Source: Methanogenium marinum (GTDB taxonomy: Archaea > Halobacteriota > Methanomicrobia > Methanomicrobiales > Methanomicrobiaceae). From it: a stretch of 64,000 bases of DNA. The stretch spans positions 1,745,276 to 1,809,275 of the forward strand of contig NZ_JAKELO010000002.1 of assembly GCF_028912405.1 (NCBI RefSeq), in the 5' to 3' direction. The position numbers were made by a program, and so were the translations under genes. The notes beneath the pieces were generated by a model that was not told where the DNA came from, did not search any database, and was given only the letters and a program-made list of their open reading frames with translations. Of this stretch, positions 1-64,000 are shown piece after piece; within the stretch, counting starts at the first letter, position 1, and every line of letters begins with the position of its first letter.

Positions 1-1512
1 GGCGATACTGTCTGTGTCGACCTTACCGGTGGCAATGTAGACGTGGATGGTTCTAACATCGCACTCTTCCCTGCCGGCAATGGCTGGGAGAGCATGCTCA
101 TCAGGACAAATGGTGTTACAGAGAATGCAACCGCGGCAACCGGTAGTGTTACCGGCGTGATTGCAACAGGCGACCCGGTATCAGGCACTGTTCCTGAAGT
201 TGGAAATGTTACTGCAGAATTCCTTGTTAATCTGACTGGCATGCCAAGTGATGATGCAACCATTAAATCAATGATTTCAAAGGATCCCTCATCTGAGATG
301 CTTTCTTACTTCCAGATTGCTGCAGCAGGAGAGGGAGTTGGGATCACAGATGTGGCATACACACTGAACATCCAGAAATCCGGAATCACGAACGGTGACG
401 ACATCACCAATGCAACCATCAGAATGGCAGTGACACCTGAATGGGTCACTGCACATGGTGGTATGAATGCAATTCAGATCATCCGCCACGGAGAAGAGGG
501 CGTCACAGAAATTCTCGAAACGACGTATGTTGGCGAAGATGCAGAAGGCCTGATGATTTTTGAGGCATTCTCACCAAACGGGTTGTCACTCTTTGGTATG
601 GCAGCAGTGTCTACCTCATCTTCTTATTATGACAGTGACGATTCCGGGTGGACACCTGCACCTACACCAACTCCTGTTGCGACACAACCTGTCGCATCTG
701 CCGGGTCATACACGATTGTCTCCTCTGCAGTGACTTTCAGCACTCTCGACAACACAAAGACGTTCTCCATTGACCGCCGTGTTGCTGAGGCAAATGATGC
801 GTCAGTCGTCATTGTCGGCAAGGAAGTGCAGATCCGCATGTCAAACGGAACACTTCACATTGAGGCCACCGGTATTTCCGAGGATAGCAATCTCATCTCC
901 GGTGAAGTCACCCGTGTATTCTTTGTGGCAAATCCCATGACTGCCACGCTCAATGGTATTGGCGGTGTGACAGGTGGCATCACGCTTGACTTCCTGGTTA
1001 TGCCCACCGCAGATAACGAGATGCGCCTCTCTCTTAAGGGAGACGTGCCTGCATCGGTCGAAAACGGTCTGAAACAGGCAGCACAGTCTACCGGAAAGAT
1101 TGTGGGTGACGTGGCGTTTATCATGCCGCTCTCCTTCTCAGCTCCTGTGGCAGCAGACAGTGTAATCGTGACTCTTACGGCCCCTGCACTCTGGGTAGAG
1201 AGCAGTGGCGGTGCCGGGAATGTAATGGTTGCCGGCTACCAGCCTGACGGGACAGCAGTCCTGCTTCCGACGACAGGCTCAAGTGAGGGTGTATTCATTG
1301 CAGAATCGCCTGTGCTCTATGATGGCTACGGTCTGGTTGCATTCAGTGCAGCAGAGACGGGTGCGGAGATGACCCCTGCACCTACATCTGCAACAGAGAC
1401 CAGTACGCCTGCTGAAGCGACTCCTACTTCCTCAGGTAGTATCTTCACAACACTGGCACTCATCTGTGCTGTCTTTGGAATTGCCGGATATGCGGCAATG
1501 AAGAAGAGATAA
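1..1512 (+). CDS. Cell-surface protein with repeated PGF-pre-PGF-like domains and C-terminal membrane anchor (5' partial)
   Basis: Frame is open from base 1 through the listed ORF; low-complexity TPAPTPTP linkers; C-terminal hydrophobic helix followed by KKR; two related extracellular segments. Confidence 0.7.
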   Translation, partial: GDTVCVDLTGGNVDVDGSNIALFPAGNGWESMLIRTNGVTENATAATGSVTGVIATGDPVSGTVPEVGNVTAEFLVNLTGMPSDDATIKSMISKDPSSEMLSYFQIAAAGEGVGITDVAYTLNIQKSGITNGDDITNATIRMAVTPEWVTAHGGMNAIQIIRHGEEGVTEILETTYVGEDAEGLMIFEAFSPNGLSLFGMAAVSTSSSYYDSDDSGWTPAPTPTPVATQPVASAGSYTIVSSAVTFSTLDNTKTFSIDRRVAEANDASVVIVGKEVQIRMSNGTLHIEATGISEDSNLISGEVTRVFFVANPMTATLNGIGGVTGGITLDFLVMPTADNEMRLSLKGDVPASVENGLKQAAQSTGKIVGDVAFIMPLSFSAPVAADSVIVTLTAPALWVESSGGAGNVMVAGYQPDGTAVLLPTTGSSEGVFIAESPVLYDGYGLVAFSAAETGAEMTPAPTSATETSTPAEATPTSSGSIFTTLALICAVFGIAGYAAMKKR

Positions 1513-1535
1513 TCATATTTTTATTTTTTTTAAAA

Positions 1536-1577
1536 CTCCGGAATGTGGAAAATTTAAATCCGGAGATTTTTCCACAT
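1536..1577. terminator. Nested inverted repeats downstream of surface-protein gene
   Basis: CTCCGG(1536-1541)/CCGGAG(1560-1565) interleaved with ATGTGGAAAA(1543-1552)/TTTTCCACAT(1568-1577), preceded by a T-rich run. Confidence 0.4.
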
Positions 1578-1753
1578 CATATGTTTCGGGAGTATAGTGG
1601 CCTGTCACATTAAATCGTCCAATTCGTTCTCCGAATGTGTCCCATCATAAGTCATTGCATCTTCCGTTATCGTGGGTCTGTCCGCATACCGGGAAAGCTG
1701 CCATACCTGCATCCTGTGATAAAATTACCCCGGTCGGGTATCTTTTGATACAC

Positions 1754-2011
1754 TTATTTCTCTGTGTCCTGCTTTTTTGTTCTGACACCCGTTTTTGGGC
1801 CGGTTGCAAAATAGATGTGAACCAATACTGCTACCACAAACGGTCCCCACAAAAATGTATGAAGCCTGAAAGAAAGTGATTTACCAAGTAATCCAAGAGT
1901 TAACGGTTCGACGATACCTGGGTATGTGATACCAAATCCCGTAAACAGAATGAGAAATGTAAGTACCAACAAAATCCTGTTTGTCCATATCCGGTAAACC
2001 TTTGTTGTCAT
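1754..2011 (-). CDS. Small cytochrome b561-like membrane subunit
   Basis: Three hydrophobic helices with His residues (RLHTFLWGPFVVAVLVHIYF); directly downstream of a molybdopterin oxidoreductase gene on the same strand. Confidence 0.5.
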   Translation of the reverse strand: MTTKVYRIWTNRILLVLTFLILFTGFGITYPGIVEPLTLGLLGKSLSFRLHTFLWGPFVVAVLVHIYFATGPKTGVRTKKQDTEK

Positions 2012-2032
2012 TGCAATCCCCGAAAATACATC

Positions 2033-2734
2033 TTAATCAAAGAAACTCCTGTCAAGATCACCTGTGTCTGAATAACCTCTCTTCTCCCAGTATCCGCGAT
2101 AGTTTTCATCGTCTGAAAGGTCTATCTTTGTAATCCATTTTATCCACTTATATCCCCATTTGTCCTCCGCAACGAGCATAAAGGGAAACCCTCTCTCCGC
2201 AGGGAGGGTTACGTTGTTCATGGAGTAGGCCATGATGATATCGTTGTCAATTATGTAACTAAGAGGGAATGATGTCGTATATCCATCATTTGCAGTAAAA
2301 ATCACCGTATTTGCGGAAGGAAGTATTTCAGAAGGTTCAATTATGTCTTTTACCAGGGCCCCTTCCCAGAGAATGGTAACGTCCCACCCTTCGACACAAT
2401 GGATGGTTACTACTTTTTTGTAATTGCTAAATTCCGATAAAATCTGACTATATGAATAGATCTTTGTATTGTTTACCAAACCCGAGATGGTAAGCTGGTA
2501 ATCTTCCTCTGAAATGTGCTGTGGGCCCTTTATTGAGTTTTCCCGAAATGCTGATATTTTGGACAGGTCCTCCCCCTCGTAATCCCTGACTTCAACTCCT
2601 TCTAACTCCTCTGATTGTGTAAGATCTGTGTTGAGATAGTCCGATATGTCAAATAGATACAGGATAATTACTGCAACTATTGCGCAGAGTATTACTATCC
2701 GCAGGAAATTTCTCTGAATGATGCACTCCCCCAA
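2033..2734 (-). CDS. Membrane-anchored molybdopterin-dependent oxidoreductase (sulfite oxidase-type fold)
   Basis: N-terminal TM; VVTIHCVEGWDVTILWEG with candidate Mo-ligand Cys; YTTSFPLSYI, LPAERGFPFMLVAEDKWGYKWIKWITKI. Confidence 0.75.
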   Translation of the reverse strand: MGECIIQRNFLRIVILCAIVAVIILYLFDISDYLNTDLTQSEELEGVEVRDYEGEDLSKISAFRENSIKGPQHISEEDYQLTISGLVNNTKIYSYSQILSEFSNYKKVVTIHCVEGWDVTILWEGALVKDIIEPSEILPSANTVIFTANDGYTTSFPLSYIIDNDIIMAYSMNNVTLPAERGFPFMLVAEDKWGYKWIKWITKIDLSDDENYRGYWEKRGYSDTGDLDRSFFD

Positions 2735-2936
2735 AAATTCGTCAGGTGGTTAATACTGAAGTGCCACCTATAAAAAGATTGATATCAGGAACATCTCACA
2801 GAAATATTGTGCATCCTGAAAGAATTGGCGGAAAAATACTCATTTTGATTATGGCAGACTCATTTGACAGTGGACTATTAGGCCAATGAGTATGTGATAT
2901 TCACTGAAACGGATTCTCTATGATTCTCAAAAAATA

Positions 2937-3626
2937 TTATTTTTGCTGTCTTCGTTTCCACCAGGACAGTCTAAGGTATGCAAGCTCATCTCTGACATAT
3001 TCTGTCCAGATATATGTCTCTTCGGCAAGCTTTTTTGTCTGTGCATCTGCTGTATCCATTCTCTGGTCAACATACTGTATCCAGGAGTCCACTGATTCCA
3101 TCTGTTCCTGAAGTGCAGCAACCTGACGTTCGAGACGTTCAATTTGCTCTTTGAATGCCTTCCTGTCAGCAGTAGCTGCATCTTCAATCGCAGTGAGCCG
3201 GTCTGAAAACCGGGAGAACTGCTGGCCCTGCATTGCAACAGTATTGATTAGCTGAGTCGGGACACGACCTGAAGGCAGAGTATCTTTCCCCCTGGGTGTG
3301 GCCTTCATAGCTTTCTCTTCCTCTTCGCGTTTTTTTGAGATATTACCGAGTCGGGATGAGGTAGTGTATTTTTTCTTTTCATTCACTGCTGTTTCAGATT
3401 TATCTTCATTTCCATGTAGAGACGGTTCCTTCTCTATTCTCTCCTCGTGTGCAATTGCAGTGAATATTTCGGCGGCCTTTTCATCATATATCTGAATTCG
3501 GCCCATCTTCCGTGAAGGAATCCGGTCACCATGTCTTTGTGCAATGTCACGTATGTCTTCTTCAGGGAGCCCCGTCGTCTCAGCAATATCTGCTGTCTTC
3601 AGTCTTTTTCCGGCTGGTGGTTTCAT
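2937..3626 (-). CDS. MerR-like HTH plus coiled-coil protein of unknown function
   Basis: N-terminal KTADIAETTGLPEEDIRDIAQRHG...RKMGRIQIYDEKA; C-terminal coiled coil. Confidence 0.55.
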   Translation of the reverse strand: MKPPAGKRLKTADIAETTGLPEEDIRDIAQRHGDRIPSRKMGRIQIYDEKAAEIFTAIAHEERIEKEPSLHGNEDKSETAVNEKKKYTTSSRLGNISKKREEEEKAMKATPRGKDTLPSGRVPTQLINTVAMQGQQFSRFSDRLTAIEDAATADRKAFKEQIERLERQVAALQEQMESVDSWIQYVDQRMDTADAQTKKLAEETYIWTEYVRDELAYLRLSWWKRRQQK

Positions 3627-3726
3627 TGGTATTTTCCTCCGGCGTATTGTGGACGAAATGCGCCGTTTTTCCTTTGAGTACTTCTTTACCGGTATACATT
3701 AATGCTCTCGTCCCATATTCTGAGGT

Positions 3727-4209
3727 ATGGGGTTCTTTCACCAGGTGCTTCCCGGCATCGGGACGAAATATGAACTGGAGACGGAGAGTGGGGATCTCAT
3801 CTCTGTCATCTTTATGCCAAATGGCAGAGTTCAGCTATATACACAGCCGGCACGATGTCCGGACTGCTATGCAGCAGATCTGAATCCGATGGAGTCACGA
3901 AGGCTGGGGAATGTTCTCACCGGTGCCATTATGGAGGCAGAAGAGGAAGGGGTGGAGATTGCTTTCTCTGCTCTTGCAGACCTCAGGATTGTGGTGCACA
4001 CCTATATCATCCGTGATCAACTATCAGGAAAATCAATCACGGATCTTGATATCCGGTCCCGTACCGGAGTGACGATTCTTGCAGTTTCACGTGATGGAAA
4101 AAATACCGTGAACCCACGTCCTGATTTCAGGTTTATGTCAGGAGATGCCGTTGTAGTTATTGGTGAATCTGATCAGATCCGGACATTTGAGCAGGAGTTC
4201 ATGGAGTAA
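3727..4209 (+). CDS. KhtT-like cation:proton antiporter regulatory subunit (TrkA-C domain)
   Basis: C-terminal RCK_C motif DLDIRSRTGVTILAVSRDGK...FMSGDAVVVIGESDQIRTFEQEF; adjacent to antiporter gene. Confidence 0.75.
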   Translation: MGFFHQVLPGIGTKYELETESGDLISVIFMPNGRVQLYTQPARCPDCYAADLNPMESRRLGNVLTGAIMEAEEEGVEIAFSALADLRIVVHTYIIRDQLSGKSITDLDIRSRTGVTILAVSRDGKNTVNPRPDFRFMSGDAVVVIGESDQIRTFEQEFME

Positions 4210-4214
4210 AAAGG

Positions 4215-5336
4215 ATGGAAGGGATGGAAGGAATTGCCATTGCGCTGGCAGCATGTGTAGTAGTGGCACTCATCTGCCGACGGTATGCTATTCCCCCCAT
4301 TCCATTTTATATCATCACCGGCCTGCTCCTGGGGACTGCAGGCCTTGGCATTGTAGGGACGTCTGAAATATCAGAATGGATTGCCCATATGGGCCTTTTG
4401 TTTCTCCTCTTTACAATGGGTCTTCATCTTCACCCGGGTGAAGTGGCAAAGCGGCGTGGTTCCTTTCTGATTGCCGGAACTATTGATCTTGTTATCAACT
4501 TTGCTGCCGGGTTTGCGGTGGCGCTCATTATCGGTTTGCCCTTCTATGATGCAGTGGTGCTCGCCGGAGCATTTTATATATCAAGTTCAGCTATTGCCCT
4601 TTCCTCACTGATTGACAACCGGAAACTTGGGTTTCGTGAATCTGATACTGTGATCTGGATGATGGTATTTGAAGATATCATGCTGGTAGCATTGTTGATC
4701 CTGTTTACGGCACAGGACGTATCGCCGTTCCGCATTATTGGAATTATTATTTGTGTTGCAGCGGCAGCCTTTGCCTGTGTGTGGAAATTCCAGAGCCGCC
4801 TCTGGCAGTTCTTTGCACGGGAAGATGAACTTCCAATACTAGCTGTATTTCTGGCTGTTGTACTGGCAGTTGCGGTATCCGAGCTAACCGGTGTCCCTGA
4901 CAGTCTGTTTGTCATTATTCTTGGTTCGGCCGTCTCTCTTGCAGCAGCTGATCGTGCCGAAGTGGTTGTCCGTCCGTTCAGGGAGGTTTTTCTGGTCATA
5001 TTTTTTGTATTTTTTGGAATATCGGTCAGTTTATCCGGTGTACCCTCTCTTGTCATTCTCACTTCTGTGATTGTTCTTGCACTGATTTCTAAATTATTTT
5101 CTGGTTTGGTAATAGGGAAAGCTATTCATGGAAGGATTTACTCCGGAATTGATATATGGGCGGACACGGCATCACGTGGAGAATTTTCAATTCTCCTGGC
5201 ACTGTTATACGGGTCATCTGCCGTTGTTCCGATTGTTGCTGTAATGGTCGTTGTAACATCGTGTGTTGGTTCATTTACCGGTAAATACAGCACACATATC
5301 CGGCGGTGGTGTGGTCACATCGCCACAGGGAAATAA
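4215..5336 (+). CDS. KhtU/KefB-like cation:proton antiporter membrane subunit
   Basis: Multi-TM CPA2-type protein (GLLFLLFTMGLHLHPGE, ASRGEFSILLA) immediately after KhtT-like ORF. Confidence 0.8.
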   Translation: MEGMEGIAIALAACVVVALICRRYAIPPIPFYIITGLLLGTAGLGIVGTSEISEWIAHMGLLFLLFTMGLHLHPGEVAKRRGSFLIAGTIDLVINFAAGFAVALIIGLPFYDAVVLAGAFYISSSAIALSSLIDNRKLGFRESDTVIWMMVFEDIMLVALLILFTAQDVSPFRIIGIIICVAAAAFACVWKFQSRLWQFFAREDELPILAVFLAVVLAVAVSELTGVPDSLFVIILGSAVSLAAADRAEVVVRPFREVFLVIFFVFFGISVSLSGVPSLVILTSVIVLALISKLFSGLVIGKAIHGRIYSGIDIWADTASRGEFSILLALLYGSSAVVPIVAVMVVVTSCVGSFTGKYSTHIRRWCGHIATGK

Positions 5337-5421
5337 AGTCAATAAAACAGATCCAAAAGGAACCAAATTTATTTATAAGGTTATCAAAGAATATATCCTG
5401 TCCAACCTTTGATGTGATGCC

Positions 5422-6060
5422 ATGAAACAACAGTCAGTGGTATATCTTAACAGCCGTAGAACTGCTGATTTTGAGACACAAAAAGTTGAAATTGAGCATT
5501 TTTGTAAATACCGGTTTGATATTGACCGGATTTTTCATGATAATCAGTCTCCTCTGATTCCAGCCTCAAATCGTCCTGAATTTATTGAAATGCTGAACTA
5601 TTGTGAATATAATGGAATTTCCAATATTATATTCCATGATCTGAATGTGACACTAAAAATCCCGGATGTCTTCATCACAGAACTTTCGATGGTTCTGAAA
5701 AGTGGGTATATCCCCTACTGGGCCCAGGGAGATTTTATATCAGGTGGGTATGATTCCGATGAACGACGCGATGCTGTCTTCTCATTTTATCGTTATCTGG
5801 ACAAGTTTTCAGTCCAGCATTCAAAGGGGAAACGTGGAAAAAAGAGTGCGGGTGTTTCCAGCCGTCGGCCCGGACGGCCCCATGCTCTGGATCAAAAAGG
5901 GATATCCGATCTCCTGGCAGCACGGCGGTCAGGAAAATCCATTGGTGAAGTGTGCCGTATCTTTAGTGTCTCCCGTAGTACGGTGAGCAAAATCCTTCGT
6001 GATCATCCAGAACTGAAAGGCGAGTGGAAGGGCCCTGTTGCACCGGGAAAACGAACCTGA
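5422..6060 (+). CDS. Serine-recombinase-like protein with Hin-like HTH, apparently catalytically degenerate
   Basis: Resolvase-fold N-terminus (VVYLNSRRTADFETQKVEIEHFCKY...NRPEFIEMLNYCEYNGISNIIFHDLN) and C-terminal GRPHALDQKGISDLLAARRSGKSIGEVCRIFSVSRSTVSKIL. Confidence 0.6.
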   Translation: MKQQSVVYLNSRRTADFETQKVEIEHFCKYRFDIDRIFHDNQSPLIPASNRPEFIEMLNYCEYNGISNIIFHDLNVTLKIPDVFITELSMVLKSGYIPYWAQGDFISGGYDSDERRDAVFSFYRYLDKFSVQHSKGKRGKKSAGVSSRRPGRPHALDQKGISDLLAARRSGKSIGEVCRIFSVSRSTVSKILRDHPELKGEWKGPVAPGKRT

Positions 6061-6065
6061 ATTCT

Positions 6066-6572
6066 TCAAAACAGACGATAGATGCAGTAATCCTGATGCT
6101 GGTGTTCACGCTGGTCAAAATCTGCGAGAATGTTTGGACGATTTCCCAGTTCGAGCATACGTGAAGCGAGGGTGTCCATTCCGCATGTACTCTGGATAAT
6201 TGCGCGGAGTTCGTCATTGACATGAAAGAGCGGCTCTTTTCCAATAGCTTCAATTGCGTCTGCGGGATATGCATCAATGCCAAAATATTCAAATACTGAT
6301 TCAAGCGCAACGACCCATACTCGCTCTGATATTGCTTTTCGTGCTGCCTGTTCTGCCTCATCATCTCTGAGTATCAGATATGCCTGATTCCTGTCACAGT
6401 AATATGCATGGTATCCATAGATTCTGCCAGCCGATTGGGTGATGCGGTCAGCTGAGACTCCCAGAAAATCTGCCAGTGTTTCTCTCCTTAAATCTGTTAC
6501 TATGGTAGTCAGTGCATCATCACCTGGTGCCTGGATTGGCTACATACCTGCCCGAAACAGGTATCCTTTCAT
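6066..6572 (-). pseudogene. Protein of unknown function in RPA operon; otherwise intact frame interrupted by TAG at codon 11
   Basis: Hand translation of reverse strand: MKGYLFRAGM(TAG)PIQAPGDDALTTIVTDLRRETLADFLGVSADRIT...REHQHQDYCIYRLF(TGA); 169 codons, no other stop; no ATG/GTG/TTG between the TAG and codon 132. Confidence 0.6.
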
Positions 6573-6600
6573 TCAATATGATGCACAGGGAAAAAAGGTT

Positions 6601-7188
6601 TTAGAATGTTATCCGCTGGAGTGCATGGAGTGCCATCTGACGGTATGTTTCCGGATCGTTTGTATAGAATTCATGCGCCTTTCTGCTATCTTCTGTCTGA
6701 CCGAAGGCATCAGCACGGTCAAGCGTCTGGCCTGCTGTTTCGTCTACCCATTTCCGGTAGGTATCCTCATCAATCTCTGCGACAGATTCTGCCCGGACTG
6801 AGACAAAGGTTGTACCATCAGGGGTGTCACGTGCTACTGCTTTTCCAACGACTGCTACCCATGCACTCTCATCTATACGTGATATCTGCTGTTTTGCCTC
6901 AGGTTGGTAACCACCTGCATTGACAAAGAATATCCCGGTTGGATCCTGGATTCGCACAGAGTAAAATGGATTCTCCTCTCCTTTTAGCTCTTTTCGTATC
7001 ATTTGGCCACAAAAGAATATTCGGTTACAGCGTATCCCACTGGGGAGCATGACATAGACCGGACTCTTCTCGTCTTCACCATCTTTGAAGGTGAGGCGGA
7101 CTTCCCGTACTTCTGCTGCAAATGCTCTCCGGGCGGGTTCACGCATGTAACGTCGCTGATTGCCTGCCGGGGCTGCTGGTGTACTCAT
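6601..7188 (-). CDS. RPA-associated OB-fold protein (COG3390-like)
   Basis: RRYMREPARRAFAAEVREVRLTF; OB-fold-like core; start abuts the stop of the RPA gene. Confidence 0.7.
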   Translation of the reverse strand: MSTPAAPAGNQRRYMREPARRAFAAEVREVRLTFKDGEDEKSPVYVMLPSGIRCNRIFFCGQMIRKELKGEENPFYSVRIQDPTGIFFVNAGGYQPEAKQQISRIDESAWVAVVGKAVARDTPDGTTFVSVRAESVAEIDEDTYRKWVDETAGQTLDRADAFGQTEDSRKAHEFYTNDPETYRQMALHALQRITF

Positions 7189-9149
7189 CAGAATTCACCT
7201 CCTTTTTGTCCTTCAGCTCGGTTTATCAACAGCACGTGCTCTCCCTGGTCATAGGTAACAAGGTTCACCGATTCAGCATCACGGACAAGGAGAGTGCCAT
7301 CAATATCCGGGCCACTGCAGGTGATGTATCTCCCCATCAGGCGGTCCTGGAACTGCATAAAGACGTCATCCGGTCCGAGCGGTGAGTTCTCTGCAATTTC
7401 AACTGCTTTCTCAAGGGTGAGGCCGGTTACTTTCTCAACAGCGTCCCGTTGCATAATGATGTTCTTTGCAGTGATGCCATCATCGACGACACCGGTTATC
7501 CGGAGGTCATATCTGAATTCCTGCTGCATCTCGTGAACTGAGCAGAAGTTTTGGCGGGAAAGTGCCCGGTTGCACCCTTCCACCCTGCAGCGTTTAATAA
7601 GGCCGGATCCTGCGCTCATATGCACAACAGCACCAGTGATTGTTTCATCGCGTCCGTCACTTCCAATTTCAATATCTTCTCCCTCTTCTTCAAGGATAGT
7701 TGCCCCGGAAAGATTGAGGGAATATCGTTCGTTGTACTCCTCAACGCCTGCATAATAGATGCTATAGACCTTATCTTCTTCAAGGGTAGTCTCATCTGCA
7801 CTTTCGTCACGGTTCTTCCAGATGACAAATTTCATCCTGTCGGTTTCATCACCAACAAGACCTGACTGGAGCATTCGGTCTGAGCGCACCTCCCAGTTGG
7901 TGAGCATCTTCACCCGTACACATGCAACACCTGGGGTGAGGTCTGCAAGAGGGGCAATAACCGGCATTAAAGAGCGGTCTTCGGTAATTGGTGTTATTGT
8001 TGTCCCGGAGTGAACGTTCATGCTTGGGGCACTGCGGAATTCACTGATGGTTGCTCTTTCAATTTTGTACCACTTGTGCTCTTCAAGAGGTTCTGCTCCG
8101 GCTTTTTCCCAGACTACAAATTCTATCGCTCCGCTTCCGTCTGCAATGATTCCCTTCTGTGCAATAGAGGGGCTGGGTGATGGCTGGAGAGCCACAATTT
8201 TCCCTTCTATCGTTACCCAGTCATCTGGCTTAGCGGAAGCGATTTCACTGACTTCATCCGTACTGTCTGATCCGGTTTTCAGTGTCACGGCCATCTCATC
8301 TGCTGCTGGGGAAATGCTCTTGTCTGTATCAGAAATAGGAGTTATTTTCGTACCTGAATGGAGTTTCAAACTCATTTTTTCCTTATAACTATCTGCAACA
8401 GCAGACTCAATTCTGTACCAGTTCCCTTCTTCCAGGGGTGGAAGTTCCGATTTACTCCAGATGACAAATTCAATAGCATCAGTTGCATCTGCAATAATCC
8501 CCCGCTGTGATATTTTTGGATTTCCCCCTTCTGATGTTTTTGTCACCTTTCCTTCGATGGTGACCCATTCATCGGGATTTAACGATGCAATGGTTCTCAA
8601 TTCTGATGAGTCTCCGGATGATGCAGCCATCTTCTCTGCAATCGGGTGCCAATCCTGGCTGACAATTCTGCTCATTCCCGGCACCGGAACTATTTTTGTG
8701 CCTGAGTGGAGTTTGACATTGAGGTTATCCCTGAATGTATCCGCAACACAGGATTCAATCCTGTACCATGCATTTTCTTCGAGAGGCGTGAGTTGTGCTT
8801 TATCCCAGATAACAAACTCTACTGCACCGCTTTCATCTGCAATGATTCCCCGCTGTGCAATTGAAGAGTTGCCTCCGGCAGAAACCATCACAACCTTTCC
8901 TTCAATGGTGGCCCAGTCATTTGGCTGGAGTTCTGCAATCTGTTTTTTTTCTTCCGCTTCACGCTGTACAGTGATCTGCTGTTCGCGCATCACCTCATTA
9001 GTTACCTGGCGTTCGGCGTCTTCTTCCGGGATAAGAAACTCGTTGATGAGGAGACGAAGTTTGGCCTCGATCTTTTCTGTTTCCGGCTTTCCCCCTCGTT
9101 CTTCAATTGTTTTGGAGATTCTTTCTGCTGTTTTAGTAATTGAATCCAT
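7188..9149 (-). CDS. Replication factor A (single-stranded DNA-binding protein), multi-OB-fold with zinc finger
   Basis: Three near-repeated OB folds (DWVTIEGKV...QRGIIAD...AIEFVIW...WYRIESA...LHSGTKI), a further OB fold, and CRVEGCNRALSRQNFCSVH. Confidence 0.9.
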   Translation of the reverse strand: MDSITKTAERISKTIEERGGKPETEKIEAKLRLLINEFLIPEEDAERQVTNEVMREQQITVQREAEEKKQIAELQPNDWATIEGKVVMVSAGGNSSIAQRGIIADESGAVEFVIWDKAQLTPLEENAWYRIESCVADTFRDNLNVKLHSGTKIVPVPGMSRIVSQDWHPIAEKMAASSGDSSELRTIASLNPDEWVTIEGKVTKTSEGGNPKISQRGIIADATDAIEFVIWSKSELPPLEEGNWYRIESAVADSYKEKMSLKLHSGTKITPISDTDKSISPAADEMAVTLKTGSDSTDEVSEIASAKPDDWVTIEGKIVALQPSPSPSIAQKGIIADGSGAIEFVVWEKAGAEPLEEHKWYKIERATISEFRSAPSMNVHSGTTITPITEDRSLMPVIAPLADLTPGVACVRVKMLTNWEVRSDRMLQSGLVGDETDRMKFVIWKNRDESADETTLEEDKVYSIYYAGVEEYNERYSLNLSGATILEEEGEDIEIGSDGRDETITGAVVHMSAGSGLIKRCRVEGCNRALSRQNFCSVHEMQQEFRYDLRITGVVDDGITAKNIIMQRDAVEKVTGLTLEKAVEIAENSPLGPDDVFMQFQDRLMGRYITCSGPDIDGTLLVRDAESVNLVTYDQGEHVLLINRAEGQKGGEF

Positions 9150-9331
9150 AATACATCTCCGTGGTTTTTTTTCTGATTATGTAGTGTTCATCATGCGATA
9201 CATAAACCTGCTTGGTTTGATATTGAGTATCCGGGATTGATGATTAATACTTGTCCGTGCAGGGTGAAAGTAAAACTGATGCAGGGGATTTAGATATAAA
9301 ATAAATACTTCGGATACCTAACAGAAGAGTC

Positions 9332-9523
9332 ATGACTGTTACCGCAGACAGTACAATAGCAGATGTGTTAAAAGAGAAGCCAGAAGCAGCAGATGTCCTT
9401 TTCAGATTTGGAATGGGATGCATTGGCTGTGCTCTTGCTAACGGAGAGACGATGAGACAGGCAGCACTTGGTCACGGAATACCCCTGGATGAGCTTCTTG
9501 AAGCTCTGGGCATGGAAGAATAA
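9332..9523 (+). CDS. DUF1858-domain protein (redox disulfide)
   Basis: TVTADSTIADVLKEKPEAADVLFRFGMGCIGCALANGETMRQAALGHGI. Confidence 0.85.
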   Translation: MTVTADSTIADVLKEKPEAADVLFRFGMGCIGCALANGETMRQAALGHGIPLDELLEALGMEE

Positions 9524-9529
9524 GAAATA

Positions 9530-10432
9530 TTATTCCTTATTTTTTCCTTTTTTTCGTATATTTTTTAGTTCTTTGAGGGATGCTTCAGGGTTATGGATCA
9601 GATAGTCTGCAACGGTTGGTTCATGGACGAGAGTACATCCTTCACAGGACCAGATTTTCCCGGAATTTTCGCGTTCCAGCCATTTTCCCTGTGATTCATC
9701 ACCGCAAGGGTATAAAGGGCAGTAGCAAAAATCACACCGCTGGCCTTCGCATGATGGATGACAGGGATAATATGGACATCCGTCAGGAATCCACCGCGTC
9801 CAGCGCTCGCCACCGATGGAACTGTGGATATAAAATGGTGGTTTTCTGTGGAATGGTATCTCACTCGTTGCCCATGTTTCAGGGATGCCATATGCTATTG
9901 TCTCAGTCACAAGAGCCTCTGCCCGTGCCAGACGTGCATGAAAATCGGAGTATTCTTCTGTTTCTCCACAACATGTGAGAAAAGTATCCGTTCCGGATCC
10001 CGCCGGAAACCCGGCCATGATGAATGCCTGATGTATCGCATCTTCTGCGGTATTTTGAAGTAATCTGAGACTTGCTTCTGGGAGTGGTTCACGGCAACAG
10101 ACAATGACGGTAACAGGGTCCGGACGCTCTCCCTGTTTACCCGGCTGTGCGAGAATAAATACCATGATTCCATCATAGGCAAAGACGCGAAGCTGGTCTA
10201 TGTGGTTTGGGACCGGCAGAATGATTGCATCGGTATCGTATCCACTTTTCCTGAGGAGATTTCCAATGAGGGTGTCGGCATCCTCTGTTGTATTATTATG
10301 TGGCAGATGTGTGGCGATGATTGTCGATATCCGGGTGATTCTGCTATCTCTGTCAGTCTCCTGTGTGCCTGACATGACTGCGGTGAATGCACCGCGGATA
10401 AATAGTGCCCCGTCCCTGAGAAAGTACCGCAT
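9530..10432 (-). CDS. cbiZ: CbiZ-type adenosylcobinamide amidohydrolase fused to C-terminal cysteine-rich small domain
   Basis: MRYFLRDGALFIRGAFTAVMSG, AIHQAFIMAGFPAGSGTDTF; C-terminal CPYYPCHPSCEGQRCDFCYCPLYPCGD...CEGCTLVH. Confidence 0.75.
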   Translation of the reverse strand: MRYFLRDGALFIRGAFTAVMSGTQETDRDSRITRISTIIATHLPHNNTTEDADTLIGNLLRKSGYDTDAIILPVPNHIDQLRVFAYDGIMVFILAQPGKQGERPDPVTVIVCCREPLPEASLRLLQNTAEDAIHQAFIMAGFPAGSGTDTFLTCCGETEEYSDFHARLARAEALVTETIAYGIPETWATSEIPFHRKPPFYIHSSIGGERWTRWIPDGCPYYPCHPSCEGQRCDFCYCPLYPCGDESQGKWLERENSGKIWSCEGCTLVHEPTVADYLIHNPEASLKELKNIRKKGKNKE

Positions 10433-10498
10433 ATCTGAGTATATGTTGTATCTGATATGAAAAACACTGTGAATTGAAAAAGAAAATTGTCGGGAATA

Positions 10499-10861
10499 TC
10501 AGGCAACGTTGTAGTGAGCCCGGTCTTTGAGTTCCTGCTGTTTGCCTTGGTTCCATCCGGATACATCCGCAAGATATCCTGTTACACGGGAGACCTGTGA
10601 TACATCATGACTGCCGCATTCCGGACAGACTGGCTGGCCACAGAGAGGGCAGTATTCGATTGTCTCAGTGATATTGTGGGTGCAGTGACAGTGGTCAAGT
10701 GGGCACATGATCTCAAGTTGTGTTTCACCGCAGCAGGGGCATGGTGTTTCATCAACAACGTGGTGACAGGTATGGCACTTGTACCTGCGTTCTTCATTTG
10801 GAATATCCTGAAGAGTGGGGTATTTTTTCTTGAGGCTGAGTTGTTCCGGGGTCCAGTTCAT
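10499..10861 (-). CDS. Stand-alone NrdD C-terminal-like zinc/glycyl-radical domain protein
   Basis: CPLCGQPVCPECGSHDVSQVSRVTGYLADVSGWNQGKQQELKDRAHYNV resembles the anaerobic RNR Zn site and RVxGY glycyl-radical loop; only 120 aa. Confidence 0.65.
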   Translation of the reverse strand: MNWTPEQLSLKKKYPTLQDIPNEERRYKCHTCHHVVDETPCPCCGETQLEIMCPLDHCHCTHNITETIEYCPLCGQPVCPECGSHDVSQVSRVTGYLADVSGWNQGKQQELKDRAHYNVA

Positions 10862-11139
10862 GAAATATTCTCATCGACCGGAAAGATAAGATTATTGGTG
10901 TGGCCAATTTGTAATTTTACGATTTTTTCAACAATATCCGTATATAAATTTCCATGATTAGCGAGATTTATTTTAGCTTCTGCTTAGAAGGGCAGTATGA
11001 GAAAAAATGGTCCATTCGATTTCCTGAAAAGAAGAATGGTTAACAGAAATTTGCTGAATAAAATAGGGGTTTGCCTCAGATGACTCATAGGGTTCATCAC
11101 CTGCGGGCCACGATGGCCTGCATCAGAATCGGTCAATCT

Positions 11140-11775
11140 TCATCGGCGAAATTCTGCATAGGCACGTGCTGCCTTTGCAGGGTTCTCTGCGGTGTAGATA
11201 GCTCTCCCCACGATCATCCCATCAATCAGTGGGGCAATGACTGCCGGATCCCCACCCTGCGCACCCACGCCGGGTGAGAGAATCTTCTTCTCTCCAATGA
11301 TGGCGCGCAGGGTCTGCACACGTTCGGGTCGTGTGGCAGGTGCAATGATGCCATGTGCACCGACATCAACAGCCATCTGTGCCAGCAGTTCGGCATTTTT
11401 CCCGCTTAAAAATTCAAGAGCACCGGGATGGCTCATCTCTGTGACAACATAACATTCCCCACCGGCATCATCAGCGGCCTCAACACAGGCGGCAACAGAG
11501 TCACTCCCGCAGAATCCCTGACAGATGATAGCAGAGAATCCGGCTGCAAAGACCTGTTCTGCGATGAGCCGGTTGGTGTTCGGAATATCAGCCACCTTGA
11601 AATCGGCAATGAGGGGTATGCCAAATCCGCTCAGGGGGCCTGCAATATCCAGCCCTGCTGCAAGCACCAGTGGATATCCAATCTTTATGGCATCCAGGTG
11701 GGGGGCTGCGGCATCTGCGACACGAAGTGCCTCTGAGCGGCTAAGGACGTCCAGGGCTAATATCAGGTCAGGCAT
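11140..11775 (-). CDS. pyrF: Orotidine 5'-phosphate decarboxylase
   Basis: MPDLILALDVLSRSEALRVADAAAPHLDAIKIGYPLVL; DFKVADIPNTN; internal Met at 11775 fits better than the longer ORF. Confidence 0.9.
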   Translation of the reverse strand: MPDLILALDVLSRSEALRVADAAAPHLDAIKIGYPLVLAAGLDIAGPLSGFGIPLIADFKVADIPNTNRLIAEQVFAAGFSAIICQGFCGSDSVAACVEAADDAGGECYVVTEMSHPGALEFLSGKNAELLAQMAVDVGAHGIIAPATRPERVQTLRAIIGEKKILSPGVGAQGGDPAVIAPLIDGMIVGRAIYTAENPAKAARAYAEFRR

Positions 11776-12721
11776 GCTCAATTCTCTCCCGCATGGCGGC
11801 AATGATGAGGGGCAGTGTAATGGTTGCATCGCCATAGACTGTCTGGGCACGTGCTTCGCCTGTCACTTTTCCCCATGACTTCGCTTCGTTCAGTGTCGCC
11901 CCGGAGAGTCCGCCGAGATCAGGTCGGTCCCCGGTGAGCTGGACGGCGTAATCAAAGCCGTTTGGTGTCATAAGCATGCTCTGGAAAATATAGTTTTTCG
12001 GCACGCCGCCACCGATTAAAAATGCTCCTGCCCGTTTTGCATTGAAACAGGTGTCCATCAGGCCGTTCATATCGGCGAACGCATCTATGGTCACTTTGTG
12101 CATCTGGTTAAAGAGCCAATATTGCAGGCCGATCATTGAGTCCTGGATGGCAGGGCAGTACACCGGAATATCAGCTTTTGCTGCTGCTGCAAGAATACCG
12201 GAGTCAAGGTGTTCACCAATGTGACGCAGAAGACCGGATATCGAGAGGGTAGTGCCATCTTCGAGTTCTCCAAGAGTTTTCTGCATAAATTCCTCAAATG
12301 TCACAAAAGCATCAGATGGCAGGAAAACGTCATATATTCGATTAATCTCTTCTTCATAGAGTTCATCGTCATCACATATTTCGGTGCCATGGTAATGATG
12401 GCACCCGATGGCCTCAATAGTGTCATGGGTGAGGTTGGCACCAGTTGAAACCAATACATCGACGTAGCCGTCACGGATGAGGTCTTCGACTATCCCGCCC
12501 ATTCCGCCGGGAACCATTGCTCCTGCAAGGCCTAAAAATCGTGTTGTCTCCCCATCGGTGAACATCTCAGTGCAGATATCCGTCGCCCGTGCGAGATATC
12601 CTGCATTATACGCTCCGGCCTTTCCCAGTTCTTCCACCAGTTCAGCCACTGTCATGCCTGCTCTGACCCGTGCCTGTACGACCGGGCTGTTGCAGACGGT
12701 TTTCCCGTTCTCACTGTCCAT
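11768..12721 (-). CDS. dys: Deoxyhypusine synthase
   Basis: GMTVAELVEELGKAGAYNAGYLARATDICTEMF, GLAGAMVPGGMGGIVEDLI, STGANLTHDTIEAIG, FLIGGGVPKNYIFQS; start set at MDSENGK (uncertain). Confidence 0.9.
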   Translation of the reverse strand: MDSENGKTVCNSPVVQARVRAGMTVAELVEELGKAGAYNAGYLARATDICTEMFTDGETTRFLGLAGAMVPGGMGGIVEDLIRDGYVDVLVSTGANLTHDTIEAIGCHHYHGTEICDDDELYEEEINRIYDVFLPSDAFVTFEEFMQKTLGELEDGTTLSISGLLRHIGEHLDSGILAAAAKADIPVYCPAIQDSMIGLQYWLFNQMHKVTIDAFADMNGLMDTCFNAKRAGAFLIGGGVPKNYIFQSMLMTPNGFDYAVQLTGDRPDLGGLSGATLNEAKSWGKVTGEARAQTVYGDATITLPLIIAAMRERIEHA

Positions 12722-12853
12722 ATAACTGACAACAATATTGTTCGGACACTGCATTAAACGAACGGGAACAGGAAAAATGAGTGGGTTCCGGGGGGGATGG
12801 ATAGTTCTGGTACAGGAGTCTGGTAAAAAGAATAAATCCCGTATTTTAATCAA

Positions 12854-13618
12854 TTAAATTTCTTTACCTACAGCAATAGGATATCCTGCATCAACCCATG
12901 CTGCATAATTCCCTTCAAGACGGTGTACCGGGTTGAACCCAGCATCCACGAATGCCTGAGCTCCTGATATACTTGCTTCGTCTGTGTGGCAGTAGATGAG
13001 ATACGGCCGGGATTTATCCATGGTCATCATCTCTGTTTCCAGTGTCGCAAGTGGCGCACTCACAGCCCCTGCAATATGCCCATCAAGATAAGCCGGGGAT
13101 ACATCTACGATGATAATCCGTGATCCTGTGGCATCAATGACATTTTTTGCCTGCTCTGCGGTTACATTCATGTACCCCGGCATTTCAACTGGGTATCCGG
13201 CATCTGTCCATGCTGCATAATTGCCTTTCATCCGGTATACCGGTGAGAATCCGTTTGAAGCAAATGTTTCTGCACCCTGTATGCTTGCACTGTCACTGTG
13301 GCAGTAAATGAGATACTCACGGTCCCTGCCGAGGTATGCCAGTTCTTCTTCAAGAGTCGCGAGAGGCATGCTCACCGCACCGGGGATATGTCCCTCAGTC
13401 CATACCGGGGATACATCAACTACAAGTGTGGATGCCTTCATCGCAAAGGATGACGCTTCCTCTGCGGTCATATCTGTGTACCCGGAAACTGTCTCCACTT
13501 CCGGGGCTCCCCCGTTGCCCCCATAGTCTGTACATCCGGCTGCACACAGCGCACATAGCGTAGCTAATACAGCCCCCCATTGAATTATTTCCGTTCGGTT
13601 CATCCAAATCACAGCCAT
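12854..13618 (-). CDS. Lipoprotein with two tandem rhodanese domains
   Basis: Lipobox-like LCALCAAGC; two copies of VDVSP(V/A)...GHI(P/A)GAVS(M/A)PLATLE...YLIYCH(S/T)D.AS...NYAAW.DAGYP. Confidence 0.85.
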   Translation of the reverse strand: MAVIWMNRTEIIQWGAVLATLCALCAAGCTDYGGNGGAPEVETVSGYTDMTAEEASSFAMKASTLVVDVSPVWTEGHIPGAVSMPLATLEEELAYLGRDREYLIYCHSDSASIQGAETFASNGFSPVYRMKGNYAAWTDAGYPVEMPGYMNVTAEQAKNVIDATGSRIIIVDVSPAYLDGHIAGAVSAPLATLETEMMTMDKSRPYLIYCHTDEASISGAQAFVDAGFNPVHRLEGNYAAWVDAGYPIAVGKEI

Positions 13619-13807
13619 CAGATGGCTGATTGGGTAGTGGAAAGGAAGGGTGATAATTGTTACCCCGATCTTTTTTTATGTATCCCTGATATACAGCAGC
13701 ATGTGTGAGATTAAAGCGAGTGAATTTTAATATACTGTGTGTGACATGAAGGGAGGATTAATGTGTGGCCATCATGCAACAAAGTAGATTGTATAAGGTG
13801 ATGATAT

Positions 13808-14272
13808 ACGGAATCTCTTACTGAATCAATAATCTCCTCCTATCCTGAAGATCCCCGCTATTTGCTTGCAATTTTGCAGGACATCCAGGAAAAAGAGCAT
13901 TATATCTCTGTGGATGTGATGCGGTCAGTTGCCTGCTATCTGGATGTACCTGAGAGTCGGGTATACAGTGTTGCCACGTTCTATAAGGCACTCAGCCTTG
14001 TTCCTCTCGGAAAGAATGTCATCAAAATGTGTAATGGGACAGCCTGCCACATCAGGGGTTCCCCTGAAGTTATGAAGGCATTTGAGAAGGAACTGGGAAT
14101 TAAAAACGGAGAGACCACTGAAGACGGTATGTTCACCCTGCAGACAGTGAACTGCCTGGGCGCCTGTGCGCTTGCACCGGTGGTTACTGTAAATGGTCGT
14201 GTCTTTGGGAAAGTCAGGGTGAAAGATGTCCCCTGCATTATACAGGAGGTCAGAGAAGATGAAACTGAATAA
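13808..14272 (+). CDS. NuoE/HndA-like [2Fe-2S] subunit; probable non-canonical (ACG) or mutated start
   Basis: [21 protein letters not shown]...[14 protein letters not shown]...[14 protein letters not shown]; family-like sequence extends upstream of the listed TTG (13862) to ACG at 13808, with AGGTGAT at 13796-13802. Confidence 0.75.
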
Positions 14273-16130
14273 TCCACGTGCACTGGAAGAATATCGTGTA
14301 TCACTCCCACCAAAAGGGGGTGGCGCCCCTGTTCGTGTCCGCGTCTGTGCAGGAACCGGATGCATTGCGAGTGGAAGCCAGGCGGTTTATGATGCGTTTG
14401 TCAGAGAAGCAGAAAACCATGGCATGACAATTGGTGTGGACTTTGCAGCCGACACCACCGGATGCCACGGATTCTGTGAAAATGGGCCGATTGTGCAGAT
14501 AGACCCGGCGAATATCTTCTATCAGCATGTTACACCGGATGACGTCCCTGAGATTTTTGAGAAGACAATACGTGAGGGGGAATCTGTGGAACGTCTTCTC
14601 TATCGGGATGCGGCCACAAAAAAACGATGCAAAAGCGAAGGGGAAATCCCATTTTATACCCACCAGCAAAGAATTGTTCTCCAGCGGACCGGGCATATTG
14701 ATCCGACCGATATCAATGACTATATTCGTGAGGATGGCTACTCCGGCCTTGTGAAAGCTCTCTCTTTCTCGCCAAAAGAGGTTGTTGATGAAGTCATCAA
14801 ATCCGGTCTGCGGGGGCGTGGTGGCGGTGGTTTTCCAACCGGAACGAAATGGGAGTCTGCCCGGATTGTTGAATCTGAGAAGAAGTATGTGGTTGCAAAT
14901 GGAGATGAGGGCGACCCCGGCGCCTTCATGAACCGTAGTCTCATGGAAGGTGACCCGCACAGTATCATTGAAGGAATGATCATCGGTGCCTGGGCTGTCG
15001 GGGCGGGGAACGGCTATATCTATGTCCGCGATGAGTATCCTCTGGCGGTATCTAATCTTAGGAGGGCAATTGTTGAGGCACAGCGTCTTGGCCTGCTTGG
15101 AACAGATATCCTCGGAAGTGGGTTTGATTTTGATATTGAGATCACCCGTGGTGGCGGTGCCTTCGTCTGTGGAGAATCAACCGCCCTGATGGCATCCATA
15201 GAAGGGATGGCCGGTGTGCCTCGGGTGAAATACATCCGTTCTACAGAGAAAGGGCTCTGGGATGCGCCTGCAGTGCTCAATAATGTCGAAACCTGGTCTG
15301 ACATTCCCCGTATCATCCTCAATGGTGCAGCATGGTATGCAGGAATCGGGACTGAAAATAATAGCGGGACAAAGGTTTTCTCACTTGTCGGGAAGATAAA
15401 AAACAGTGGCCTTGTTGAAGTGCCACTGGGAACCCCCCTACGGAAAATTATCTTTGATATTGGCGGCGGGGTGATGAACAATCGTGAATTTAAGGCAGTG
15501 CAGTCAGGTGGTCCTTCAGGGGGATGTCTGCCAGCGTCAAAGCTGGACACACCGGTAGATTTTGATCATCTGAAAGAGGCAGGAGCCATGATGGGATCTG
15601 GTGGTCTCATCATCATGGATGACCACACCTGCATGGTCAATGTAGCCCAGTATTTCATTGATTTCCTTGTAGGTGAGTGCTGTGGCAAATGTACTCCCTG
15701 TCGGGAAGGCCTGCATGCCATGCAGGTGCTTCTCCATGGCCTGACATCAGGAACAGCACGTCCGGGTGATGTTGCTCTACTGCGTGAAATCGCAGAATCT
15801 GTGCGTGACACATCACTCTGTGGTCTGGGCCAGACATCAGCGAACCCTGTTCTCTCGACGATGAAATTCTTCCCTGAGGAGTATGAGGAACATGAGAAGG
15901 AAGGATTCTGCCGTGCGGGCGTATGTTCCGGCCTGTATGCGGTTTCAATCGATCCGGAGACCTGCACCGGATGCGGGATGTGTGCACGGGTCTGCCCGGC
16001 GAATGCCATATCCGGTGAGAAAAAACAGGTGCATGTGGTGGACCATGCGTTATGTATCACCTGTGGATCCTGTGTGGATGCCTGCAGGTTTAATGCCATT
16101 CTGATTGAACGGGGGAATTCCAATGACTGA
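14259..16130 (+). CDS. NuoF/HndC-like NAD(P)- and FMN-binding Fe-S subunit with C-terminal 2[4Fe-4S] ferredoxin domain
   Basis: [44 protein letters not shown]-terminal [18 protein letters not shown] upstream of ATG. Confidence 0.9.
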
Positions 16131-16866
16131 GTTGATTGAGATAACCATTGACGGGAGGAAAGTGGCCGTGGAAAAGGGTACAAAGATCCTTTCAGCGGCA
16201 AAAGAACTGGGCATTGAAATTCCTACGCTCTGCCATCATGAAGCCCTCCCGCCGGACGGGAACTGCCGCCTCTGTCAGGTGGAAGTTGTCGAACGTGGGA
16301 AGCGAAAGCTTGCGGTCTCCTGCATGTATCCGGTCCGTGGGCCGATGGAGGTATTTACCAACACGGAACGGGTAATGGATGCACGCCGGTCAGTGATCCG
16401 TCTCCACCTGAACCGGTGCCCGCAGGCAACCATCCTGCAGGATCTTGCCCGTGAGTATGGGGTTGAACCACTGGATGAACGGTTTGTTGCAGAGCATGAT
16501 GATCTTTGTATACGATGCGGGCGGTGTGTTCGTGCCTGTGCTGCACTCGGCAATAACTGCCTGGGGTTCGCCGGGCGGGGGTGGGACCGCACCATCATTC
16601 CCCCCTTTGACGAACCACCTGTGGGGTGTCTTGGATGTGCTGCCTGTGCAGAGGTCTGCCCGACAGGTGCAATTAAGGTCCGTGAAGAAGGGAATATTCG
16701 TGAGATCTGGGGTCGTGAATTCAGGCTTGTCCGGTGCACTTCATGTGGTGAATATTTCGCAACCAAAGAACAGCTTGAGAAGGTAGATTCCTGTGGAGTA
16801 GAGGTATCTGAAATATGTCCACACTGCCGGAAACGTGATGAGGCAAAGCGCATGAAAATTTCATGA
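16123..16866 (+). CDS. NuoG/HoxU-like Fe-S subunit (N-terminal [2Fe-2S], [4Fe-4S] motifs, C-terminal CxxC pairs)
   Basis: [50 protein letters not shown]; no hydrogenase or formate dehydrogenase domain. Confidence 0.85.
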
Positions 16867-17080
16867 TGATGAGTGAATTATTCACAATTCAAATACTATT
16901 TTCCATTAACTAACTGAGTATGTAAATATTTAATTATTGATCAAATTTGCCCTTATTTTTGAATTCATTTGAATATTGGTCGTATTTTTTATTGCGCTCA
17001 TGAATACCTTAATTACGTTCTCAGGTCATTGGTGACTTGTAATGATCTGATTTAAGATCCGTTACAGGAGTTGAAATCCG

Positions 17081-17569
17081 ATGGATAATGCCAGAAAACT
17101 GCTGATGATTGCACCTGAAAAGTGCATCAGCTGCGGAACATGCGAACTGGCCTGTTCCCTTGCCCACGAAGGGGAATTCAGACCCTCGAAATCACGAATA
17201 ACCGTATACCGGTTTGAAATGGGAGTTACCATCCCGATGACCTGCTTCCAGTGTGACAGCCCTGCCTGTGTCGCAGCATGCAGGACCAGTGCACTGGTGA
17301 AGAATACTGAGAGTGGTGTCGTCACCATTAACAGTGAGAAATGTATCGGATGCAGGATGTGTGAGATGGCCTGTCCGTTTGGCAATATTGCGTACAATGC
17401 GGTCACAAAGACACCGATGAAGTGTGATCTATGTGGCGGAGATCCTGAATGTGCGAAATACTGCCCGACACATGCCATCGAGTACGTGCCTGCAGATGCG
17501 GCAGTGAGCAAAAAAAAGTATGAATTCTCAGCAAAAATGGCTGCAGCAATAGGGGAGGGGAATAAATAA
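17081..17569 (+). CDS. Polyferredoxin, HycB/AorA/BamC-like electron-transfer subunit
   Basis: [72 protein letters not shown]. Confidence 0.85.
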
Positions 17570-19380
17570 TGAATGGCTGGACAGGCACTGTGCTCCGTAT
17601 CAACCTCACGGAGGGCACAGTACAAAAAGAACCCCTGAGAACAGATGATGCAAATGAGTATATCGGAGGAAGGGGCCTCGGATCAAAGTACTTCATGGAC
17701 GAAGTGGACCCAAAAATCGATGCTCTGGGACCTGGGAACAAGCTTATTTATGCAACGGGACCTCTGACCGGCACGATGGGTGTCTCTACCGGCCGCCATG
17801 ACATCATTGCAAAAGGACCATTGAATGATACCCTTGCAGCATCTAATTCCGGTGGATATTTTGGCCCGGAAATAAAGTATGCCGGGTATGACATGATTAT
17901 TTTTGAAGGAAAGTCCGAAAAGCCGGTCTATGTATTCATCAATAACGGCAGTGTTGAGATCCGTGATGCTTCCCATCTCTGGGGCAAAAATGTTCCTGAT
18001 ACAACGGATATTCTGCTCACAGAGACAGACGCTGACGCAAAGGTCAGCTGTATAGGGCCTGCAGGTGAAAATCTGGTTCTGTTTGCCGCAATTATTAATG
18101 ATAAACATCGTGCTGCCGGCCGGACCGGTATAGGTGCGGTGATGGGTTCTAAGAACCTCAAGGCACTGGTGGTCCGCGGAACTGGTGGTGTAAAGATAGC
18201 AGATAAGGCCGGATTCCTTAAAGCTATTCAGGATGGCCGTGCTAAAATATTTGCAAACCCGGTTACATCTGGTGGTCTTCCGGCGTTCGGGACAAATGTG
18301 CTCGTCAATATCATCAATGAAGTGGGAGGGCTCCCCACCCACAACTGGCAGGAGTCATATGATCCGGATGCAGAGAAGATAAGCGGTGAGACCCAGGCAA
18401 AAGAGAATCTCTCCCATGGAAAAGGATGTGCCGGTTGTGTGATTGGCTGTGGGCGTGTCGAAAAGGCACATGGCAAATTTGCATCTTCCGGTGAGGGCCC
18501 GGAGTATGAGACGACATGGGCCTTTGGCTCTGACTGTGGCGTATCTGATGTAAATGCAGTGCTGAAGGCAAATTTCCTCTGCAATGAATTAGGTCTTGAC
18601 ACCATTACGATGGGAAGCACCATTGCCTGTGCGATGGAACTCAATCAGAGAGGATTTATTGACAGTACAATAACAGGCACTGATCTGCGGTTTGGAAATG
18701 CGGATGCCATGGTTGAGATGGTAGAAGCAACAGCATATCGGAAAGGGTTCGGAAATAACCTCGCCGAAGGGTCATACCGGCTTGCAGATTCCTATGGTCA
18801 TGCGGAACTCTCGATGACCGTGAAGAAACAGGAGATGCCTGCCTATGACCCGCGTGCTATTCAGGGTATTGGCCTTGAGTATGCCACCTCAAACCGTGGC
18901 GGCTGTCATGTCAGGGGATATACCATCTCTCCTGAAGTGCTTGGCCTTCCGATGAAGATGGATCCGGCCACGACCGAGGGGAAACCCCAGATCCTGAAGG
19001 TATTCCAGGATTTAACAGCGGCTCTCTCTGCCTCAGGTACCTGTCTCTTTACCTCATTTGCGATCGGCGGTGACGATATTGCAGCCGAGCTCACGGCAGC
19101 AACCGGTGTCACCTATACCGCAGATGATTTCATGAAAATTGGTGAGCGGATTTACAACCTGGAACGTCTCTTCATCATGAAAGCAGGCTATACAAAGGTA
19201 GATGATACGCTTCCACCACGGCTGCTGAATGATCCAATCCATGCGGGACCTTCCAAAGGCACAGTGAGTCATCTGACTGAGATGATGCCAGTGTATTATG
19301 AAGAACGTGGTTGGGATGAAGACGGCATACCAACAATGGAAAAATTAGAAGAGCTGGGCCTCAGTGCTTACGCTCTCTGA
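17569..19380 (+). CDS. Aldehyde:ferredoxin oxidoreductase family (tungsten pterin) catalytic subunit
   Basis: [77 protein letters not shown]. Confidence 0.9.
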
Positions 19381-19455
19381 AAAATATTTTTTTTATTCCG
19401 GTTGCAAATAGTGAATGCCGGAAACCTATAATTCTGAAAAAATTAGTCCGGAATA

Positions 19456-20685
19456 TTATTTTGGAGGTATGCCACGGCAGAGAGGTTTTGCCAGATGGCG
19501 TCGTGCAGACGACGGGACTTCATACCAGCCGGGTGATATTGTCCGGGGTTCATGGATTATTTCCGGTTCATCCGCCCGTGTTTTACACCGGCGGCATTTC
19601 CACCCTTTATCTACGCCGTCACTTTTCATTCTCTTCCCGCAGGTGGGGCAGAGGGGTGGACGTTGTCTGACAATCTCCGGGCAGGTGATAACCCGGATCT
19701 TTTCCAGGTTGATGCTCTCATTTTTGTAACTGCCGCAGATTGTGATCTCATCACCCGGCGCAAGACTGCGGATGATGTCACGGAATCCTTTGGTTGGTTC
19801 GTATGCCATACATCGAACCCCTCCAGAGGCATCACTGAGGAGAAATGAGACATGTCCTCCCCGCCCTGTCTCCGGCGTATTTGCAACTACTCCTGAGAGG
19901 CGGTATGAGCATCCATCAACAAGAGATGCGATGGTTCCCTCCAGGAGATGGGCATCTGTTCCCTGGTTGGTATGGTAGATGACTTCCAGAATTGGTTTCT
20001 GGGAGCATACATATCCACGAGCTTTTTTCACCCATTCCGGAGATTCTCCCCTGATGCCGAAGATGACAGGATCGGGAGTATGGGGGAAACAGACGATGCA
20101 GTTATTTTGTGTATCCACTGTATCCCAGGTATGGGGGAACGTCTCCTCTTCTGCGCGAAAGAGACTATCTGTTTCAACACTCCGTTCTCCTTTGTCTGCA
20201 GGATCGCGGTATGTGAGAAGCTCCCAGGTCATATCCGCCTGCTTTGCTGCAATTGCGGCAGTAGCCCCGATGATGCCTCTTCCGTTCTTCCATTTTTTCA
20301 CCCGTGCTCCTGCCGCCCTGCAGACCGTTTCTGCCTCTTCGATGGTGCAGAATCCAGTGACTGCCTGAAGATAGAACGACACCGGAAACTTTGTAACAGA
20401 TACTACAAGGCCGGGATTTGTCTTTTTCTCATCGAATTCAGCCAGTTCTTCGATGCACGCTGCAGCAATCCGGAATGCCTCGTCTGTGTTTCCCTCTGCC
20501 TCAATGCAGATGGCTGCATTCCCTCGTGTCTTATATATTACATTGGGATTCAGGCGGATGAGATGCTGACCGGTTACACTGATTCCTGCCTCTTTGAGCC
20601 GGTATATCAGCACAGCTCCAAGATAGGTCGTACACATCCCTGCCGGTGAATCTGTATCATCAATCCCGATAAGCATAAATGCCAC
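19456..20685 (-). CDS. tiaS: tRNA(Ile2) 2-agmatinylcytidine synthetase
   Basis: MLIGIDDTDSPAGMCTTYLGAVL...RGNAAICIE; C-terminal OB fold and zinc ribbon CPTCGKRMKS...CRRCKTR. Confidence 0.9.
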   Translation of the reverse strand: MAFMLIGIDDTDSPAGMCTTYLGAVLIYRLKEAGISVTGQHLIRLNPNVIYKTRGNAAICIEAEGNTDEAFRIAAACIEELAEFDEKKTNPGLVVSVTKFPVSFYLQAVTGFCTIEEAETVCRAAGARVKKWKNGRGIIGATAAIAAKQADMTWELLTYRDPADKGERSVETDSLFRAEEETFPHTWDTVDTQNNCIVCFPHTPDPVIFGIRGESPEWVKKARGYVCSQKPILEVIYHTNQGTDAHLLEGTIASLVDGCSYRLSGVVANTPETGRGGHVSFLLSDASGGVRCMAYEPTKGFRDIIRSLAPGDEITICGSYKNESINLEKIRVITCPEIVRQRPPLCPTCGKRMKSDGVDKGWKCRRCKTRADEPEIIHEPRTISPGWYEVPSSARRHLAKPLCRGIPPK

Positions 20686-20692
20686 TCTTTAT

Positions 20693-21637
20693 ATGCAGTT
20701 CGCGGCTATAACAGTTTATAGCCAGATGTCATATGAACGTTTACTCCAGACAGTCACAAGTATTCTCATTATGGCGGGATATGCTGTGTCTGAACGGTGT
20801 GGGATGCGCCCCCGGAGTTTTGATCTGATTGCCCGGCGGGGTGATGAAATTCTTGTCATCAAGGGAGTGGTGCACATCGATAGTATGGGTGAGGAGATCG
20901 CTCATGAACTGGCGGCAATTGCACACTTTCTCAAGGGGAAACCACTTGTTGTCGGTGAAAAGGCCCGAGACACCGAACTCGAGCGGGGTGCAGTATACCT
21001 CCGGTACGGTATTGTCTCCACAAGTGCGATGACACTTTATGATTCCCTTGTAGAAGAGGTTCCGCCGCTCGTCTACGCGCAGCCGGGCGGTCTCTATGTG
21101 AATATCAACGGGGACCTTCTCAGGAATCTGCGGGAAGAATCCCGGATGTCACTGGGTGATCTTGCCTCATCTCTTGGTGTCTCCCGGCGGACCATCTCAA
21201 AGTACGAAAGCGGGATGGGTACGACCCTTGATATTGCCTGTCGGATGGAAGAAATATTTGATACAGCACTCGTAGAAGCGATTGATCTCCTTTCTCACTC
21301 AAATCCGTTTGAAGAAGGTGTTACTGAACATCCTGAGGAATTACCTTCCGGTTTCAGCCGAATTGGGGTGGAATACTTCAGTACCCGGAATGCGCCCTTT
21401 GAGGGTCTTGCGTTCTATGGCGATGATACCATTCTCACTGTTTGCGGGGCTGCGCAGAAAGTGATGCGGCGGGCAGCCCTTATAGCCAATCTCTCGGACA
21501 TCACAAATTCGCGTGCGATCTGTGTCATAAAAGGTTACAATAAGCAAAAGAGGGTGGGTATTGCTCTAATTATCGGAGAGTCTAAATTTGAGTCCCTTGA
21601 ATCCGGATCAGACCTCATACATCTGATCGATGATTGA
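20693..21637 (+). CDS. Archaeal HTH transcriptional regulator (COG1395-like)
   Basis: Cro/CI-type HTH LREESRMSLGDLASSLGVSRRTISKYESG in the middle of a 300-aa protein; nuclease-like N-terminus. Confidence 0.75.
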   Translation: MQFAAITVYSQMSYERLLQTVTSILIMAGYAVSERCGMRPRSFDLIARRGDEILVIKGVVHIDSMGEEIAHELAAIAHFLKGKPLVVGEKARDTELERGAVYLRYGIVSTSAMTLYDSLVEEVPPLVYAQPGGLYVNINGDLLRNLREESRMSLGDLASSLGVSRRTISKYESGMGTTLDIACRMEEIFDTALVEAIDLLSHSNPFEEGVTEHPEELPSGFSRIGVEYFSTRNAPFEGLAFYGDDTILTVCGAAQKVMRRAALIANLSDITNSRAICVIKGYNKQKRVGIALIIGESKFESLESGSDLIHLIDD

Positions 21638-21640
21638 GAA

Positions 21641-21648
21641 CTTATATA
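21641..21648 (+). promoter_or_regulatory. Probable archaeal TATA box for thermosome gene
   Basis: AACTTATATATAG upstream of thermosome ATG with GGAG at 21681. Confidence 0.45.
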
Positions 21649-21690
21649 TAGAACTACAAACCATTTTTTATATCGCATTTGGAGATAATT

Positions 21691-23355
21691 ATGGCAGCAA
21701 ATCTTGGAGGCCAGCCGATTTTCATTCTGAAAGAAGGCAGCCAGAGAACCCGTGGCCGCGATGCACAGAGCTCTAACATCGCAGCCGCAAAGGCCGTTGC
21801 AGGCGCAGTCCGCACCACACTCGGTCCTAAAGGCATGGACAAAATGCTCGTTGATACTATCGGTGATGTCGTCATCACAAACGATGGTGTGACCATCCTC
21901 AAAGAGATGGACATTGAGCACCCGGCAGCAAAGATGATGGTCGAAGTCGCAAAGACCCAGGACGATGAGGTCGGCGACGGAACAACAACCGCAGTTGTTG
22001 TCGCAGGAGAACTCCTGAAGCGTGCAGAGGATCTCCTCGAGCAGGATGTTCACCCCACCGTCATTGCACACGGATACCGCCTCGCAGCAGACAAGGCACA
22101 GGAACTGATCAAAGAGATTGCAATTGATGTGAGAGCTGACGATATTGAGATGCTCAGAAAGATCGCTGACACCGCAATGACCGGCAAAGGGGCAGAGGCT
22201 GCAAAGGAAAAGCTCTGTGAACTTGTCGTCCGCGCTGTCACTATGGTCGCTGACGAAGACAATACCGTTGACATGGACTTCATCAAGGTCGAGAAGAAGG
22301 TCGGCGGCACAATCAATGACTCTGAAATCATTGAGGGTGTTGTAATCGATAAGGAACGTGTCCACCCCGGCATGCCAAAGCTTGTCGAGAACGCAAAGAT
22401 TCTGCTTCTCAATGCTCCGGTCGAGTACAAGAAGACTGAAGTTGACGCAGAGATCTCCATCACCAGCCCGGACCAGCTCCAGATGTTCCTTGACGAAGAA
22501 GAGAGGATGATCCGTGGAATCGTTGACAAGGTCATCAGCTCCGGTGCAAATGTCCTCGTATGCCAGAAGGGTATTGATGATATTGCACAGCACTACCTTG
22601 CAAAGTCAGGTGTGCTCGCAATCCGCCGTGTCAAGAAATCTGACATGACCAAGCTCTCCCGTGCAACCGGCGCATCTGTTGTCTCTTCCATTGATGCAAT
22701 TGAAGCGTCTGAACTCGGTGCAGCAGGTCGTGTTGAAGAGAAGAAGGTCTCCGGAGAGGAGATGATCTTTGTGACTGACTGTATCAACCCGAAGGCAGTG
22801 ACCCTCATTGTCCGCGGTGGCACAGAACACGTTGTCGATGAACTCGACCGTGCACTGGAAGACGCACTCCGTGTTGTCTCTGTTGCAGTGGAAGACAAGA
22901 AGTTTGTCGCTGGCGGCGGTGCACCGGAAATTGAGCTTTCCCTGCGCCTCCGTGAGTACGCAGCAACTGTCGGTGGTCGTGCACAGCTTGCAATTGAAGC
23001 ATTTGCAGCAGCACTTGAGATCATTCCCCGCACTCTTGCAGAGAATGCAGGTCTTGACCCCATTGACATGCTTGTAGAGCTCCGCTCTGAGCACGAAGCA
23101 GGCCGCAAGACCGCTGGTCTTGATGTCTTTGCAGCAAAGGCTACTGACATGCTTGTTGCAGGTGTCATTGAGCCAATGCGTGTAAAGACCCAGGCTATTT
23201 CATCCGCAGCTGAGGCTGCTGTGATGATTCTGCGTATTGATGATGTCATCGCCTCCTCCGGCGCCGGCAGTGGTCCTTCACCTGAAGAGATGGCTGCAAT
23301 GGGCGGCATGGGTGGAATGGGCGGCATGGGTGGAATGCCACCTGGCATGATGTAA
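21691..23355 (+). CDS. Thermosome subunit (group II chaperonin)
   Basis: [50 protein letters not shown]-terminal GGM repeats. Confidence 0.97.
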
Positions 23356-23812
23356 TCACTACCCATAATATTTTTATTTTTTATTTTTTATTTGGGAAAC
23401 GCACAGTATAGCACACTGTATCGGTTTTTCATGGCCTTTGTGAATCTGAGGATGTGTCCCCTAAAATTTGGCAGAAGGATGAATATTCTTTATTTATGAG
23501 GTTTTCTCTCTTTTAAAAACTGAATTATGCTGGTATTTCAGAAAATTTTGGGATGATAATTACCCCAACCGATGGTGCATGGATCTGATTGTTGAGGGTG
23601 GCATGTGACTTTTTGTGTTCATTATGCTGTTCATATTTATCATCGTAGCAGAATGCATGTGAGGGAATAATGAAGAGTAATCCTAGGATTTTTTCTGATA
23701 TTTATGTCTTAATTGTAAATCAAACACTTTTCGTTCGTCTCTGAATTTTTTGGATCCCGTTCTCACTCCCCTGCCGGGAAGCTATTTATAGCGTGCATGT
23801 ATATTTCCTCGT

Positions 23813-24184
23813 ATGACAGAGGATTTCATCCGGATGCGATATCCGACCACCTGTTACAACTGTGGCAAATTGGTTGATCAGGAGATCACTGCCTCTTCTT
23901 CACGGTCAGAGGTTGTCTGTTCAAATTGCGGGGCAACACGAATATTTGTCCCGCGGTTTGAAGAACCGGCCTCACCCGGCGAATTTGCTCCTGTCGAGTG
24001 CTATGATGTATGGGATCTCCTGTCTGATGCGACGTGCAAAAAATGTCATGTCACCGGGCCGCATCGCCTGATAATTGGATGCAGAAATTTTTCAACCCAC
24101 TGTGAAAATTGTGACTATACCCATTTTTTCCGGTTTGATCTGGAGTATATTCCGGACCGTGACGGTCCGGCAGATACCCAATAA
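23813..24184 (+). CDS. Zinc-ribbon protein of unknown function
   Basis: Three CxxC pairs: CYNCGK/CSNCGA, CKKCH, CENCDY. Confidence 0.6.
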   Translation: MTEDFIRMRYPTTCYNCGKLVDQEITASSSRSEVVCSNCGATRIFVPRFEEPASPGEFAPVECYDVWDLLSDATCKKCHVTGPHRLIIGCRNFSTHCENCDYTHFFRFDLEYIPDRDGPADTQ

Positions 24185-24186
24185 TC

Positions 24187-25317
24187 TTACATTTTCCTGT
24201 ACCACTTGTGGGTGACAAACAGAGCAGCTACAAGCAGTGAGAAAATCGCAGGGAAAACAGATGCGGGTGCAAATTTAGGGTCTGGGAGGCGCTGCATTGT
24301 AATATTAAATGATCTTTTTTCTCCTCGTGAGAGCACCACTGACCCCTGATACTCCTGGTATCCTTCATACATTAGTTCCACCTGGTGTGCACCCGGGGTC
24401 AGGTCAGTTACGGTATTTGGTGTGGCCCCCTGACTTATCGAATCAATGAATATTATTGCCCCTGAGGGTGATGATATGAAAGAAAGGGTACCTGTTCTAT
24501 TCATTTGTTCTTTTCTGAGTTTCTCTTCTTCTTGTAAATTATGCTCTTCGATTGATATGAGGGAGAATGTTACGGGTGTTACTATGCCTTCTGTGACATT
24601 GACTGATTTCGCAAGATCTATGTACCCTTCCTTTTTAATCTCAATGAGGTGTGAACCTGTCGAAATGCCGCCAGTCCTCATGGGTGTTATACCATATTTC
24701 CATTTGTCCAGGTAAATATCAGCACCATCAGGGTTGGAATTAACCGAAAGAATTCCGGATTTATATTTTTTTTCAAGGCATGCGTATATATTACAGGTAG
24801 CATTTCCGGAAACAACTGCATTTGTTGACCATGTCTCATACCCCTGGAAGATAAGTTTTATCCTGTATGTCCCAGGTTCCAGTCCTGTTATTGTCTGTGG
24901 GGTTATTCCGTGCTCTTTTTCATCAATAAAGAGTTTTGCCTGTGAGGGGGATGATGATACAGAGAGCTTTCCGTTTTTTGATATCAATGGGGACAGGGAC
25001 AGAAAAACGGATCTGTGCTGCATATCACCGGCAATTTCCGGAAGATCTTCTGTAATGGTTCGATATCCATTATTTATGGCACTGACTTGATAGTATGGTC
25101 TTTTATCAGGAGATACGACACGAACTGTCAGCATTCCGTTTGAAATTTGACCCATGTATTCATCATCAAAAAATATGGCCGCTCCGTTAACATCCAGATA
25201 GATATCATAGAAAGATAGCACGTCTGCTGTTTCCCCCATTACCTGGGTTGTGCAGCAGAGACATAACAGGAGGGTGATTAAGAGCAGGTAGGTGTAGTGA
25301 GATGGCATTCTGATCAA
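24187..25317 (-). CDS. PEGA-domain surface protein with signal peptide and C-terminal TM
   Basis: Repeated GTLSVSS.PSGA.IFID....GTTP.T...L.PG.H.V.L...GY motifs; hydrophobic N- and C-termini. Confidence 0.85.
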   Translation of the reverse strand: MIRMPSHYTYLLLITLLLCLCCTTQVMGETADVLSFYDIYLDVNGAAIFFDDEYMGQISNGMLTVRVVSPDKRPYYQVSAINNGYRTITEDLPEIAGDMQHRSVFLSLSPLISKNGKLSVSSSPSQAKLFIDEKEHGITPQTITGLEPGTYRIKLIFQGYETWSTNAVVSGNATCNIYACLEKKYKSGILSVNSNPDGADIYLDKWKYGITPMRTGGISTGSHLIEIKKEGYIDLAKSVNVTEGIVTPVTFSLISIEEHNLQEEEKLRKEQMNRTGTLSFISSPSGAIIFIDSISQGATPNTVTDLTPGAHQVELMYEGYQEYQGSVVLSRGEKRSFNITMQRLPDPKFAPASVFPAIFSLLVAALFVTHKWYRKM

Positions 25318-25566
25318 TGCACGTAGTATTGTGCTCTCTATTTATTTTTATCCCATAATGGTATGGTTCAGGATGTCATTGCTATTATACCTTCTATCGG
25401 TATCTGTTCTATTGCATGAATCCCACTGGATGAAGTGATATACAGGCGTAACTGCTATATTGAAGGATACCGATAAGGGATAGCAAAAAAAGGTTTTGTC
25501 ATCCAGGGTACCTGAAGGTGAGCAGGTGATATGGATGAACTGTGGAAAAAAAGATAAAAATGGTGT

Positions 25567-25812
25567 TTAGTCTTCTTCCCGTATCATGGTGAGGGCCTTT
25601 TTCGGGCATTCTTCAGCGCATATCCCACACCCTTTGCAGTAATCAAGGTCAATAACGAGATCGACACTGATGGCTGCGTCAGGACAATACAGGCGGCAAA
25701 GGCCACATTTATTACACTTTTCCAGGTCAATTTCCGGTCTGAAGGTCCGCCATGTTCCTGTTTTTCCTGCTGCTCCTTCTCCTGGACGGGAGATTGCCAG
25801 TTTTGCGCTCAT
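25567..25812 (-). CDS. porD: Pyruvate:ferredoxin oxidoreductase delta subunit
   Basis: GTWRTFRPEIDLEKCNKCGLCRLYCPDAAI...CKGCGICAEECPKKAL. Confidence 0.85.
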   Translation of the reverse strand: MSAKLAISRPGEGAAGKTGTWRTFRPEIDLEKCNKCGLCRLYCPDAAISVDLVIDLDYCKGCGICAEECPKKALTMIREED

Positions 25813-26336
25813 ATCTTCAGCTCCTCGTAGGCACGCAGTGCCGCTTCAACATTTCGTTCGTCCCTGAATGTTTCCGCAATAACCTGTTTTGCCGAATCCT
25901 GTGATATAATTCCCATTTTTGCAATGGCGCCTATGAGTGGCGTGTTGAGAATCGGGTTTCCGGCAAGCACCAGATCAAGGGAAAGGGAGATGCTGGTCAG
26001 GTCAACCGGGTAGGTCTGGTGCCCTTCCACCTCTGTCCCTCCCTGGCTGTTGATGAAAACTTTTCCCTCCGGTTTTATTCCATTCAGAACATCCACCAGC
26101 TGCATTATGGATTCATCAAGGACGATGACAAGGTCAGGGTTTCTAATCTGTGAGTAGATCCGGATGGGTTCGTCATCAATACGGATGAACGATACCACTG
26201 GTGCACCACGGCGTTCAGCACCGTAAAGAGGTGTTGCTGTGGCATATTTTCCGTCCAGGAACGCTGCATATGCTATCAGTTTTGCTGCGGTTACTCCGCC
26301 CTGTCCACCACGTGAGTGAAGGCGTATTTCAAACAT
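25809..26336 (-). CDS. porC: Pyruvate:ferredoxin oxidoreductase gamma subunit
   Basis: EIRLHSRGGQGGVTAAKLIAYAAFLDGKYA...GAERRGAPVVSFIRI. Confidence 0.9.
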   Translation of the reverse strand: MFEIRLHSRGGQGGVTAAKLIAYAAFLDGKYATATPLYGAERRGAPVVSFIRIDDEPIRIYSQIRNPDLVIVLDESIMQLVDVLNGIKPEGKVFINSQGGTEVEGHQTYPVDLTSISLSLDLVLAGNPILNTPLIGAIAKMGIISQDSAKQVIAETFRDERNVEAALRAYEELKI

Positions 26337-27442
26337 CAGTCATCCACCCCAAACCAGTGTTCTGTGCCCGGACGTCGTATCCTGACAAATTCTGCAATAT
26401 CATCATAGGTCACTTCCTGTCCGCCAAGCCCTGCAATCACACTGAATGGCTGGCAACCGGATTTTGCCTGCAGTTCACCTGCAAGTACACCGCCATACCC
26501 GAATGAGTAGTCACGGTCAATGACAACCACGTCTTTACCATTGAGTTCAGGGGTAATGAACGGTCGGAACCAGCGCATACGAATCGCGCCGGCGCGGGTT
26601 CCTTCTTCACGGAGAATATCAACTGCGACTTCCATCTCTTTTCCGAGTGTGCCCATCGCAATGATGACCACATCTGCATCTTCGCAGCGGTATTCCTCAT
26701 ACAGGTGGTATTCACGTCCGAAGCGGCGTGAAAATTCAGCTTCTGTCTCAACAATTACCGGGATGGATGCCTGCATTCCACGTTCGATATCATGACGGAA
26801 CTTAAAGTGTGTATTTCCGGGTGTCAGTGTGCCGTATCCGCCGGGATTATTGATGTCAATAGCGTGGGGGGTTGCAATTGGCGGTATGAAGTCACCCGGC
26901 TCAACAGTCTCAAATGTCTGGGTGATATGTGTCAACAGGAATCCGTCAAGGTTGATCATTACCGGAAGGAGTACATCTGTATGCTCTGCAATCCGGAATG
27001 CCATCAGGGTGGCGTCATATGCTTCCTGTACGGTAGATACATAGACCTGCAGCCATCCGGTATCACGCATTGATATCGAGTCTGAATGTTCTGCACCGAT
27101 ATTCCACCCGGGGCCGAGTGCACGGTTAGCATTCGCCATCACTATCGGGAGTCTGGCCCCTGCTGACATATGCATCATCTCGCACATGTAGACCAGTCCG
27201 TGTGAACTGGTTGCGGTAAATGTCCGCACGCCGGTTGCTGCAGCACCAATGCAGGCTGCCATGGATGAATGTTCTGATTCAACCGGGATGTAGCGTGCGG
27301 CAAGGGAGCCTTCTGTTACAAAGTTTGCAATCTCTTCAACGATCTCTGTCTGCGGAGTAATGGGGTATGCTGCAACAACAACAGGTTTTGCGTCCCTGAC
27401 TGCCATTGCCACCGCTTTGTTGCCTGTTCCGAATGTTAGCAT
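26336..27442 (-). CDS. porA: Pyruvate:ferredoxin oxidoreductase alpha subunit
   Basis: AYPITPQTEIVEEIANFV, EHSSMAACIGAAATGVRTFTATSSHGL. Confidence 0.92.
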   Translation of the reverse strand: MLTFGTGNKAVAMAVRDAKPVVVAAYPITPQTEIVEEIANFVTEGSLAARYIPVESEHSSMAACIGAAATGVRTFTATSSHGLVYMCEMMHMSAGARLPIVMANANRALGPGWNIGAEHSDSISMRDTGWLQVYVSTVQEAYDATLMAFRIAEHTDVLLPVMINLDGFLLTHITQTFETVEPGDFIPPIATPHAIDINNPGGYGTLTPGNTHFKFRHDIERGMQASIPVIVETEAEFSRRFGREYHLYEEYRCEDADVVIIAMGTLGKEMEVAVDILREEGTRAGAIRMRWFRPFITPELNGKDVVVIDRDYSFGYGGVLAGELQAKSGCQPFSVIAGLGGQEVTYDDIAEFVRIRRPGTEHWFGVDD

Positions 27443-28314
27443 ATTCCATCAACCTCCCGCTGGAGACGGGCAATTGTATCCTCGACCGTTTTCTGGACCT
27501 CTGCTGTTTCTTCAGCAGTTATCTTCCTGAAACGTCCCTGTACGGATAGATAGTCCTCTACCGGGATGCGCTTCTTCATCGCTGCCTTTGAGGCTCCGGT
27601 GATGGTGAGTTTACCGTTCTCGCGTTCATACAACACCCAGAGACCTGCCTTCACGGCAAGTTTTCCCATCTCAACGGTTTTTTCTGAGGGGAAGCGCCAG
27701 CCTGGCGGGCATGGTGCGAGAATGTGCATGAATTTTGGACCCGGAATGGAGAGTGCCTTTTCCACCTTATTGTAAAGATCCTGTGGGTAGGCGGCACAGG
27801 CGGTTGCCTGATACACCGGATTGTGTGCTGCCACAATCGCGTCCAGATCTTTTTTGTGGTCTTTTTTGCCCCCCGGTGTGGTGGTGGTCACTGCACCCAG
27901 TGGGGTTGCGCCGGAGCGCTGCATACCGGTGTTTGAGTATGCTTCATTATCGTAGCATATATAGAGGAAATCAGTCCCTCGCTCGAGTGCACCGGAAAGT
28001 GCCTGTATGCCGATATCAATCGTGCCGCCATCACCGGCGTAGCAGATTACGTTTGTCTTTTTTCCCTCTGCACGGAATGCCTCGCTCATTCCTGATGCAA
28101 CAGCGGCAGCAGAAGCAAATGCGACATTGTAAACGGGCAAATTCATCGCGGTTGTGGGGTAGACTCCCTGTATCACGCTGGTGCAGCATGCCGGGATTAC
28201 AAGCACCGTATCCGCTCCTGCAGCTTTTGTCACATAGCGCAGAATGAGGGATGACGGGCACCCTGCACACGCAGATGTGGTTTTGAGTAAAAACTCTTCA
28301 TCAGGTATGGCCAT
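27436..28314 (-). CDS. porB: Pyruvate:ferredoxin oxidoreductase beta subunit
   Basis: TSACAGCPSSLILRY, CYAGDGGTIDIGIQALSGALERG, YDNEAYSNTGMQRSGATP; start at MAIPDEEF. Confidence 0.92.
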   Translation of the reverse strand: MAIPDEEFLLKTTSACAGCPSSLILRYVTKAAGADTVLVIPACCTSVIQGVYPTTAMNLPVYNVAFASAAAVASGMSEAFRAEGKKTNVICYAGDGGTIDIGIQALSGALERGTDFLYICYDNEAYSNTGMQRSGATPLGAVTTTTPGGKKDHKKDLDAIVAAHNPVYQATACAAYPQDLYNKVEKALSIPGPKFMHILAPCPPGWRFPSEKTVEMGKLAVKAGLWVLYERENGKLTITGASKAAMKKRIPVEDYLSVQGRFRKITAEETAEVQKTVEDTIARLQREVDGIC

Positions 28315-28403
28315 GGTATCCAGTCTCTTCTTAAGGTATTTCACATGAATAATAATGAAGTATTGGTTTGGTTCTGCATGTAAGGCAGATGCCACCCCAT
28401 GCA

Positions 28404-28967
28404 TCAGTCCTCAGCAGGAAGCGTAAAATCAATAACTTCGTCAGTGAAAGTGGAAAGATGTGTCATCAGTACCGGGTTGAGGCCATTTTCAACAGCAACG
28501 AAGAATCCTGGCATGCCAAGAATTGCCAGTTTGCTTGTCATAAAATGGGAAAACTTGGAGATATCTTCGGATGAAAGGTAAATAAGCATAGTACTGATGC
28601 TGTCTAAGATGACGCAGACCTTTATGCCTGCAAATTCTTTCAGCATCTCGCTGATTGCTACACTGAGATTTGTGAGATTCCGTGGGTTGTTGATGAATAC
28701 CGCACGGTCAATGTCCTCTGGCAGTGTCCCAAGCGCGTATTTTGAGACTGCATCAATGAAGATTATAGTCTCGAGGTTAATGTTGTTCTTTAGATACGTC
28801 CGTTTCAGGATGGGTGACGGCTGATTGAAGGTAATCATGATTATACGGTATTTCAGGAGCTGAACTTCTTTTACAAGGCGAATATTATTCTCCTTCAGTG
28901 TGGATGCTGATGAAAGTACCAGAAATGAATCCCCTTCGTCCAGTTTTTCCGCAGTAATCCGGTTCAT
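28404..28967 (-). CDS. KaiC/RecA-superfamily-like protein lacking a Walker A motif
   Basis: KaiC-like core (AGIKVCVILDSISTMLIYLSSEDISKFSHFMTSKL); P-loop position reads SSASTLKENN. Confidence 0.55.
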   Translation of the reverse strand: MNRITAEKLDEGDSFLVLSSASTLKENNIRLVKEVQLLKYRIIMITFNQPSPILKRTYLKNNINLETIIFIDAVSKYALGTLPEDIDRAVFINNPRNLTNLSVAISEMLKEFAGIKVCVILDSISTMLIYLSSEDISKFSHFMTSKLAILGMPGFFVAVENGLNPVLMTHLSTFTDEVIDFTLPAED

Positions 28968-29692
28968 TTTTGAATCATATTCCTGTATGCTTTAGGGATC
29001 TCTGTCTTTCCGGCTATGATCGCTTCATTAAGCTCCCGGAGGTTTTCAACAACAGTAGATGCCACCTGTATCTGAAGTTTCACGATGGTTTTCATCTCTT
29101 CTGTGTCGCAGTCTCCCCATTCAGCTTCACGCAGAATTTCCCTGAGACTTTCTTCAATCAGGGAGATTGGTGTTTTCAGCCGTACCGTTGCTTCAGATAC
29201 ATAGGCGAGAAGGTCTTCGTTTGCTACATTAAGGTCATATTCCGCTTTCTCTCTTTTCTCCATTTCAATGAGTGCGGTATCTCTCATCTCACGGTATGCC
29301 TTTATTTCCTCCGTCAGACTTGTCACGTCTTCACAGACAAACATCGCGTAATATCCTGAAGGATGCTCTAGTGGCAGTACTGTTGTCTGCTGTTTTTGCA
29401 TGGTTCCGTCCGGGAGGCGGGCGTCAAAGATATATGAGTGGATTTGTGATGAAAATGTGACAGGGGGACTGCCGGTGAATATGTTCCCGAGTCTGTCCTG
29501 GAAGGAGGCTCTTTTTATCCGGGGAAAATACTCTCTGAGATCCATTCCGGTTAGTTCACCCTTATTTTTTCCAGTCCACTGTTCCATACAGGAGTTCCAG
29601 AAATGGACTGTGTAGTCCCTGTCGATGATACAGACTCCAACCGGGAGGTATTCAAGGATGTTCCAGATAGTCTCACCGGAAATCACTGTCAT
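28964..29692 (-). CDS. PAS-domain signalling protein
   Basis: GVCIIDRDYTVHFWNSCMEQWTGKNKGELTGMDLREYFP; C-terminal helical region without an evident ATPase domain. Confidence 0.8.
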   Translation of the reverse strand: MTVISGETIWNILEYLPVGVCIIDRDYTVHFWNSCMEQWTGKNKGELTGMDLREYFPRIKRASFQDRLGNIFTGSPPVTFSSQIHSYIFDARLPDGTMQKQQTTVLPLEHPSGYYAMFVCEDVTSLTEEIKAYREMRDTALIEMEKREKAEYDLNVANEDLLAYVSEATVRLKTPISLIEESLREILREAEWGDCDTEEMKTIVKLQIQVASTVVENLRELNEAIIAGKTEIPKAYRNMIQK

Positions 29693-30303
29693 GATGCAAC
29701 TCCCTCTGATTGTCCTATTTTGGTGAGAATTTTTTCGAGAGATGAAAATTCAAGAAGCATCATAATGTAGCCGTCAACATCTATCTGGCTGACCCGAAAC
29801 CGTGTATTTACGATAATGACAAGCATCTGCCCGTCAATTGCAATGTTTTTGAAAAGAGACTGGACAGTCCCTTTCTCATATCGGGGTGGTGTATAGGTGA
29901 TTCGTTCGTGGAGGATATTTCCGATGGATCCCATCACACCGTTGATGCAGATATTGCCTACTTCTTTCAGTGTCTCTTCCATCATCACATCCAGTTCCGG
30001 TTTTTCGAACTCTTCTCCTGTGATAGCATAAACGAGGGCGGCAGCTCCTTCTGTATTGAAGACCAGTGCTGTAGATCCGGTTATATATCCGTTGAAAGTA
30101 ATTCTCACTGCTGACGTAACAGATCCGTTAAGTGATGCTGCATGGCTACTGAGTTCTTCCATGCGTATCAGTTCAACCACCGGCACTTCAAGAATCACCC
30201 TGGACTGGGCCAATTCATTCAGTATCCCTGCTGCTCTGCCGATACCAATATTGATGAGTTCTCTGAGGGTATCCATGCCGGATTCAGGGTTGTCATCCAT
30301 CAC
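29689..30303 (-). CDS. CheC-family chemotaxis phosphatase
   Basis: DTLRELINIGIGRAAGILNEL and EETLKEVGNICINGVMGSIGNIL. Confidence 0.85.
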   Translation of the reverse strand: MMDDNPESGMDTLRELINIGIGRAAGILNELAQSRVILEVPVVELIRMEELSSHAASLNGSVTSAVRITFNGYITGSTALVFNTEGAAALVYAITGEEFEKPELDVMMEETLKEVGNICINGVMGSIGNILHERITYTPPRYEKGTVQSLFKNIAIDGQMLVIIVNTRFRVSQIDVDGYIMMLLEFSSLEKILTKIGQSEGVAS

Positions 30304-30306
30304 GAA

Positions 30307-30672
30307 TCAGCTCTGGGTGCCAAGATGTTCTCTAATAGCTGCCTTCACTTCATCGTGGTCAACCGGTTTGTTCAGAAATGCCCGCGCCCCTAGTTTCAGG
30401 CAATCATTGCGTGTGATGTCCTGTATGTCCGCTGTGATGACGAGAATTGGAATGTCAAGGCCCTGTTCTCTGGCATCCTTCAGGACTGCAAAGCCGTCGT
30501 AATCCGGCATCAGGAGATCCAGAAAAATAAGGTCTGGTTTTTCTTCGGTAGCAATTTTGAGGCATTCGCGTCCATTTGCCGCTTCTAAAGGGGTATGGCC
30601 GTTTTTCTCGACGATTGAAGTCAGAATTCGCCTCTGAAACAGTGAATCGTCACATACAAGAATAGTACCCAT
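30307..30672 (-). CDS. CheY-like response regulator
   Basis: ILVCDDSLFQRRIL, PDLIFLDLLMPDYDG, LGARAFLNKPVD. Confidence 0.95.
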   Translation of the reverse strand: MGTILVCDDSLFQRRILTSIVEKNGHTPLEAANGRECLKIATEEKPDLIFLDLLMPDYDGFAVLKDAREQGLDIPILVITADIQDITRNDCLKLGARAFLNKPVDHDEVKAAIREHLGTQS

Positions 30673-30810
30673 CCTATCTAACCCCCGATAATCTGTTAGA
30701 AGAGTTTATTATAGAAATACATAAATATACGGGTGAATTCCTAAAATCGGCAATGACTCAGCATTTTATATACCTTACATTCCTCGAATAAGATAAGGTG
30801 TTTTACAGCA

Positions 30811-31677
30811 ATGAGCCTGGACTCTGATGATACTGGCATACCGGATCGTTCTGAAGACGGTGCCCGCAGAAAGGCAGACGCTTCAGTTGTGCTTAACCAA
30901 TTGCGGGGAAATACAGCACGTGAAAAGGGTGATTCCGGATATCCCGGTGAACATATTAATTCCGAAGAAATCATGCCACCTGCTGATACGGCGCCCCGTG
31001 ATGAGATTCCCCCGGATACTGATGAAATCCGTCGAAAACTTGAGAATGATGACGCGGATCAGAAAATTCGTGATCAACTTGCAAATGCACAGGTATGGGA
31101 GGAAAAGCAGAAGGCTATTGAACAGGAGCGTGCCCGCCAGAGAACAGAAATCGAACGGGAGATTGAAGCAGATACGCGGAAACAGTCAGTTGGGAGATGG
31201 AAACGGATTGGGATTGTCAGTGGTGTCATTCTCATCCTGATTATTGCTGCAGCAGCACTCACCTTCTCAGTACAGCCAAATCTTCCGGCGACACAGGACT
31301 CTTTTCCATATGTCAGTTCCTATAATGTGAGGATACCACAGGGTGAACCCGTTGAATTTGCCGGAATTCCGGTGACGGTATCCGGTTCGGGGGACAAGGT
31401 AATTGTCAGCATCAGCGGTGGCCTGGGGACAGAAATTGGTGTCGGTGACAAAATAACTCTCTCATCGCCCAAACGGATGGTAATACAGATATTTGGTGTC
31501 ACGCTCTTTGACAGTGATTATCAGATTGTCGCAAAGTTCCGGGGGTATGTTCCTGCAACTAGCCAGAATGATTTTACCGTTGCACTGCTGACAACCCGTC
31601 CTGTGCCGGAATGGGCCATTGGTGTCATCATGCCCGACGGAGTCGATGTCAATCCCATTAGTGGAGATGATTTTTGA
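30811..31677 (+). CDS. Single-TM protein, paralog A (charged N-terminus, extracellular beta domain)
   Basis: Charged cytoplasmic region, TM IGIVSGVILILIIAAAALTF, then FPYVSSYNVRIPQG...; related to next ORF. Confidence 0.65.
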   Translation: MSLDSDDTGIPDRSEDGARRKADASVVLNQLRGNTAREKGDSGYPGEHINSEEIMPPADTAPRDEIPPDTDEIRRKLENDDADQKIRDQLANAQVWEEKQKAIEQERARQRTEIEREIEADTRKQSVGRWKRIGIVSGVILILIIAAAALTFSVQPNLPATQDSFPYVSSYNVRIPQGEPVEFAGIPVTVSGSGDKVIVSISGGLGTEIGVGDKITLSSPKRMVIQIFGVTLFDSDYQIVAKFRGYVPATSQNDFTVALLTTRPVPEWAIGVIMPDGVDVNPISGDDF

Positions 31678-31772
31678 GTCATGAAATATCCAATACTGCT
31701 CCTTTTCAGGTATTAATAAATAGAGTGAATACGCTGTTTCATATACAGGATAATATGAGGATGGATTAGAAA

Positions 31773-32480
31773 ATGGCTGAAGATAAAGAGAATAATGTGT
31801 CCCCACCGTCCGAAACCCCCGGTGAGGCAGCACCACGGGAAGAAGAGGTGCAGAAGGAAACACCTGTTGCCCCTTCTCCCGATGCTGCGGTAATATCTGA
31901 AGAAGAGCGGCAGAAGATCATCGGGGAAGAACGCAGGCGGGTAAAAGAAGAGCAGAAACTCCAGGAAGAGGCAGTTAAAACCTATAAAATGGACCATAAA
32001 AATGACCGGAAAAAGAAATTTGGATTTTTTAAAGGTCTGCTTCTTCTGATCGTACTCATCGTTGCAGCAGTGGCTGTGGGATACCTCACCTTCGATGCCT
32101 ACGGGAATCAGAGTCCCTGGGGGAACAGTTACCCGTATGTAGCAACGTATGACGTTCTTTTGCCAGACAGTTCTGAAGTATTCTTCGGGAATGTGCAGGT
32201 CCTTGCGGTCAGTTCAGGCAATGATGTGACACTGAAAATAGGAAACGAACGCCAGATACTTTCCATCGGAACACCGGTGGAGTTTCAGCCTGCTCACATG
32301 ACAGTGAAGATGTATGGTCTCATCTGGCGGGAGAATGATTATCACCTGACAGTTACGTATCGTGGTCTGGTGCAGAATCAACTGGATTTCCTCATCTCTG
32401 CCCGCACTTCAGAACCTCCCATGTCATCCTGGATGACCGGGCTTATTGTTCCTTCCAAGGCAACAGTGCGACCGGTTTAA
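31773..32480 (+). CDS. Single-TM protein, paralog B
   Basis: Same architecture: TM LLLLIVLIVAAVAVGYLTF then YPYVATYDVLLPDS.... Confidence 0.65.
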   Translation: MAEDKENNVSPPSETPGEAAPREEEVQKETPVAPSPDAAVISEEERQKIIGEERRRVKEEQKLQEEAVKTYKMDHKNDRKKKFGFFKGLLLLIVLIVAAVAVGYLTFDAYGNQSPWGNSYPYVATYDVLLPDSSEVFFGNVQVLAVSSGNDVTLKIGNERQILSIGTPVEFQPAHMTVKMYGLIWRENDYHLTVTYRGLVQNQLDFLISARTSEPPMSSWMTGLIVPSKATVRPV

Positions 32481-33265
32481 TCCAGAAGTATATTCACTTT
32501 TTTCATTGTTTCAAAGAACCTTACTCGTTCTCCGGATGCTTCCAACATTTTGCAGCCACTCTGAAGTGGGGTGAATGTGATGCCACAGTCGATATCCCAG
32601 AGGATGAGTCCTTCCGGTGGTGCGGGGAGAAGGTGTCGCATACCGGGCGCTGCGGTGAGTAACGCTGTTATATCATCTGTTTCCAGTTCATTTCTCCCCA
32701 CAGATGTCAGGGATGCAACGACGCAGCGCACCATATTCCAGAGGTACCCGGTGGCCGTGATTTCATAGACAAAAAATCCATCTTCAGCACTGATATGCGA
32801 TGAAAAAATGGTTTTTTCCGGATTTTTTCCTTTAAGGCGGGAGAAATGGGTGAAATTATGTTTCCCCAAAAAAAGGGCTGCTGCCTCCTGCATGCGGGCA
32901 AGGTCTGTTGAACCGTCATTATACAGGTAATATCGGTAGGTACGTGTCTTTGCATGGTACCTTGGATGAAATGAGTCACCTGTCTTAGCCCAGCCATTAC
33001 ACCAGCAGTCTCCCGGTAAAATACGGTTCAGACGTTCTATTGCACGATCCGGGCGTGAGGTGGTGAAGGCACAGATCTGCCGGCGTGCATGGACACCACG
33101 ATCAGTTCTGCCTGAAAATGCAAATCCGGCTTCGCGCCAGTCATCAAAGAGGCGTAATCCCCGGCAGGCGTTGATGACTTCCCCTTCCACAGTTCGGCTG
33201 CCGGACTGCATCTGTGACCCATAGAAATCATCCCCGATGTAGGCAACCTGAAATGCCAGTCTCAT
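32477..33265 (-). CDS. truA: tRNA pseudouridine(38-40) synthase
   Basis: AYIGDDFYGSQMQSGSRTVEGEV, FSGRTDRGVHARRQICAF. Confidence 0.92.
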   Translation of the reverse strand: MRLAFQVAYIGDDFYGSQMQSGSRTVEGEVINACRGLRLFDDWREAGFAFSGRTDRGVHARRQICAFTTSRPDRAIERLNRILPGDCWCNGWAKTGDSFHPRYHAKTRTYRYYLYNDGSTDLARMQEAAALFLGKHNFTHFSRLKGKNPEKTIFSSHISAEDGFFVYEITATGYLWNMVRCVVASLTSVGRNELETDDITALLTAAPGMRHLLPAPPEGLILWDIDCGITFTPLQSGCKMLEASGERVRFFETMKKVNILLD

Positions 33266-33924
33266 CGGTGAATCCGCCGGGAAATTCTGCGTTTAGCACC
33301 ACGCATAGACTGACGGGTATAGGTACGCAGCGGTGTCATCCGTCCATGAATGCTGCACCGTCCTTCACGGATGGCTTCAAGAATTGCAGGGACTTCAGGT
33401 GCTGCGTCAATGAGTGTGATACCGTATCCCACATATCGTGCATTATGGGCATCACTTCCTGCAACACAGGGTTTTCCGGACTGTGCAGCCTTTCGGGCCG
33501 CTTTCCTGTTTGCGGAACCCGTGATGTAGCGGCTGTTGAATGATTCAACAGCGTCAACCATTGCAATGGCGCTTTTCATTTTCAGGGCGGCGCCATGACG
33601 CCATTTGTGGTATGGATGTGGGATAATGCAGAGCGCTCCTGCTGCATGTGCCCGTTCAACACTCTCAACAAATCCCAGATCCGCGGGGATTCTCTCTGTG
33701 ATGCCAAGGGCGATGAGGTGGCCGTCAGCAGTAGATATTTCGATTCCCGGGATAACCAGCACCGGTGAATCGCATTTCATGGCATACACTGCCCCGTCAG
33801 TGGTGTCATGGTCGGTGATGGCTATGGCATCAAGGCCCCGTTCTTCCGCCCGTTTCAGGCACGCTTCTACACTACTCTCCCCATCACGAGAGTAGTTTGT
33901 ATGTACATGCAGGTCACATTGCAG
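33262..33924 (-). CDS. PHP-domain metal-dependent phosphoesterase
   Basis: CDLHVHTNYSRDGESSVE, AITDHDTTDGA, GSDAHNARYVG. Confidence 0.9.
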   Translation of the reverse strand: MQCDLHVHTNYSRDGESSVEACLKRAEERGLDAIAITDHDTTDGAVYAMKCDSPVLVIPGIEISTADGHLIALGITERIPADLGFVESVERAHAAGALCIIPHPYHKWRHGAALKMKSAIAMVDAVESFNSRYITGSANRKAARKAAQSGKPCVAGSDAHNARYVGYGITLIDAAPEVPAILEAIREGRCSIHGRMTPLRTYTRQSMRGAKRRISRRIHR

Positions 33925-33970
33925 CATCAGATCAGTACCTTTTTTCATTCATGGCTAATTAAAGTGAATC

Positions 33971-35392
33971 GTGATACGTATGCGGGTACTGCTTCCAACA
34001 GGGACAATTGCGGAAAAAATCGTGCGCAAGGCAGCGGCTGGGTTTGATGCCAATGTCATTGTTACGGGTGTTATTGCTTCTTTCCTGACCCCGGAGAAAC
34101 TTCTTGCGATAGCGCGGGGGGGTGACTATGATGTTGTTATCACATCAGGAATGTGCACTGCGTCTTTTGCCCTGGTAGAAGAGGAGCTTGGGATTCCGGT
34201 CTATCGTGGGCCCCGGCATGCAGCAGACCTCGGGATGATGCTACGCATGCTGGGAAGAATGGAATTTTCCCGCACGGTGCCTGCCGATGAATTTCTCACC
34301 CGTATGCGAGAAGAAGAGGCACGAAACCACCTGAAAGAGATGGAGGAGGGGGCATCCTGTGCCATTACGGTTCGGGGATGCTGTATTGGCGGGACATCGC
34401 GGATGAAGGTGCTTGCTGAAATAATGGATGCCCACCGTGTGCCTGATATCCGTGCTACAACAGAACGATATCTGGCGGCAGGTGCTGATATCATTGATCT
34501 TGGCTTTGGGTTTGATGCGACTGTTGAAGATGTCAAAAGAGTCTTTGCCGCATTGCGGAGTCTCCCTGTGCCGCTTGCCGCCGATACGCAGGACCCGTCT
34601 CTCATTCATGCCGCCCTTCCTGATGCAGATATCATCCTTTCCCTGCAGGAGGAAAATATTCCTCTTGTGGGGGCTGCTGTGGCGGCTGCAGGTGTGGCAG
34701 CAGTTGTGGTGCCTGGTGGTGTTTCTCTTGCAGAGAATATTCGTGCGGCAGAAGCGGCAGGCATCTCCCGTATCATTGCAGATCCTCTGTTGCAGCCCGT
34801 GGGAAGTGGCCTGGTCTCCTCTCTTTTATCATTTGAGGATGTGGGTTATCCGCTCTTTTTTGGGGCGGGAAATGTCACTGAACTCATTGATGCCGACTCT
34901 GTGGGAGTGAATGCCCTCTTAGCGGCGATGGCGCATGAGTGTCACGCGGCTGTCCTTTTTACCAGTGAACACTCCGAGAAGACACAGGGCAGTGTGCGGG
35001 AGATGCGGCGTGCAGCAGAGATGATGGCACTCATGGGTGACCGGCCGTATCCGAAGGACCTTGGGCTCTCTCTTTTCTGCATCAAGGAGAAACGGCGACG
35101 GCATGAACCGGCGATTCCACGGGAGGTGACGCGTGATGTTTCATATGTTCCCAAAGAACTGGTATTTGATCCCTGTGGGAACCTGAGAATTGGTATTGAG
35201 GGGGGGTGGATCATTGCCGAACACAACGGGACTGCCTTCCGGGGAAAAAAGTGGGATGAGGTATTTTCTGCCATCCTTTCTGATGGGAGGGTCTCTCTCA
35301 TGGATCATGCGGGCTATCTGGGAAAAGAACTCTATAAAGCAGAACTTGCGCTCAGATTCGGACGGAGTTTTGAACAGGATGGGGATTTTTAA
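33971..35392 (+). CDS. Dihydropteroate synthase-related protein (TIGR00284-like)
   Basis: N-terminal PTGTIAEKIVRKAA...TSGMCTASFA; TIM-barrel segment AAGADIIDLGFGFDATVEDVKRVFAAL. Confidence 0.85.
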   Translation: MIRMRVLLPTGTIAEKIVRKAAAGFDANVIVTGVIASFLTPEKLLAIARGGDYDVVITSGMCTASFALVEEELGIPVYRGPRHAADLGMMLRMLGRMEFSRTVPADEFLTRMREEEARNHLKEMEEGASCAITVRGCCIGGTSRMKVLAEIMDAHRVPDIRATTERYLAAGADIIDLGFGFDATVEDVKRVFAALRSLPVPLAADTQDPSLIHAALPDADIILSLQEENIPLVGAAVAAAGVAAVVVPGGVSLAENIRAAEAAGISRIIADPLLQPVGSGLVSSLLSFEDVGYPLFFGAGNVTELIDADSVGVNALLAAMAHECHAAVLFTSEHSEKTQGSVREMRRAAEMMALMGDRPYPKDLGLSLFCIKEKRRRHEPAIPREVTRDVSYVPKELVFDPCGNLRIGIEGGWIIAEHNGTAFRGKKWDEVFSAILSDGRVSLMDHAGYLGKELYKAELALRFGRSFEQDGDF

Positions 35393-35407
35393 ATCCCATA
35401 TTGTGCT

Positions 35408-35914
35408 TTATTCTTCGGGGAGTGCGTGGACAACGAGTGTTGCTATGGGGCTTTGTGTGACAACCGAGGTGCTCACGCTACCGAGGAGGAACCGCTTTGC
35501 CCTGCCCTTCCCTGCTGATCCGAGGATTATAAGGTCCGCGTCTATCTCTTTGGCTGTCTCGATTATCTCGTCACGAGGGTCTCCGATGACCATATGAGGG
35601 GTAATCTCGATTTCTGAATCCTTGGCTATTTCTTCTGCCTCTGCAAGCATTTCTTCTGCTTCACGCTCAAGCATGCCGATCCAGTGCTCTGAACGGGGTT
35701 CAACGACACCAATTTGAGGGTCAACGATGGTGGATGCGTAATACCGGGGGTTTACCACATAGATGACATGAATTTTTGCGTCCCAAAGGGGTGCATTGGC
35801 GATTGCCGTTTTCAGTGCCTCACGACCAAATTCTGAACCGTCATATGCGACGAGTAGTGTTTTAAATACCATTCTCTCTTCTCCTGTCTGATATCCACTA
35901 TATATTCTGTGCAA
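35408..35914 (-). CDS. Universal stress protein UspA family
   Basis: FKTLLVAYDGSEFGREALKTAI; DLIILGSAGKGRAKRFLLGSVSTSVVTQSP. Confidence 0.92.
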   Translation of the reverse strand: MHRIYSGYQTGEERMVFKTLLVAYDGSEFGREALKTAIANAPLWDAKIHVIYVVNPRYYASTIVDPQIGVVEPRSEHWIGMLEREAEEMLAEAEEIAKDSEIEITPHMVIGDPRDEIIETAKEIDADLIILGSAGKGRAKRFLLGSVSTSVVTQSPIATLVVHALPEE

Positions 35915-35989
35915 TAATCAAGATATCTACCTGATTGGTGGGTATTATGATACCATTATTTGAGGGGTATGCCAACATATATGACATAA

Positions 35990-36361
35990 ATGGAGATTCG
36001 TGGCATCAGAAAAGAATGTCTGGATACCCTACGGGCTGTTGGGAAAAGCCAGTATCCGAGGGAATTTGTGGCAGTCCTACGGGAGAGAGACGGAATTATT
36101 GAGGAGTTTGACCTGGCACCCGGAACTGTTGTCACTGAGCAGAGTGCCGGTTTTTCTCCTGAGATGATGCCGCTTGATGTCCATGCGGTGGGAAGTGCTC
36201 ATTCCCATCCGAGCGGTGCTCTGCGGCCGTCTGATGCAGATTTGCGTTTTTTTGGGAGAATGGGGAAGTATCATCTCATCTTCGGCCCCCCATATGGTGA
36301 AGGCGACTGGCGGGCATTCCGTCGCGATGGGACACCTGTTTCACTTGAGGTGATCGAGTGA
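35990..36361 (+). CDS. JAMM/Mov34-MPN metalloprotease
   Basis: GSAHSHPSGALRPSDADL matches the JAMM motif HxHPx(7)SxxD. Confidence 0.85.
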   Translation: MEIRGIRKECLDTLRAVGKSQYPREFVAVLRERDGIIEEFDLAPGTVVTEQSAGFSPEMMPLDVHAVGSAHSHPSGALRPSDADLRFFGRMGKYHLIFGPPYGEGDWRAFRRDGTPVSLEVIE

Positions 36362-36810
36362 AGCGGGTTGTTGCAACCGGTACGTTCGACATTCTTCATC
36401 CGGGTCATATCTACTATATGGAAAAGTCCCGTGAACTGGGGGACGAACTGCATGTTATTGTGGCCCGTGATGTGAATGTGCGCCACAAACCGGCTCCGGT
36501 TGTGCCGGAAGAACAGCGGCTCTGCATGATCCAGTCCCTTGCAGTGGTGGATAGTGCCTGTCTTGGGGATACTGAGGACATGTTCCGTCCCATTGAGGAG
36601 ATTGATCCTTCCATTATTACGCTAGGATTTAACCAGCATTTTTCAGAGGATTCTCTCAGAAAAGCTCTCCGTGACCGTGGTATTGATGCAGAGGTTGTCC
36701 GAATCGGTGCCTATAACGGTTCGGGGTATGCCGGCTCACGACTTATCATGAAGCGGATTCTTGAGACCCGTTGTCCTGGTGAGGATGGAGAAACTGATAA
36801 TACGGACTGA
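36358..36810 (+). CDS. ribL: Archaeal FAD synthetase (RibL-type cytidylyltransferase)
   Basis: VVATGTFDILHPGHIYYMEKSRELGDELHVIVARD; ATG overlaps upstream stop. Confidence 0.85.
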   Translation: MKRVVATGTFDILHPGHIYYMEKSRELGDELHVIVARDVNVRHKPAPVVPEEQRLCMIQSLAVVDSACLGDTEDMFRPIEEIDPSIITLGFNQHFSEDSLRKALRDRGIDAEVVRIGAYNGSGYAGSRLIMKRILETRCPGEDGETDNTD

Positions 36811-36825
36811 GGAGGAGATGAATAT

Positions 36826-37047
36826 ATGGCTGATACAGAAATGAGTAAGACTTCGGAAAACACTGAACAGACTGAATATGATACAGTGACCTGCCATGCC
36901 TGTGATGGGGCAGGCTGCGTATATTGCAACAAGACTGGCTCTGTTGAAGTAAAAAAGCCGGCAAAACTCTGTCCAAAATGTGGAGGCGACTGTTGTATCT
37001 ATTGCGGGTATACCGGATGGGAAAATCCCCGCGGAAAATATGATTAA
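36826..37047 (+). CDS. DnaJ-type zinc-knuckle small protein
   Basis: CHACDGAGCVYCNKTG...CPKCGGDCCIYCGYTG. Confidence 0.65.
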   Translation: MADTEMSKTSENTEQTEYDTVTCHACDGAGCVYCNKTGSVEVKKPAKLCPKCGGDCCIYCGYTGWENPRGKYD

Positions 37048-37173
37048 TTTTTAAGGTATTTTCTCATTTTTTTAAATTCAATACTGCTAATTGGTAGAGA
37101 AAAGTTTGTACATAATGTATTTGTGTGTTCTATTTGGGAGCATACAATGTGATACAAAAAACCCTGTCCCCTT

Positions 37174-37887
37174 CTATTCAGCATTATTTTCATCCACTTT
37201 TGCTCTGCCGTTTCTCTGTCTCCGTTTTGCCCAGATATAGGCCGCGATGACGGCGACAATAAGGATTCCCGCCCCGGCGATACCTGAGATTATTCCTGAC
37301 TCCACCAATGAGATGATGTATCCAGCGGAGAGGGCGATTGCTGATGCTGAAAGAAGGGAACCAACGCCGACACTGATGAGGATCTTCAGGTAATCCATCC
37401 CCAGCACCCGCCCGATGATGGAGGCGGCGACCCCTCCCGATCCTTCAAAAGGAATCATCACAAAGAATGCAAGACCGACAGATGAGATGTGTTCGATGAT
37501 GGGATACCGGTCAAACTGTTCGCGTCCGGTTAACATGAACCGTTCTGCCCAGTGTCCGAACCACGGTATTCTGAGGGCCAGGGGGAAGTTCCAGATGATG
37601 AAGAGGGCACCCATCAGGTCAAAGAGCATGATGGAAAATGCCGCGAGCCACCAGGGTATCCCTGCCACCACCATCAGGGGGATAACCGTCTCTTTTCCTG
37701 CAGGAGGAATGAAGTAGGCGAGAGACAGGGCAAAGAATGTCCAGAAGAGGCTGGAAGGGAGGGCGAAATAGAGTATGCAGGGATAGAGTATCAGAATCGC
37801 AAACGGAAAAACGACATAGAAAATGTGCCAGTTGTGGACGGTTGGATTCCGGCGCATCTCACTACACCACTGCAATACCCGTTTCAT
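37174..37887 (-). CDS. Small multidrug-export family (COG2426-like) membrane protein
   Basis: Multi-TM; YFIPPAGKETVIPLMVVAGIPWW, MIPFEGSGGVAASIIGRVLGM; ends in TAG. Confidence 0.7.
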   Translation of the reverse strand: MKRVLQWCSEMRRNPTVHNWHIFYVVFPFAILILYPCILYFALPSSLFWTFFALSLAYFIPPAGKETVIPLMVVAGIPWWLAAFSIMLFDLMGALFIIWNFPLALRIPWFGHWAERFMLTGREQFDRYPIIEHISSVGLAFFVMIPFEGSGGVAASIIGRVLGMDYLKILISVGVGSLLSASAIALSAGYIISLVESGIISGIAGAGILIVAVIAAYIWAKRRQRNGRAKVDENNAE

Positions 37888-37902
37888 TTTGTTCCATCCG
37901 TT

Positions 37903-38571
37903 TTATTTATTCAGAGCGTTCCACCAGTGGCTGCGTTCAATCCCGATCCAGTATGTGCGCAGCTCTTCTTCTGCCTGTTTGTAGGCGGGATAGTATGCTC
38001 CGACTGCTGACCAGAATGCAGGGGAATGATTCAGTATATTGAGGTGGGTAAGCTCATGCACCACCACGTAATCCCTTAAATGTGTTGGCAGGGCATATAA
38101 TTTGAGGTTGAAATTGAGGTTTCCGGCTGATGAACAGCTGCCCCAGCGGGTCTTTTGCATCCGGATGGTACAGCGACCTGGGGAGACTCCCAACTCTTCT
38201 GCATGGGCATAAACGGATTCTCTGATCAATGCCCGAAATTCATCCGTCAGATGCCACCTGAGGGCAACCGGATTCGGGGCTGTGATCACTTTTTCAGAAT
38301 GGTCAGTTCGGCAGTGGCTCCCTTCACGAACGGTGTATTCAGTGCCGAGGAGGAGCATCTGGTCCGCTGCCGTCTGATGCCTTTCTGCCAGACGGTTCAT
38401 CTCTGCCTGATGTGCCGTAATCCAGTCCTTCTTCTCTGCAAGAAAGGCTGTGGTATCAAATCCTTTGGGTGCTGTAATATGAACCGTCCCGTCACTTTTC
38501 ACCCGCATTCGGGCATTGCGAACAGGTTTCCGGGTAATCACAACCGGATACTCGTCTGTACCATCATTCAC
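37903..38571 (-). CDS. YgjP-like (DUF45) metal-dependent hydrolase
   Basis: RWGSCSSAGNLNFNLKLYALPTHLRDYVVVHELTHLNILNHSPAFW. Confidence 0.9.
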   Translation of the reverse strand: MNDGTDEYPVVITRKPVRNARMRVKSDGTVHITAPKGFDTTAFLAEKKDWITAHQAEMNRLAERHQTAADQMLLLGTEYTVREGSHCRTDHSEKVITAPNPVALRWHLTDEFRALIRESVYAHAEELGVSPGRCTIRMQKTRWGSCSSAGNLNFNLKLYALPTHLRDYVVVHELTHLNILNHSPAFWSAVGAYYPAYKQAEEELRTYWIGIERSHWWNALNK

Positions 38572-38713
38572 GCAGTAAATAATTCTCCTGCTGTGTAATC
38601 AAAGGTAATGGTTTACGGACGGGGATTGAACAGGATGTCCGGTCCGGGAGAAATTGTTTCCCCGCAGACACGGGATGCACCCGCGTTGGCGGCATGTACA
38701 GCAGAGTGCAGCA

Positions 38714-39048
38714 GATGGCGGAAGTTGCCGCCATCATACATGGCGTTCAGTGGGCTTTGCTCGTATTTTCCTGCCTGAATTGTGCCGGAAGCAATTTGGT
38801 TGGCGGAATCTGCCGGAGCGCACCCACCCGAACCCGCATCTGCACGGGAGATGTCCCGGTGCTGTGGGGTCCCAAATTGCCGCCATATACTCTTCTCTTA
38901 AATAAGCGTCTCTCTCTTCTCTCTTAGATTTGTATCATTCGGTTGGAATGCCCAGGTTTAGTCCTGGCGGAAAGTGCCGCCATGCTGCTGCAAAGCTGCC
39001 GCCATTCCGCCAACGTCGCCCCTGCCATTGGTGGGGGGATGTCCCCCC
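38714..39048. repeat. Cluster of GC-rich hairpins (TGGCGG-loop-CCGCCA and GGGA-TG-TCCC types)
   Basis: GATGGCGGaagttgCCGCCATC (38714-38735), TGGCGGaaagtgCCGCCA (38965-38982), CGGGAgatgTCCCG (38845-38858), GGGGGGAtgTCCCCCC (39033-39048), partial copy TGGCGGAATCTGCCGG at 38801. Confidence 0.6.
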
Positions 39049-39089
39049 CATCACCTTCGCTGCCATCCCCGCTGTGTGGTGCCGGTTCG

Positions 39090-39115
39090 AGCCAGACGAC
39101 CAGACGACCAGACGG
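39090..39115. repeat. Short tandem repeat (CCAGACGA)n
   Basis: gagCCAGACGACCAGACGACCAGACGG around 39090-39115. Confidence 0.6.
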
Positions 39116-39484
39116 CCCGTTCCATAGCCGGTAAGTCTCCCGGTCAAAGGTGTAGACATTTTCGCGTTTCCAGACCAGGCCGTGATGATAGAGGAAAAGT
39201 CTGCGGATTGTGTGTATTGATCCGAATCAACCGACAACGGTTCAGCTTAATGCAAATACCCGATATTTCCTTACAAAACCGGGATAATTGAAACACGAAT
39301 TGATGGTTTATTTGGATGATTGAATGACAAACTGGCAGATTTGGGATTTAATATCAATTTGCCAAGAATTATTAATTCACCGAGAATTGTGCGTATTTTA
39401 ATGTTTATTCTACTGTGGGTGGTGGGATAGTGGGATGGATGAATGAACAAACGAACGAATGAAAAAAAGATATTTTGGAAATCT

Positions 39485-40159
39485 TCACGCAGACTTTCGG
39501 GCATACCAGGCTTCTTTGACTTCCTTTCCTTCAAGGAAGACAAAGCCGTGCTCGTCAGCGTACTTTCGTGCATTCTCTTTTGTGAGAGCCCGGCCAGTCG
39601 TTTCGTCAAGCATCTCGCAGATGGTGACTGCCGGTGTGACACCTGCCATCTCAGCAAGGGCAATGGAAAGTTCAGTCTGCCCTTCGCGCTGGTCAAGCAG
39701 GGTGTCTGCTGCCCTGAGGAGGGCCATGTGACCCGGAGTCCTGAACTCTGCTGCAAAGGTATCTCCGCCGCCGTTCAGCGTCCTTTTCACCTGGTCTGCC
39801 AGGCTGGTCACCGTGAGTGCCCGGTCGATATCTGTTATGCCGGTAAACGTGTCGCGGTGGTTGACCCAGAGAGAGAAGGATGAATGGTTTCTGCGGTCAT
39901 AGGGAATATCTCCTTCCTGTTCTGCAAGATGCGTCGGCTGGAGAATTTCGCTTGCAAACGGAAGGCCGAAGTTCTTTGCTGCCTGTGGGTGCAGGGCAGT
40001 GCAGATGAGGCCACCTCCGTCTTTTCTCATTCGGACAATATGTTCCGGTTTGACTGCATCAGACCGGATGGCGAAATCTGTTTCTCCTTCCCTATCATCA
40101 AAGTCGAAGAGGAGAACAAATTCCCCTCTTTTGAATGCTTCCAGTCCTTTCTCTATCAT
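39485..40159 (-). CDS. ribB: 3,4-dihydroxy-2-butanone 4-phosphate synthase
   Basis: FDFDDREGETDFAIRSDAVKPEHIVRMRKDGGGLICTAL; FRTPGHMALLRA. Confidence 0.92.
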   Translation of the reverse strand: MIEKGLEAFKRGEFVLLFDFDDREGETDFAIRSDAVKPEHIVRMRKDGGGLICTALHPQAAKNFGLPFASEILQPTHLAEQEGDIPYDRRNHSSFSLWVNHRDTFTGITDIDRALTVTSLADQVKRTLNGGGDTFAAEFRTPGHMALLRAADTLLDQREGQTELSIALAEMAGVTPAVTICEMLDETTGRALTKENARKYADEHGFVFLEGKEVKEAWYARKSA

Positions 40160-40824
40160 TATCGTGTCACCTCAATTATTACCGCTGACCCATCCTCTGT
40201 TCCCAGCACATCGCGTAGATGTTCTGCTGAAATAAGTTCAACAATATCTTCGGGATAGTGGGTTCTCCCGGGAATAAGAATTGCACATGTATATCCGTTT
40301 ATGGAACACTTCAGGGCCCGGGCTCCGCCAAATGTGCGGTCATGGTCCGTAAATCCTTCAATCTCTATCCATTCCATTGCATCGAGTTTGCGGCGTGTCT
40401 CGATCGCTGACGGACTGAGTTTTACATTAAATGTCCCGGGATACGGGGTGATGCCCAGTTTATCTGAAAACTGGCTGGCATATCCCTCAACGCTTACATA
40501 ATACCGGCCTTCACCAAGGCCGCTGATGAGTTCCCCTTCCAGTATGTAATGCCTGTCATGCGTTTCAAATATACGGCGATATGCTGCATATTCAACCCTT
40601 AGATTCTCCTCACCTGTTTGTGTGACAGTAACATACTGTCCATCCCCCCGCATGGTCCGTGAGATCATATGGGTATTTTCAAGGGAGATCAATCTTCGTG
40701 AGGCGGTCTGAGGGCTTATAGAAAGTTCCTGTGCAAGGCTCTGGGAAGAGACAGACACAGCACTGGAAAGCCCTCCCAAAAGGGCGATCGCTTTCAGGCA
40801 TACCAGGTCATCGGGTGCGATCAT
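40159..40824 (-). CDS. ribK: CTP-dependent riboflavin kinase with N-terminal HTH
   Basis: HTH SLAQELSISPQTASRRLISLE; GEGRYYVSVEGYASQFSDKLGITPYPGTFNVKL; YPEDIVELISAEHLRDVL. Confidence 0.9.
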   Translation of the reverse strand: MIAPDDLVCLKAIALLGGLSSAVSVSSQSLAQELSISPQTASRRLISLENTHMISRTMRGDGQYVTVTQTGEENLRVEYAAYRRIFETHDRHYILEGELISGLGEGRYYVSVEGYASQFSDKLGITPYPGTFNVKLSPSAIETRRKLDAMEWIEIEGFTDHDRTFGGARALKCSINGYTCAILIPGRTHYPEDIVELISAEHLRDVLGTEDGSAVIIEVTR

Positions 40825-41312
40825 CTGATATCATTTTTGGCATACATATCATATATGGGTTGCCCTTTCGCCATATCTGCTGAGTTAATACATGGTGTCT
40901 CTTCCTGTTGCTGCAAATCCATGATTTTCCATAATTTCAGCGGTAAAAAAACAGCAATCCGGCCTTCCTGTTGTGCAGGGAGAATGAAAGGGTGGGAATG
41001 ACAACAGAAGCGGGAGTGAAATCGGCAATGAAAATGAATCATCTTGCGACCACCGCATCTATGTTTTTTAATCCGGTGCCATTCCCTCTCGCTGGTATGG
41101 CAAAATATCTCTGGTTTCTGGAATCAGGATTGGTATTCTGACGTGTTTTTTCTCTGAAAATGCCCTTATACCACTATAAATCGCAGCATTATCTGGTTGA
41201 GTATCTCAAGGGTCTCTTATGCATTTGGTAAGGGTGAATGCTGCATGTGTGTCGTTGAATGACGAAGTGGCCTTCGCTAATTATATAATAAAGGCGTGCA
41301 AATAGTATATAC

Positions 41313-42017
41313 ATGAAATCCGCACTGCGGACCCGTCTTGCTGAAAAAATGGCAGGAGAAATCACGCTCTCTGCATCCCCGGGTGAGGCCCTGAAGAAGT
41401 GGCGCCTTGCATTTCGCATCGCCCCCGGAGTACTTGCGGATAAGATGGGCGTCTCTCCGTCTGTTATCTCTGATTATGAGGGTGGCAGACGTAAGAGTCC
41501 GGGTACTGCGGTTGTTGGAAAGATTGTTGACAGCATCCTGAGTATTGATGAAGCAAATGGTGGCAGACACATCAGCAAATTTGGCAAGATACTCTACAAT
41601 GACTTTGACCCTGATGTCATCTATGACATGCATGATTACAACATGCCGGTTCAGCTTACACAGTTCTGCAGTGCGATTGCCTGCACGCATCTGGTGGGCT
41701 CCATGGATCAGCAGATCTACGGGTATACTGTTGTCAACTCGGAAAACGCTATTCTTAAGCTTTCAGCCAATGAATTTAATCGGATTTACGGCTGGAGTAC
41801 AGAACGGGCGTTAATATTTACCAATGTATCAACCGGCAAATCGCCGATGATCGCAATCAGGGTGACACCATTCAAACCACGCTGTGTGATTCTCCAGGGG
41901 ATATCCCCGAAAGAAGTGCATCCGCTTGTTCCCCGCCTCGCAGAGAGTGACCGGATTACCCTGCTGTGCACTGAAATGGATGTCAACGAGATTGTCGATA
42001 TTCTGAGGGAAGAATAA
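41313..42017 (+). CDS. HTH transcriptional regulator (COG1709-like) upstream of mevalonate genes
   Basis: [43 protein letters not shown]; stop adjoins HMG-CoA synthase start. Confidence 0.8.
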
Positions 42018-43066
42018 TGGTAGGAATAATTACATACGGCGCATACATCCCGCGCTACCGCATCAAGACCGAGGAGATTGCACGGGTATGGGGCGCAAAC
42101 GGTGCTGAGATTGCCGCAGGCCTCGGTGTGAAAGAGAAGTCGGTCCCGGACCTTGACGAAGACACGATTACCATGTCTGTTGAAGCAGCACGCTATGCCC
42201 TTGCCCGCAGGGACATTTCGCGTGATGCGATAGGGGCCATCTACGTTGGTTCAGAGTCTCACCCGTATGCGGTGAAACCCAGTTCAGCAACCGTCGGTGA
42301 GGCGATTGGTGCCACACCGGTGATGACTGCAGCAGACTTCGAGTTTGCGTGTAAGGCAGGCACAGCAGGTATTCAGACCTGTATGGGCATGGTGATGTCA
42401 GGCATGATCAAATACGGATGTGCCATTGGTGCAGACACAGCACAGGGCGCACCTGGTGATGCACTTGAGTACACAGCCTCTGCAGGCGGTGCAGCAATCT
42501 TCATCGGTGAAGATGACCCGATCGCAGAGATTAACCATACCTGTTCGTTTACCACCGATACCCCTGACTTCTGGAGACGTGAAGGTCAGATATATCCAAG
42601 CCACGGTGGTCGTTTCTCTGGTGACCCGGCATACTTCAAGCATGTCCAGGGTGCTGCACACCTGATGCTGGATCAGATGGGAACAGTTCCATCGGATTAT
42701 GACTATGCCATCTTCCACCAGCCAAATGCGAAGTTCCCGCGGAGGGTCTCCAAGATGCTTGGGTTCACCGCGGAGCAGATTGGTCCCGGTCTTCCGGTCC
42801 CTCGCCTCGGAAACACCTACTCAGGTGCAGTGCCTGTGGGAATCTCAGCCACCCTTGATGTGGCAAAACCCGGTGACCGTATCTTTGTCACCTCGTATGG
42901 ATCAGGTGCCGGTAGTGACGCATTTGACATCACCGTAACGGATGTCATTGAGTCTGATCTGTTCAACCGGTCTGCCGCACCAACCGTGGAAGAACTTCTT
43001 GCAAACGGGAAGTATCTGGACTATGCACTGTATGCCAAACACAAAGGGAAAATAGTGATGCAGTAA
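42017..43066 (+). CDS. Hydroxymethylglutaryl-CoA synthase (archaeal type)
   Basis: [39 protein letters not shown] with catalytic Cys; [16 protein letters not shown]. Confidence 0.93.
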
Positions 43067-44226
43067 TGAGAGAAGTAGCAGTTGTTGGAGTCGGCCTCAC
43101 CAAATTTGGCGAAAGATGGGACACATCGTTCCGGAATCTTTTCGTTGAAGCAGGCGCAAAGGCCGTTGAAGACGCAGGAATGAGTGGCGACCAGATTGAC
43201 GAAATGTTTGTCGGAAACATGAGTGGTGGACGGTTTGTCCTGCAGGAACACATCGGTGCCCTCATTGCAGACCATGCCGGACTTACGAAAAACCACATCC
43301 CTGCCACCCGTGTGGAGGCAGCATGTGCATCCGGTGGCCTCGCCTTCCGGCAGGCATACACTACAGTCGCATCAGGCATCCAGGACATCGTCATTGCAGG
43401 TGGTGTCGAGAAGATGACCGATGTCGGCGGCAGTGAGACAACCGATGCACTCGCAGGCGCAGCAGACCGTGAATGGGAGGGCCTTGCCGGCGCTACTTTC
43501 CCTGGTCTCTATGCTATGATTGCAACCGACTATATGAACCGATATGGTCTTACAAGGGAACAGCTTGCAATGGTTTCTGTCAAGAACCACCGCAATGGTG
43601 TTCACAACCCTATCGCACAGTACCGAAAGGAGATCACGGTTGAAGATGTGATGAGGTCAACGCTTGTCGCAGATCCGCTGCGGCTTCTGGACTGCTCTCC
43701 GGTAACAGACGGTGCTGCCGCAGTAATTCTCTGCCCGATGGAAATGGCACGCAAATTCACCGATACACCGGTGAAGGTGCTCGCATCGTCGCAAGCCTCT
43801 GACACGATATCCCTGCACGACCGCCGGGACTTCTCGACTCTGGACGCATCGGTTGCTGCAGGCAGGCGTGCGTTCAAGCAGGCGTCTCTCACACCGAAAG
43901 ACATCGGCATGGTCGAAGTGCATGACTGTTTCACTATAGCAGAACTCTGTGCCATCGAAGACCTTGGTTTCTGTGTAAAGGGAGAGGCCGGAAAACTGAC
44001 CGAAGACGGCCAGACCGCAATTGGTGGTTCCATTCCGGTCAACACATCAGGCGGTCTGAAGTCATGTGGACACCCGGTTGGTGCAACGGGTATCAAGCAG
44101 GTCTGTGAGATTGTCAGTCAGCTTCGTGGAGAAGCAGTTGGCAGACAGGTCGACGCAGAGATTGGCATGACCCACAACGTTGGCGGAACGGGTGCAACAG
44201 TTGTCTGTAACATTCTGGGGGTCTGA
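43066..44226 (+). CDS. Acetyl-CoA acetyltransferase (archaeal thiolase)
   Basis: [54 protein letters not shown]. Confidence 0.93.
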
Positions 44227-44231
44227 AAATA

Positions 44232-44621
44232 ATGTCAGTCCCACGTTACTGGAGAAAGCAGCAGAACCGGTATAACCTGAAGGGCAACCGATGCGAGACA
44301 TGCGGACGGTATTTTTATCCACCGCGTGCTATCTGCCCGGAATGTCGGAGAGAAGGAAAGATTGTTGACTATGAATTTTCCGGGAATGGTACAGTGCGTA
44401 CATTCTCAGTAATCCGAACGGCAAGCGACGACTATGATATGCAGACGCCATATGGTATAGCAATTATAGAACTCGAAGAAGGGACCTGCATGACAGCGCA
44501 GGTGATATGTGAACCTGATGAACTGTATATTGGCATGCCGGTGAAGCGTGTGTTCAGGAAGGTAGTCTCTGAAGGGGACAGTGGCGTTATTGTGTACGGC
44601 ACAAAGTTTGTGCCTGCATAA
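44232..44621 (+). CDS. DUF35 zinc-ribbon/OB-fold scaffold of the thiolase-HMGCS complex
   Basis: CETCGRYFYPPRAICPECRREG then OB fold; follows thiolase and HMGCS. Confidence 0.9.
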   Translation: MSVPRYWRKQQNRYNLKGNRCETCGRYFYPPRAICPECRREGKIVDYEFSGNGTVRTFSVIRTASDDYDMQTPYGIAIIELEEGTCMTAQVICEPDELYIGMPVKRVFRKVVSEGDSGVIVYGTKFVPA

Positions 44622-44711
44622 ATCACACAAAAATAGGTTTCCTCTTTTTTTCCGGTTTCACCGTTCTGTGGCAAAGATTATATTCGTCCTCTTTGTCATC
44701 TATAGTATACA

Positions 44712-46517
44712 ATGGTCCTGTCCTCTCCTTTCTCCCCCGTGATACGAAATGGTGTGTATGTCCTCCTGCTCCTCTTCTTGCTGTGCATACCTGTTGGTGC
44801 AGCTGCACCCCCAGCCTGTGATGTACAGGAGGCCAGGCAGATTCTCATCATTCATTCATATGGGCCTGATATGGACTGGGTTGGGGCGGTAAAAGAGGGT
44901 CTTGTGCGGGTCTTTCCGGAAGATGATCCGGGTACGGTTATCTATACTGAGTATATGGACGGAAAAATAGTGTCTGACTCTCTGCATTACGAAAATCTCG
45001 CTGCAGTATACCGGCACAAATATGCATCCATATCTGTTGACCTGATCTTTGTCTCCGATGATGATGCGTATTCTTTTCTCCTTACATATGGGGATGAACT
45101 TTTTCCTGATGTTCCTGTCGTATTCTTTGGGGTAAGTGGCTATGCTCCTGCACACCGTGAAAAGATGCCCAGACTGACGGGGGTAGTCGAAGAGATGCAT
45201 GTCAATCCAACGGTTGATCTGATAACAACACTGCAGCCCGGAGTACAGAACATCTATGTGGTAAATGATCCTGGCACGACCACCGGCAGACTGTTTGCTG
45301 CAGAGTTGGCAGAGAAGGCAGCAGCATATAATGGGACCCTCACTTTCAGTGCACCCGGTGAGACCCGGATGGCAGCACTCTGTCATGACCTGAAGAATCT
45401 CACTTCTGGCTCTGCCGTTCTTCTGATGGATTTTAACCGTGACAGTGACGGCCGGATTTACCGCGACAGTGAAATTGCCGGAATCATCTCTGACTGGTCA
45501 CCAGTACCTGTGTATGGGATCTCTGACACTTTCATTGGCCATGGCATAATAGGGGGCGTTGTCACCGGCACTACTGACCAGGCAGAATCTGCGGCAGGGA
45601 TGGGTGCAGATATCCTGAATGGGACGCTCCCAACTGATATGCCGGTTTCTGGGTCCCCAGAGGCACATGTCGTTGTCGATTATGTGGAAATGCAGGAATA
45701 TGGCCTCCCGTTTTCTCTCCTGCCGGAGGGAAGTCAGGTCATAAATCAGCCGTATGAAGGGGTTGTTCTTCCTGGCTGGATCCTTCTTATAATCATTGTG
45801 GGGGCTGGTGCCCTTACTGTGGTAGTGCTGGTGCTGGTTCGTTCTAACCGGCATATTGCAAAGGCAAAACGGGATCTGGACACATCAAACCAAAAATTAA
45901 AGACGCTCTTTTCGATAACCCGGCATGATGTCAATAATCAGGTGATGGCAGCGTCAGGGTTCCTTGAAATACTAAGTGAGGATATCACAGACACTGGTGT
46001 TCAGCCCTTTATCAATTATATCAGAAAAGCTCTGAAGAATATTGAGGAACAGATTGCCTTTGCCCGTGATTATGAGAAGGCCGGTGTTTCTGACCCGGTA
46101 TGGCAGAATCCCGGGGTAATTGCAAAAGAGGCGGGATCACGTCAACATGGAGTCTCTGTTGATGTGGTCCTTCCGGGAATTGAGATATTTGCCGATCCCA
46201 TGCTGGAGAAGGTCTTTGCCAATCTCTTTGAGAATTCCGTCCGTCATGGAGAGCATGCAACCCGTGTGCAGGTAACAGCCAGTCTCCGCGGCGATGCACA
46301 GGTCATTGTGGTGGAGGATAACGGCGCTGGTATCCCCGATGGGAAGAAAGAACACATTTTTAAACGGGGATATGGTGCAAACACCGGGTATGGGCTCTTC
46401 CTTGCATCTGATATCCTTGCGCTGACCGGGCTTACGATCACAGAGACAGGGATATTTGGGTCAGGTGCCCGCTTTGAGATTACGGTGCCAAAGGGGCGAT
46501 GGCGTACCGCCCGGTGA
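44712..46517 (+). CDS. Membrane sensor histidine kinase with extracellular periplasmic-binding-like (COG2984-type) domain
   Basis: ILIIHSYGPDMDWVGAVKEGL sensor; TM; H-box FSITRHDVNNQVMAASGFL; HATPase VVEDNGAGIPDGKKEHIFKRGYG. Confidence 0.85.
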   Translation: MVLSSPFSPVIRNGVYVLLLLFLLCIPVGAAAPPACDVQEARQILIIHSYGPDMDWVGAVKEGLVRVFPEDDPGTVIYTEYMDGKIVSDSLHYENLAAVYRHKYASISVDLIFVSDDDAYSFLLTYGDELFPDVPVVFFGVSGYAPAHREKMPRLTGVVEEMHVNPTVDLITTLQPGVQNIYVVNDPGTTTGRLFAAELAEKAAAYNGTLTFSAPGETRMAALCHDLKNLTSGSAVLLMDFNRDSDGRIYRDSEIAGIISDWSPVPVYGISDTFIGHGIIGGVVTGTTDQAESAAGMGADILNGTLPTDMPVSGSPEAHVVVDYVEMQEYGLPFSLLPEGSQVINQPYEGVVLPGWILLIIIVGAGALTVVVLVLVRSNRHIAKAKRDLDTSNQKLKTLFSITRHDVNNQVMAASGFLEILSEDITDTGVQPFINYIRKALKNIEEQIAFARDYEKAGVSDPVWQNPGVIAKEAGSRQHGVSVDVVLPGIEIFADPMLEKVFANLFENSVRHGEHATRVQVTASLRGDAQVIVVEDNGAGIPDGKKEHIFKRGYGANTGYGLFLASDILALTGLTITETGIFGSGARFEITVPKGRWRTAR

Positions 46518-46576
46518 AAAAGGGAAATAAATTACCTGCCCGAAATATGAGAACAAAGGGGTTTTCTCCCCATCTT

Positions 46577-47497
46577 TCACTCTATGGTGCGGATAATATC
46601 GTAGACTGCGTGATGTTGTGCGGCGGAGTATGAGCGAACTTGGCGTTCTCCTGTGATAGTGCAGGGATACCCTTCAATCATCTCACGATATTCTCCCTCA
46701 TCTTCCTGCATCGCATAGAGATGTATTGTGCCCCCTGGACGCACGAGACGGACTGCTGTTTCAAAGAAGGGAACGGGGCTCATGGGAAGATTCATAATGA
46801 TACGGTCAAACGAATCCTCTGTGAGAACGTCTCCCAGATGGAGGGCATCCGCAAGCATAGGAATGACGTTATGACATCGGTTCAGTCTGATATTCTCTTC
46901 CATTAAGAGGACTGCGCCGGGATTGATGTCACCTGCAAAGACAATACCTGCCTTTTCTGCGAGTGCGATTGCAAACGGGCCAACTCCTGAGAACATATCA
47001 CAGACCCGTTCTCCCTCTTTCATCAAAGATACAACCCGTTGCCGTTCATTTGCGAGGCGTGCGGAGAAGTATGCGGCTTCAAGGTCTATTTTAAACCGCA
47101 TGCCATACTCCGTGCACTCTGTGGCGGTCACCGGAACTCCCGCAAGCACCCGGAATGCCCGTGTGCGGTATTCGCCTGACACAGGCGTTTCGGCATGTAA
47201 TACTGTGTGAATGGAAGGGCGTGATGTGAGGAGGATCTCTGCTGCCTCTGCGTCATCGTCCTGCATGATAGCAATACCTCCCACCAAATCATGCCGTGGA
47301 AGGGGGGTGGGTTTTACATTTGTTTCGCATTCCCACCGTTCGGTTCCACGGGCGGGTTCTGTCACCGGAAAGAGCAAAAATGCCCCGTCACGGATGGGTT
47401 TGAGTGACGTGTCAAGGACGCCGTCACTGAGCAGCTGCCGTCGCATGGGTTCGCCCTCCCTCACCGGCACGCGGACGCACCATTGTTCCTGTTTCAC
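46577..47497 (-). CDS. tRNA (guanine(37)-N1)-methyltransferase, Trm5-like
   Basis: VCDMFSGVGPFAIALAEKAGIVFAGDINPGAVLLMEENIRLN; IIMNLPMSPVPFFE. Confidence 0.88.
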   Translation of the reverse strand: MKQEQWCVRVPVREGEPMRRQLLSDGVLDTSLKPIRDGAFLLFPVTEPARGTERWECETNVKPTPLPRHDLVGGIAIMQDDDAEAAEILLTSRPSIHTVLHAETPVSGEYRTRAFRVLAGVPVTATECTEYGMRFKIDLEAAYFSARLANERQRVVSLMKEGERVCDMFSGVGPFAIALAEKAGIVFAGDINPGAVLLMEENIRLNRCHNVIPMLADALHLGDVLTEDSFDRIIMNLPMSPVPFFETAVRLVRPGGTIHLYAMQEDEGEYREMIEGYPCTITGERQVRSYSAAQHHAVYDIIRTIE

Positions 47498-47536
47498 CTG
47501 ACCACCTCCATTTATTGTCTTTCTCTTCTATGTTTT

Positions 47537-48751
47537 ATGTACATGGATGATTATATACAGCGAATACGGGATGGTTCGCTGAAACTCCACGCACTGGAGG
47601 GGGAGATGACGTCGGATGATGCGATATCCGTTCGCCGTTCCTTTATTGAAGAAGAGACCGGGGTGTCTCTCACAATACTTGGCAAGTATGCAATCACGAC
47701 AGAGCGCGTCACAAAGCGCAACTGTGAGAATATGATTGGGGCTGTTCAGGTGCCAGTCGGTGTGGCAGGTCCCCTGAGAGTTAAAGGTGAGTATGCCGAT
47801 GCGGCATATTACCTGCCCCTTGCGACAACCGAAGGTGCTCTCATTGCCTCAGTGAACCGCGGGTGTCGTGCCATTACAAAGGCAGGCGGTGCTGAGGTGC
47901 GCATCCATCGTGACGGGATGACACGGGCACCGGTATTCGCCTGCGGCAGTGTGCCGCATGCGGTTGAAGCGGCTCGCTGGGTTGAGGGACATTTCGACGC
48001 TCTTGCAGAGGCGGCTGCCACTACCACATCACACGGCCGTCTGGAACGAATTACCACTCACATCGCCGGCACCAGTCTGTATGTGAGATTTGAATTTTTC
48101 ACCGGCGATGCGATGGGGATGAATATGGTCACAATCGGGAGTGAGAAGGCAGCAGAAGTCATTGTGGCAGAGACTGGTGTTCGCCTGGTTGCCCTCTCCG
48201 GAAACCTCTGCACGGACAAGAAACCCTCCGCAGCAAATGTGGTGATGGGCAGGGGGAAGACTGTGGCAGCAGGTGTTTTCCTCTCAGATGCGATGGTAAA
48301 AGAGATACTTAAGGCCGATACTGCATCCCTCACTGAGGTCAATACCCGGAAAAATCTGGTTGGGTCTGCCCGGGCGGGCTCTCTCGGGTTCAATGCCCAT
48401 GCGGCAAATGTCATCGCAGCAGTTTTTCTCGCATGCGGGCAGGATCCGGCACATGTTGTTGAGGGCAGCAATGCCATTACAACTGTTGATCCGGTGGAAG
48501 GCGGGGTTTATGTCTCGGTAACGCTCCCCTCTCTTCAGGTAGGAACAGTGGGCGGTGGCACTGCAATTGAGACACAGCAGGCGTGTCTGAAGATGCTTGG
48601 TGTTGCGGGAGGCGGAGAACCGGCCGGTGCAAATGCCCGGGCTTTTGCAGAGATTATTGCAGCGGGTGTGCTTGCGGGCGAACTCTCCCTTCTTGGGGCC
48701 CTTGCGGCAGGTCATCTTGCACGGGCGCACAAGAAGCTTGGGCGTGGATAA
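47537..48751 (+). CDS. hmgA: 3-hydroxy-3-methylglutaryl-CoA reductase
   Basis: ENMIGAVQVPVGVAGPL, TTEGALIASVNRGCRAI, GDAMGMNMVTIGSEKA, TVGGGTAIETQQACLKMLG. Confidence 0.95.
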   Translation: MYMDDYIQRIRDGSLKLHALEGEMTSDDAISVRRSFIEEETGVSLTILGKYAITTERVTKRNCENMIGAVQVPVGVAGPLRVKGEYADAAYYLPLATTEGALIASVNRGCRAITKAGGAEVRIHRDGMTRAPVFACGSVPHAVEAARWVEGHFDALAEAAATTTSHGRLERITTHIAGTSLYVRFEFFTGDAMGMNMVTIGSEKAAEVIVAETGVRLVALSGNLCTDKKPSAANVVMGRGKTVAAGVFLSDAMVKEILKADTASLTEVNTRKNLVGSARAGSLGFNAHAANVIAAVFLACGQDPAHVVEGSNAITTVDPVEGGVYVSVTLPSLQVGTVGGGTAIETQQACLKMLGVAGGGEPAGANARAFAEIIAAGVLAGELSLLGALAAGHLARAHKKLGRG

Positions 48752-48776
48752 TCAAATATTTTCGATTTTTTTAATT

Positions 48777-49238
48777 TTAGGTAAACCAACGCATCATCAG
48801 GAGAGCATCTTCACCATTGCTGTAGTAGTTGTCTACCATGAAGACCTGTGCATATCTGTTTTTTTGGTAAAAACGTTGTGCGTTAAGGTTTGAGACACGC
48901 ACTTCAAGCTGGACTGCCCCCGCCCCGAGAATCATGCATTCAAATTCAATGCGGTGCAGCAGGTTACCACCAGCTCCCTGTCCCTGGGAGGCTGTATGAA
49001 CCGCGATATTCATGATGTGACCGTAGATAGCATCTCCTGTGTCCTCCATCCCTGCTGAGACAAAGCCGATAATTTCATTGCCGTTTTCTGCGACAAAGAA
49101 AAGGCCGGGAAACAGGTGAAGTGCGTCCCGGAATGCAGATTCATCCCATGGGTCCGGGAAAAGTTCGTGTTCGATTGCGCAGATGCCTGGCAGGTCAGCC
49201 TGTCGGGCCCGGCGAATCTGGATGTTAGTATTCTGCAT
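48777..49238 (-). CDS. RimI-type N-acetyltransferase
   Basis: IRRARQADLPGICAIEHELFPDPWDESAF; VHTASQGQGAGGNLL; VRVSNLNAQRFYQKNRY. Confidence 0.9.
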   Translation of the reverse strand: MQNTNIQIRRARQADLPGICAIEHELFPDPWDESAFRDALHLFPGLFFVAENGNEIIGFVSAGMEDTGDAIYGHIMNIAVHTASQGQGAGGNLLHRIEFECMILGAGAVQLEVRVSNLNAQRFYQKNRYAQVFMVDNYYSNGEDALLMMRWFT

Positions 49239-49325
49239 TCACTATGTACTCCATTGCGGATACTCATATTTAATCTGAAGATCAATAAATAACGCACCCG
49301 AACCGTACAGGCAGGTATTTTCATT

Positions 49326-50588
49326 ATGGTCCAGATATTTAGTTTCAGGGCGTTTCGCCCACCGACAGCAGAGGCACAGCAGATAGCCTCTGTCCCGTAT
49401 GATGTGGTATCAACCGAGGAATCGCGCGCACTCCTTGCAGAGAATCCGCAGAGCTTTCTTCAGGTCATCCGGTCAGAAGCAACGCTTCCCACAGATACAG
49501 ACCCCGCAGCACCGGTGGTTTATGAAACCGCAGCAGCAAATCTTCAAAAATTAATCGAAGACGGCCTTCTCATGCAGGATGCAGAGCCGGGTATCTATCT
49601 TTATCGTGTCAAGCAGGGTGGGAATCTCTACACCGGGTTTGTTGCAAATGTCAGTGTGGATGATTACCGGGATAATAATATTAAACGCCATGAGCATACC
49701 CGGTACGAGAAAGAAGAGGACCGGACCCGTCACATCGACACAACAGATATGCACACGGGCCTTGTGGTGCTCCTGTACCGTGACCCCGGGGAAATATTCC
49801 CCTACGTTTCCTCTCTTATTGCAGAGGGTGTACCCGACGGCGTTGTAAAGAGCGGTGCCGGTGATGTCCACGAAGTATTTCGCATTGCTGATCCAGAAGC
49901 AATTGGGACTCTGCAGGAAATGTTTGCAGGCGTTGATGCTCTCTACATCGCAGATGGGCATCACCGTGCCAAATCATCGGTCAACGTAGCAGATAAGCGC
50001 ACAGCAGAAGGACGCCTCACACCTGAATCCGAACGGTTCATGGCAATTATTCTGGCCGAAAACCGTGTGAAGATCCATGGTTACAGCAGGCTCTTGCGGG
50101 ATATCGGGGACTACACTCCTGAAACGTTCCTGGCAGGGCTCTCTGAGACCTTTTCCGTGAAGCCATATGGTGATATTGAGGACACCGTATTCTGCATCCC
50201 ACCGCTCGCTGAGTCTGCGGTGCCTGTTCATGTGGCGCACATGTATATGGATGGTGTATGGTACGAACTCTCATGCCCTGTGGACGCTGCAGCAGACCGG
50301 ATTGCTTCACTTGATGTATCTGTTCTTCAGAAGACTGTTCTTGAAGGCATGTTAGGTATCACCGATCCCCGTGGTGACCCGCGCCTGCAGTATCTGGGCG
50401 GTGCCCGGCCACTCTGTGATCTGCAGAACCGCGTAGATTCGGGTGAATTTGCTGTTGCATTCTCCATGCAACCTGTTCATGTGGATGACGTGTTGGGAAT
50501 AGCAGACGAGGGTGGTGTGATGCCACCGAAATCAACATGGTTTGAGCCAAAAGTGCTCAGTGGTCTTGTTCTTCATTCACTCAAATAA
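49326..50588 (+). CDS. DUF1015 family protein
   Basis: FRAFRPPTAEAQQIASVPYDVVSTEESRALLAENPQSFLQVIR; IADGHHRAKSSVN. Confidence 0.9.
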   Translation: MVQIFSFRAFRPPTAEAQQIASVPYDVVSTEESRALLAENPQSFLQVIRSEATLPTDTDPAAPVVYETAAANLQKLIEDGLLMQDAEPGIYLYRVKQGGNLYTGFVANVSVDDYRDNNIKRHEHTRYEKEEDRTRHIDTTDMHTGLVVLLYRDPGEIFPYVSSLIAEGVPDGVVKSGAGDVHEVFRIADPEAIGTLQEMFAGVDALYIADGHHRAKSSVNVADKRTAEGRLTPESERFMAIILAENRVKIHGYSRLLRDIGDYTPETFLAGLSETFSVKPYGDIEDTVFCIPPLAESAVPVHVAHMYMDGVWYELSCPVDAAADRIASLDVSVLQKTVLEGMLGITDPRGDPRLQYLGGARPLCDLQNRVDSGEFAVAFSMQPVHVDDVLGIADEGGVMPPKSTWFEPKVLSGLVLHSLK

Positions 50589-50727
50589 TCTTATTTTTAA
50601 CCAATTGTCCTGAATTAGCCTTTTAATTTAAATTCAGAGCCAATTCGAAAAGGTTTTGAATGGCTGGAAGTCATATGAATGTTTATTAGCCGGTATTGCG
50701 TAATATTCACTACGGAAGGCTTTCTGT

Positions 50728-51297
50728 ATGAGTGAATATGGGGGGGGGATTCTCCTGCTGCTCGTGGCTTTGGCATTCTGCTCTGGGTGTGTAGGGGATG
50801 ACTCGATATTTTCGGGGGGGCATTCTCAATCATTTGGTTTGGAAATTCCCGATGAGCGGAGCACAGGGGTGACCCTTGATGAAGCTCTGGCTGACCTCGG
50901 TGTCAGTCAGAATGAAGAGATGATCTCGTTTCATAACCAGTCGTTTCTTGCAGTGCGGGGCATACAGATGGATGGGGGCGGGCGTGCCTCATCCTGGGCT
51001 CTCTTTGCACGACCGGAAAATGAGACGAGAACAGTAGTTCTTATCTATACTGAACGGGGCTGGAGTGAGTATGACTGGGAACAGGGTATTGATTATGTGC
51101 CTTTTGACCCCGCAGTCATCCTCTCTCCTGATGAACTATTCCGTCTTCACGAAGAGAAGTTATCAGGGTATTTCAGTTCGAATGAGACTGAGGCGGACCT
51201 CTTTCTTGGTAATGGTACCTATGTGACTACGATATACGGGCCGGATTTATTTGAGACATTCCGGTTTGAAGCAATTACAGGGGAGTGGATGCGATAA
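50728..51297 (+). CDS. Lipoprotein, first gene of pilin-like operon
   Basis: Lipobox-like LALAFCSGC near N-terminus; stop overlaps next ORF. Confidence 0.55.
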   Translation: MSEYGGGILLLLVALAFCSGCVGDDSIFSGGHSQSFGLEIPDERSTGVTLDEALADLGVSQNEEMISFHNQSFLAVRGIQMDGGGRASSWALFARPENETRTVVLIYTERGWSEYDWEQGIDYVPFDPAVILSPDELFRLHEEKLSGYFSSNETEADLFLGNGTYVTTIYGPDLFETFRFEAITGEWMR

Positions 51298-52385
51298 AGC
51301 GATTAAAAAATGAGGATGCTATCCTTTCTGTCGATTTTCTCGCCGGATTTACGATATTTATACTGTCACTTATCATGGTCATATCACTTGTGCCGGGGGT
51401 TCTTGCAGGTATCCAGAGTAATAATATTGACTATGATGCCGTAGCATACCGGACGTCGGTGATTCTGGTTGAGGACCCGGGGGCACCTTCCAATCCGTCG
51501 TGGAATCTGATGGGGGAATATGATATGCAGCACAAGGATGAGATCCAGCGACTGGGTCTTGCGGTCTCCAAGGATACTCCCAATATTCTTTCACGGGCAA
51601 AGGTTGACAAATTCTTTAATCGCACTCCTGACTTTACATTCTCTGCTGAGGATTTCCGTGAGAAAGTCATCTTTGGTGACCTCACCTATCTCTACAATAT
51701 CTCCCTGAGACTGGATACAGAAAGTGAGTCATATTACGCAGAAGGTGGGGACTCCGTGCCGACCTTCCAGTATGGGTATATGCGGCGCCTTGTCAAGGTG
51801 AAGGAACCCTCTGTTGCGGATATAAATTTCGCCAGCTATGCGTATACCGGGAGCGTTGAGAATGTGAGTGTTCTGTCCAGGAATTTTTCGGTGAAGATCC
51901 CGTATGAAGATCTCATAAACCGATCTGTGAACCCTGCATATCGCATTGATCCACAGTCCGAGCATCTCACGATTGTTCTCTCAAATATGTATTCTCACCT
52001 GAATACAACAACAGACAATGTTACAATGAATTTTGATGGTATTGGACTCTATAAGCAACTGGATGATGGCAGCACGATTCTCATCCCTGGTCTGTACCCA
52101 TATGACAATGATACCTATTCATTGAAGGTTGACGGGACATCGGTTCCCGCAGACTCCCCGAAGTTAGTCGACAACAGTTCGGTGATTAGGATGGAGCTAT
52201 ACCCGCCGTTGCCGTTCTCAAATGAGATCACCAGCTCCCTGAACGTGAAATTTTCATTCTCCTATGCGTATGCAGACAATCCCGCAGTACATAAGTATCT
52301 GAGCGGGACCCACCAGTATGACTATACCACAAATGTGACACAGCCAAAACTTGTTGACGGCGTGATGGAGGTGACAATATGGTGA
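51285..52385 (+). CDS. Pilin-like secreted protein (class III signal-like N-terminus)
   Basis: KRLKNEDA|ILSVDFLAGFTIFILSLIMVISLV followed by a large extracellular domain. Confidence 0.65.
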   Translation: MDAIKRLKNEDAILSVDFLAGFTIFILSLIMVISLVPGVLAGIQSNNIDYDAVAYRTSVILVEDPGAPSNPSWNLMGEYDMQHKDEIQRLGLAVSKDTPNILSRAKVDKFFNRTPDFTFSAEDFREKVIFGDLTYLYNISLRLDTESESYYAEGGDSVPTFQYGYMRRLVKVKEPSVADINFASYAYTGSVENVSVLSRNFSVKIPYEDLINRSVNPAYRIDPQSEHLTIVLSNMYSHLNTTTDNVTMNFDGIGLYKQLDDGSTILIPGLYPYDNDTYSLKVDGTSVPADSPKLVDNSSVIRMELYPPLPFSNEITSSLNVKFSFSYAYADNPAVHKYLSGTHQYDYTTNVTQPKLVDGVMEVTIW

Positions 52386-52933
52386 TGAATGACGAGGGGC
52401 AGCTCTACACGATTGAGGGCATCACTGCAGGAGTGATCATGCTCGTGACGGCGTTCACGATATTTAATTCCGGCATTGTCTATACGCCGGGGGATGCCCA
52501 TATCTCGGATATGCAGATTCAGCAGCTGGGATATGATGCCCTGCTGATGATGGATACGCCGGATGAATCGGTTTCTCTTAGTCAAAGTTCACTTGCAGAG
52601 ATGATCCAAAGCAATGATGGTGGGGGATTCAAAACACAATTTAATGAGTATCTGAGATTGCATACTGGTACCACTAAAGTTTTGGACAGTTTGGAATTCA
52701 ATGCAACCATCTTTAACAGGGTAACAAATGGTGGTGCTGAAACTATCCATTCATATCACTTCAGCAATTCTACGATGAGTGAAGTGAGTTTGTTGACCCG
52801 TGAACCTGCCATCAGTGTGACCCGCTATGTCTGGCTTTCGGATGCAAACTACCTGAATACTCACCTTGGGGCTGACGAGTATGACAACGATGCACAACTT
52901 GTCCTTCTGGAGGTGCTCATATGGAGACGCTGA
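52379..52933 (+). CDS. Pilin-like secreted protein
   Basis: MNDEG|QLYTIEGITAGVIMLVTAFTIF; overlaps both neighbours. Confidence 0.65.
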   Translation: MVMNDEGQLYTIEGITAGVIMLVTAFTIFNSGIVYTPGDAHISDMQIQQLGYDALLMMDTPDESVSLSQSSLAEMIQSNDGGGFKTQFNEYLRLHTGTTKVLDSLEFNATIFNRVTNGGAETIHSYHFSNSTMSEVSLLTREPAISVTRYVWLSDANYLNTHLGADEYDNDAQLVLLEVLIWRR

Positions 52934-53352
52934 ATGATGAAGGACAGTGGATTGTGATGATGGGTTTTCTCGTGGCAATTGGCATGTTCATGCTCGCCAT
53001 CATCGTCAGTCAGGCGCCGCTTGTCGGGCAGACGACCGCTGAGTCTGTGATGGAGTTCCCCAAAAATGAGGTGCAGGACCTTCGGGGGAAACTGGTCTCG
53101 ATGGGGAGTACATTGTCTGATGACTCTGCCAGTGTCACTCTCCAGGGTCGTTTCAGTGGAGATATAGCTCTGCTCTCGATGTCACGCAATAATGCGATTG
53201 CGACCTATTCTATTGATGGGTCAAACTGGAAAAAAAATGGAACATATGAGGACATTTTCTATACCTATCACCAGATTCATATCCATTACAATAATGGCAT
53301 CACTGAATACACTGAGGATCTGCTGCTTTCGCAGAGGAATGAGGATACATGA
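52921..53352 (+). CDS. Pilin-like secreted protein
   Basis: LNDEG|QWIVMMGFLVAIGMFMLAIIVSQ. Confidence 0.65.
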   Translation: METLNDEGQWIVMMGFLVAIGMFMLAIIVSQAPLVGQTTAESVMEFPKNEVQDLRGKLVSMGSTLSDDSASVTLQGRFSGDIALLSMSRNNAIATYSIDGSNWKKNGTYEDIFYTYHQIHIHYNNGITEYTEDLLLSQRNEDT

Positions 53353-53765
53353 AGAGAATCTACAGAAAACTGGATGATGATGGCGTCTCAATGACGACAG
53401 AATATCTTTCAATAACTTCTCTTCTGGTCGTTATGTTTGTCATCTTGATGTTTGTTGTGAACGCAGGCCTGATTGAAGGTCCGGCTAATACATTGAAATA
53501 TCACTCATATGTGGATATCGGAAATGGTGTGAGTGTTCGCATGGTTGACCTGTATGCCATTGCACCAGGAGATGGGACTATTGAGTCCCGTTTTGATCTC
53601 CCGGATGAGGTGGCAGGGGAAGATTATGAGGTTATTCTGGAAGGGTATGAAGAGAGCCAGTATATTCGGGTAACCGACGGGTCGATCTTTGCAGAAGTGG
53701 CCATATCGGGTATTGGTGCCAGCAGGGGGTCACTGGCAACACTACCGGCAGTGGAAATAATCTGA
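53349..53765 (+). CDS. Pilin-like secreted protein
   Basis: LDDDG|VSMTTEYLSITSLLVVMFVILMFVV. Confidence 0.65.
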   Translation: MKRIYRKLDDDGVSMTTEYLSITSLLVVMFVILMFVVNAGLIEGPANTLKYHSYVDIGNGVSVRMVDLYAIAPGDGTIESRFDLPDEVAGEDYEVILEGYEESQYIRVTDGSIFAEVAISGIGASRGSLATLPAVEII

Positions 53766-53794
53766 TATCCTATAACTCCTCAGGGGTGTGAATT

Positions 53795-54619
53795 TTGATG
53801 AAAACATGTATACGGAAAGATGAATCTGGGGTATCTGAAGCCATTGGTTTTATCCTGATATTTACGATTGTGATTCTGGGAATCTCAATTGTTACACTCT
53901 ATGGATACCCCGTGCTTGCAGATGCAAAAATCAATTCAGATGAGAAGATAATGGAGCAGAATATGATTGTCCTCCAGAATGATATCAAGATTCTGACCCG
54001 GAACAATGTGCCATACCGCGACACAACAATCGGTGTTTCGGGTGGCAGCGTATTTGTGACCAACTCAACTGCGTCGGAGAACGGGGGTGGCGAGCATTTC
54101 AATCTCAACTATTATGATGGTACAAATTGGATCACTACTCCATATTATCCGGGATCGTTGGAATTTGTCTCTGACCAAGGTACTGCGGTTATTTCGGTAG
54201 CCAATGGTGCGGTTATCAAACGCCAGCAGGATCTGGATGGGTCTTCCATGGTCTCTGATCCCCGCTGGTTTTATGATGAGGATGAAGATACACTTGTCTT
54301 ATTTATGACTAATTTATCCTCATCACAAGAGATGACGCTGGGTGGCATCGGGACTATCCAGATGGCGATGCTTGGTGCACCGGAAATCCATGACTTCAGT
54401 TATACCACCGGCACGCGTGAAGTAAAAATAGAGTATTTCCCTGACTTGGCTGATGACTATTCCCGTGCATGGGAAAACTACCTGACCGGTCCCTATATTG
54501 TGGATAGTGGATTCCTGATGGATGCACCTACTGGAAATCCGGGTGATCCAGACATATACCGGCTGAATGTGACTCGCTTAGTAATAAAAGAGTACAATGT
54601 TGAAATCCTGGGAATCTAA
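53795..54619 (+). CDS. Archaeal type IV pilin-like protein
   Basis: RKDESG|VSEAIGFILIFTIVILGISIVTLYG, a classical archaeal prepilin N-terminus. Confidence 0.75.
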   Translation: MMKTCIRKDESGVSEAIGFILIFTIVILGISIVTLYGYPVLADAKINSDEKIMEQNMIVLQNDIKILTRNNVPYRDTTIGVSGGSVFVTNSTASENGGGEHFNLNYYDGTNWITTPYYPGSLEFVSDQGTAVISVANGAVIKRQQDLDGSSMVSDPRWFYDEDEDTLVLFMTNLSSSQEMTLGGIGTIQMAMLGAPEIHDFSYTTGTREVKIEYFPDLADDYSRAWENYLTGPYIVDSGFLMDAPTGNPGDPDIYRLNVTRLVIKEYNVEILGI

Positions 54620-54758
54620 TCCCGAAACCCTTTTTATAGAATTTTTTGAAAGATACGTATTGCAATGCCGCCGGCTCCGCTGCTACGGTTGGGTGTGATA
54701 CGTTTTTTGGGAAAAAATATGTGGTTAAATTCAGGAAATTTATCCTGAATTAAGATTA

Positions 54759-55079
54759 TCAGAGATATTTATTACGCTGCAACCACTCACGTTGCGGGCG
54801 GGTATAACGGTATATGATATCAGCCTTCTCGTCCTGGAATGACCATGGCACTACGATTAATACGTCCCCCTCACGAATCCAGACCCGCTTTTTAATCTTC
54901 CCTTTAATCCGCCCCGTTCGTGTTATTCCATCAAAGCAGCGTACCCTGATATGGTTTGCACCGAGCATGAGATCTGCTTCTGCAAAAATCTCCCGGTTCC
55001 TTTTATTGGGTAGTTTCACCCGTACAATTGCCGGCGGTGCGGTTTGTGTATTTTTTTTCCTGTTTTGGTTTGCCAGAAG
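54759..55079 (-). CDS. Translation initiation factor aIF-1A (start codon uncertain)
   Basis: VRVKLPNKRNREIFAEADLMLGANHIRVRCFDGITRTGRIKGKIKKRVWIREGDVLIVVPWSFQDEKADIIYRYT; possible CTG start at 55079, GTG at 55085, or ATG at 55130. Confidence 0.85.
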   Translation of the reverse strand, partial: LLANQNRKKNTQTAPPAIVRVKLPNKRNREIFAEADLMLGANHIRVRCFDGITRTGRIKGKIKKRVWIREGDVLIVVPWSFQDEKADIIYRYTRPQREWLQRNKYL

Positions 55080-55411
55080 ACTCACTCCTTTTATATATAT
55101 GTGTCCTCTTCGGATAAAAAGGTCATCCATGATGGTAATTCCAGAACAATTTGTGAGTTTTGCCGGGTTTTTCTGCAATTTGTGGCCAAATATCTGATTT
55201 TTGCCGGACATTTTGCAGCAGAAACCACTTCCCTCTCCTGTATCTTTATCAGATTATTGAGTTTTCCTCTTTTCCGGTGCGGTTCATTCTCTTTGCAGGG
55301 CTTCAAATGAGAATTTAGTAATAGTAATCCCCGCGCGGAAATGGTGGTGAAAAACCTGAGGGGTATTCCCTTTTGATTCCTCATAATTTGGATGTCATCC
55401 CTTCCTTATGA

Positions 55412-56074
55412 TTACTGTTCTGACCATCCTTCTGCACCGATAAGGGGTACAAACCGGACTCCCCCATGATGTGAAATCGTTAATTTGGTACCTGTTTTGT
55501 GGACACAGGTTAGTACCTGCATATCCCTGTCTCCAATTGGGAGCACCATTGTCCCTCCGTCAGCCAGAAGGGCCGTCAATGAGGGAGGGACATCCGGTGC
55601 TGCGGCGGTGGTGATTATTCCATCAAACGGCCCTTCGTTTTCAGAAAATGAAGTGCCGTCCCCGGTGATGATGGTAATTCCTTCCACACCTGCCCTTTTT
55701 AGGTTCTCATGTGCGAGTTTTGCCAGTTCAGGAATTCGTTCAACAGATGTGACCCTGCATCCGATCTGAGCGAGGATTGCTGCCTGATATCCTGACCCGG
55801 TTCCAACTTCGAGAACCCGGTACCCGTGTTTTGGTTCAATCAGAGCCGTCATCAGTCCTACGATATAGGGCTGTGAGATGGTTGCTCCATATCCTATGGG
55901 AAGCGGGCAGTCGTCATAGGCGTCATTTTGGAAATTTTTTGGGACAAAAAGATGACGGGGAACGCGGCGCATGGCGTCAAGAACTGCAGTGTCGGAAATT
56001 CCCCTGGATGCAATCTGCCGTTCAACCATATGTTTGCGCAGAGCAGTATACAATATGTCCTCTTCCATCTGCAT
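55412..56074 (-). CDS. pcm: Protein-L-isoaspartate O-methyltransferase
   Basis: LYTALRKHMVERQIASRGISD, VPRHLFVP, GYGATISQPYIVGLMTALIE, VLEVGTGSGYQAAILAQ. Confidence 0.93.
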   Translation of the reverse strand: MQMEEDILYTALRKHMVERQIASRGISDTAVLDAMRRVPRHLFVPKNFQNDAYDDCPLPIGYGATISQPYIVGLMTALIEPKHGYRVLEVGTGSGYQAAILAQIGCRVTSVERIPELAKLAHENLKRAGVEGITIITGDGTSFSENEGPFDGIITTAAAPDVPPSLTALLADGGTMVLPIGDRDMQVLTCVHKTGTKLTISHHGGVRFVPLIGAEGWSEQ

Positions 56075-56240
56075 TTCAATCCATCCTGAACCGGTGTGTA
56101 TCTTCCGCAGGCATCTGGTTCGCATGGCATCCATGTTTTTATTCCGGACTTCCCGGGCGATGCAGGAATATGATACTCCGGCATTCCGTCGATTCCCCGG
56201 ACTATGCCATCCATCTGGTGCGGTAAATACTGCCGGTTAT

Positions 56241-56477
56241 TCACTCTTCTTTTGGTGGATGCAGGCAGAACCATCCGCCTGTAAGGCCATATTTTTTAAA
56301 TACTTCACATTCCGGACAGTTACAACCCTTGTTTACGCAGTCTGTCTTTTTTGTCGGACCACGTGCACAGAAGAGTGCATGTGGTTCAACGTCCATCAGC
56401 TTGTTCTCCTGGAATGTTGGGCAGGGCCCGCAAAATCGTTTACAGATTTCCAGATTTTCTGGTGTGTCTGGTACTTT
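56241..56477 (-). CDS. DUF2769 cysteine-rich protein
   Basis: ENLEICKRFCGPCPTFQENKL...LFCARGPTKK...GCNCPECEVFKKYGL..GWFC. Confidence 0.8.
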   Translation of the reverse strand, partial: KVPDTPENLEICKRFCGPCPTFQENKLMDVEPHALFCARGPTKKTDCVNKGCNCPECEVFKKYGLTGGWFCLHPPKEE

Positions 56478-57058
56478 CATATTAATCCCCCTTTCCATTC
56501 AGCGAATGGATACCCTTAGTCCCTTGTTATAGTATTAAAATGATCGATGTTCATGATCTATCGGATATTCATGTGTGTTGGTAGCATCCTGCATGGGAAT
56601 GATTGGTTTGGATGGGGAATGGATGAATTTGGCTTTAAAACGGTTGAATGTCCTGTTGAATATCCGAATCACTCTATTCTCCTGAGCTGGAAGGGTGAAT
56701 GGAATCTAATATTTCCTCTGGAAAGGTTTGGCGATATAGTCTTCCAGCAGAGGGTATATACTCCTTATACATAATTTTGAGAATCAGAAAAATCACGTGG
56801 GACAGCATGAACTGAATGGCATACATTCGCATTTTTTCGTTCAATGCATGTATGGCTAACATCAGCCATGTCTGGTGCAAATTATCTAATAATCTACCTT
56901 AAATGGGTTAACAATTTTGATTTTAATGCAGATTTCAGGCGACAATTTTGATAATATTCAATGAACTGGTGTTCTTCCTCTTCTGGCGGTGCTGTCCAGG
57001 AGTAAAGACCCCTCATCAATGCAACGTATAAAGAAGTATTAGCCTACATTATTATAGA

Positions 57059-58681
57059 ATGGAAAACTTTTTTCGCTTCTCGACATTTCCCATATCACCG
57101 GAAATAATCAAGGCAATAGAAGATATGGGATTCGAGGAGCCAACGCCAATACAGGCGCAGGCAATCCCCCCCATTCTTGAAGGAAAGGACGTGACCGGAC
57201 AGGCACAGACTGGTACCGGAAAGACTGCAGCATTCGGTATTCCGGCACTGCATATTGTTGATCTGGCCTCCAGAAAGACACAGGTAATTGTCCTTTCACC
57301 GACCCGTGAACTTGCAATTCAGACAGCTGAAGAATTTAACCGGCTTGCAAAATACATAAAGGGTATGCACATCCTTCCTGTCTATGGTGGGCAGCCCATC
57401 GATCGTCAGTTCCGGGCACTGAGAGTAGGTGTGCAGATTGTGGTTGGTACTCCCGGACGTGTACTCGATCACCTCGATCGTGGGACACTCTCCCTTAAAG
57501 ATGTAAAGATGGTAGTCCTCGATGAGGCTGACCAGATGCTTGATATGGGATTCAGGGATGATATTGAGAAGATTCTCGCAGAAACTCCCAAAGAGCGACA
57601 GACTGTTCTCTTCTCTGCAACGATTCCTGCCCCAATCAAGGAGATTTCCCGCCGGTTCCAGAATAATCCGGAGTTTGTGCGTGTTCAGCACCGTGAACTG
57701 ACGGTTCCACAGATTGAGCAGCTTTATCTTGAAGTGCGCAACCGTGAGAAAAACGAAGTTCTCTGCCGTATTCTTGAGATGTACGATCCAGAACTTGCCC
57801 TTGTCTTCTGTAATACCAAGCGTGCTGTAGACGAGCTGACGACCCAGCTTCAGACACGTGGATACTTCTCAGAGGCGCTCCACGGTGATATGAAGCAGTC
57901 ACAGCGTGACCGTGTGATGGCAAAGTTCCGCAAGGGTGCAATTGATGTCCTTATTGCAACTGATGTTGCAGCACGTGGAATTGATGTGGATGATGTGGAC
58001 CTTGTCATCAACTTCGATGTTCCGCAGGATGTGGAGTATTATGTGCACCGCATTGGACGGACAGCACGTGCAGGACGTGAAGGACGCTCTATTACCTTTG
58101 TCGGACCGAAGGAGATCTACAAACTCCGGTCTATCCAGAAGTATGCACATATCAAAATCACTGCAATTCCGCTTCCAACTGCCCGGGACGTTGAACGTAC
58201 CCGCATGCGCAACCTGGTTGAGAAGATTAAGGAGACCTCAGATGACAGTGAAAATGATAAGTACGTTGAGATAGTCGAGCAGATCATGGTTGAAGGCTAC
58301 ACCTCCCTTGATATTGCTGCAGCACTGCTGAAGATGAAACTGGATACCGGTAATGATACGGATGACAACTCCTCCATTCAGGCAGATAGTTTCGGTCAGT
58401 CAGGCGTTGTTCAGCTCTGCATGAACCTGGGCAGGGAAGATCGTATCCGGCCAAAGGATATTGTCGGCGCTATCACCGGAGAGACAGGCATCACCGGAAA
58501 GGAAATTGGTGCAATTAACATCTTTGATACATACTCCCTGCTGGAAGTACCACAGGAGAAGGCAAAGCAGGTTGTCGAGGGAATGATCGGTAAGTCCATC
58601 GGTGGCACCAAACTTGTCAATGGGAAAGCTCTTGGATATGACTGTCCAAAGAATGAAAATTCCCGGAAAAGAAGATACTAA
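57059..58681 (+). CDS. DEAD-box RNA helicase with C-terminal DbpA-like RNA-binding domain
   Basis: AQTGTGKTAAF, PTRELAIQ, VLDEADQMLDMGF, SATIP, HRIGRTARAGREG. Confidence 0.96.
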   Translation: MENFFRFSTFPISPEIIKAIEDMGFEEPTPIQAQAIPPILEGKDVTGQAQTGTGKTAAFGIPALHIVDLASRKTQVIVLSPTRELAIQTAEEFNRLAKYIKGMHILPVYGGQPIDRQFRALRVGVQIVVGTPGRVLDHLDRGTLSLKDVKMVVLDEADQMLDMGFRDDIEKILAETPKERQTVLFSATIPAPIKEISRRFQNNPEFVRVQHRELTVPQIEQLYLEVRNREKNEVLCRILEMYDPELALVFCNTKRAVDELTTQLQTRGYFSEALHGDMKQSQRDRVMAKFRKGAIDVLIATDVAARGIDVDDVDLVINFDVPQDVEYYVHRIGRTARAGREGRSITFVGPKEIYKLRSIQKYAHIKITAIPLPTARDVERTRMRNLVEKIKETSDDSENDKYVEIVEQIMVEGYTSLDIAAALLKMKLDTGNDTDDNSSIQADSFGQSGVVQLCMNLGREDRIRPKDIVGAITGETGITGKEIGAINIFDTYSLLEVPQEKAKQVVEGMIGKSIGGTKLVNGKALGYDCPKNENSRKRRY

Positions 58682-58812
58682 ATATTTTTTTTGTGCCCGG
58701 TGAACCAGAATTACAGGTCAGGCAAATTTCCTGTATCGTGTACGGCAGATGATATTTTCTGCTCGGGCAGAATGTCCTTATTTTGAGGAACTTCTCTGCC
58801 CACATATGGTAT

Positions 58813-58944
58813 GGGCACTGTCGGATTTTTCAGTGATAGGAGATTACGAAATAGATTGTCTCAGTTCAAATCAGCTGAAAAAGTAATTGCTGCTTAAGGA
58901 TGACCAATTATAACTGGAATAACTGGATTTTCCGACAGTGTCCC
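58813..58944. mobile_element. MITE-like element bounded by imperfect inverted repeats
   Basis: Left GGGCACTGTCGGATTTTTCAG (58813) and right CTGGATTTTCCGACAGTGTCCC (ends 58944), about 132 bp, no coding content. Confidence 0.55.
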
Positions 58945-59330
58945 AAAATTATGCTAGATATGCCCTCCAAATTTAGTATTGTCACATATTTTGGATAGGA
59001 TAATCTCAATCCATCGATATAGCTTTTCCCGTCACACTGAATCAATTTTCGGTGAACGTTTACAATGACTCACCTTTTGAATTTATGGGTTTTATGGATT
59101 GTTTTGCAGCGATTCTTTCGATATTGAAATTCCTGCAGAGACCGTCAAAGAAGTCGTCATACGGATCATTGTTCTTTGGGTTTGAATTGCTGAGCATTAC
59201 CTTTGCCAACTTTTCATTGCAGAGTTTATATGATCTGAAAGTCAGGTTTCATGAAGTGTTATCACCTATATTAGTGCTGGAGATTTTCATACCTTTTCAA
59301 CCATGCACGTAAATGGAAATATTTAAGATT

Positions 59331-59350
59331 CGTTCGGTTTTTTCCGAACG
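59331..59350. terminator. Perfect 7-bp hairpin with T6 loop
   Basis: CGTTCGG TTTTTT CCGAACG. Confidence 0.4.
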
Positions 59351-59432
59351 ACCGCGTAGGGGTTTATAGGTTCATCTTCTGAATAAAATATTGCTTCAGG
59401 GTAATAATACGGTGTTACTACAAGTGGAGAAA

Positions 59433-59867
59433 TAGCAATGAAATGGAATTAATTTCTCCACTGAATCCTGGATTCTGGCTAATACTGATGGTCACTATCC
59501 CGGGGACTACCAGTATTACATCAGCGATTATGGAACTGATATCAAGGATGTCCTGCTTGTTGTCTACCTTGCATGTTTCTCATCCCACTACAACCCATAC
59601 AATGGACATCTTGCCCAGCAGACTATGGATAAAGGTGCAGACATCTGTATCGGGTTTGATGGTGAGATAGAAGTTGAAAACGGGAAATGCTGGTCCGAAG
59701 GTTTCTGGGATCGTGTCCGGAATGGTGAGACAGTTTCAGATGCTGCAAGAAATGCAAAAGATGGCTGCTTTTCGCAATGGCCTACCGGCTACCATGGGGT
59801 TGATACCTATGAAATCTCAGGCAGTTACAATAGTTACCTTACTCCTGCACGTTATGGAGTCTATTGA
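59433..59867 (+). pseudogene. Truncated/frameshifted fragment of a caspase-like (clan CD/C25/CHAT-like) protein
   Basis: Frame reads NFSTESWILANTDGHYPGDYQYYISDYGTDIKDVLLVVYLACFSSHYNPYNGHLAQQTMDKGADICIGFDGEIEVENGKCWSEGFWDRVRNGETVSDAARNAKDGC; a GGAG-preceded ATG at about 59433 is in another frame and stops after 4 codons. Confidence 0.5.
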
Positions 59868-59881
59868 GAGGTGATTTGAAA

Positions 59882-60658
59882 ATGAAAAAAGAATTTATTA
59901 TCGCAATTATGTGTATATTTGTTACTATTTTAGCGGTGTATGCAGTTATAGCCACAGCTCCAATCGGGGTGGACATTGCAAAAGAAAAAGTACAGGAATT
60001 TGTTAATGATCCATCAGTCAATATACAGTATCAGAATACCGAATGCCTGAATCTAGGTGATTATTATACATTCAGCACAGGCAATGGTCAGGTATATGTC
60101 AATATGTACACGGGCGTGATTGAGCGTTCATCTTTTATTGATGCCCGGAAATCGTCTGGTGAAATTCGGCTTGATTATGCCGGGGCAGAAATGGTTGCAA
60201 GGGAGTATGCAGAAGAGAAATACTGTGGCTTTGCTGACATGAATATGCAGCTTATAAAATCTGATTCAGAGAATCATGGTGATGCAGGCAGTGAGAATTC
60301 ATTTATTTGGAGAGAAAATATTGAAGGAGTCTTGACACCAAATACAGTTGTTGTAAATATTCATCCTGCATCCGGCAGGATAGTGTCATATATAGGAATT
60401 CAGCGAGAGATTAATTGCGTACTTGAACCTGAGCTCTCAGAAGAGGATGCCTTAAAAATTGCGGAAAAACAATTCCCTGACATAAGGGTTACTGAAACAA
60501 CAGCCGAATTATCCATAGAATATACAAAACCGGACGTTCAGTCTCTGACATGGGTAATTACAATGAAAGGTAAGCCTGAGGATCATGTCCTTCAGGGGGG
60601 GCTGGTAGTAATTGATGCATTGACAGGAGAGGTGCTGATGACCAGCCCATACCTCTGA
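59882..60658 (+). CDS. Membrane-anchored PepSY-like domain protein
   Basis: N-terminal TM; GDYYTFSTGNGQVYVNMYTGVI, SEEDALKIAEKQFPD...LVVIDALTGEVL. Confidence 0.6.
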   Translation: MKKEFIIAIMCIFVTILAVYAVIATAPIGVDIAKEKVQEFVNDPSVNIQYQNTECLNLGDYYTFSTGNGQVYVNMYTGVIERSSFIDARKSSGEIRLDYAGAEMVAREYAEEKYCGFADMNMQLIKSDSENHGDAGSENSFIWRENIEGVLTPNTVVVNIHPASGRIVSYIGIQREINCVLEPELSEEDALKIAEKQFPDIRVTETTAELSIEYTKPDVQSLTWVITMKGKPEDHVLQGGLVVIDALTGEVLMTSPYL

Positions 60659-60680
60659 CCGTATATCACAGGATGGTACA

Positions 60681-61400
60681 ATGCATTCAAAGGTCTGGAT
60701 CTGGGTAGCCCTTATTGCTACCATAATTCTCATTATTTCCGCAAATTATTTCATAGTCAGTGAATTTAATCTAAAATCAAACCATGTGCAGGAACCTCTC
60801 AAAATTGACCGGTGGATAATGCCATTTGGTCTGGATTATAAATCTTCGGTCATAATTTATGATGAAGATAAGGGAGGAAGCTGGCATATCCAGGATGAGG
60901 ACAAATGGAGCCGGGCAATAAATATCGGAGACCGCTACAGCCCCAATATGTCACACCCGGAAGATATGTGGTATACACCCGATATAACAGTTGAGGGTAA
61001 TAATCTCAGCATTGATTTTTTAGTCTGGAATACTGCAGGGAAAGATTGTGAGAGTGCTATCCTCAATATGACAGTATGGACACAAAACCTGAATGAAACC
61101 ACCGGTTATCCAGAGGGGGGGACCGTGTCTTTCATCACAAAAGAGGTGCGTATAGACAATATTTCAGCCGGAAAATCAGATGAAGTACGGATTGTGGCTG
61201 AACTTTTAAAACCCGAAAAGGAAGAAATTCGTCGTCTTACGATCAAAATGCGTGCCCCATATACTTTCACCGGGAAAAACAGCACTTCATGCACTTATTA
61301 TTCCAATCATGGAGGGCTGCCATCCGGAGATGTAAAATTTATACTAAAAGGAAAGGATGCACCGGAACTGGGATCGGCACCAACAATTCGTGGAAGGTGA
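60681..61400 (+). CDS. Membrane-anchored secreted protein of unknown function
   Basis: N-terminal TM; beta-rich extracellular domain. Confidence 0.55.
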   Translation: MHSKVWIWVALIATIILIISANYFIVSEFNLKSNHVQEPLKIDRWIMPFGLDYKSSVIIYDEDKGGSWHIQDEDKWSRAINIGDRYSPNMSHPEDMWYTPDITVEGNNLSIDFLVWNTAGKDCESAILNMTVWTQNLNETTGYPEGGTVSFITKEVRIDNISAGKSDEVRIVAELLKPEKEEIRRLTIKMRAPYTFTGKNSTSCTYYSNHGGLPSGDVKFILKGKDAPELGSAPTIRGR

Positions 61401-61663
61401 AAAAAACAACCACATCCAACTATTTTTGAGATATTGTCACACCATTTTATTTTAGGATTTATTAGTAAAGCGTAAAACCCCCTGGTCTTTAGCCCAGAGG
61501 TAGTTCACTATGAATTCCTGAGGTAATATTTTCCATACTTTTACTACAATCTGTGAACCGCCGATTTATGGGGGATTGTAGTGAAGATGCAATCCACAAA
61601 ACTCTTTGTTCGGAAAATATTATACTATTATATCCCTGGGGGTCTCTCGGAGATAATTCAGAT

Positions 61664-62140
61664 ATGAATGATATTGCACTCAATCGGGAAGACATCACTG
61701 CTTTATCCTCAGACGTTAGGATAGCCATATTAAAGGCACTTGATGACCGGTCAGGGAATAGTATAAACGACCTTGCAGGAGAACTCGATCTTGCCAGGTC
61801 TACTGTCCACCAGCATCTTGGCATTTTAATAGATTCCGGGCTCATAAAAGTGGATGGTAGCAGAAAATGGCGTACCTATTCTCTTACCTCAAAAGCACAA
61901 CGCATTCTCCATCCGGAAAAAGGACACAGAATATTATTGTTGCTCGGCACATCAATTTTTACCCTTACTGCCGGTTTGTTTTTTATTCACTCATATGTAT
62001 GCGGCTATACTGTTCAGGATACCAGTACGATTCATGATCCTCTGATGTTAATCATAGGTGAACTGCTCCTTATTCTGGCAATTGCACTCTGGTATACTCT
62101 TTTCCGTTTGAGAAAAGCAAAGAAAAGGAATTCAATATAA
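61664..62140 (+). CDS. Membrane-bound winged-HTH (ArsR-like) regulator with two TMs
   Basis: LSSDVRIAILKALDDRSGNSINDLAGELDLARSTVHQHLGILIDSGLIKV; two C-terminal TM helices. Confidence 0.75.
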   Translation: MNDIALNREDITALSSDVRIAILKALDDRSGNSINDLAGELDLARSTVHQHLGILIDSGLIKVDGSRKWRTYSLTSKAQRILHPEKGHRILLLLGTSIFTLTAGLFFIHSYVCGYTVQDTSTIHDPLMLIIGELLLILAIALWYTLFRLRKAKKRNSI

Positions 62141-62145
62141 ATTCT

Positions 62146-62358
62146 GTCCAGCCAAAAATTTCAAAAGAACTGGTAAAATCAGATTGTACGTTCTCCCCTG
62201 CTTTTGATGAGCGCTATTCATATCACGAATTTTCCAGCGAATATGGCGGTATCAAACAAAAATGGGTCATGTACCATTCCGACCCGATGCACAAACGGCA
62301 GAATAAGACATTTGAAAAGAACCTCGTGAAAAATCTGTGCAAAAGAATTCGGATGTGA
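62146..62358 (+). pseudogene. C-terminal-like fragment of an IS1634-type transposase
   Basis: Frame encodes SKELVKSDCTFSPAFDERYSYHEFSSEYGGIKQKWVMYHSDPMHKRQNKTFEKNLVKNLCKRIRM then TGA; not in the ORF track. Confidence 0.5.
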
Positions 62359-62436
62359 ACCTGATGCACATAATGCAGAATGTGAGAAAAGTCCTTTCCT
62401 TTTGACGTTTTACTCTCTGTGTTGCAGACCGTGTTT

Positions 62437-63999
62437 CTACATCGCCTCTACCCGGCGGAAACGGAAGATGATACGCCAGTCTTGTTGTTCCCGAAGCGTG
62501 ACCTCATTCATCTCCTCAAGGAATTGGCAGAGGTCCTTCATGTTCTTCGCATGCTGAATCTGGTTTCTGATGGCAGTGATGTGGCGGACGGTGTGTGCAT
62601 ATCGTTCAGCATTGCGCTGATATTCCCGCTGGAGACGGAGTGCAGCTATGGCTGAACCAACGGCGGGGAGGGTGATAGTAAAGAAGGCCAGAATCATGGG
62701 AACGCGAAACGGGTAATCTGTTTCCCAGTGACCGATACCGGTTGCATGAAGAACCGCAAGTATGAGTGTGACAAAAAAGATTGCTACACCTGCATAGGTC
62801 AGCAGTGTGTATGTACGTTGTGCAGATTTCCGTGCTTTTTCATAAAACGTGAGGCGGTTTGTTACCCATGCTGAGCGGAAGAATTTTTTGATGGGCACAT
62901 ACGGAATATCAAGGCGGCAGAAAGAGATGGGCCGTGTGGCCATTATCTCCTCAAATGCCATCACCATCCAGTCGTTTGGGCGGTGGGCCATACTCATGTG
63001 GGGGGGTGTATCCGGTTTTTCACACTGGATACAGATGATGCAGAGAAAGAATGCTGCACGCAGGCGTTCGGCGAGGAAGTTGTAATCAATCCATCTGCGG
63101 TGGAAATCCCCATGGCGTGATGCATACATCAGGAGTATGATAAAGGAGATCTCCAACACCTCAACCCAAACCAGCCAGGGCAACTCCGGGAGAAAAAGTG
63201 TCTGGAATGTAATCGTGGCAACAGCAAGGGCGGCAAGGAGGGTGACAAGCGTGCCGGTCCATGTGTGCAGACGCTGATATTTCTTTGCTAAAAGACGGGT
63301 CTGGGTAAAGTAAGGGAGTAAAGATCCATAAATGGGTTCCAGAACCGTGTCATCCAGTGATGCCACCACCGTTTCCTCATGCAGAGATGTGATGTATCGC
63401 TGGTATGTGGCAGAATAATCGGAGAGATTTACATTTTCTGTGTTGTACTGATTGAGCTGTGCATAGGAATCGAAGATCATATCGTCATGGGGCAGTTCAT
63501 AATGCCTGCCATTCATCGGATCAACTGCAAAAATAGTCCGTCCATGATTTCGTGCAAGATCAAAGACGCTCCCTGGTTTGTAAAGATTTGCACCGGGTTC
63601 CCACTCCCCGATAAGAAGGGCAAGCGTGCACCAGTCGATGATTGTGTCATGGACCGGGTTGAACCCCGGGGTTGCATTTTCGGCACGGACTCTTTCAATG
63701 GTGTGGGCTATGTCCCCCTCAAACGGATCAGTTGTATGATCCGGTTCATTTTCCCCACAATAAATGAGGACTATTTCAGGGGGTGAAATGCCTTCCCATA
63801 TACTGTCTGCAAGCAGTGCCTCAAGAATGGTGTGCTCCGGCCCTGCCTGGTGAGGGAGAATGAACCGGTAAGAATGCGGTGTGCCGGCGAGGCTATTTTC
63901 GATGCGAAGGAACAATTTTTTATTGTCTTCAGTACAGGGCCAGCGGTGAAGTGGTGTTCTGTTACGATAAGTCCCACCTGAACAGAGGTTGCAAGGGGG
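62437..63999 (-). CDS. SLOG-like sensor plus tandem 2TM (SLATT-like) membrane effector; N-terminus runs off window
   Basis: IIDWCTLALLIGEWEPGANLYKPGSVFDLARNHGRTIFAVDP (SLOG-like); two 2TM modules, each followed by a basic helix (HRRWIDYNFLAERLRAAF; LQREYQRNAERYAHTVRHI). Frame stays open to the window edge (PPCNLCSGGTYRNRTPLHRWPCTEDNKKLFLRIENS). Confidence 0.5.
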   Translation of the reverse strand, partial: PPCNLCSGGTYRNRTPLHRWPCTEDNKKLFLRIENSLAGTPHSYRFILPHQAGPEHTILEALLADSIWEGISPPEIVLIYCGENEPDHTTDPFEGDIAHTIERVRAENATPGFNPVHDTIIDWCTLALLIGEWEPGANLYKPGSVFDLARNHGRTIFAVDPMNGRHYELPHDDMIFDSYAQLNQYNTENVNLSDYSATYQRYITSLHEETVVASLDDTVLEPIYGSLLPYFTQTRLLAKKYQRLHTWTGTLVTLLAALAVATITFQTLFLPELPWLVWVEVLEISFIILLMYASRHGDFHRRWIDYNFLAERLRAAFFLCIICIQCEKPDTPPHMSMAHRPNDWMVMAFEEIMATRPISFCRLDIPYVPIKKFFRSAWVTNRLTFYEKARKSAQRTYTLLTYAGVAIFFVTLILAVLHATGIGHWETDYPFRVPMILAFFTITLPAVGSAIAALRLQREYQRNAERYAHTVRHITAIRNQIQHAKNMKDLCQFLEEMNEVTLREQQDWRIIFRFRRVEAM

Positions 64000-64000
64000 C

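What the first reader, a model, noticed from the sequence alone, without database searches (positions are those of the whole stretch)
50728..54619. Five consecutive type IV pilin-like genes plus a lipoprotein in an overlapping operon
Five adjacent ORFs begin with a short charged peptide, an acidic-G/A site and a long hydrophobic helix (NEDA|ILSVDFLAG, NDEG|QLYTIEG, NDEG|QWIVMMG, DDDG|VSMTTEY, KDESG|VSEAIG). Four junctions overlap by 4-13 nt. The mature domains differ, as expected for a set of minor pilins with distinct roles. No assembly ATPase or TadC-like gene is present in the window. The layout recalls haloarchaeal operons of DUF728x pilin-like proteins, but the function is unassigned.
Basis: partly seen in the sequence, partly recalled or inferred. 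Interest (0 to 1): 0.65.

Follow-up and report, generated by a model that had tools for sequence, protein, structure and literature searches.

The report
Five-pilin block separated from its motor
A methanogen carries a tightly packed set of five different pilus-subunit genes, kept in the same order across its whole order of archaea, whose likely assembly motor is encoded elsewhere in the chromosome; it is a new, well-defined member of a known but experimentally unstudied pilus type.

Summary
In a Methanogenium-like genome, 50728-54619 encodes a lipoprotein and five prepilin-like proteins (P1-P5). P1, P2 and P5 are DUF7287, DUF7288 and DUF7289; P4 is DUF7266-like; P3 occupies the DUF7261 position. 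G/A at the predicted cleavage site is kept in 104 of 104 aligned orthologues. P1-P5 order was the same in 20 of 20 loci read across Methanomicrobiales, between DUF1015 and eIF1A wherever those flanks were in reach, and recurs in Halobacteria, where an ATPase-TadC pair directly precedes it in 12 of 12 loci. In Methanomicrobiales the ATPase and TadC lie elsewhere, so these pilins must work in trans. Co-occurrence points to one of this genome's two ATPase/TadC operons: of 97 near-complete genomes, 76 of 76 with the block carry the 1107-aa ATPase (23 of them lack the other one) and 15 lack both. Of six exceptions, five end at contig breaks; one seems real. I read it as the trans-encoded pilin set of a PilB4-like archaeal type IV pilus, most likely minor or initiating subunits. 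That role, and filament formation itself, are inferred. In the window P4 is frameshifted near its end, probably a homopolymer error.

The parts
50728..51297 (+). Predicted lipoprotein (189 aa, lipobox ..CSGC), first gene of the block; found in most Methanomicrobiales loci, not recognised at this position in haloarchaeal blocks
   Evidence: no Pfam, NCBIfam or PADLOC family
51285..52385 (+). P1, DUF7287 prepilin-like, 366 aa; predicted cut NEDA|ILSVD, Asp at +5 in 20 of 20 aligned rows; model: N-terminal helices plus large beta domain
   Evidence: Pfam PF23958 E 9e-9; model pLDDT 88, pTM 0.81
52379..52933 (+). P2, DUF7288 prepilin-like, 184 aa; NDEG|QLYTIEG, Glu at +6 in 22 of 22
   Evidence: Pfam PF23959 E 2.9e-9
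52921..53352 (+). P3, prepilin-like, 143 aa; NDEG|QWIV with Q, W, I invariant in 22 of 22 and no acidic residue at +1 to +10; stands where haloarchaeal blocks have DUF7261
53349..53765 (+). P4, DUF7266-like prepilin, 138 aa as read; frame shifts in a G run near 53725, and the C-terminus conserved in relatives is encoded in another frame to a stop at about 53791
53795..54619 (+). P5, DUF7289 prepilin-like, 274 aa; DESG|VSEAIGF; model: 59-residue N-terminal helix plus all-beta domain
   Evidence: Pfam PF23960 E 9e-17; model pLDDT 91.5, pTM 0.82
49326..50588 (+). DUF1015 gene, conserved upstream neighbour (not part of the system)
54759..55211 (-). eIF1A gene, conserved convergent downstream neighbour (not part of the system)

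Best explanation
The block is the pilin set of an archaeal type IV pilus of the haloarchaeal PilB4 kind, encoded away from its motor. Proposed steps: (1) five prepilins and a lipoprotein are made from one compact transcription unit [inferred from overlapping genes]; (2) the one prepilin peptidase found in the genome, PibD/FlaK-type, cuts each prepilin after the conserved G/A [inferred from sequence]; (3) the mature pilins are assembled through their N-terminal helices by the 1107-aa ATPase and its two TadC proteins, encoded about 0.35 Mb away in an operon with Roadblock/LC7 proteins and lying 5 kb from the peptidase gene [inferred from co-occurrence and synteny]; (4) because the five mature domains differ and each is normally single-copy, they most likely act as minor or initiating subunits, with a stand-alone pilin such as the Pilin_N-like protein in L122 as a possible major subunit [inference only]. 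Likely outcome: a surface filament for attachment or aggregation [inference from what is known of archaeal type IV pili].
For: Prepilin-type N-termini with G/A at -1 in 104 of 104 rows. Same five-gene order in 20 of 20 loci across the order, in named Methanomicrobiales contigs, and in Halobacteria, where ATPase-TadC comes directly before it in 12 of 12, with the same Pfam families. Two further loci (L113, L114) have it convergent with ATPase/TadC, one more (L115) adjacent. Co-occurrence in 97 near-complete genomes: block with the 1107-aa ATPase 76 of 76; 23 of these 76 lack the 687-aa ATPase; 15 lack both. Five of the six genomes with the ATPase but no block break off at contig ends at the locus, leaving one, G047. 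The other ATPase/TadC locus carries its own Arch_flagellin-family pilin. One prepilin peptidase (PF01478 search), 5 kb from the 1107-aa ATPase operon. All 12 block-adjacent haloarchaeal ATPases score higher against the 1107-aa ATPase than against the 687-aa one.
Against: The ATPase tree does not group the block-adjacent ATPases with the 1107-aa one; its backbone is unresolved, and L115 is adjacent to an ATPase of another branch. Double absences stem from few events: one genus (12 of 15 genomes) plus G069, G117 and the fragmented G092. PilB and PilC pairs can serve several pilin sets (Makarova 2016, PMC4858521; Legerme 2019, PMC6491452). No solved structure matches the P1 or P5 model. No filament, processing or expression data exist here.
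Confidence: 0.72

Rival explanations
1. The pilins are general-purpose and are assembled by either ATPase/TadC pair (or by the archaellum motor in relatives that have one), with no dedicated motor.
For: Published cross-complementation of PilB/PilC pairs and modular evolution (PMC6491452, PMC4858521); unresolved ATPase tree; L115 is next to a different ATPase type.
Against: 76 of 76 block-bearing near-complete genomes have the 1107-aa ATPase while 23 lack the 687-aa one; the 687-aa locus has its own archaellin-family pilin.
Confidence: 0.15
2. The block forms a short secretion pseudopilus or an envelope-spanning complex, not an extended pilus, helping to export or display the lipoprotein or other proteins.
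For: Five distinct low-copy pilin-like proteins recall the pseudopilin sets of type II secretion (own knowledge); a lipoprotein leads the block in most Methanomicrobiales loci.
Against: No substrate or secretion gene is linked; the lipoprotein was not found at the head of the haloarchaeal blocks with the models used.
Confidence: 0.09
3. The genes encode ordinary signal-anchored membrane proteins, not pilins.
For: Single N-terminal hydrophobic helix; no experimental cleavage; P1 and P5 folds have no PDB match.
Against: G/A at the cut in 104 of 104 rows in five different families, charged residues before it, order-wide linkage, and adjacency to T2SSE/TadC in other lineages.
Confidence: 0.04

Closest known systems
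PilB4-type pilin set of Halobacteria (Makarova et al. 2016, Fig. 4B; H. volcanii PilB4 locus, HVO_1160)
   Same: The same families in the same order (DUF7287, DUF7288, DUF7261 position, DUF7266, DUF7289); in the haloarchaeal loci examined the set follows an ATPase with extra N- and C-terminal regions, as described for PilB4
   Different: Here the set is uncoupled from ATPase/TadC, usually preceded by a lipoprotein gene, and fixed between DUF1015 and eIF1A; the identity of my haloarchaeal loci with the PilB4 locus is inferred from the paper's description, not from locus tags
Minor pilins of the Methanococcus Epd system (clade 1)
   Same: Several different minor prepilins encoded together in a methanogen
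   Different: Another ATPase clade and a dedicated EppA peptidase (PMC4858521); no sequence link was tested here
Bacterial minor (pseudo)pilin sets such as GspH-I-J-K
   Same: Several different low-copy pilins in one operon, one of which lacks an acidic residue near +5 (P3 here; GspK from own knowledge)
   Different: No sequence or fold match found; only an analogy

Membership tests
Archaeal type IV prepilin | Short charged leader, G/A before the cut, then a hydrophobic helix at the N-terminus | tested here: met
Archaeal type IV prepilin | Prepilin peptidase of the PibD/FlaK kind in the genome | tested here: met
   PF01478 and PF06847 in L121
Archaeal type IV prepilin | Long N-terminal helix followed by a beta domain | tested here: met
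   P5 model clearly; P1 with shorter, broken helices; P2-P4 not modelled
Archaeal type IV prepilin | Cleavage by the peptidase and incorporation into a filament | not testable with these tools
   needs mass spectrometry and microscopy
PilB4-type euryarchaeal pilus | Pilin families of the haloarchaeal block in the same order | tested here: met
   P3 only by position, motif and a weak DUF7261 match of one relative
PilB4-type euryarchaeal pilus | Pilins encoded with the ATPase and TadC | tested here: not met
   ATPase/TadC lie elsewhere in this genome and ATPases are distant in the Methanomicrobiales compared; met in Halobacteria. The literature treats in-trans pilins as common, so this does not exclude membership
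PilB4-type euryarchaeal pilus | ATPase orthologous to the block-adjacent haloarchaeal one | tested here: inconclusive
   unresolved backbone; higher pairwise scores; co-occurrence
Archaellum | Arch_flagellin domain in the subunits and FlaI motor | tested here: not met
   P1-P5 do not match PF01917; no FlaI-like hit in this assembly, which is incomplete

The most novel reading that the evidence does not exclude
P1-P5 form a fixed-order tip or initiation complex, an archaeal counterpart of the bacterial minor-pilin tip, with gene order mirroring assembly order; it primes filaments whose motor and major subunit are encoded elsewhere, under control of Roadblock/LC7 proteins.
Probability: 0.25. Interest if true: 0.65.

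Novelty: new member of a known kind. Interest (0 to 1): 0.4.

Why it matters
The protein families are still named only as domains of unknown function, and none of the four searched DUF names occurs in the held papers. Their shared gene order across several lineages of the phylum, and the near-exact match between the block and one ATPase/TadC operon, give a concrete and testable partner assignment for a pilus type whose function has not been established. It is also a clear case of a pilin set that keeps its own order while separated from its motor.

Tried and rejected
Defence system: no PADLOC match. NCBIfam: no match. Archaellum: no Arch_flagellin match for P1-P5 and no FlaI-like hit in this genome. 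Assigning the partner ATPase by phylogeny: the tree backbone was unresolved, so I used co-occurrence instead. Structural relatives: no significant PDB fold or sequence match for P1 or P5; the lectin-like hits for P1 have TM-scores below 0.25 and are disregarded. Apparent exceptions to co-occurrence (G005, G041, G057, G073, G105) were traced to contig breaks next to the locus or inside it; G047 remains an apparently real exception. Literature search for the DUF names returned no paper. A first run of the prepilin rule read the wrong sequence and found nothing; it was rerun with the window and slightly looser settings.

Full report
Observation. The window lies at C2:1745276-1809275 of a 2.24-Mb, two-contig assembly. 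The best named matches to P5 are Methanogenium contigs (83%, 81% and, for M. cariaci, 74% identity). The region 50728-54619 holds six plus-strand ORFs at the reported coordinates: a lipoprotein (50728-51297), P1 (51285-52385), P2 (52379-52933), P3 (52921-53352), P4 (53349-53765) and P5 (53795-54619). Overlaps of 13, 7, 13 and 4 nt are as stated. No T2SSE or T2SSF gene is in the window: the genome's hits lie elsewhere.

Identity. Pfam gives DUF7287 for P1 (E 9e-9), DUF7288 for P2 (2.9e-9) and DUF7289 for P5 (9e-17); P4 is a sub-threshold DUF7266 match, P3 a partial sub-threshold DUF7299 match. With relatives, P4 is DUF7266-like in 18 of 19 members, best E 1.3e-5. P3 stays weak, but the gene in its place in a haloarchaeal block is DUF7261 and starts with the same kind of motif (RGQVILIG). 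NCBIfam and PADLOC have nothing.

Signal. A simple prepilin rule matches 7 of 62 non-overlapping ORFs of the window, five of them the consecutive block genes. The rule is my own, with thresholds loosened once after a run that had read the wrong sequence, and is not FlaFind. Stronger is the conservation: the residue before the predicted cut is G or A, and nothing else, in 17, 22, 22, 21 and 22 non-gap rows of P1 to P5 (104 of 104). P1 has Asp at +5 in 20 of 20; P2 has Glu at +6 in 22 of 22; P4 has Glu at +6 in 20 of 21; P5 has VSE-x-[IV]-G; P3 has invariant Q-W-I and no acidic residue close by.

Structure. AlphaFold2 on locus alignments gave a P5 model (pLDDT 91.5, pTM 0.82) with one helix from residue 11 to 69 followed by an all-beta domain, a classical pilin layout, and a P1 model (pLDDT 88, pTM 0.81) with N-terminal helices and a large beta domain. 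Neither matches a solved structure with E <= 0.001, nor by profile. P2, P3 and P4 were not modelled.

Conservation. P5 was found in 97 of 120 genomes of the order at E <= 0.001, 91 of them strongly. In 20 of 20 loci read in full, P1-P5 keep their order and strand; the lipoprotein precedes P1 in most; DUF1015 and eIF1A flank the block wherever the fetched stretch reaches them. One genome has two tandem copies (L057). In 80 loci of named genomes the order is the same wherever the contig is long enough, apart from a few loci whose mechanical ORF assignments are irregular; P1/P2 overlap by 7 nt in 63 of 70 and P2/P3 by 13 nt in 56 of 77.

Wider distribution. DUF7288 occurs in 161 of 247 genomes sampled from the phylum; among 14 control genomes only Haloferax volcanii has it. 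In 12 of 12 haloarchaeal-type loci the order is ATPase (830-1385 aa), TadC, then the pilin genes; individual members below the model threshold were missed in some loci, and reading two loci in full shows all five positions filled. In L113 and L114 the block is convergent with ATPase/TadC, in L115 adjacent. In five further loci of other families (L116-L120) the pilin order is the same without an ATPase in the stretch, mostly with an additional DUF7289 protein.

Which motor. This genome has two ATPase/TadC loci. L009 holds a 687-aa ATPase, a fused TadC and an Arch_flagellin-family pilin. L010 holds a 1107-aa ATPase, two TadC proteins and two Roadblock/LC7 proteins; the only PF01478 prepilin peptidase hit lies 5 kb from its ATPase operon. 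Genomes of the order were scored for each ATPase at thresholds set by the gap between orthologues and paralogues. Among 97 near-complete genomes: block and 1107-aa ATPase 76; block without it 0; ATPase without block 6; neither 15 (Fisher p 3.5e-13). For the 687-aa ATPase: 53, 23, 7 and 14. These p-values ignore shared ancestry: 12 of the 15 double negatives are one genus. Of the six ATPase-only genomes, five break off at contig ends in or next to the locus, two of them showing a piece of the block; one, G047, shows no block in the regions read. The ATPase tree itself does not settle the matter, though all 12 haloarchaeal block-adjacent ATPases score higher against the 1107-aa ATPase.

Literature. 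Makarova et al. 2016 (PMC4858521) describe a euryarchaeal pilus variant typified by H. volcanii PilB4, with its own pilin set, an ATPase with extra N- and C-terminal domains in Halobacteria, and modular exchange of pilin sets and motors. Pohlschroder and Esquivel 2015 (PMC4371748) suggest that PilB4/PilC4 assemble a separate pilus-like structure. Legerme and Pohlschroder 2019 (PMC6491452) show limited cross-complementation. PMC12542753 states that the impact of PilB4-PilC4 remains to be established. The present block fits this known but unstudied kind; that my haloarchaeal loci are the PilB4 loci is inferred from that description. The supplementary tables of the 2016 census could not be read here, so the Methanomicrobiales blocks may already be listed there.

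Frameshift. P4 of the window ends differently from all its relatives; the conserved C-terminus is encoded in another frame after a G run near 53725 and runs to a stop at about 53791, just before P5. With an assembly of only 81% estimated completeness in two contigs, a homopolymer error is the likeliest cause, but reads were not available.

Verdict. It is a new member of a known kind with a useful partner assignment. Shown: sequences, conservation, linkage, co-occurrence. Inferred: cleavage, filament formation, minor-pilin role, motor assignment.

Noticed in passing
window 53700-53795: Frameshift near the end of P4 in a G run; the C-terminus conserved in relatives is encoded in another frame. 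Probably an assembly error.
   Followed up: partly
L009 (G000:C2:1206001-1225000): Second ATPase/TadC locus with an Arch_flagellin-family pilin and two KaiC-like ATPases beside V/A-type ATP synthase genes.
   Followed up: partly
L010 (G000:C2:2140001-2158000): ATPase/TadC operon begins with two Roadblock/LC7 proteins, conserved with the operon in the closest relatives, hinting at polarity or GTPase-type control of the pilus.
   Followed up: partly
L057 (G101:C1:1303000-1320000): Two tandem copies of the five-pilin block in one genome.
   Followed up: no
L116-L120: Blocks of other families carry a second DUF7289 protein (in L117 with a DUF7308 domain) after P5 and no ATPase in the stretch read.
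   Followed up: no
G000 whole genome: No FlaI-like archaellum ATPase found although congeners G037 and G079 have one; the assembly is only 81% complete by estimate.
   Followed up: no
L123 1732-2214 (-): Small Ras/Arf-like GTPase gene, of interest given the Roadblock proteins of the pilus operon; not linked by any test.
   Followed up: no
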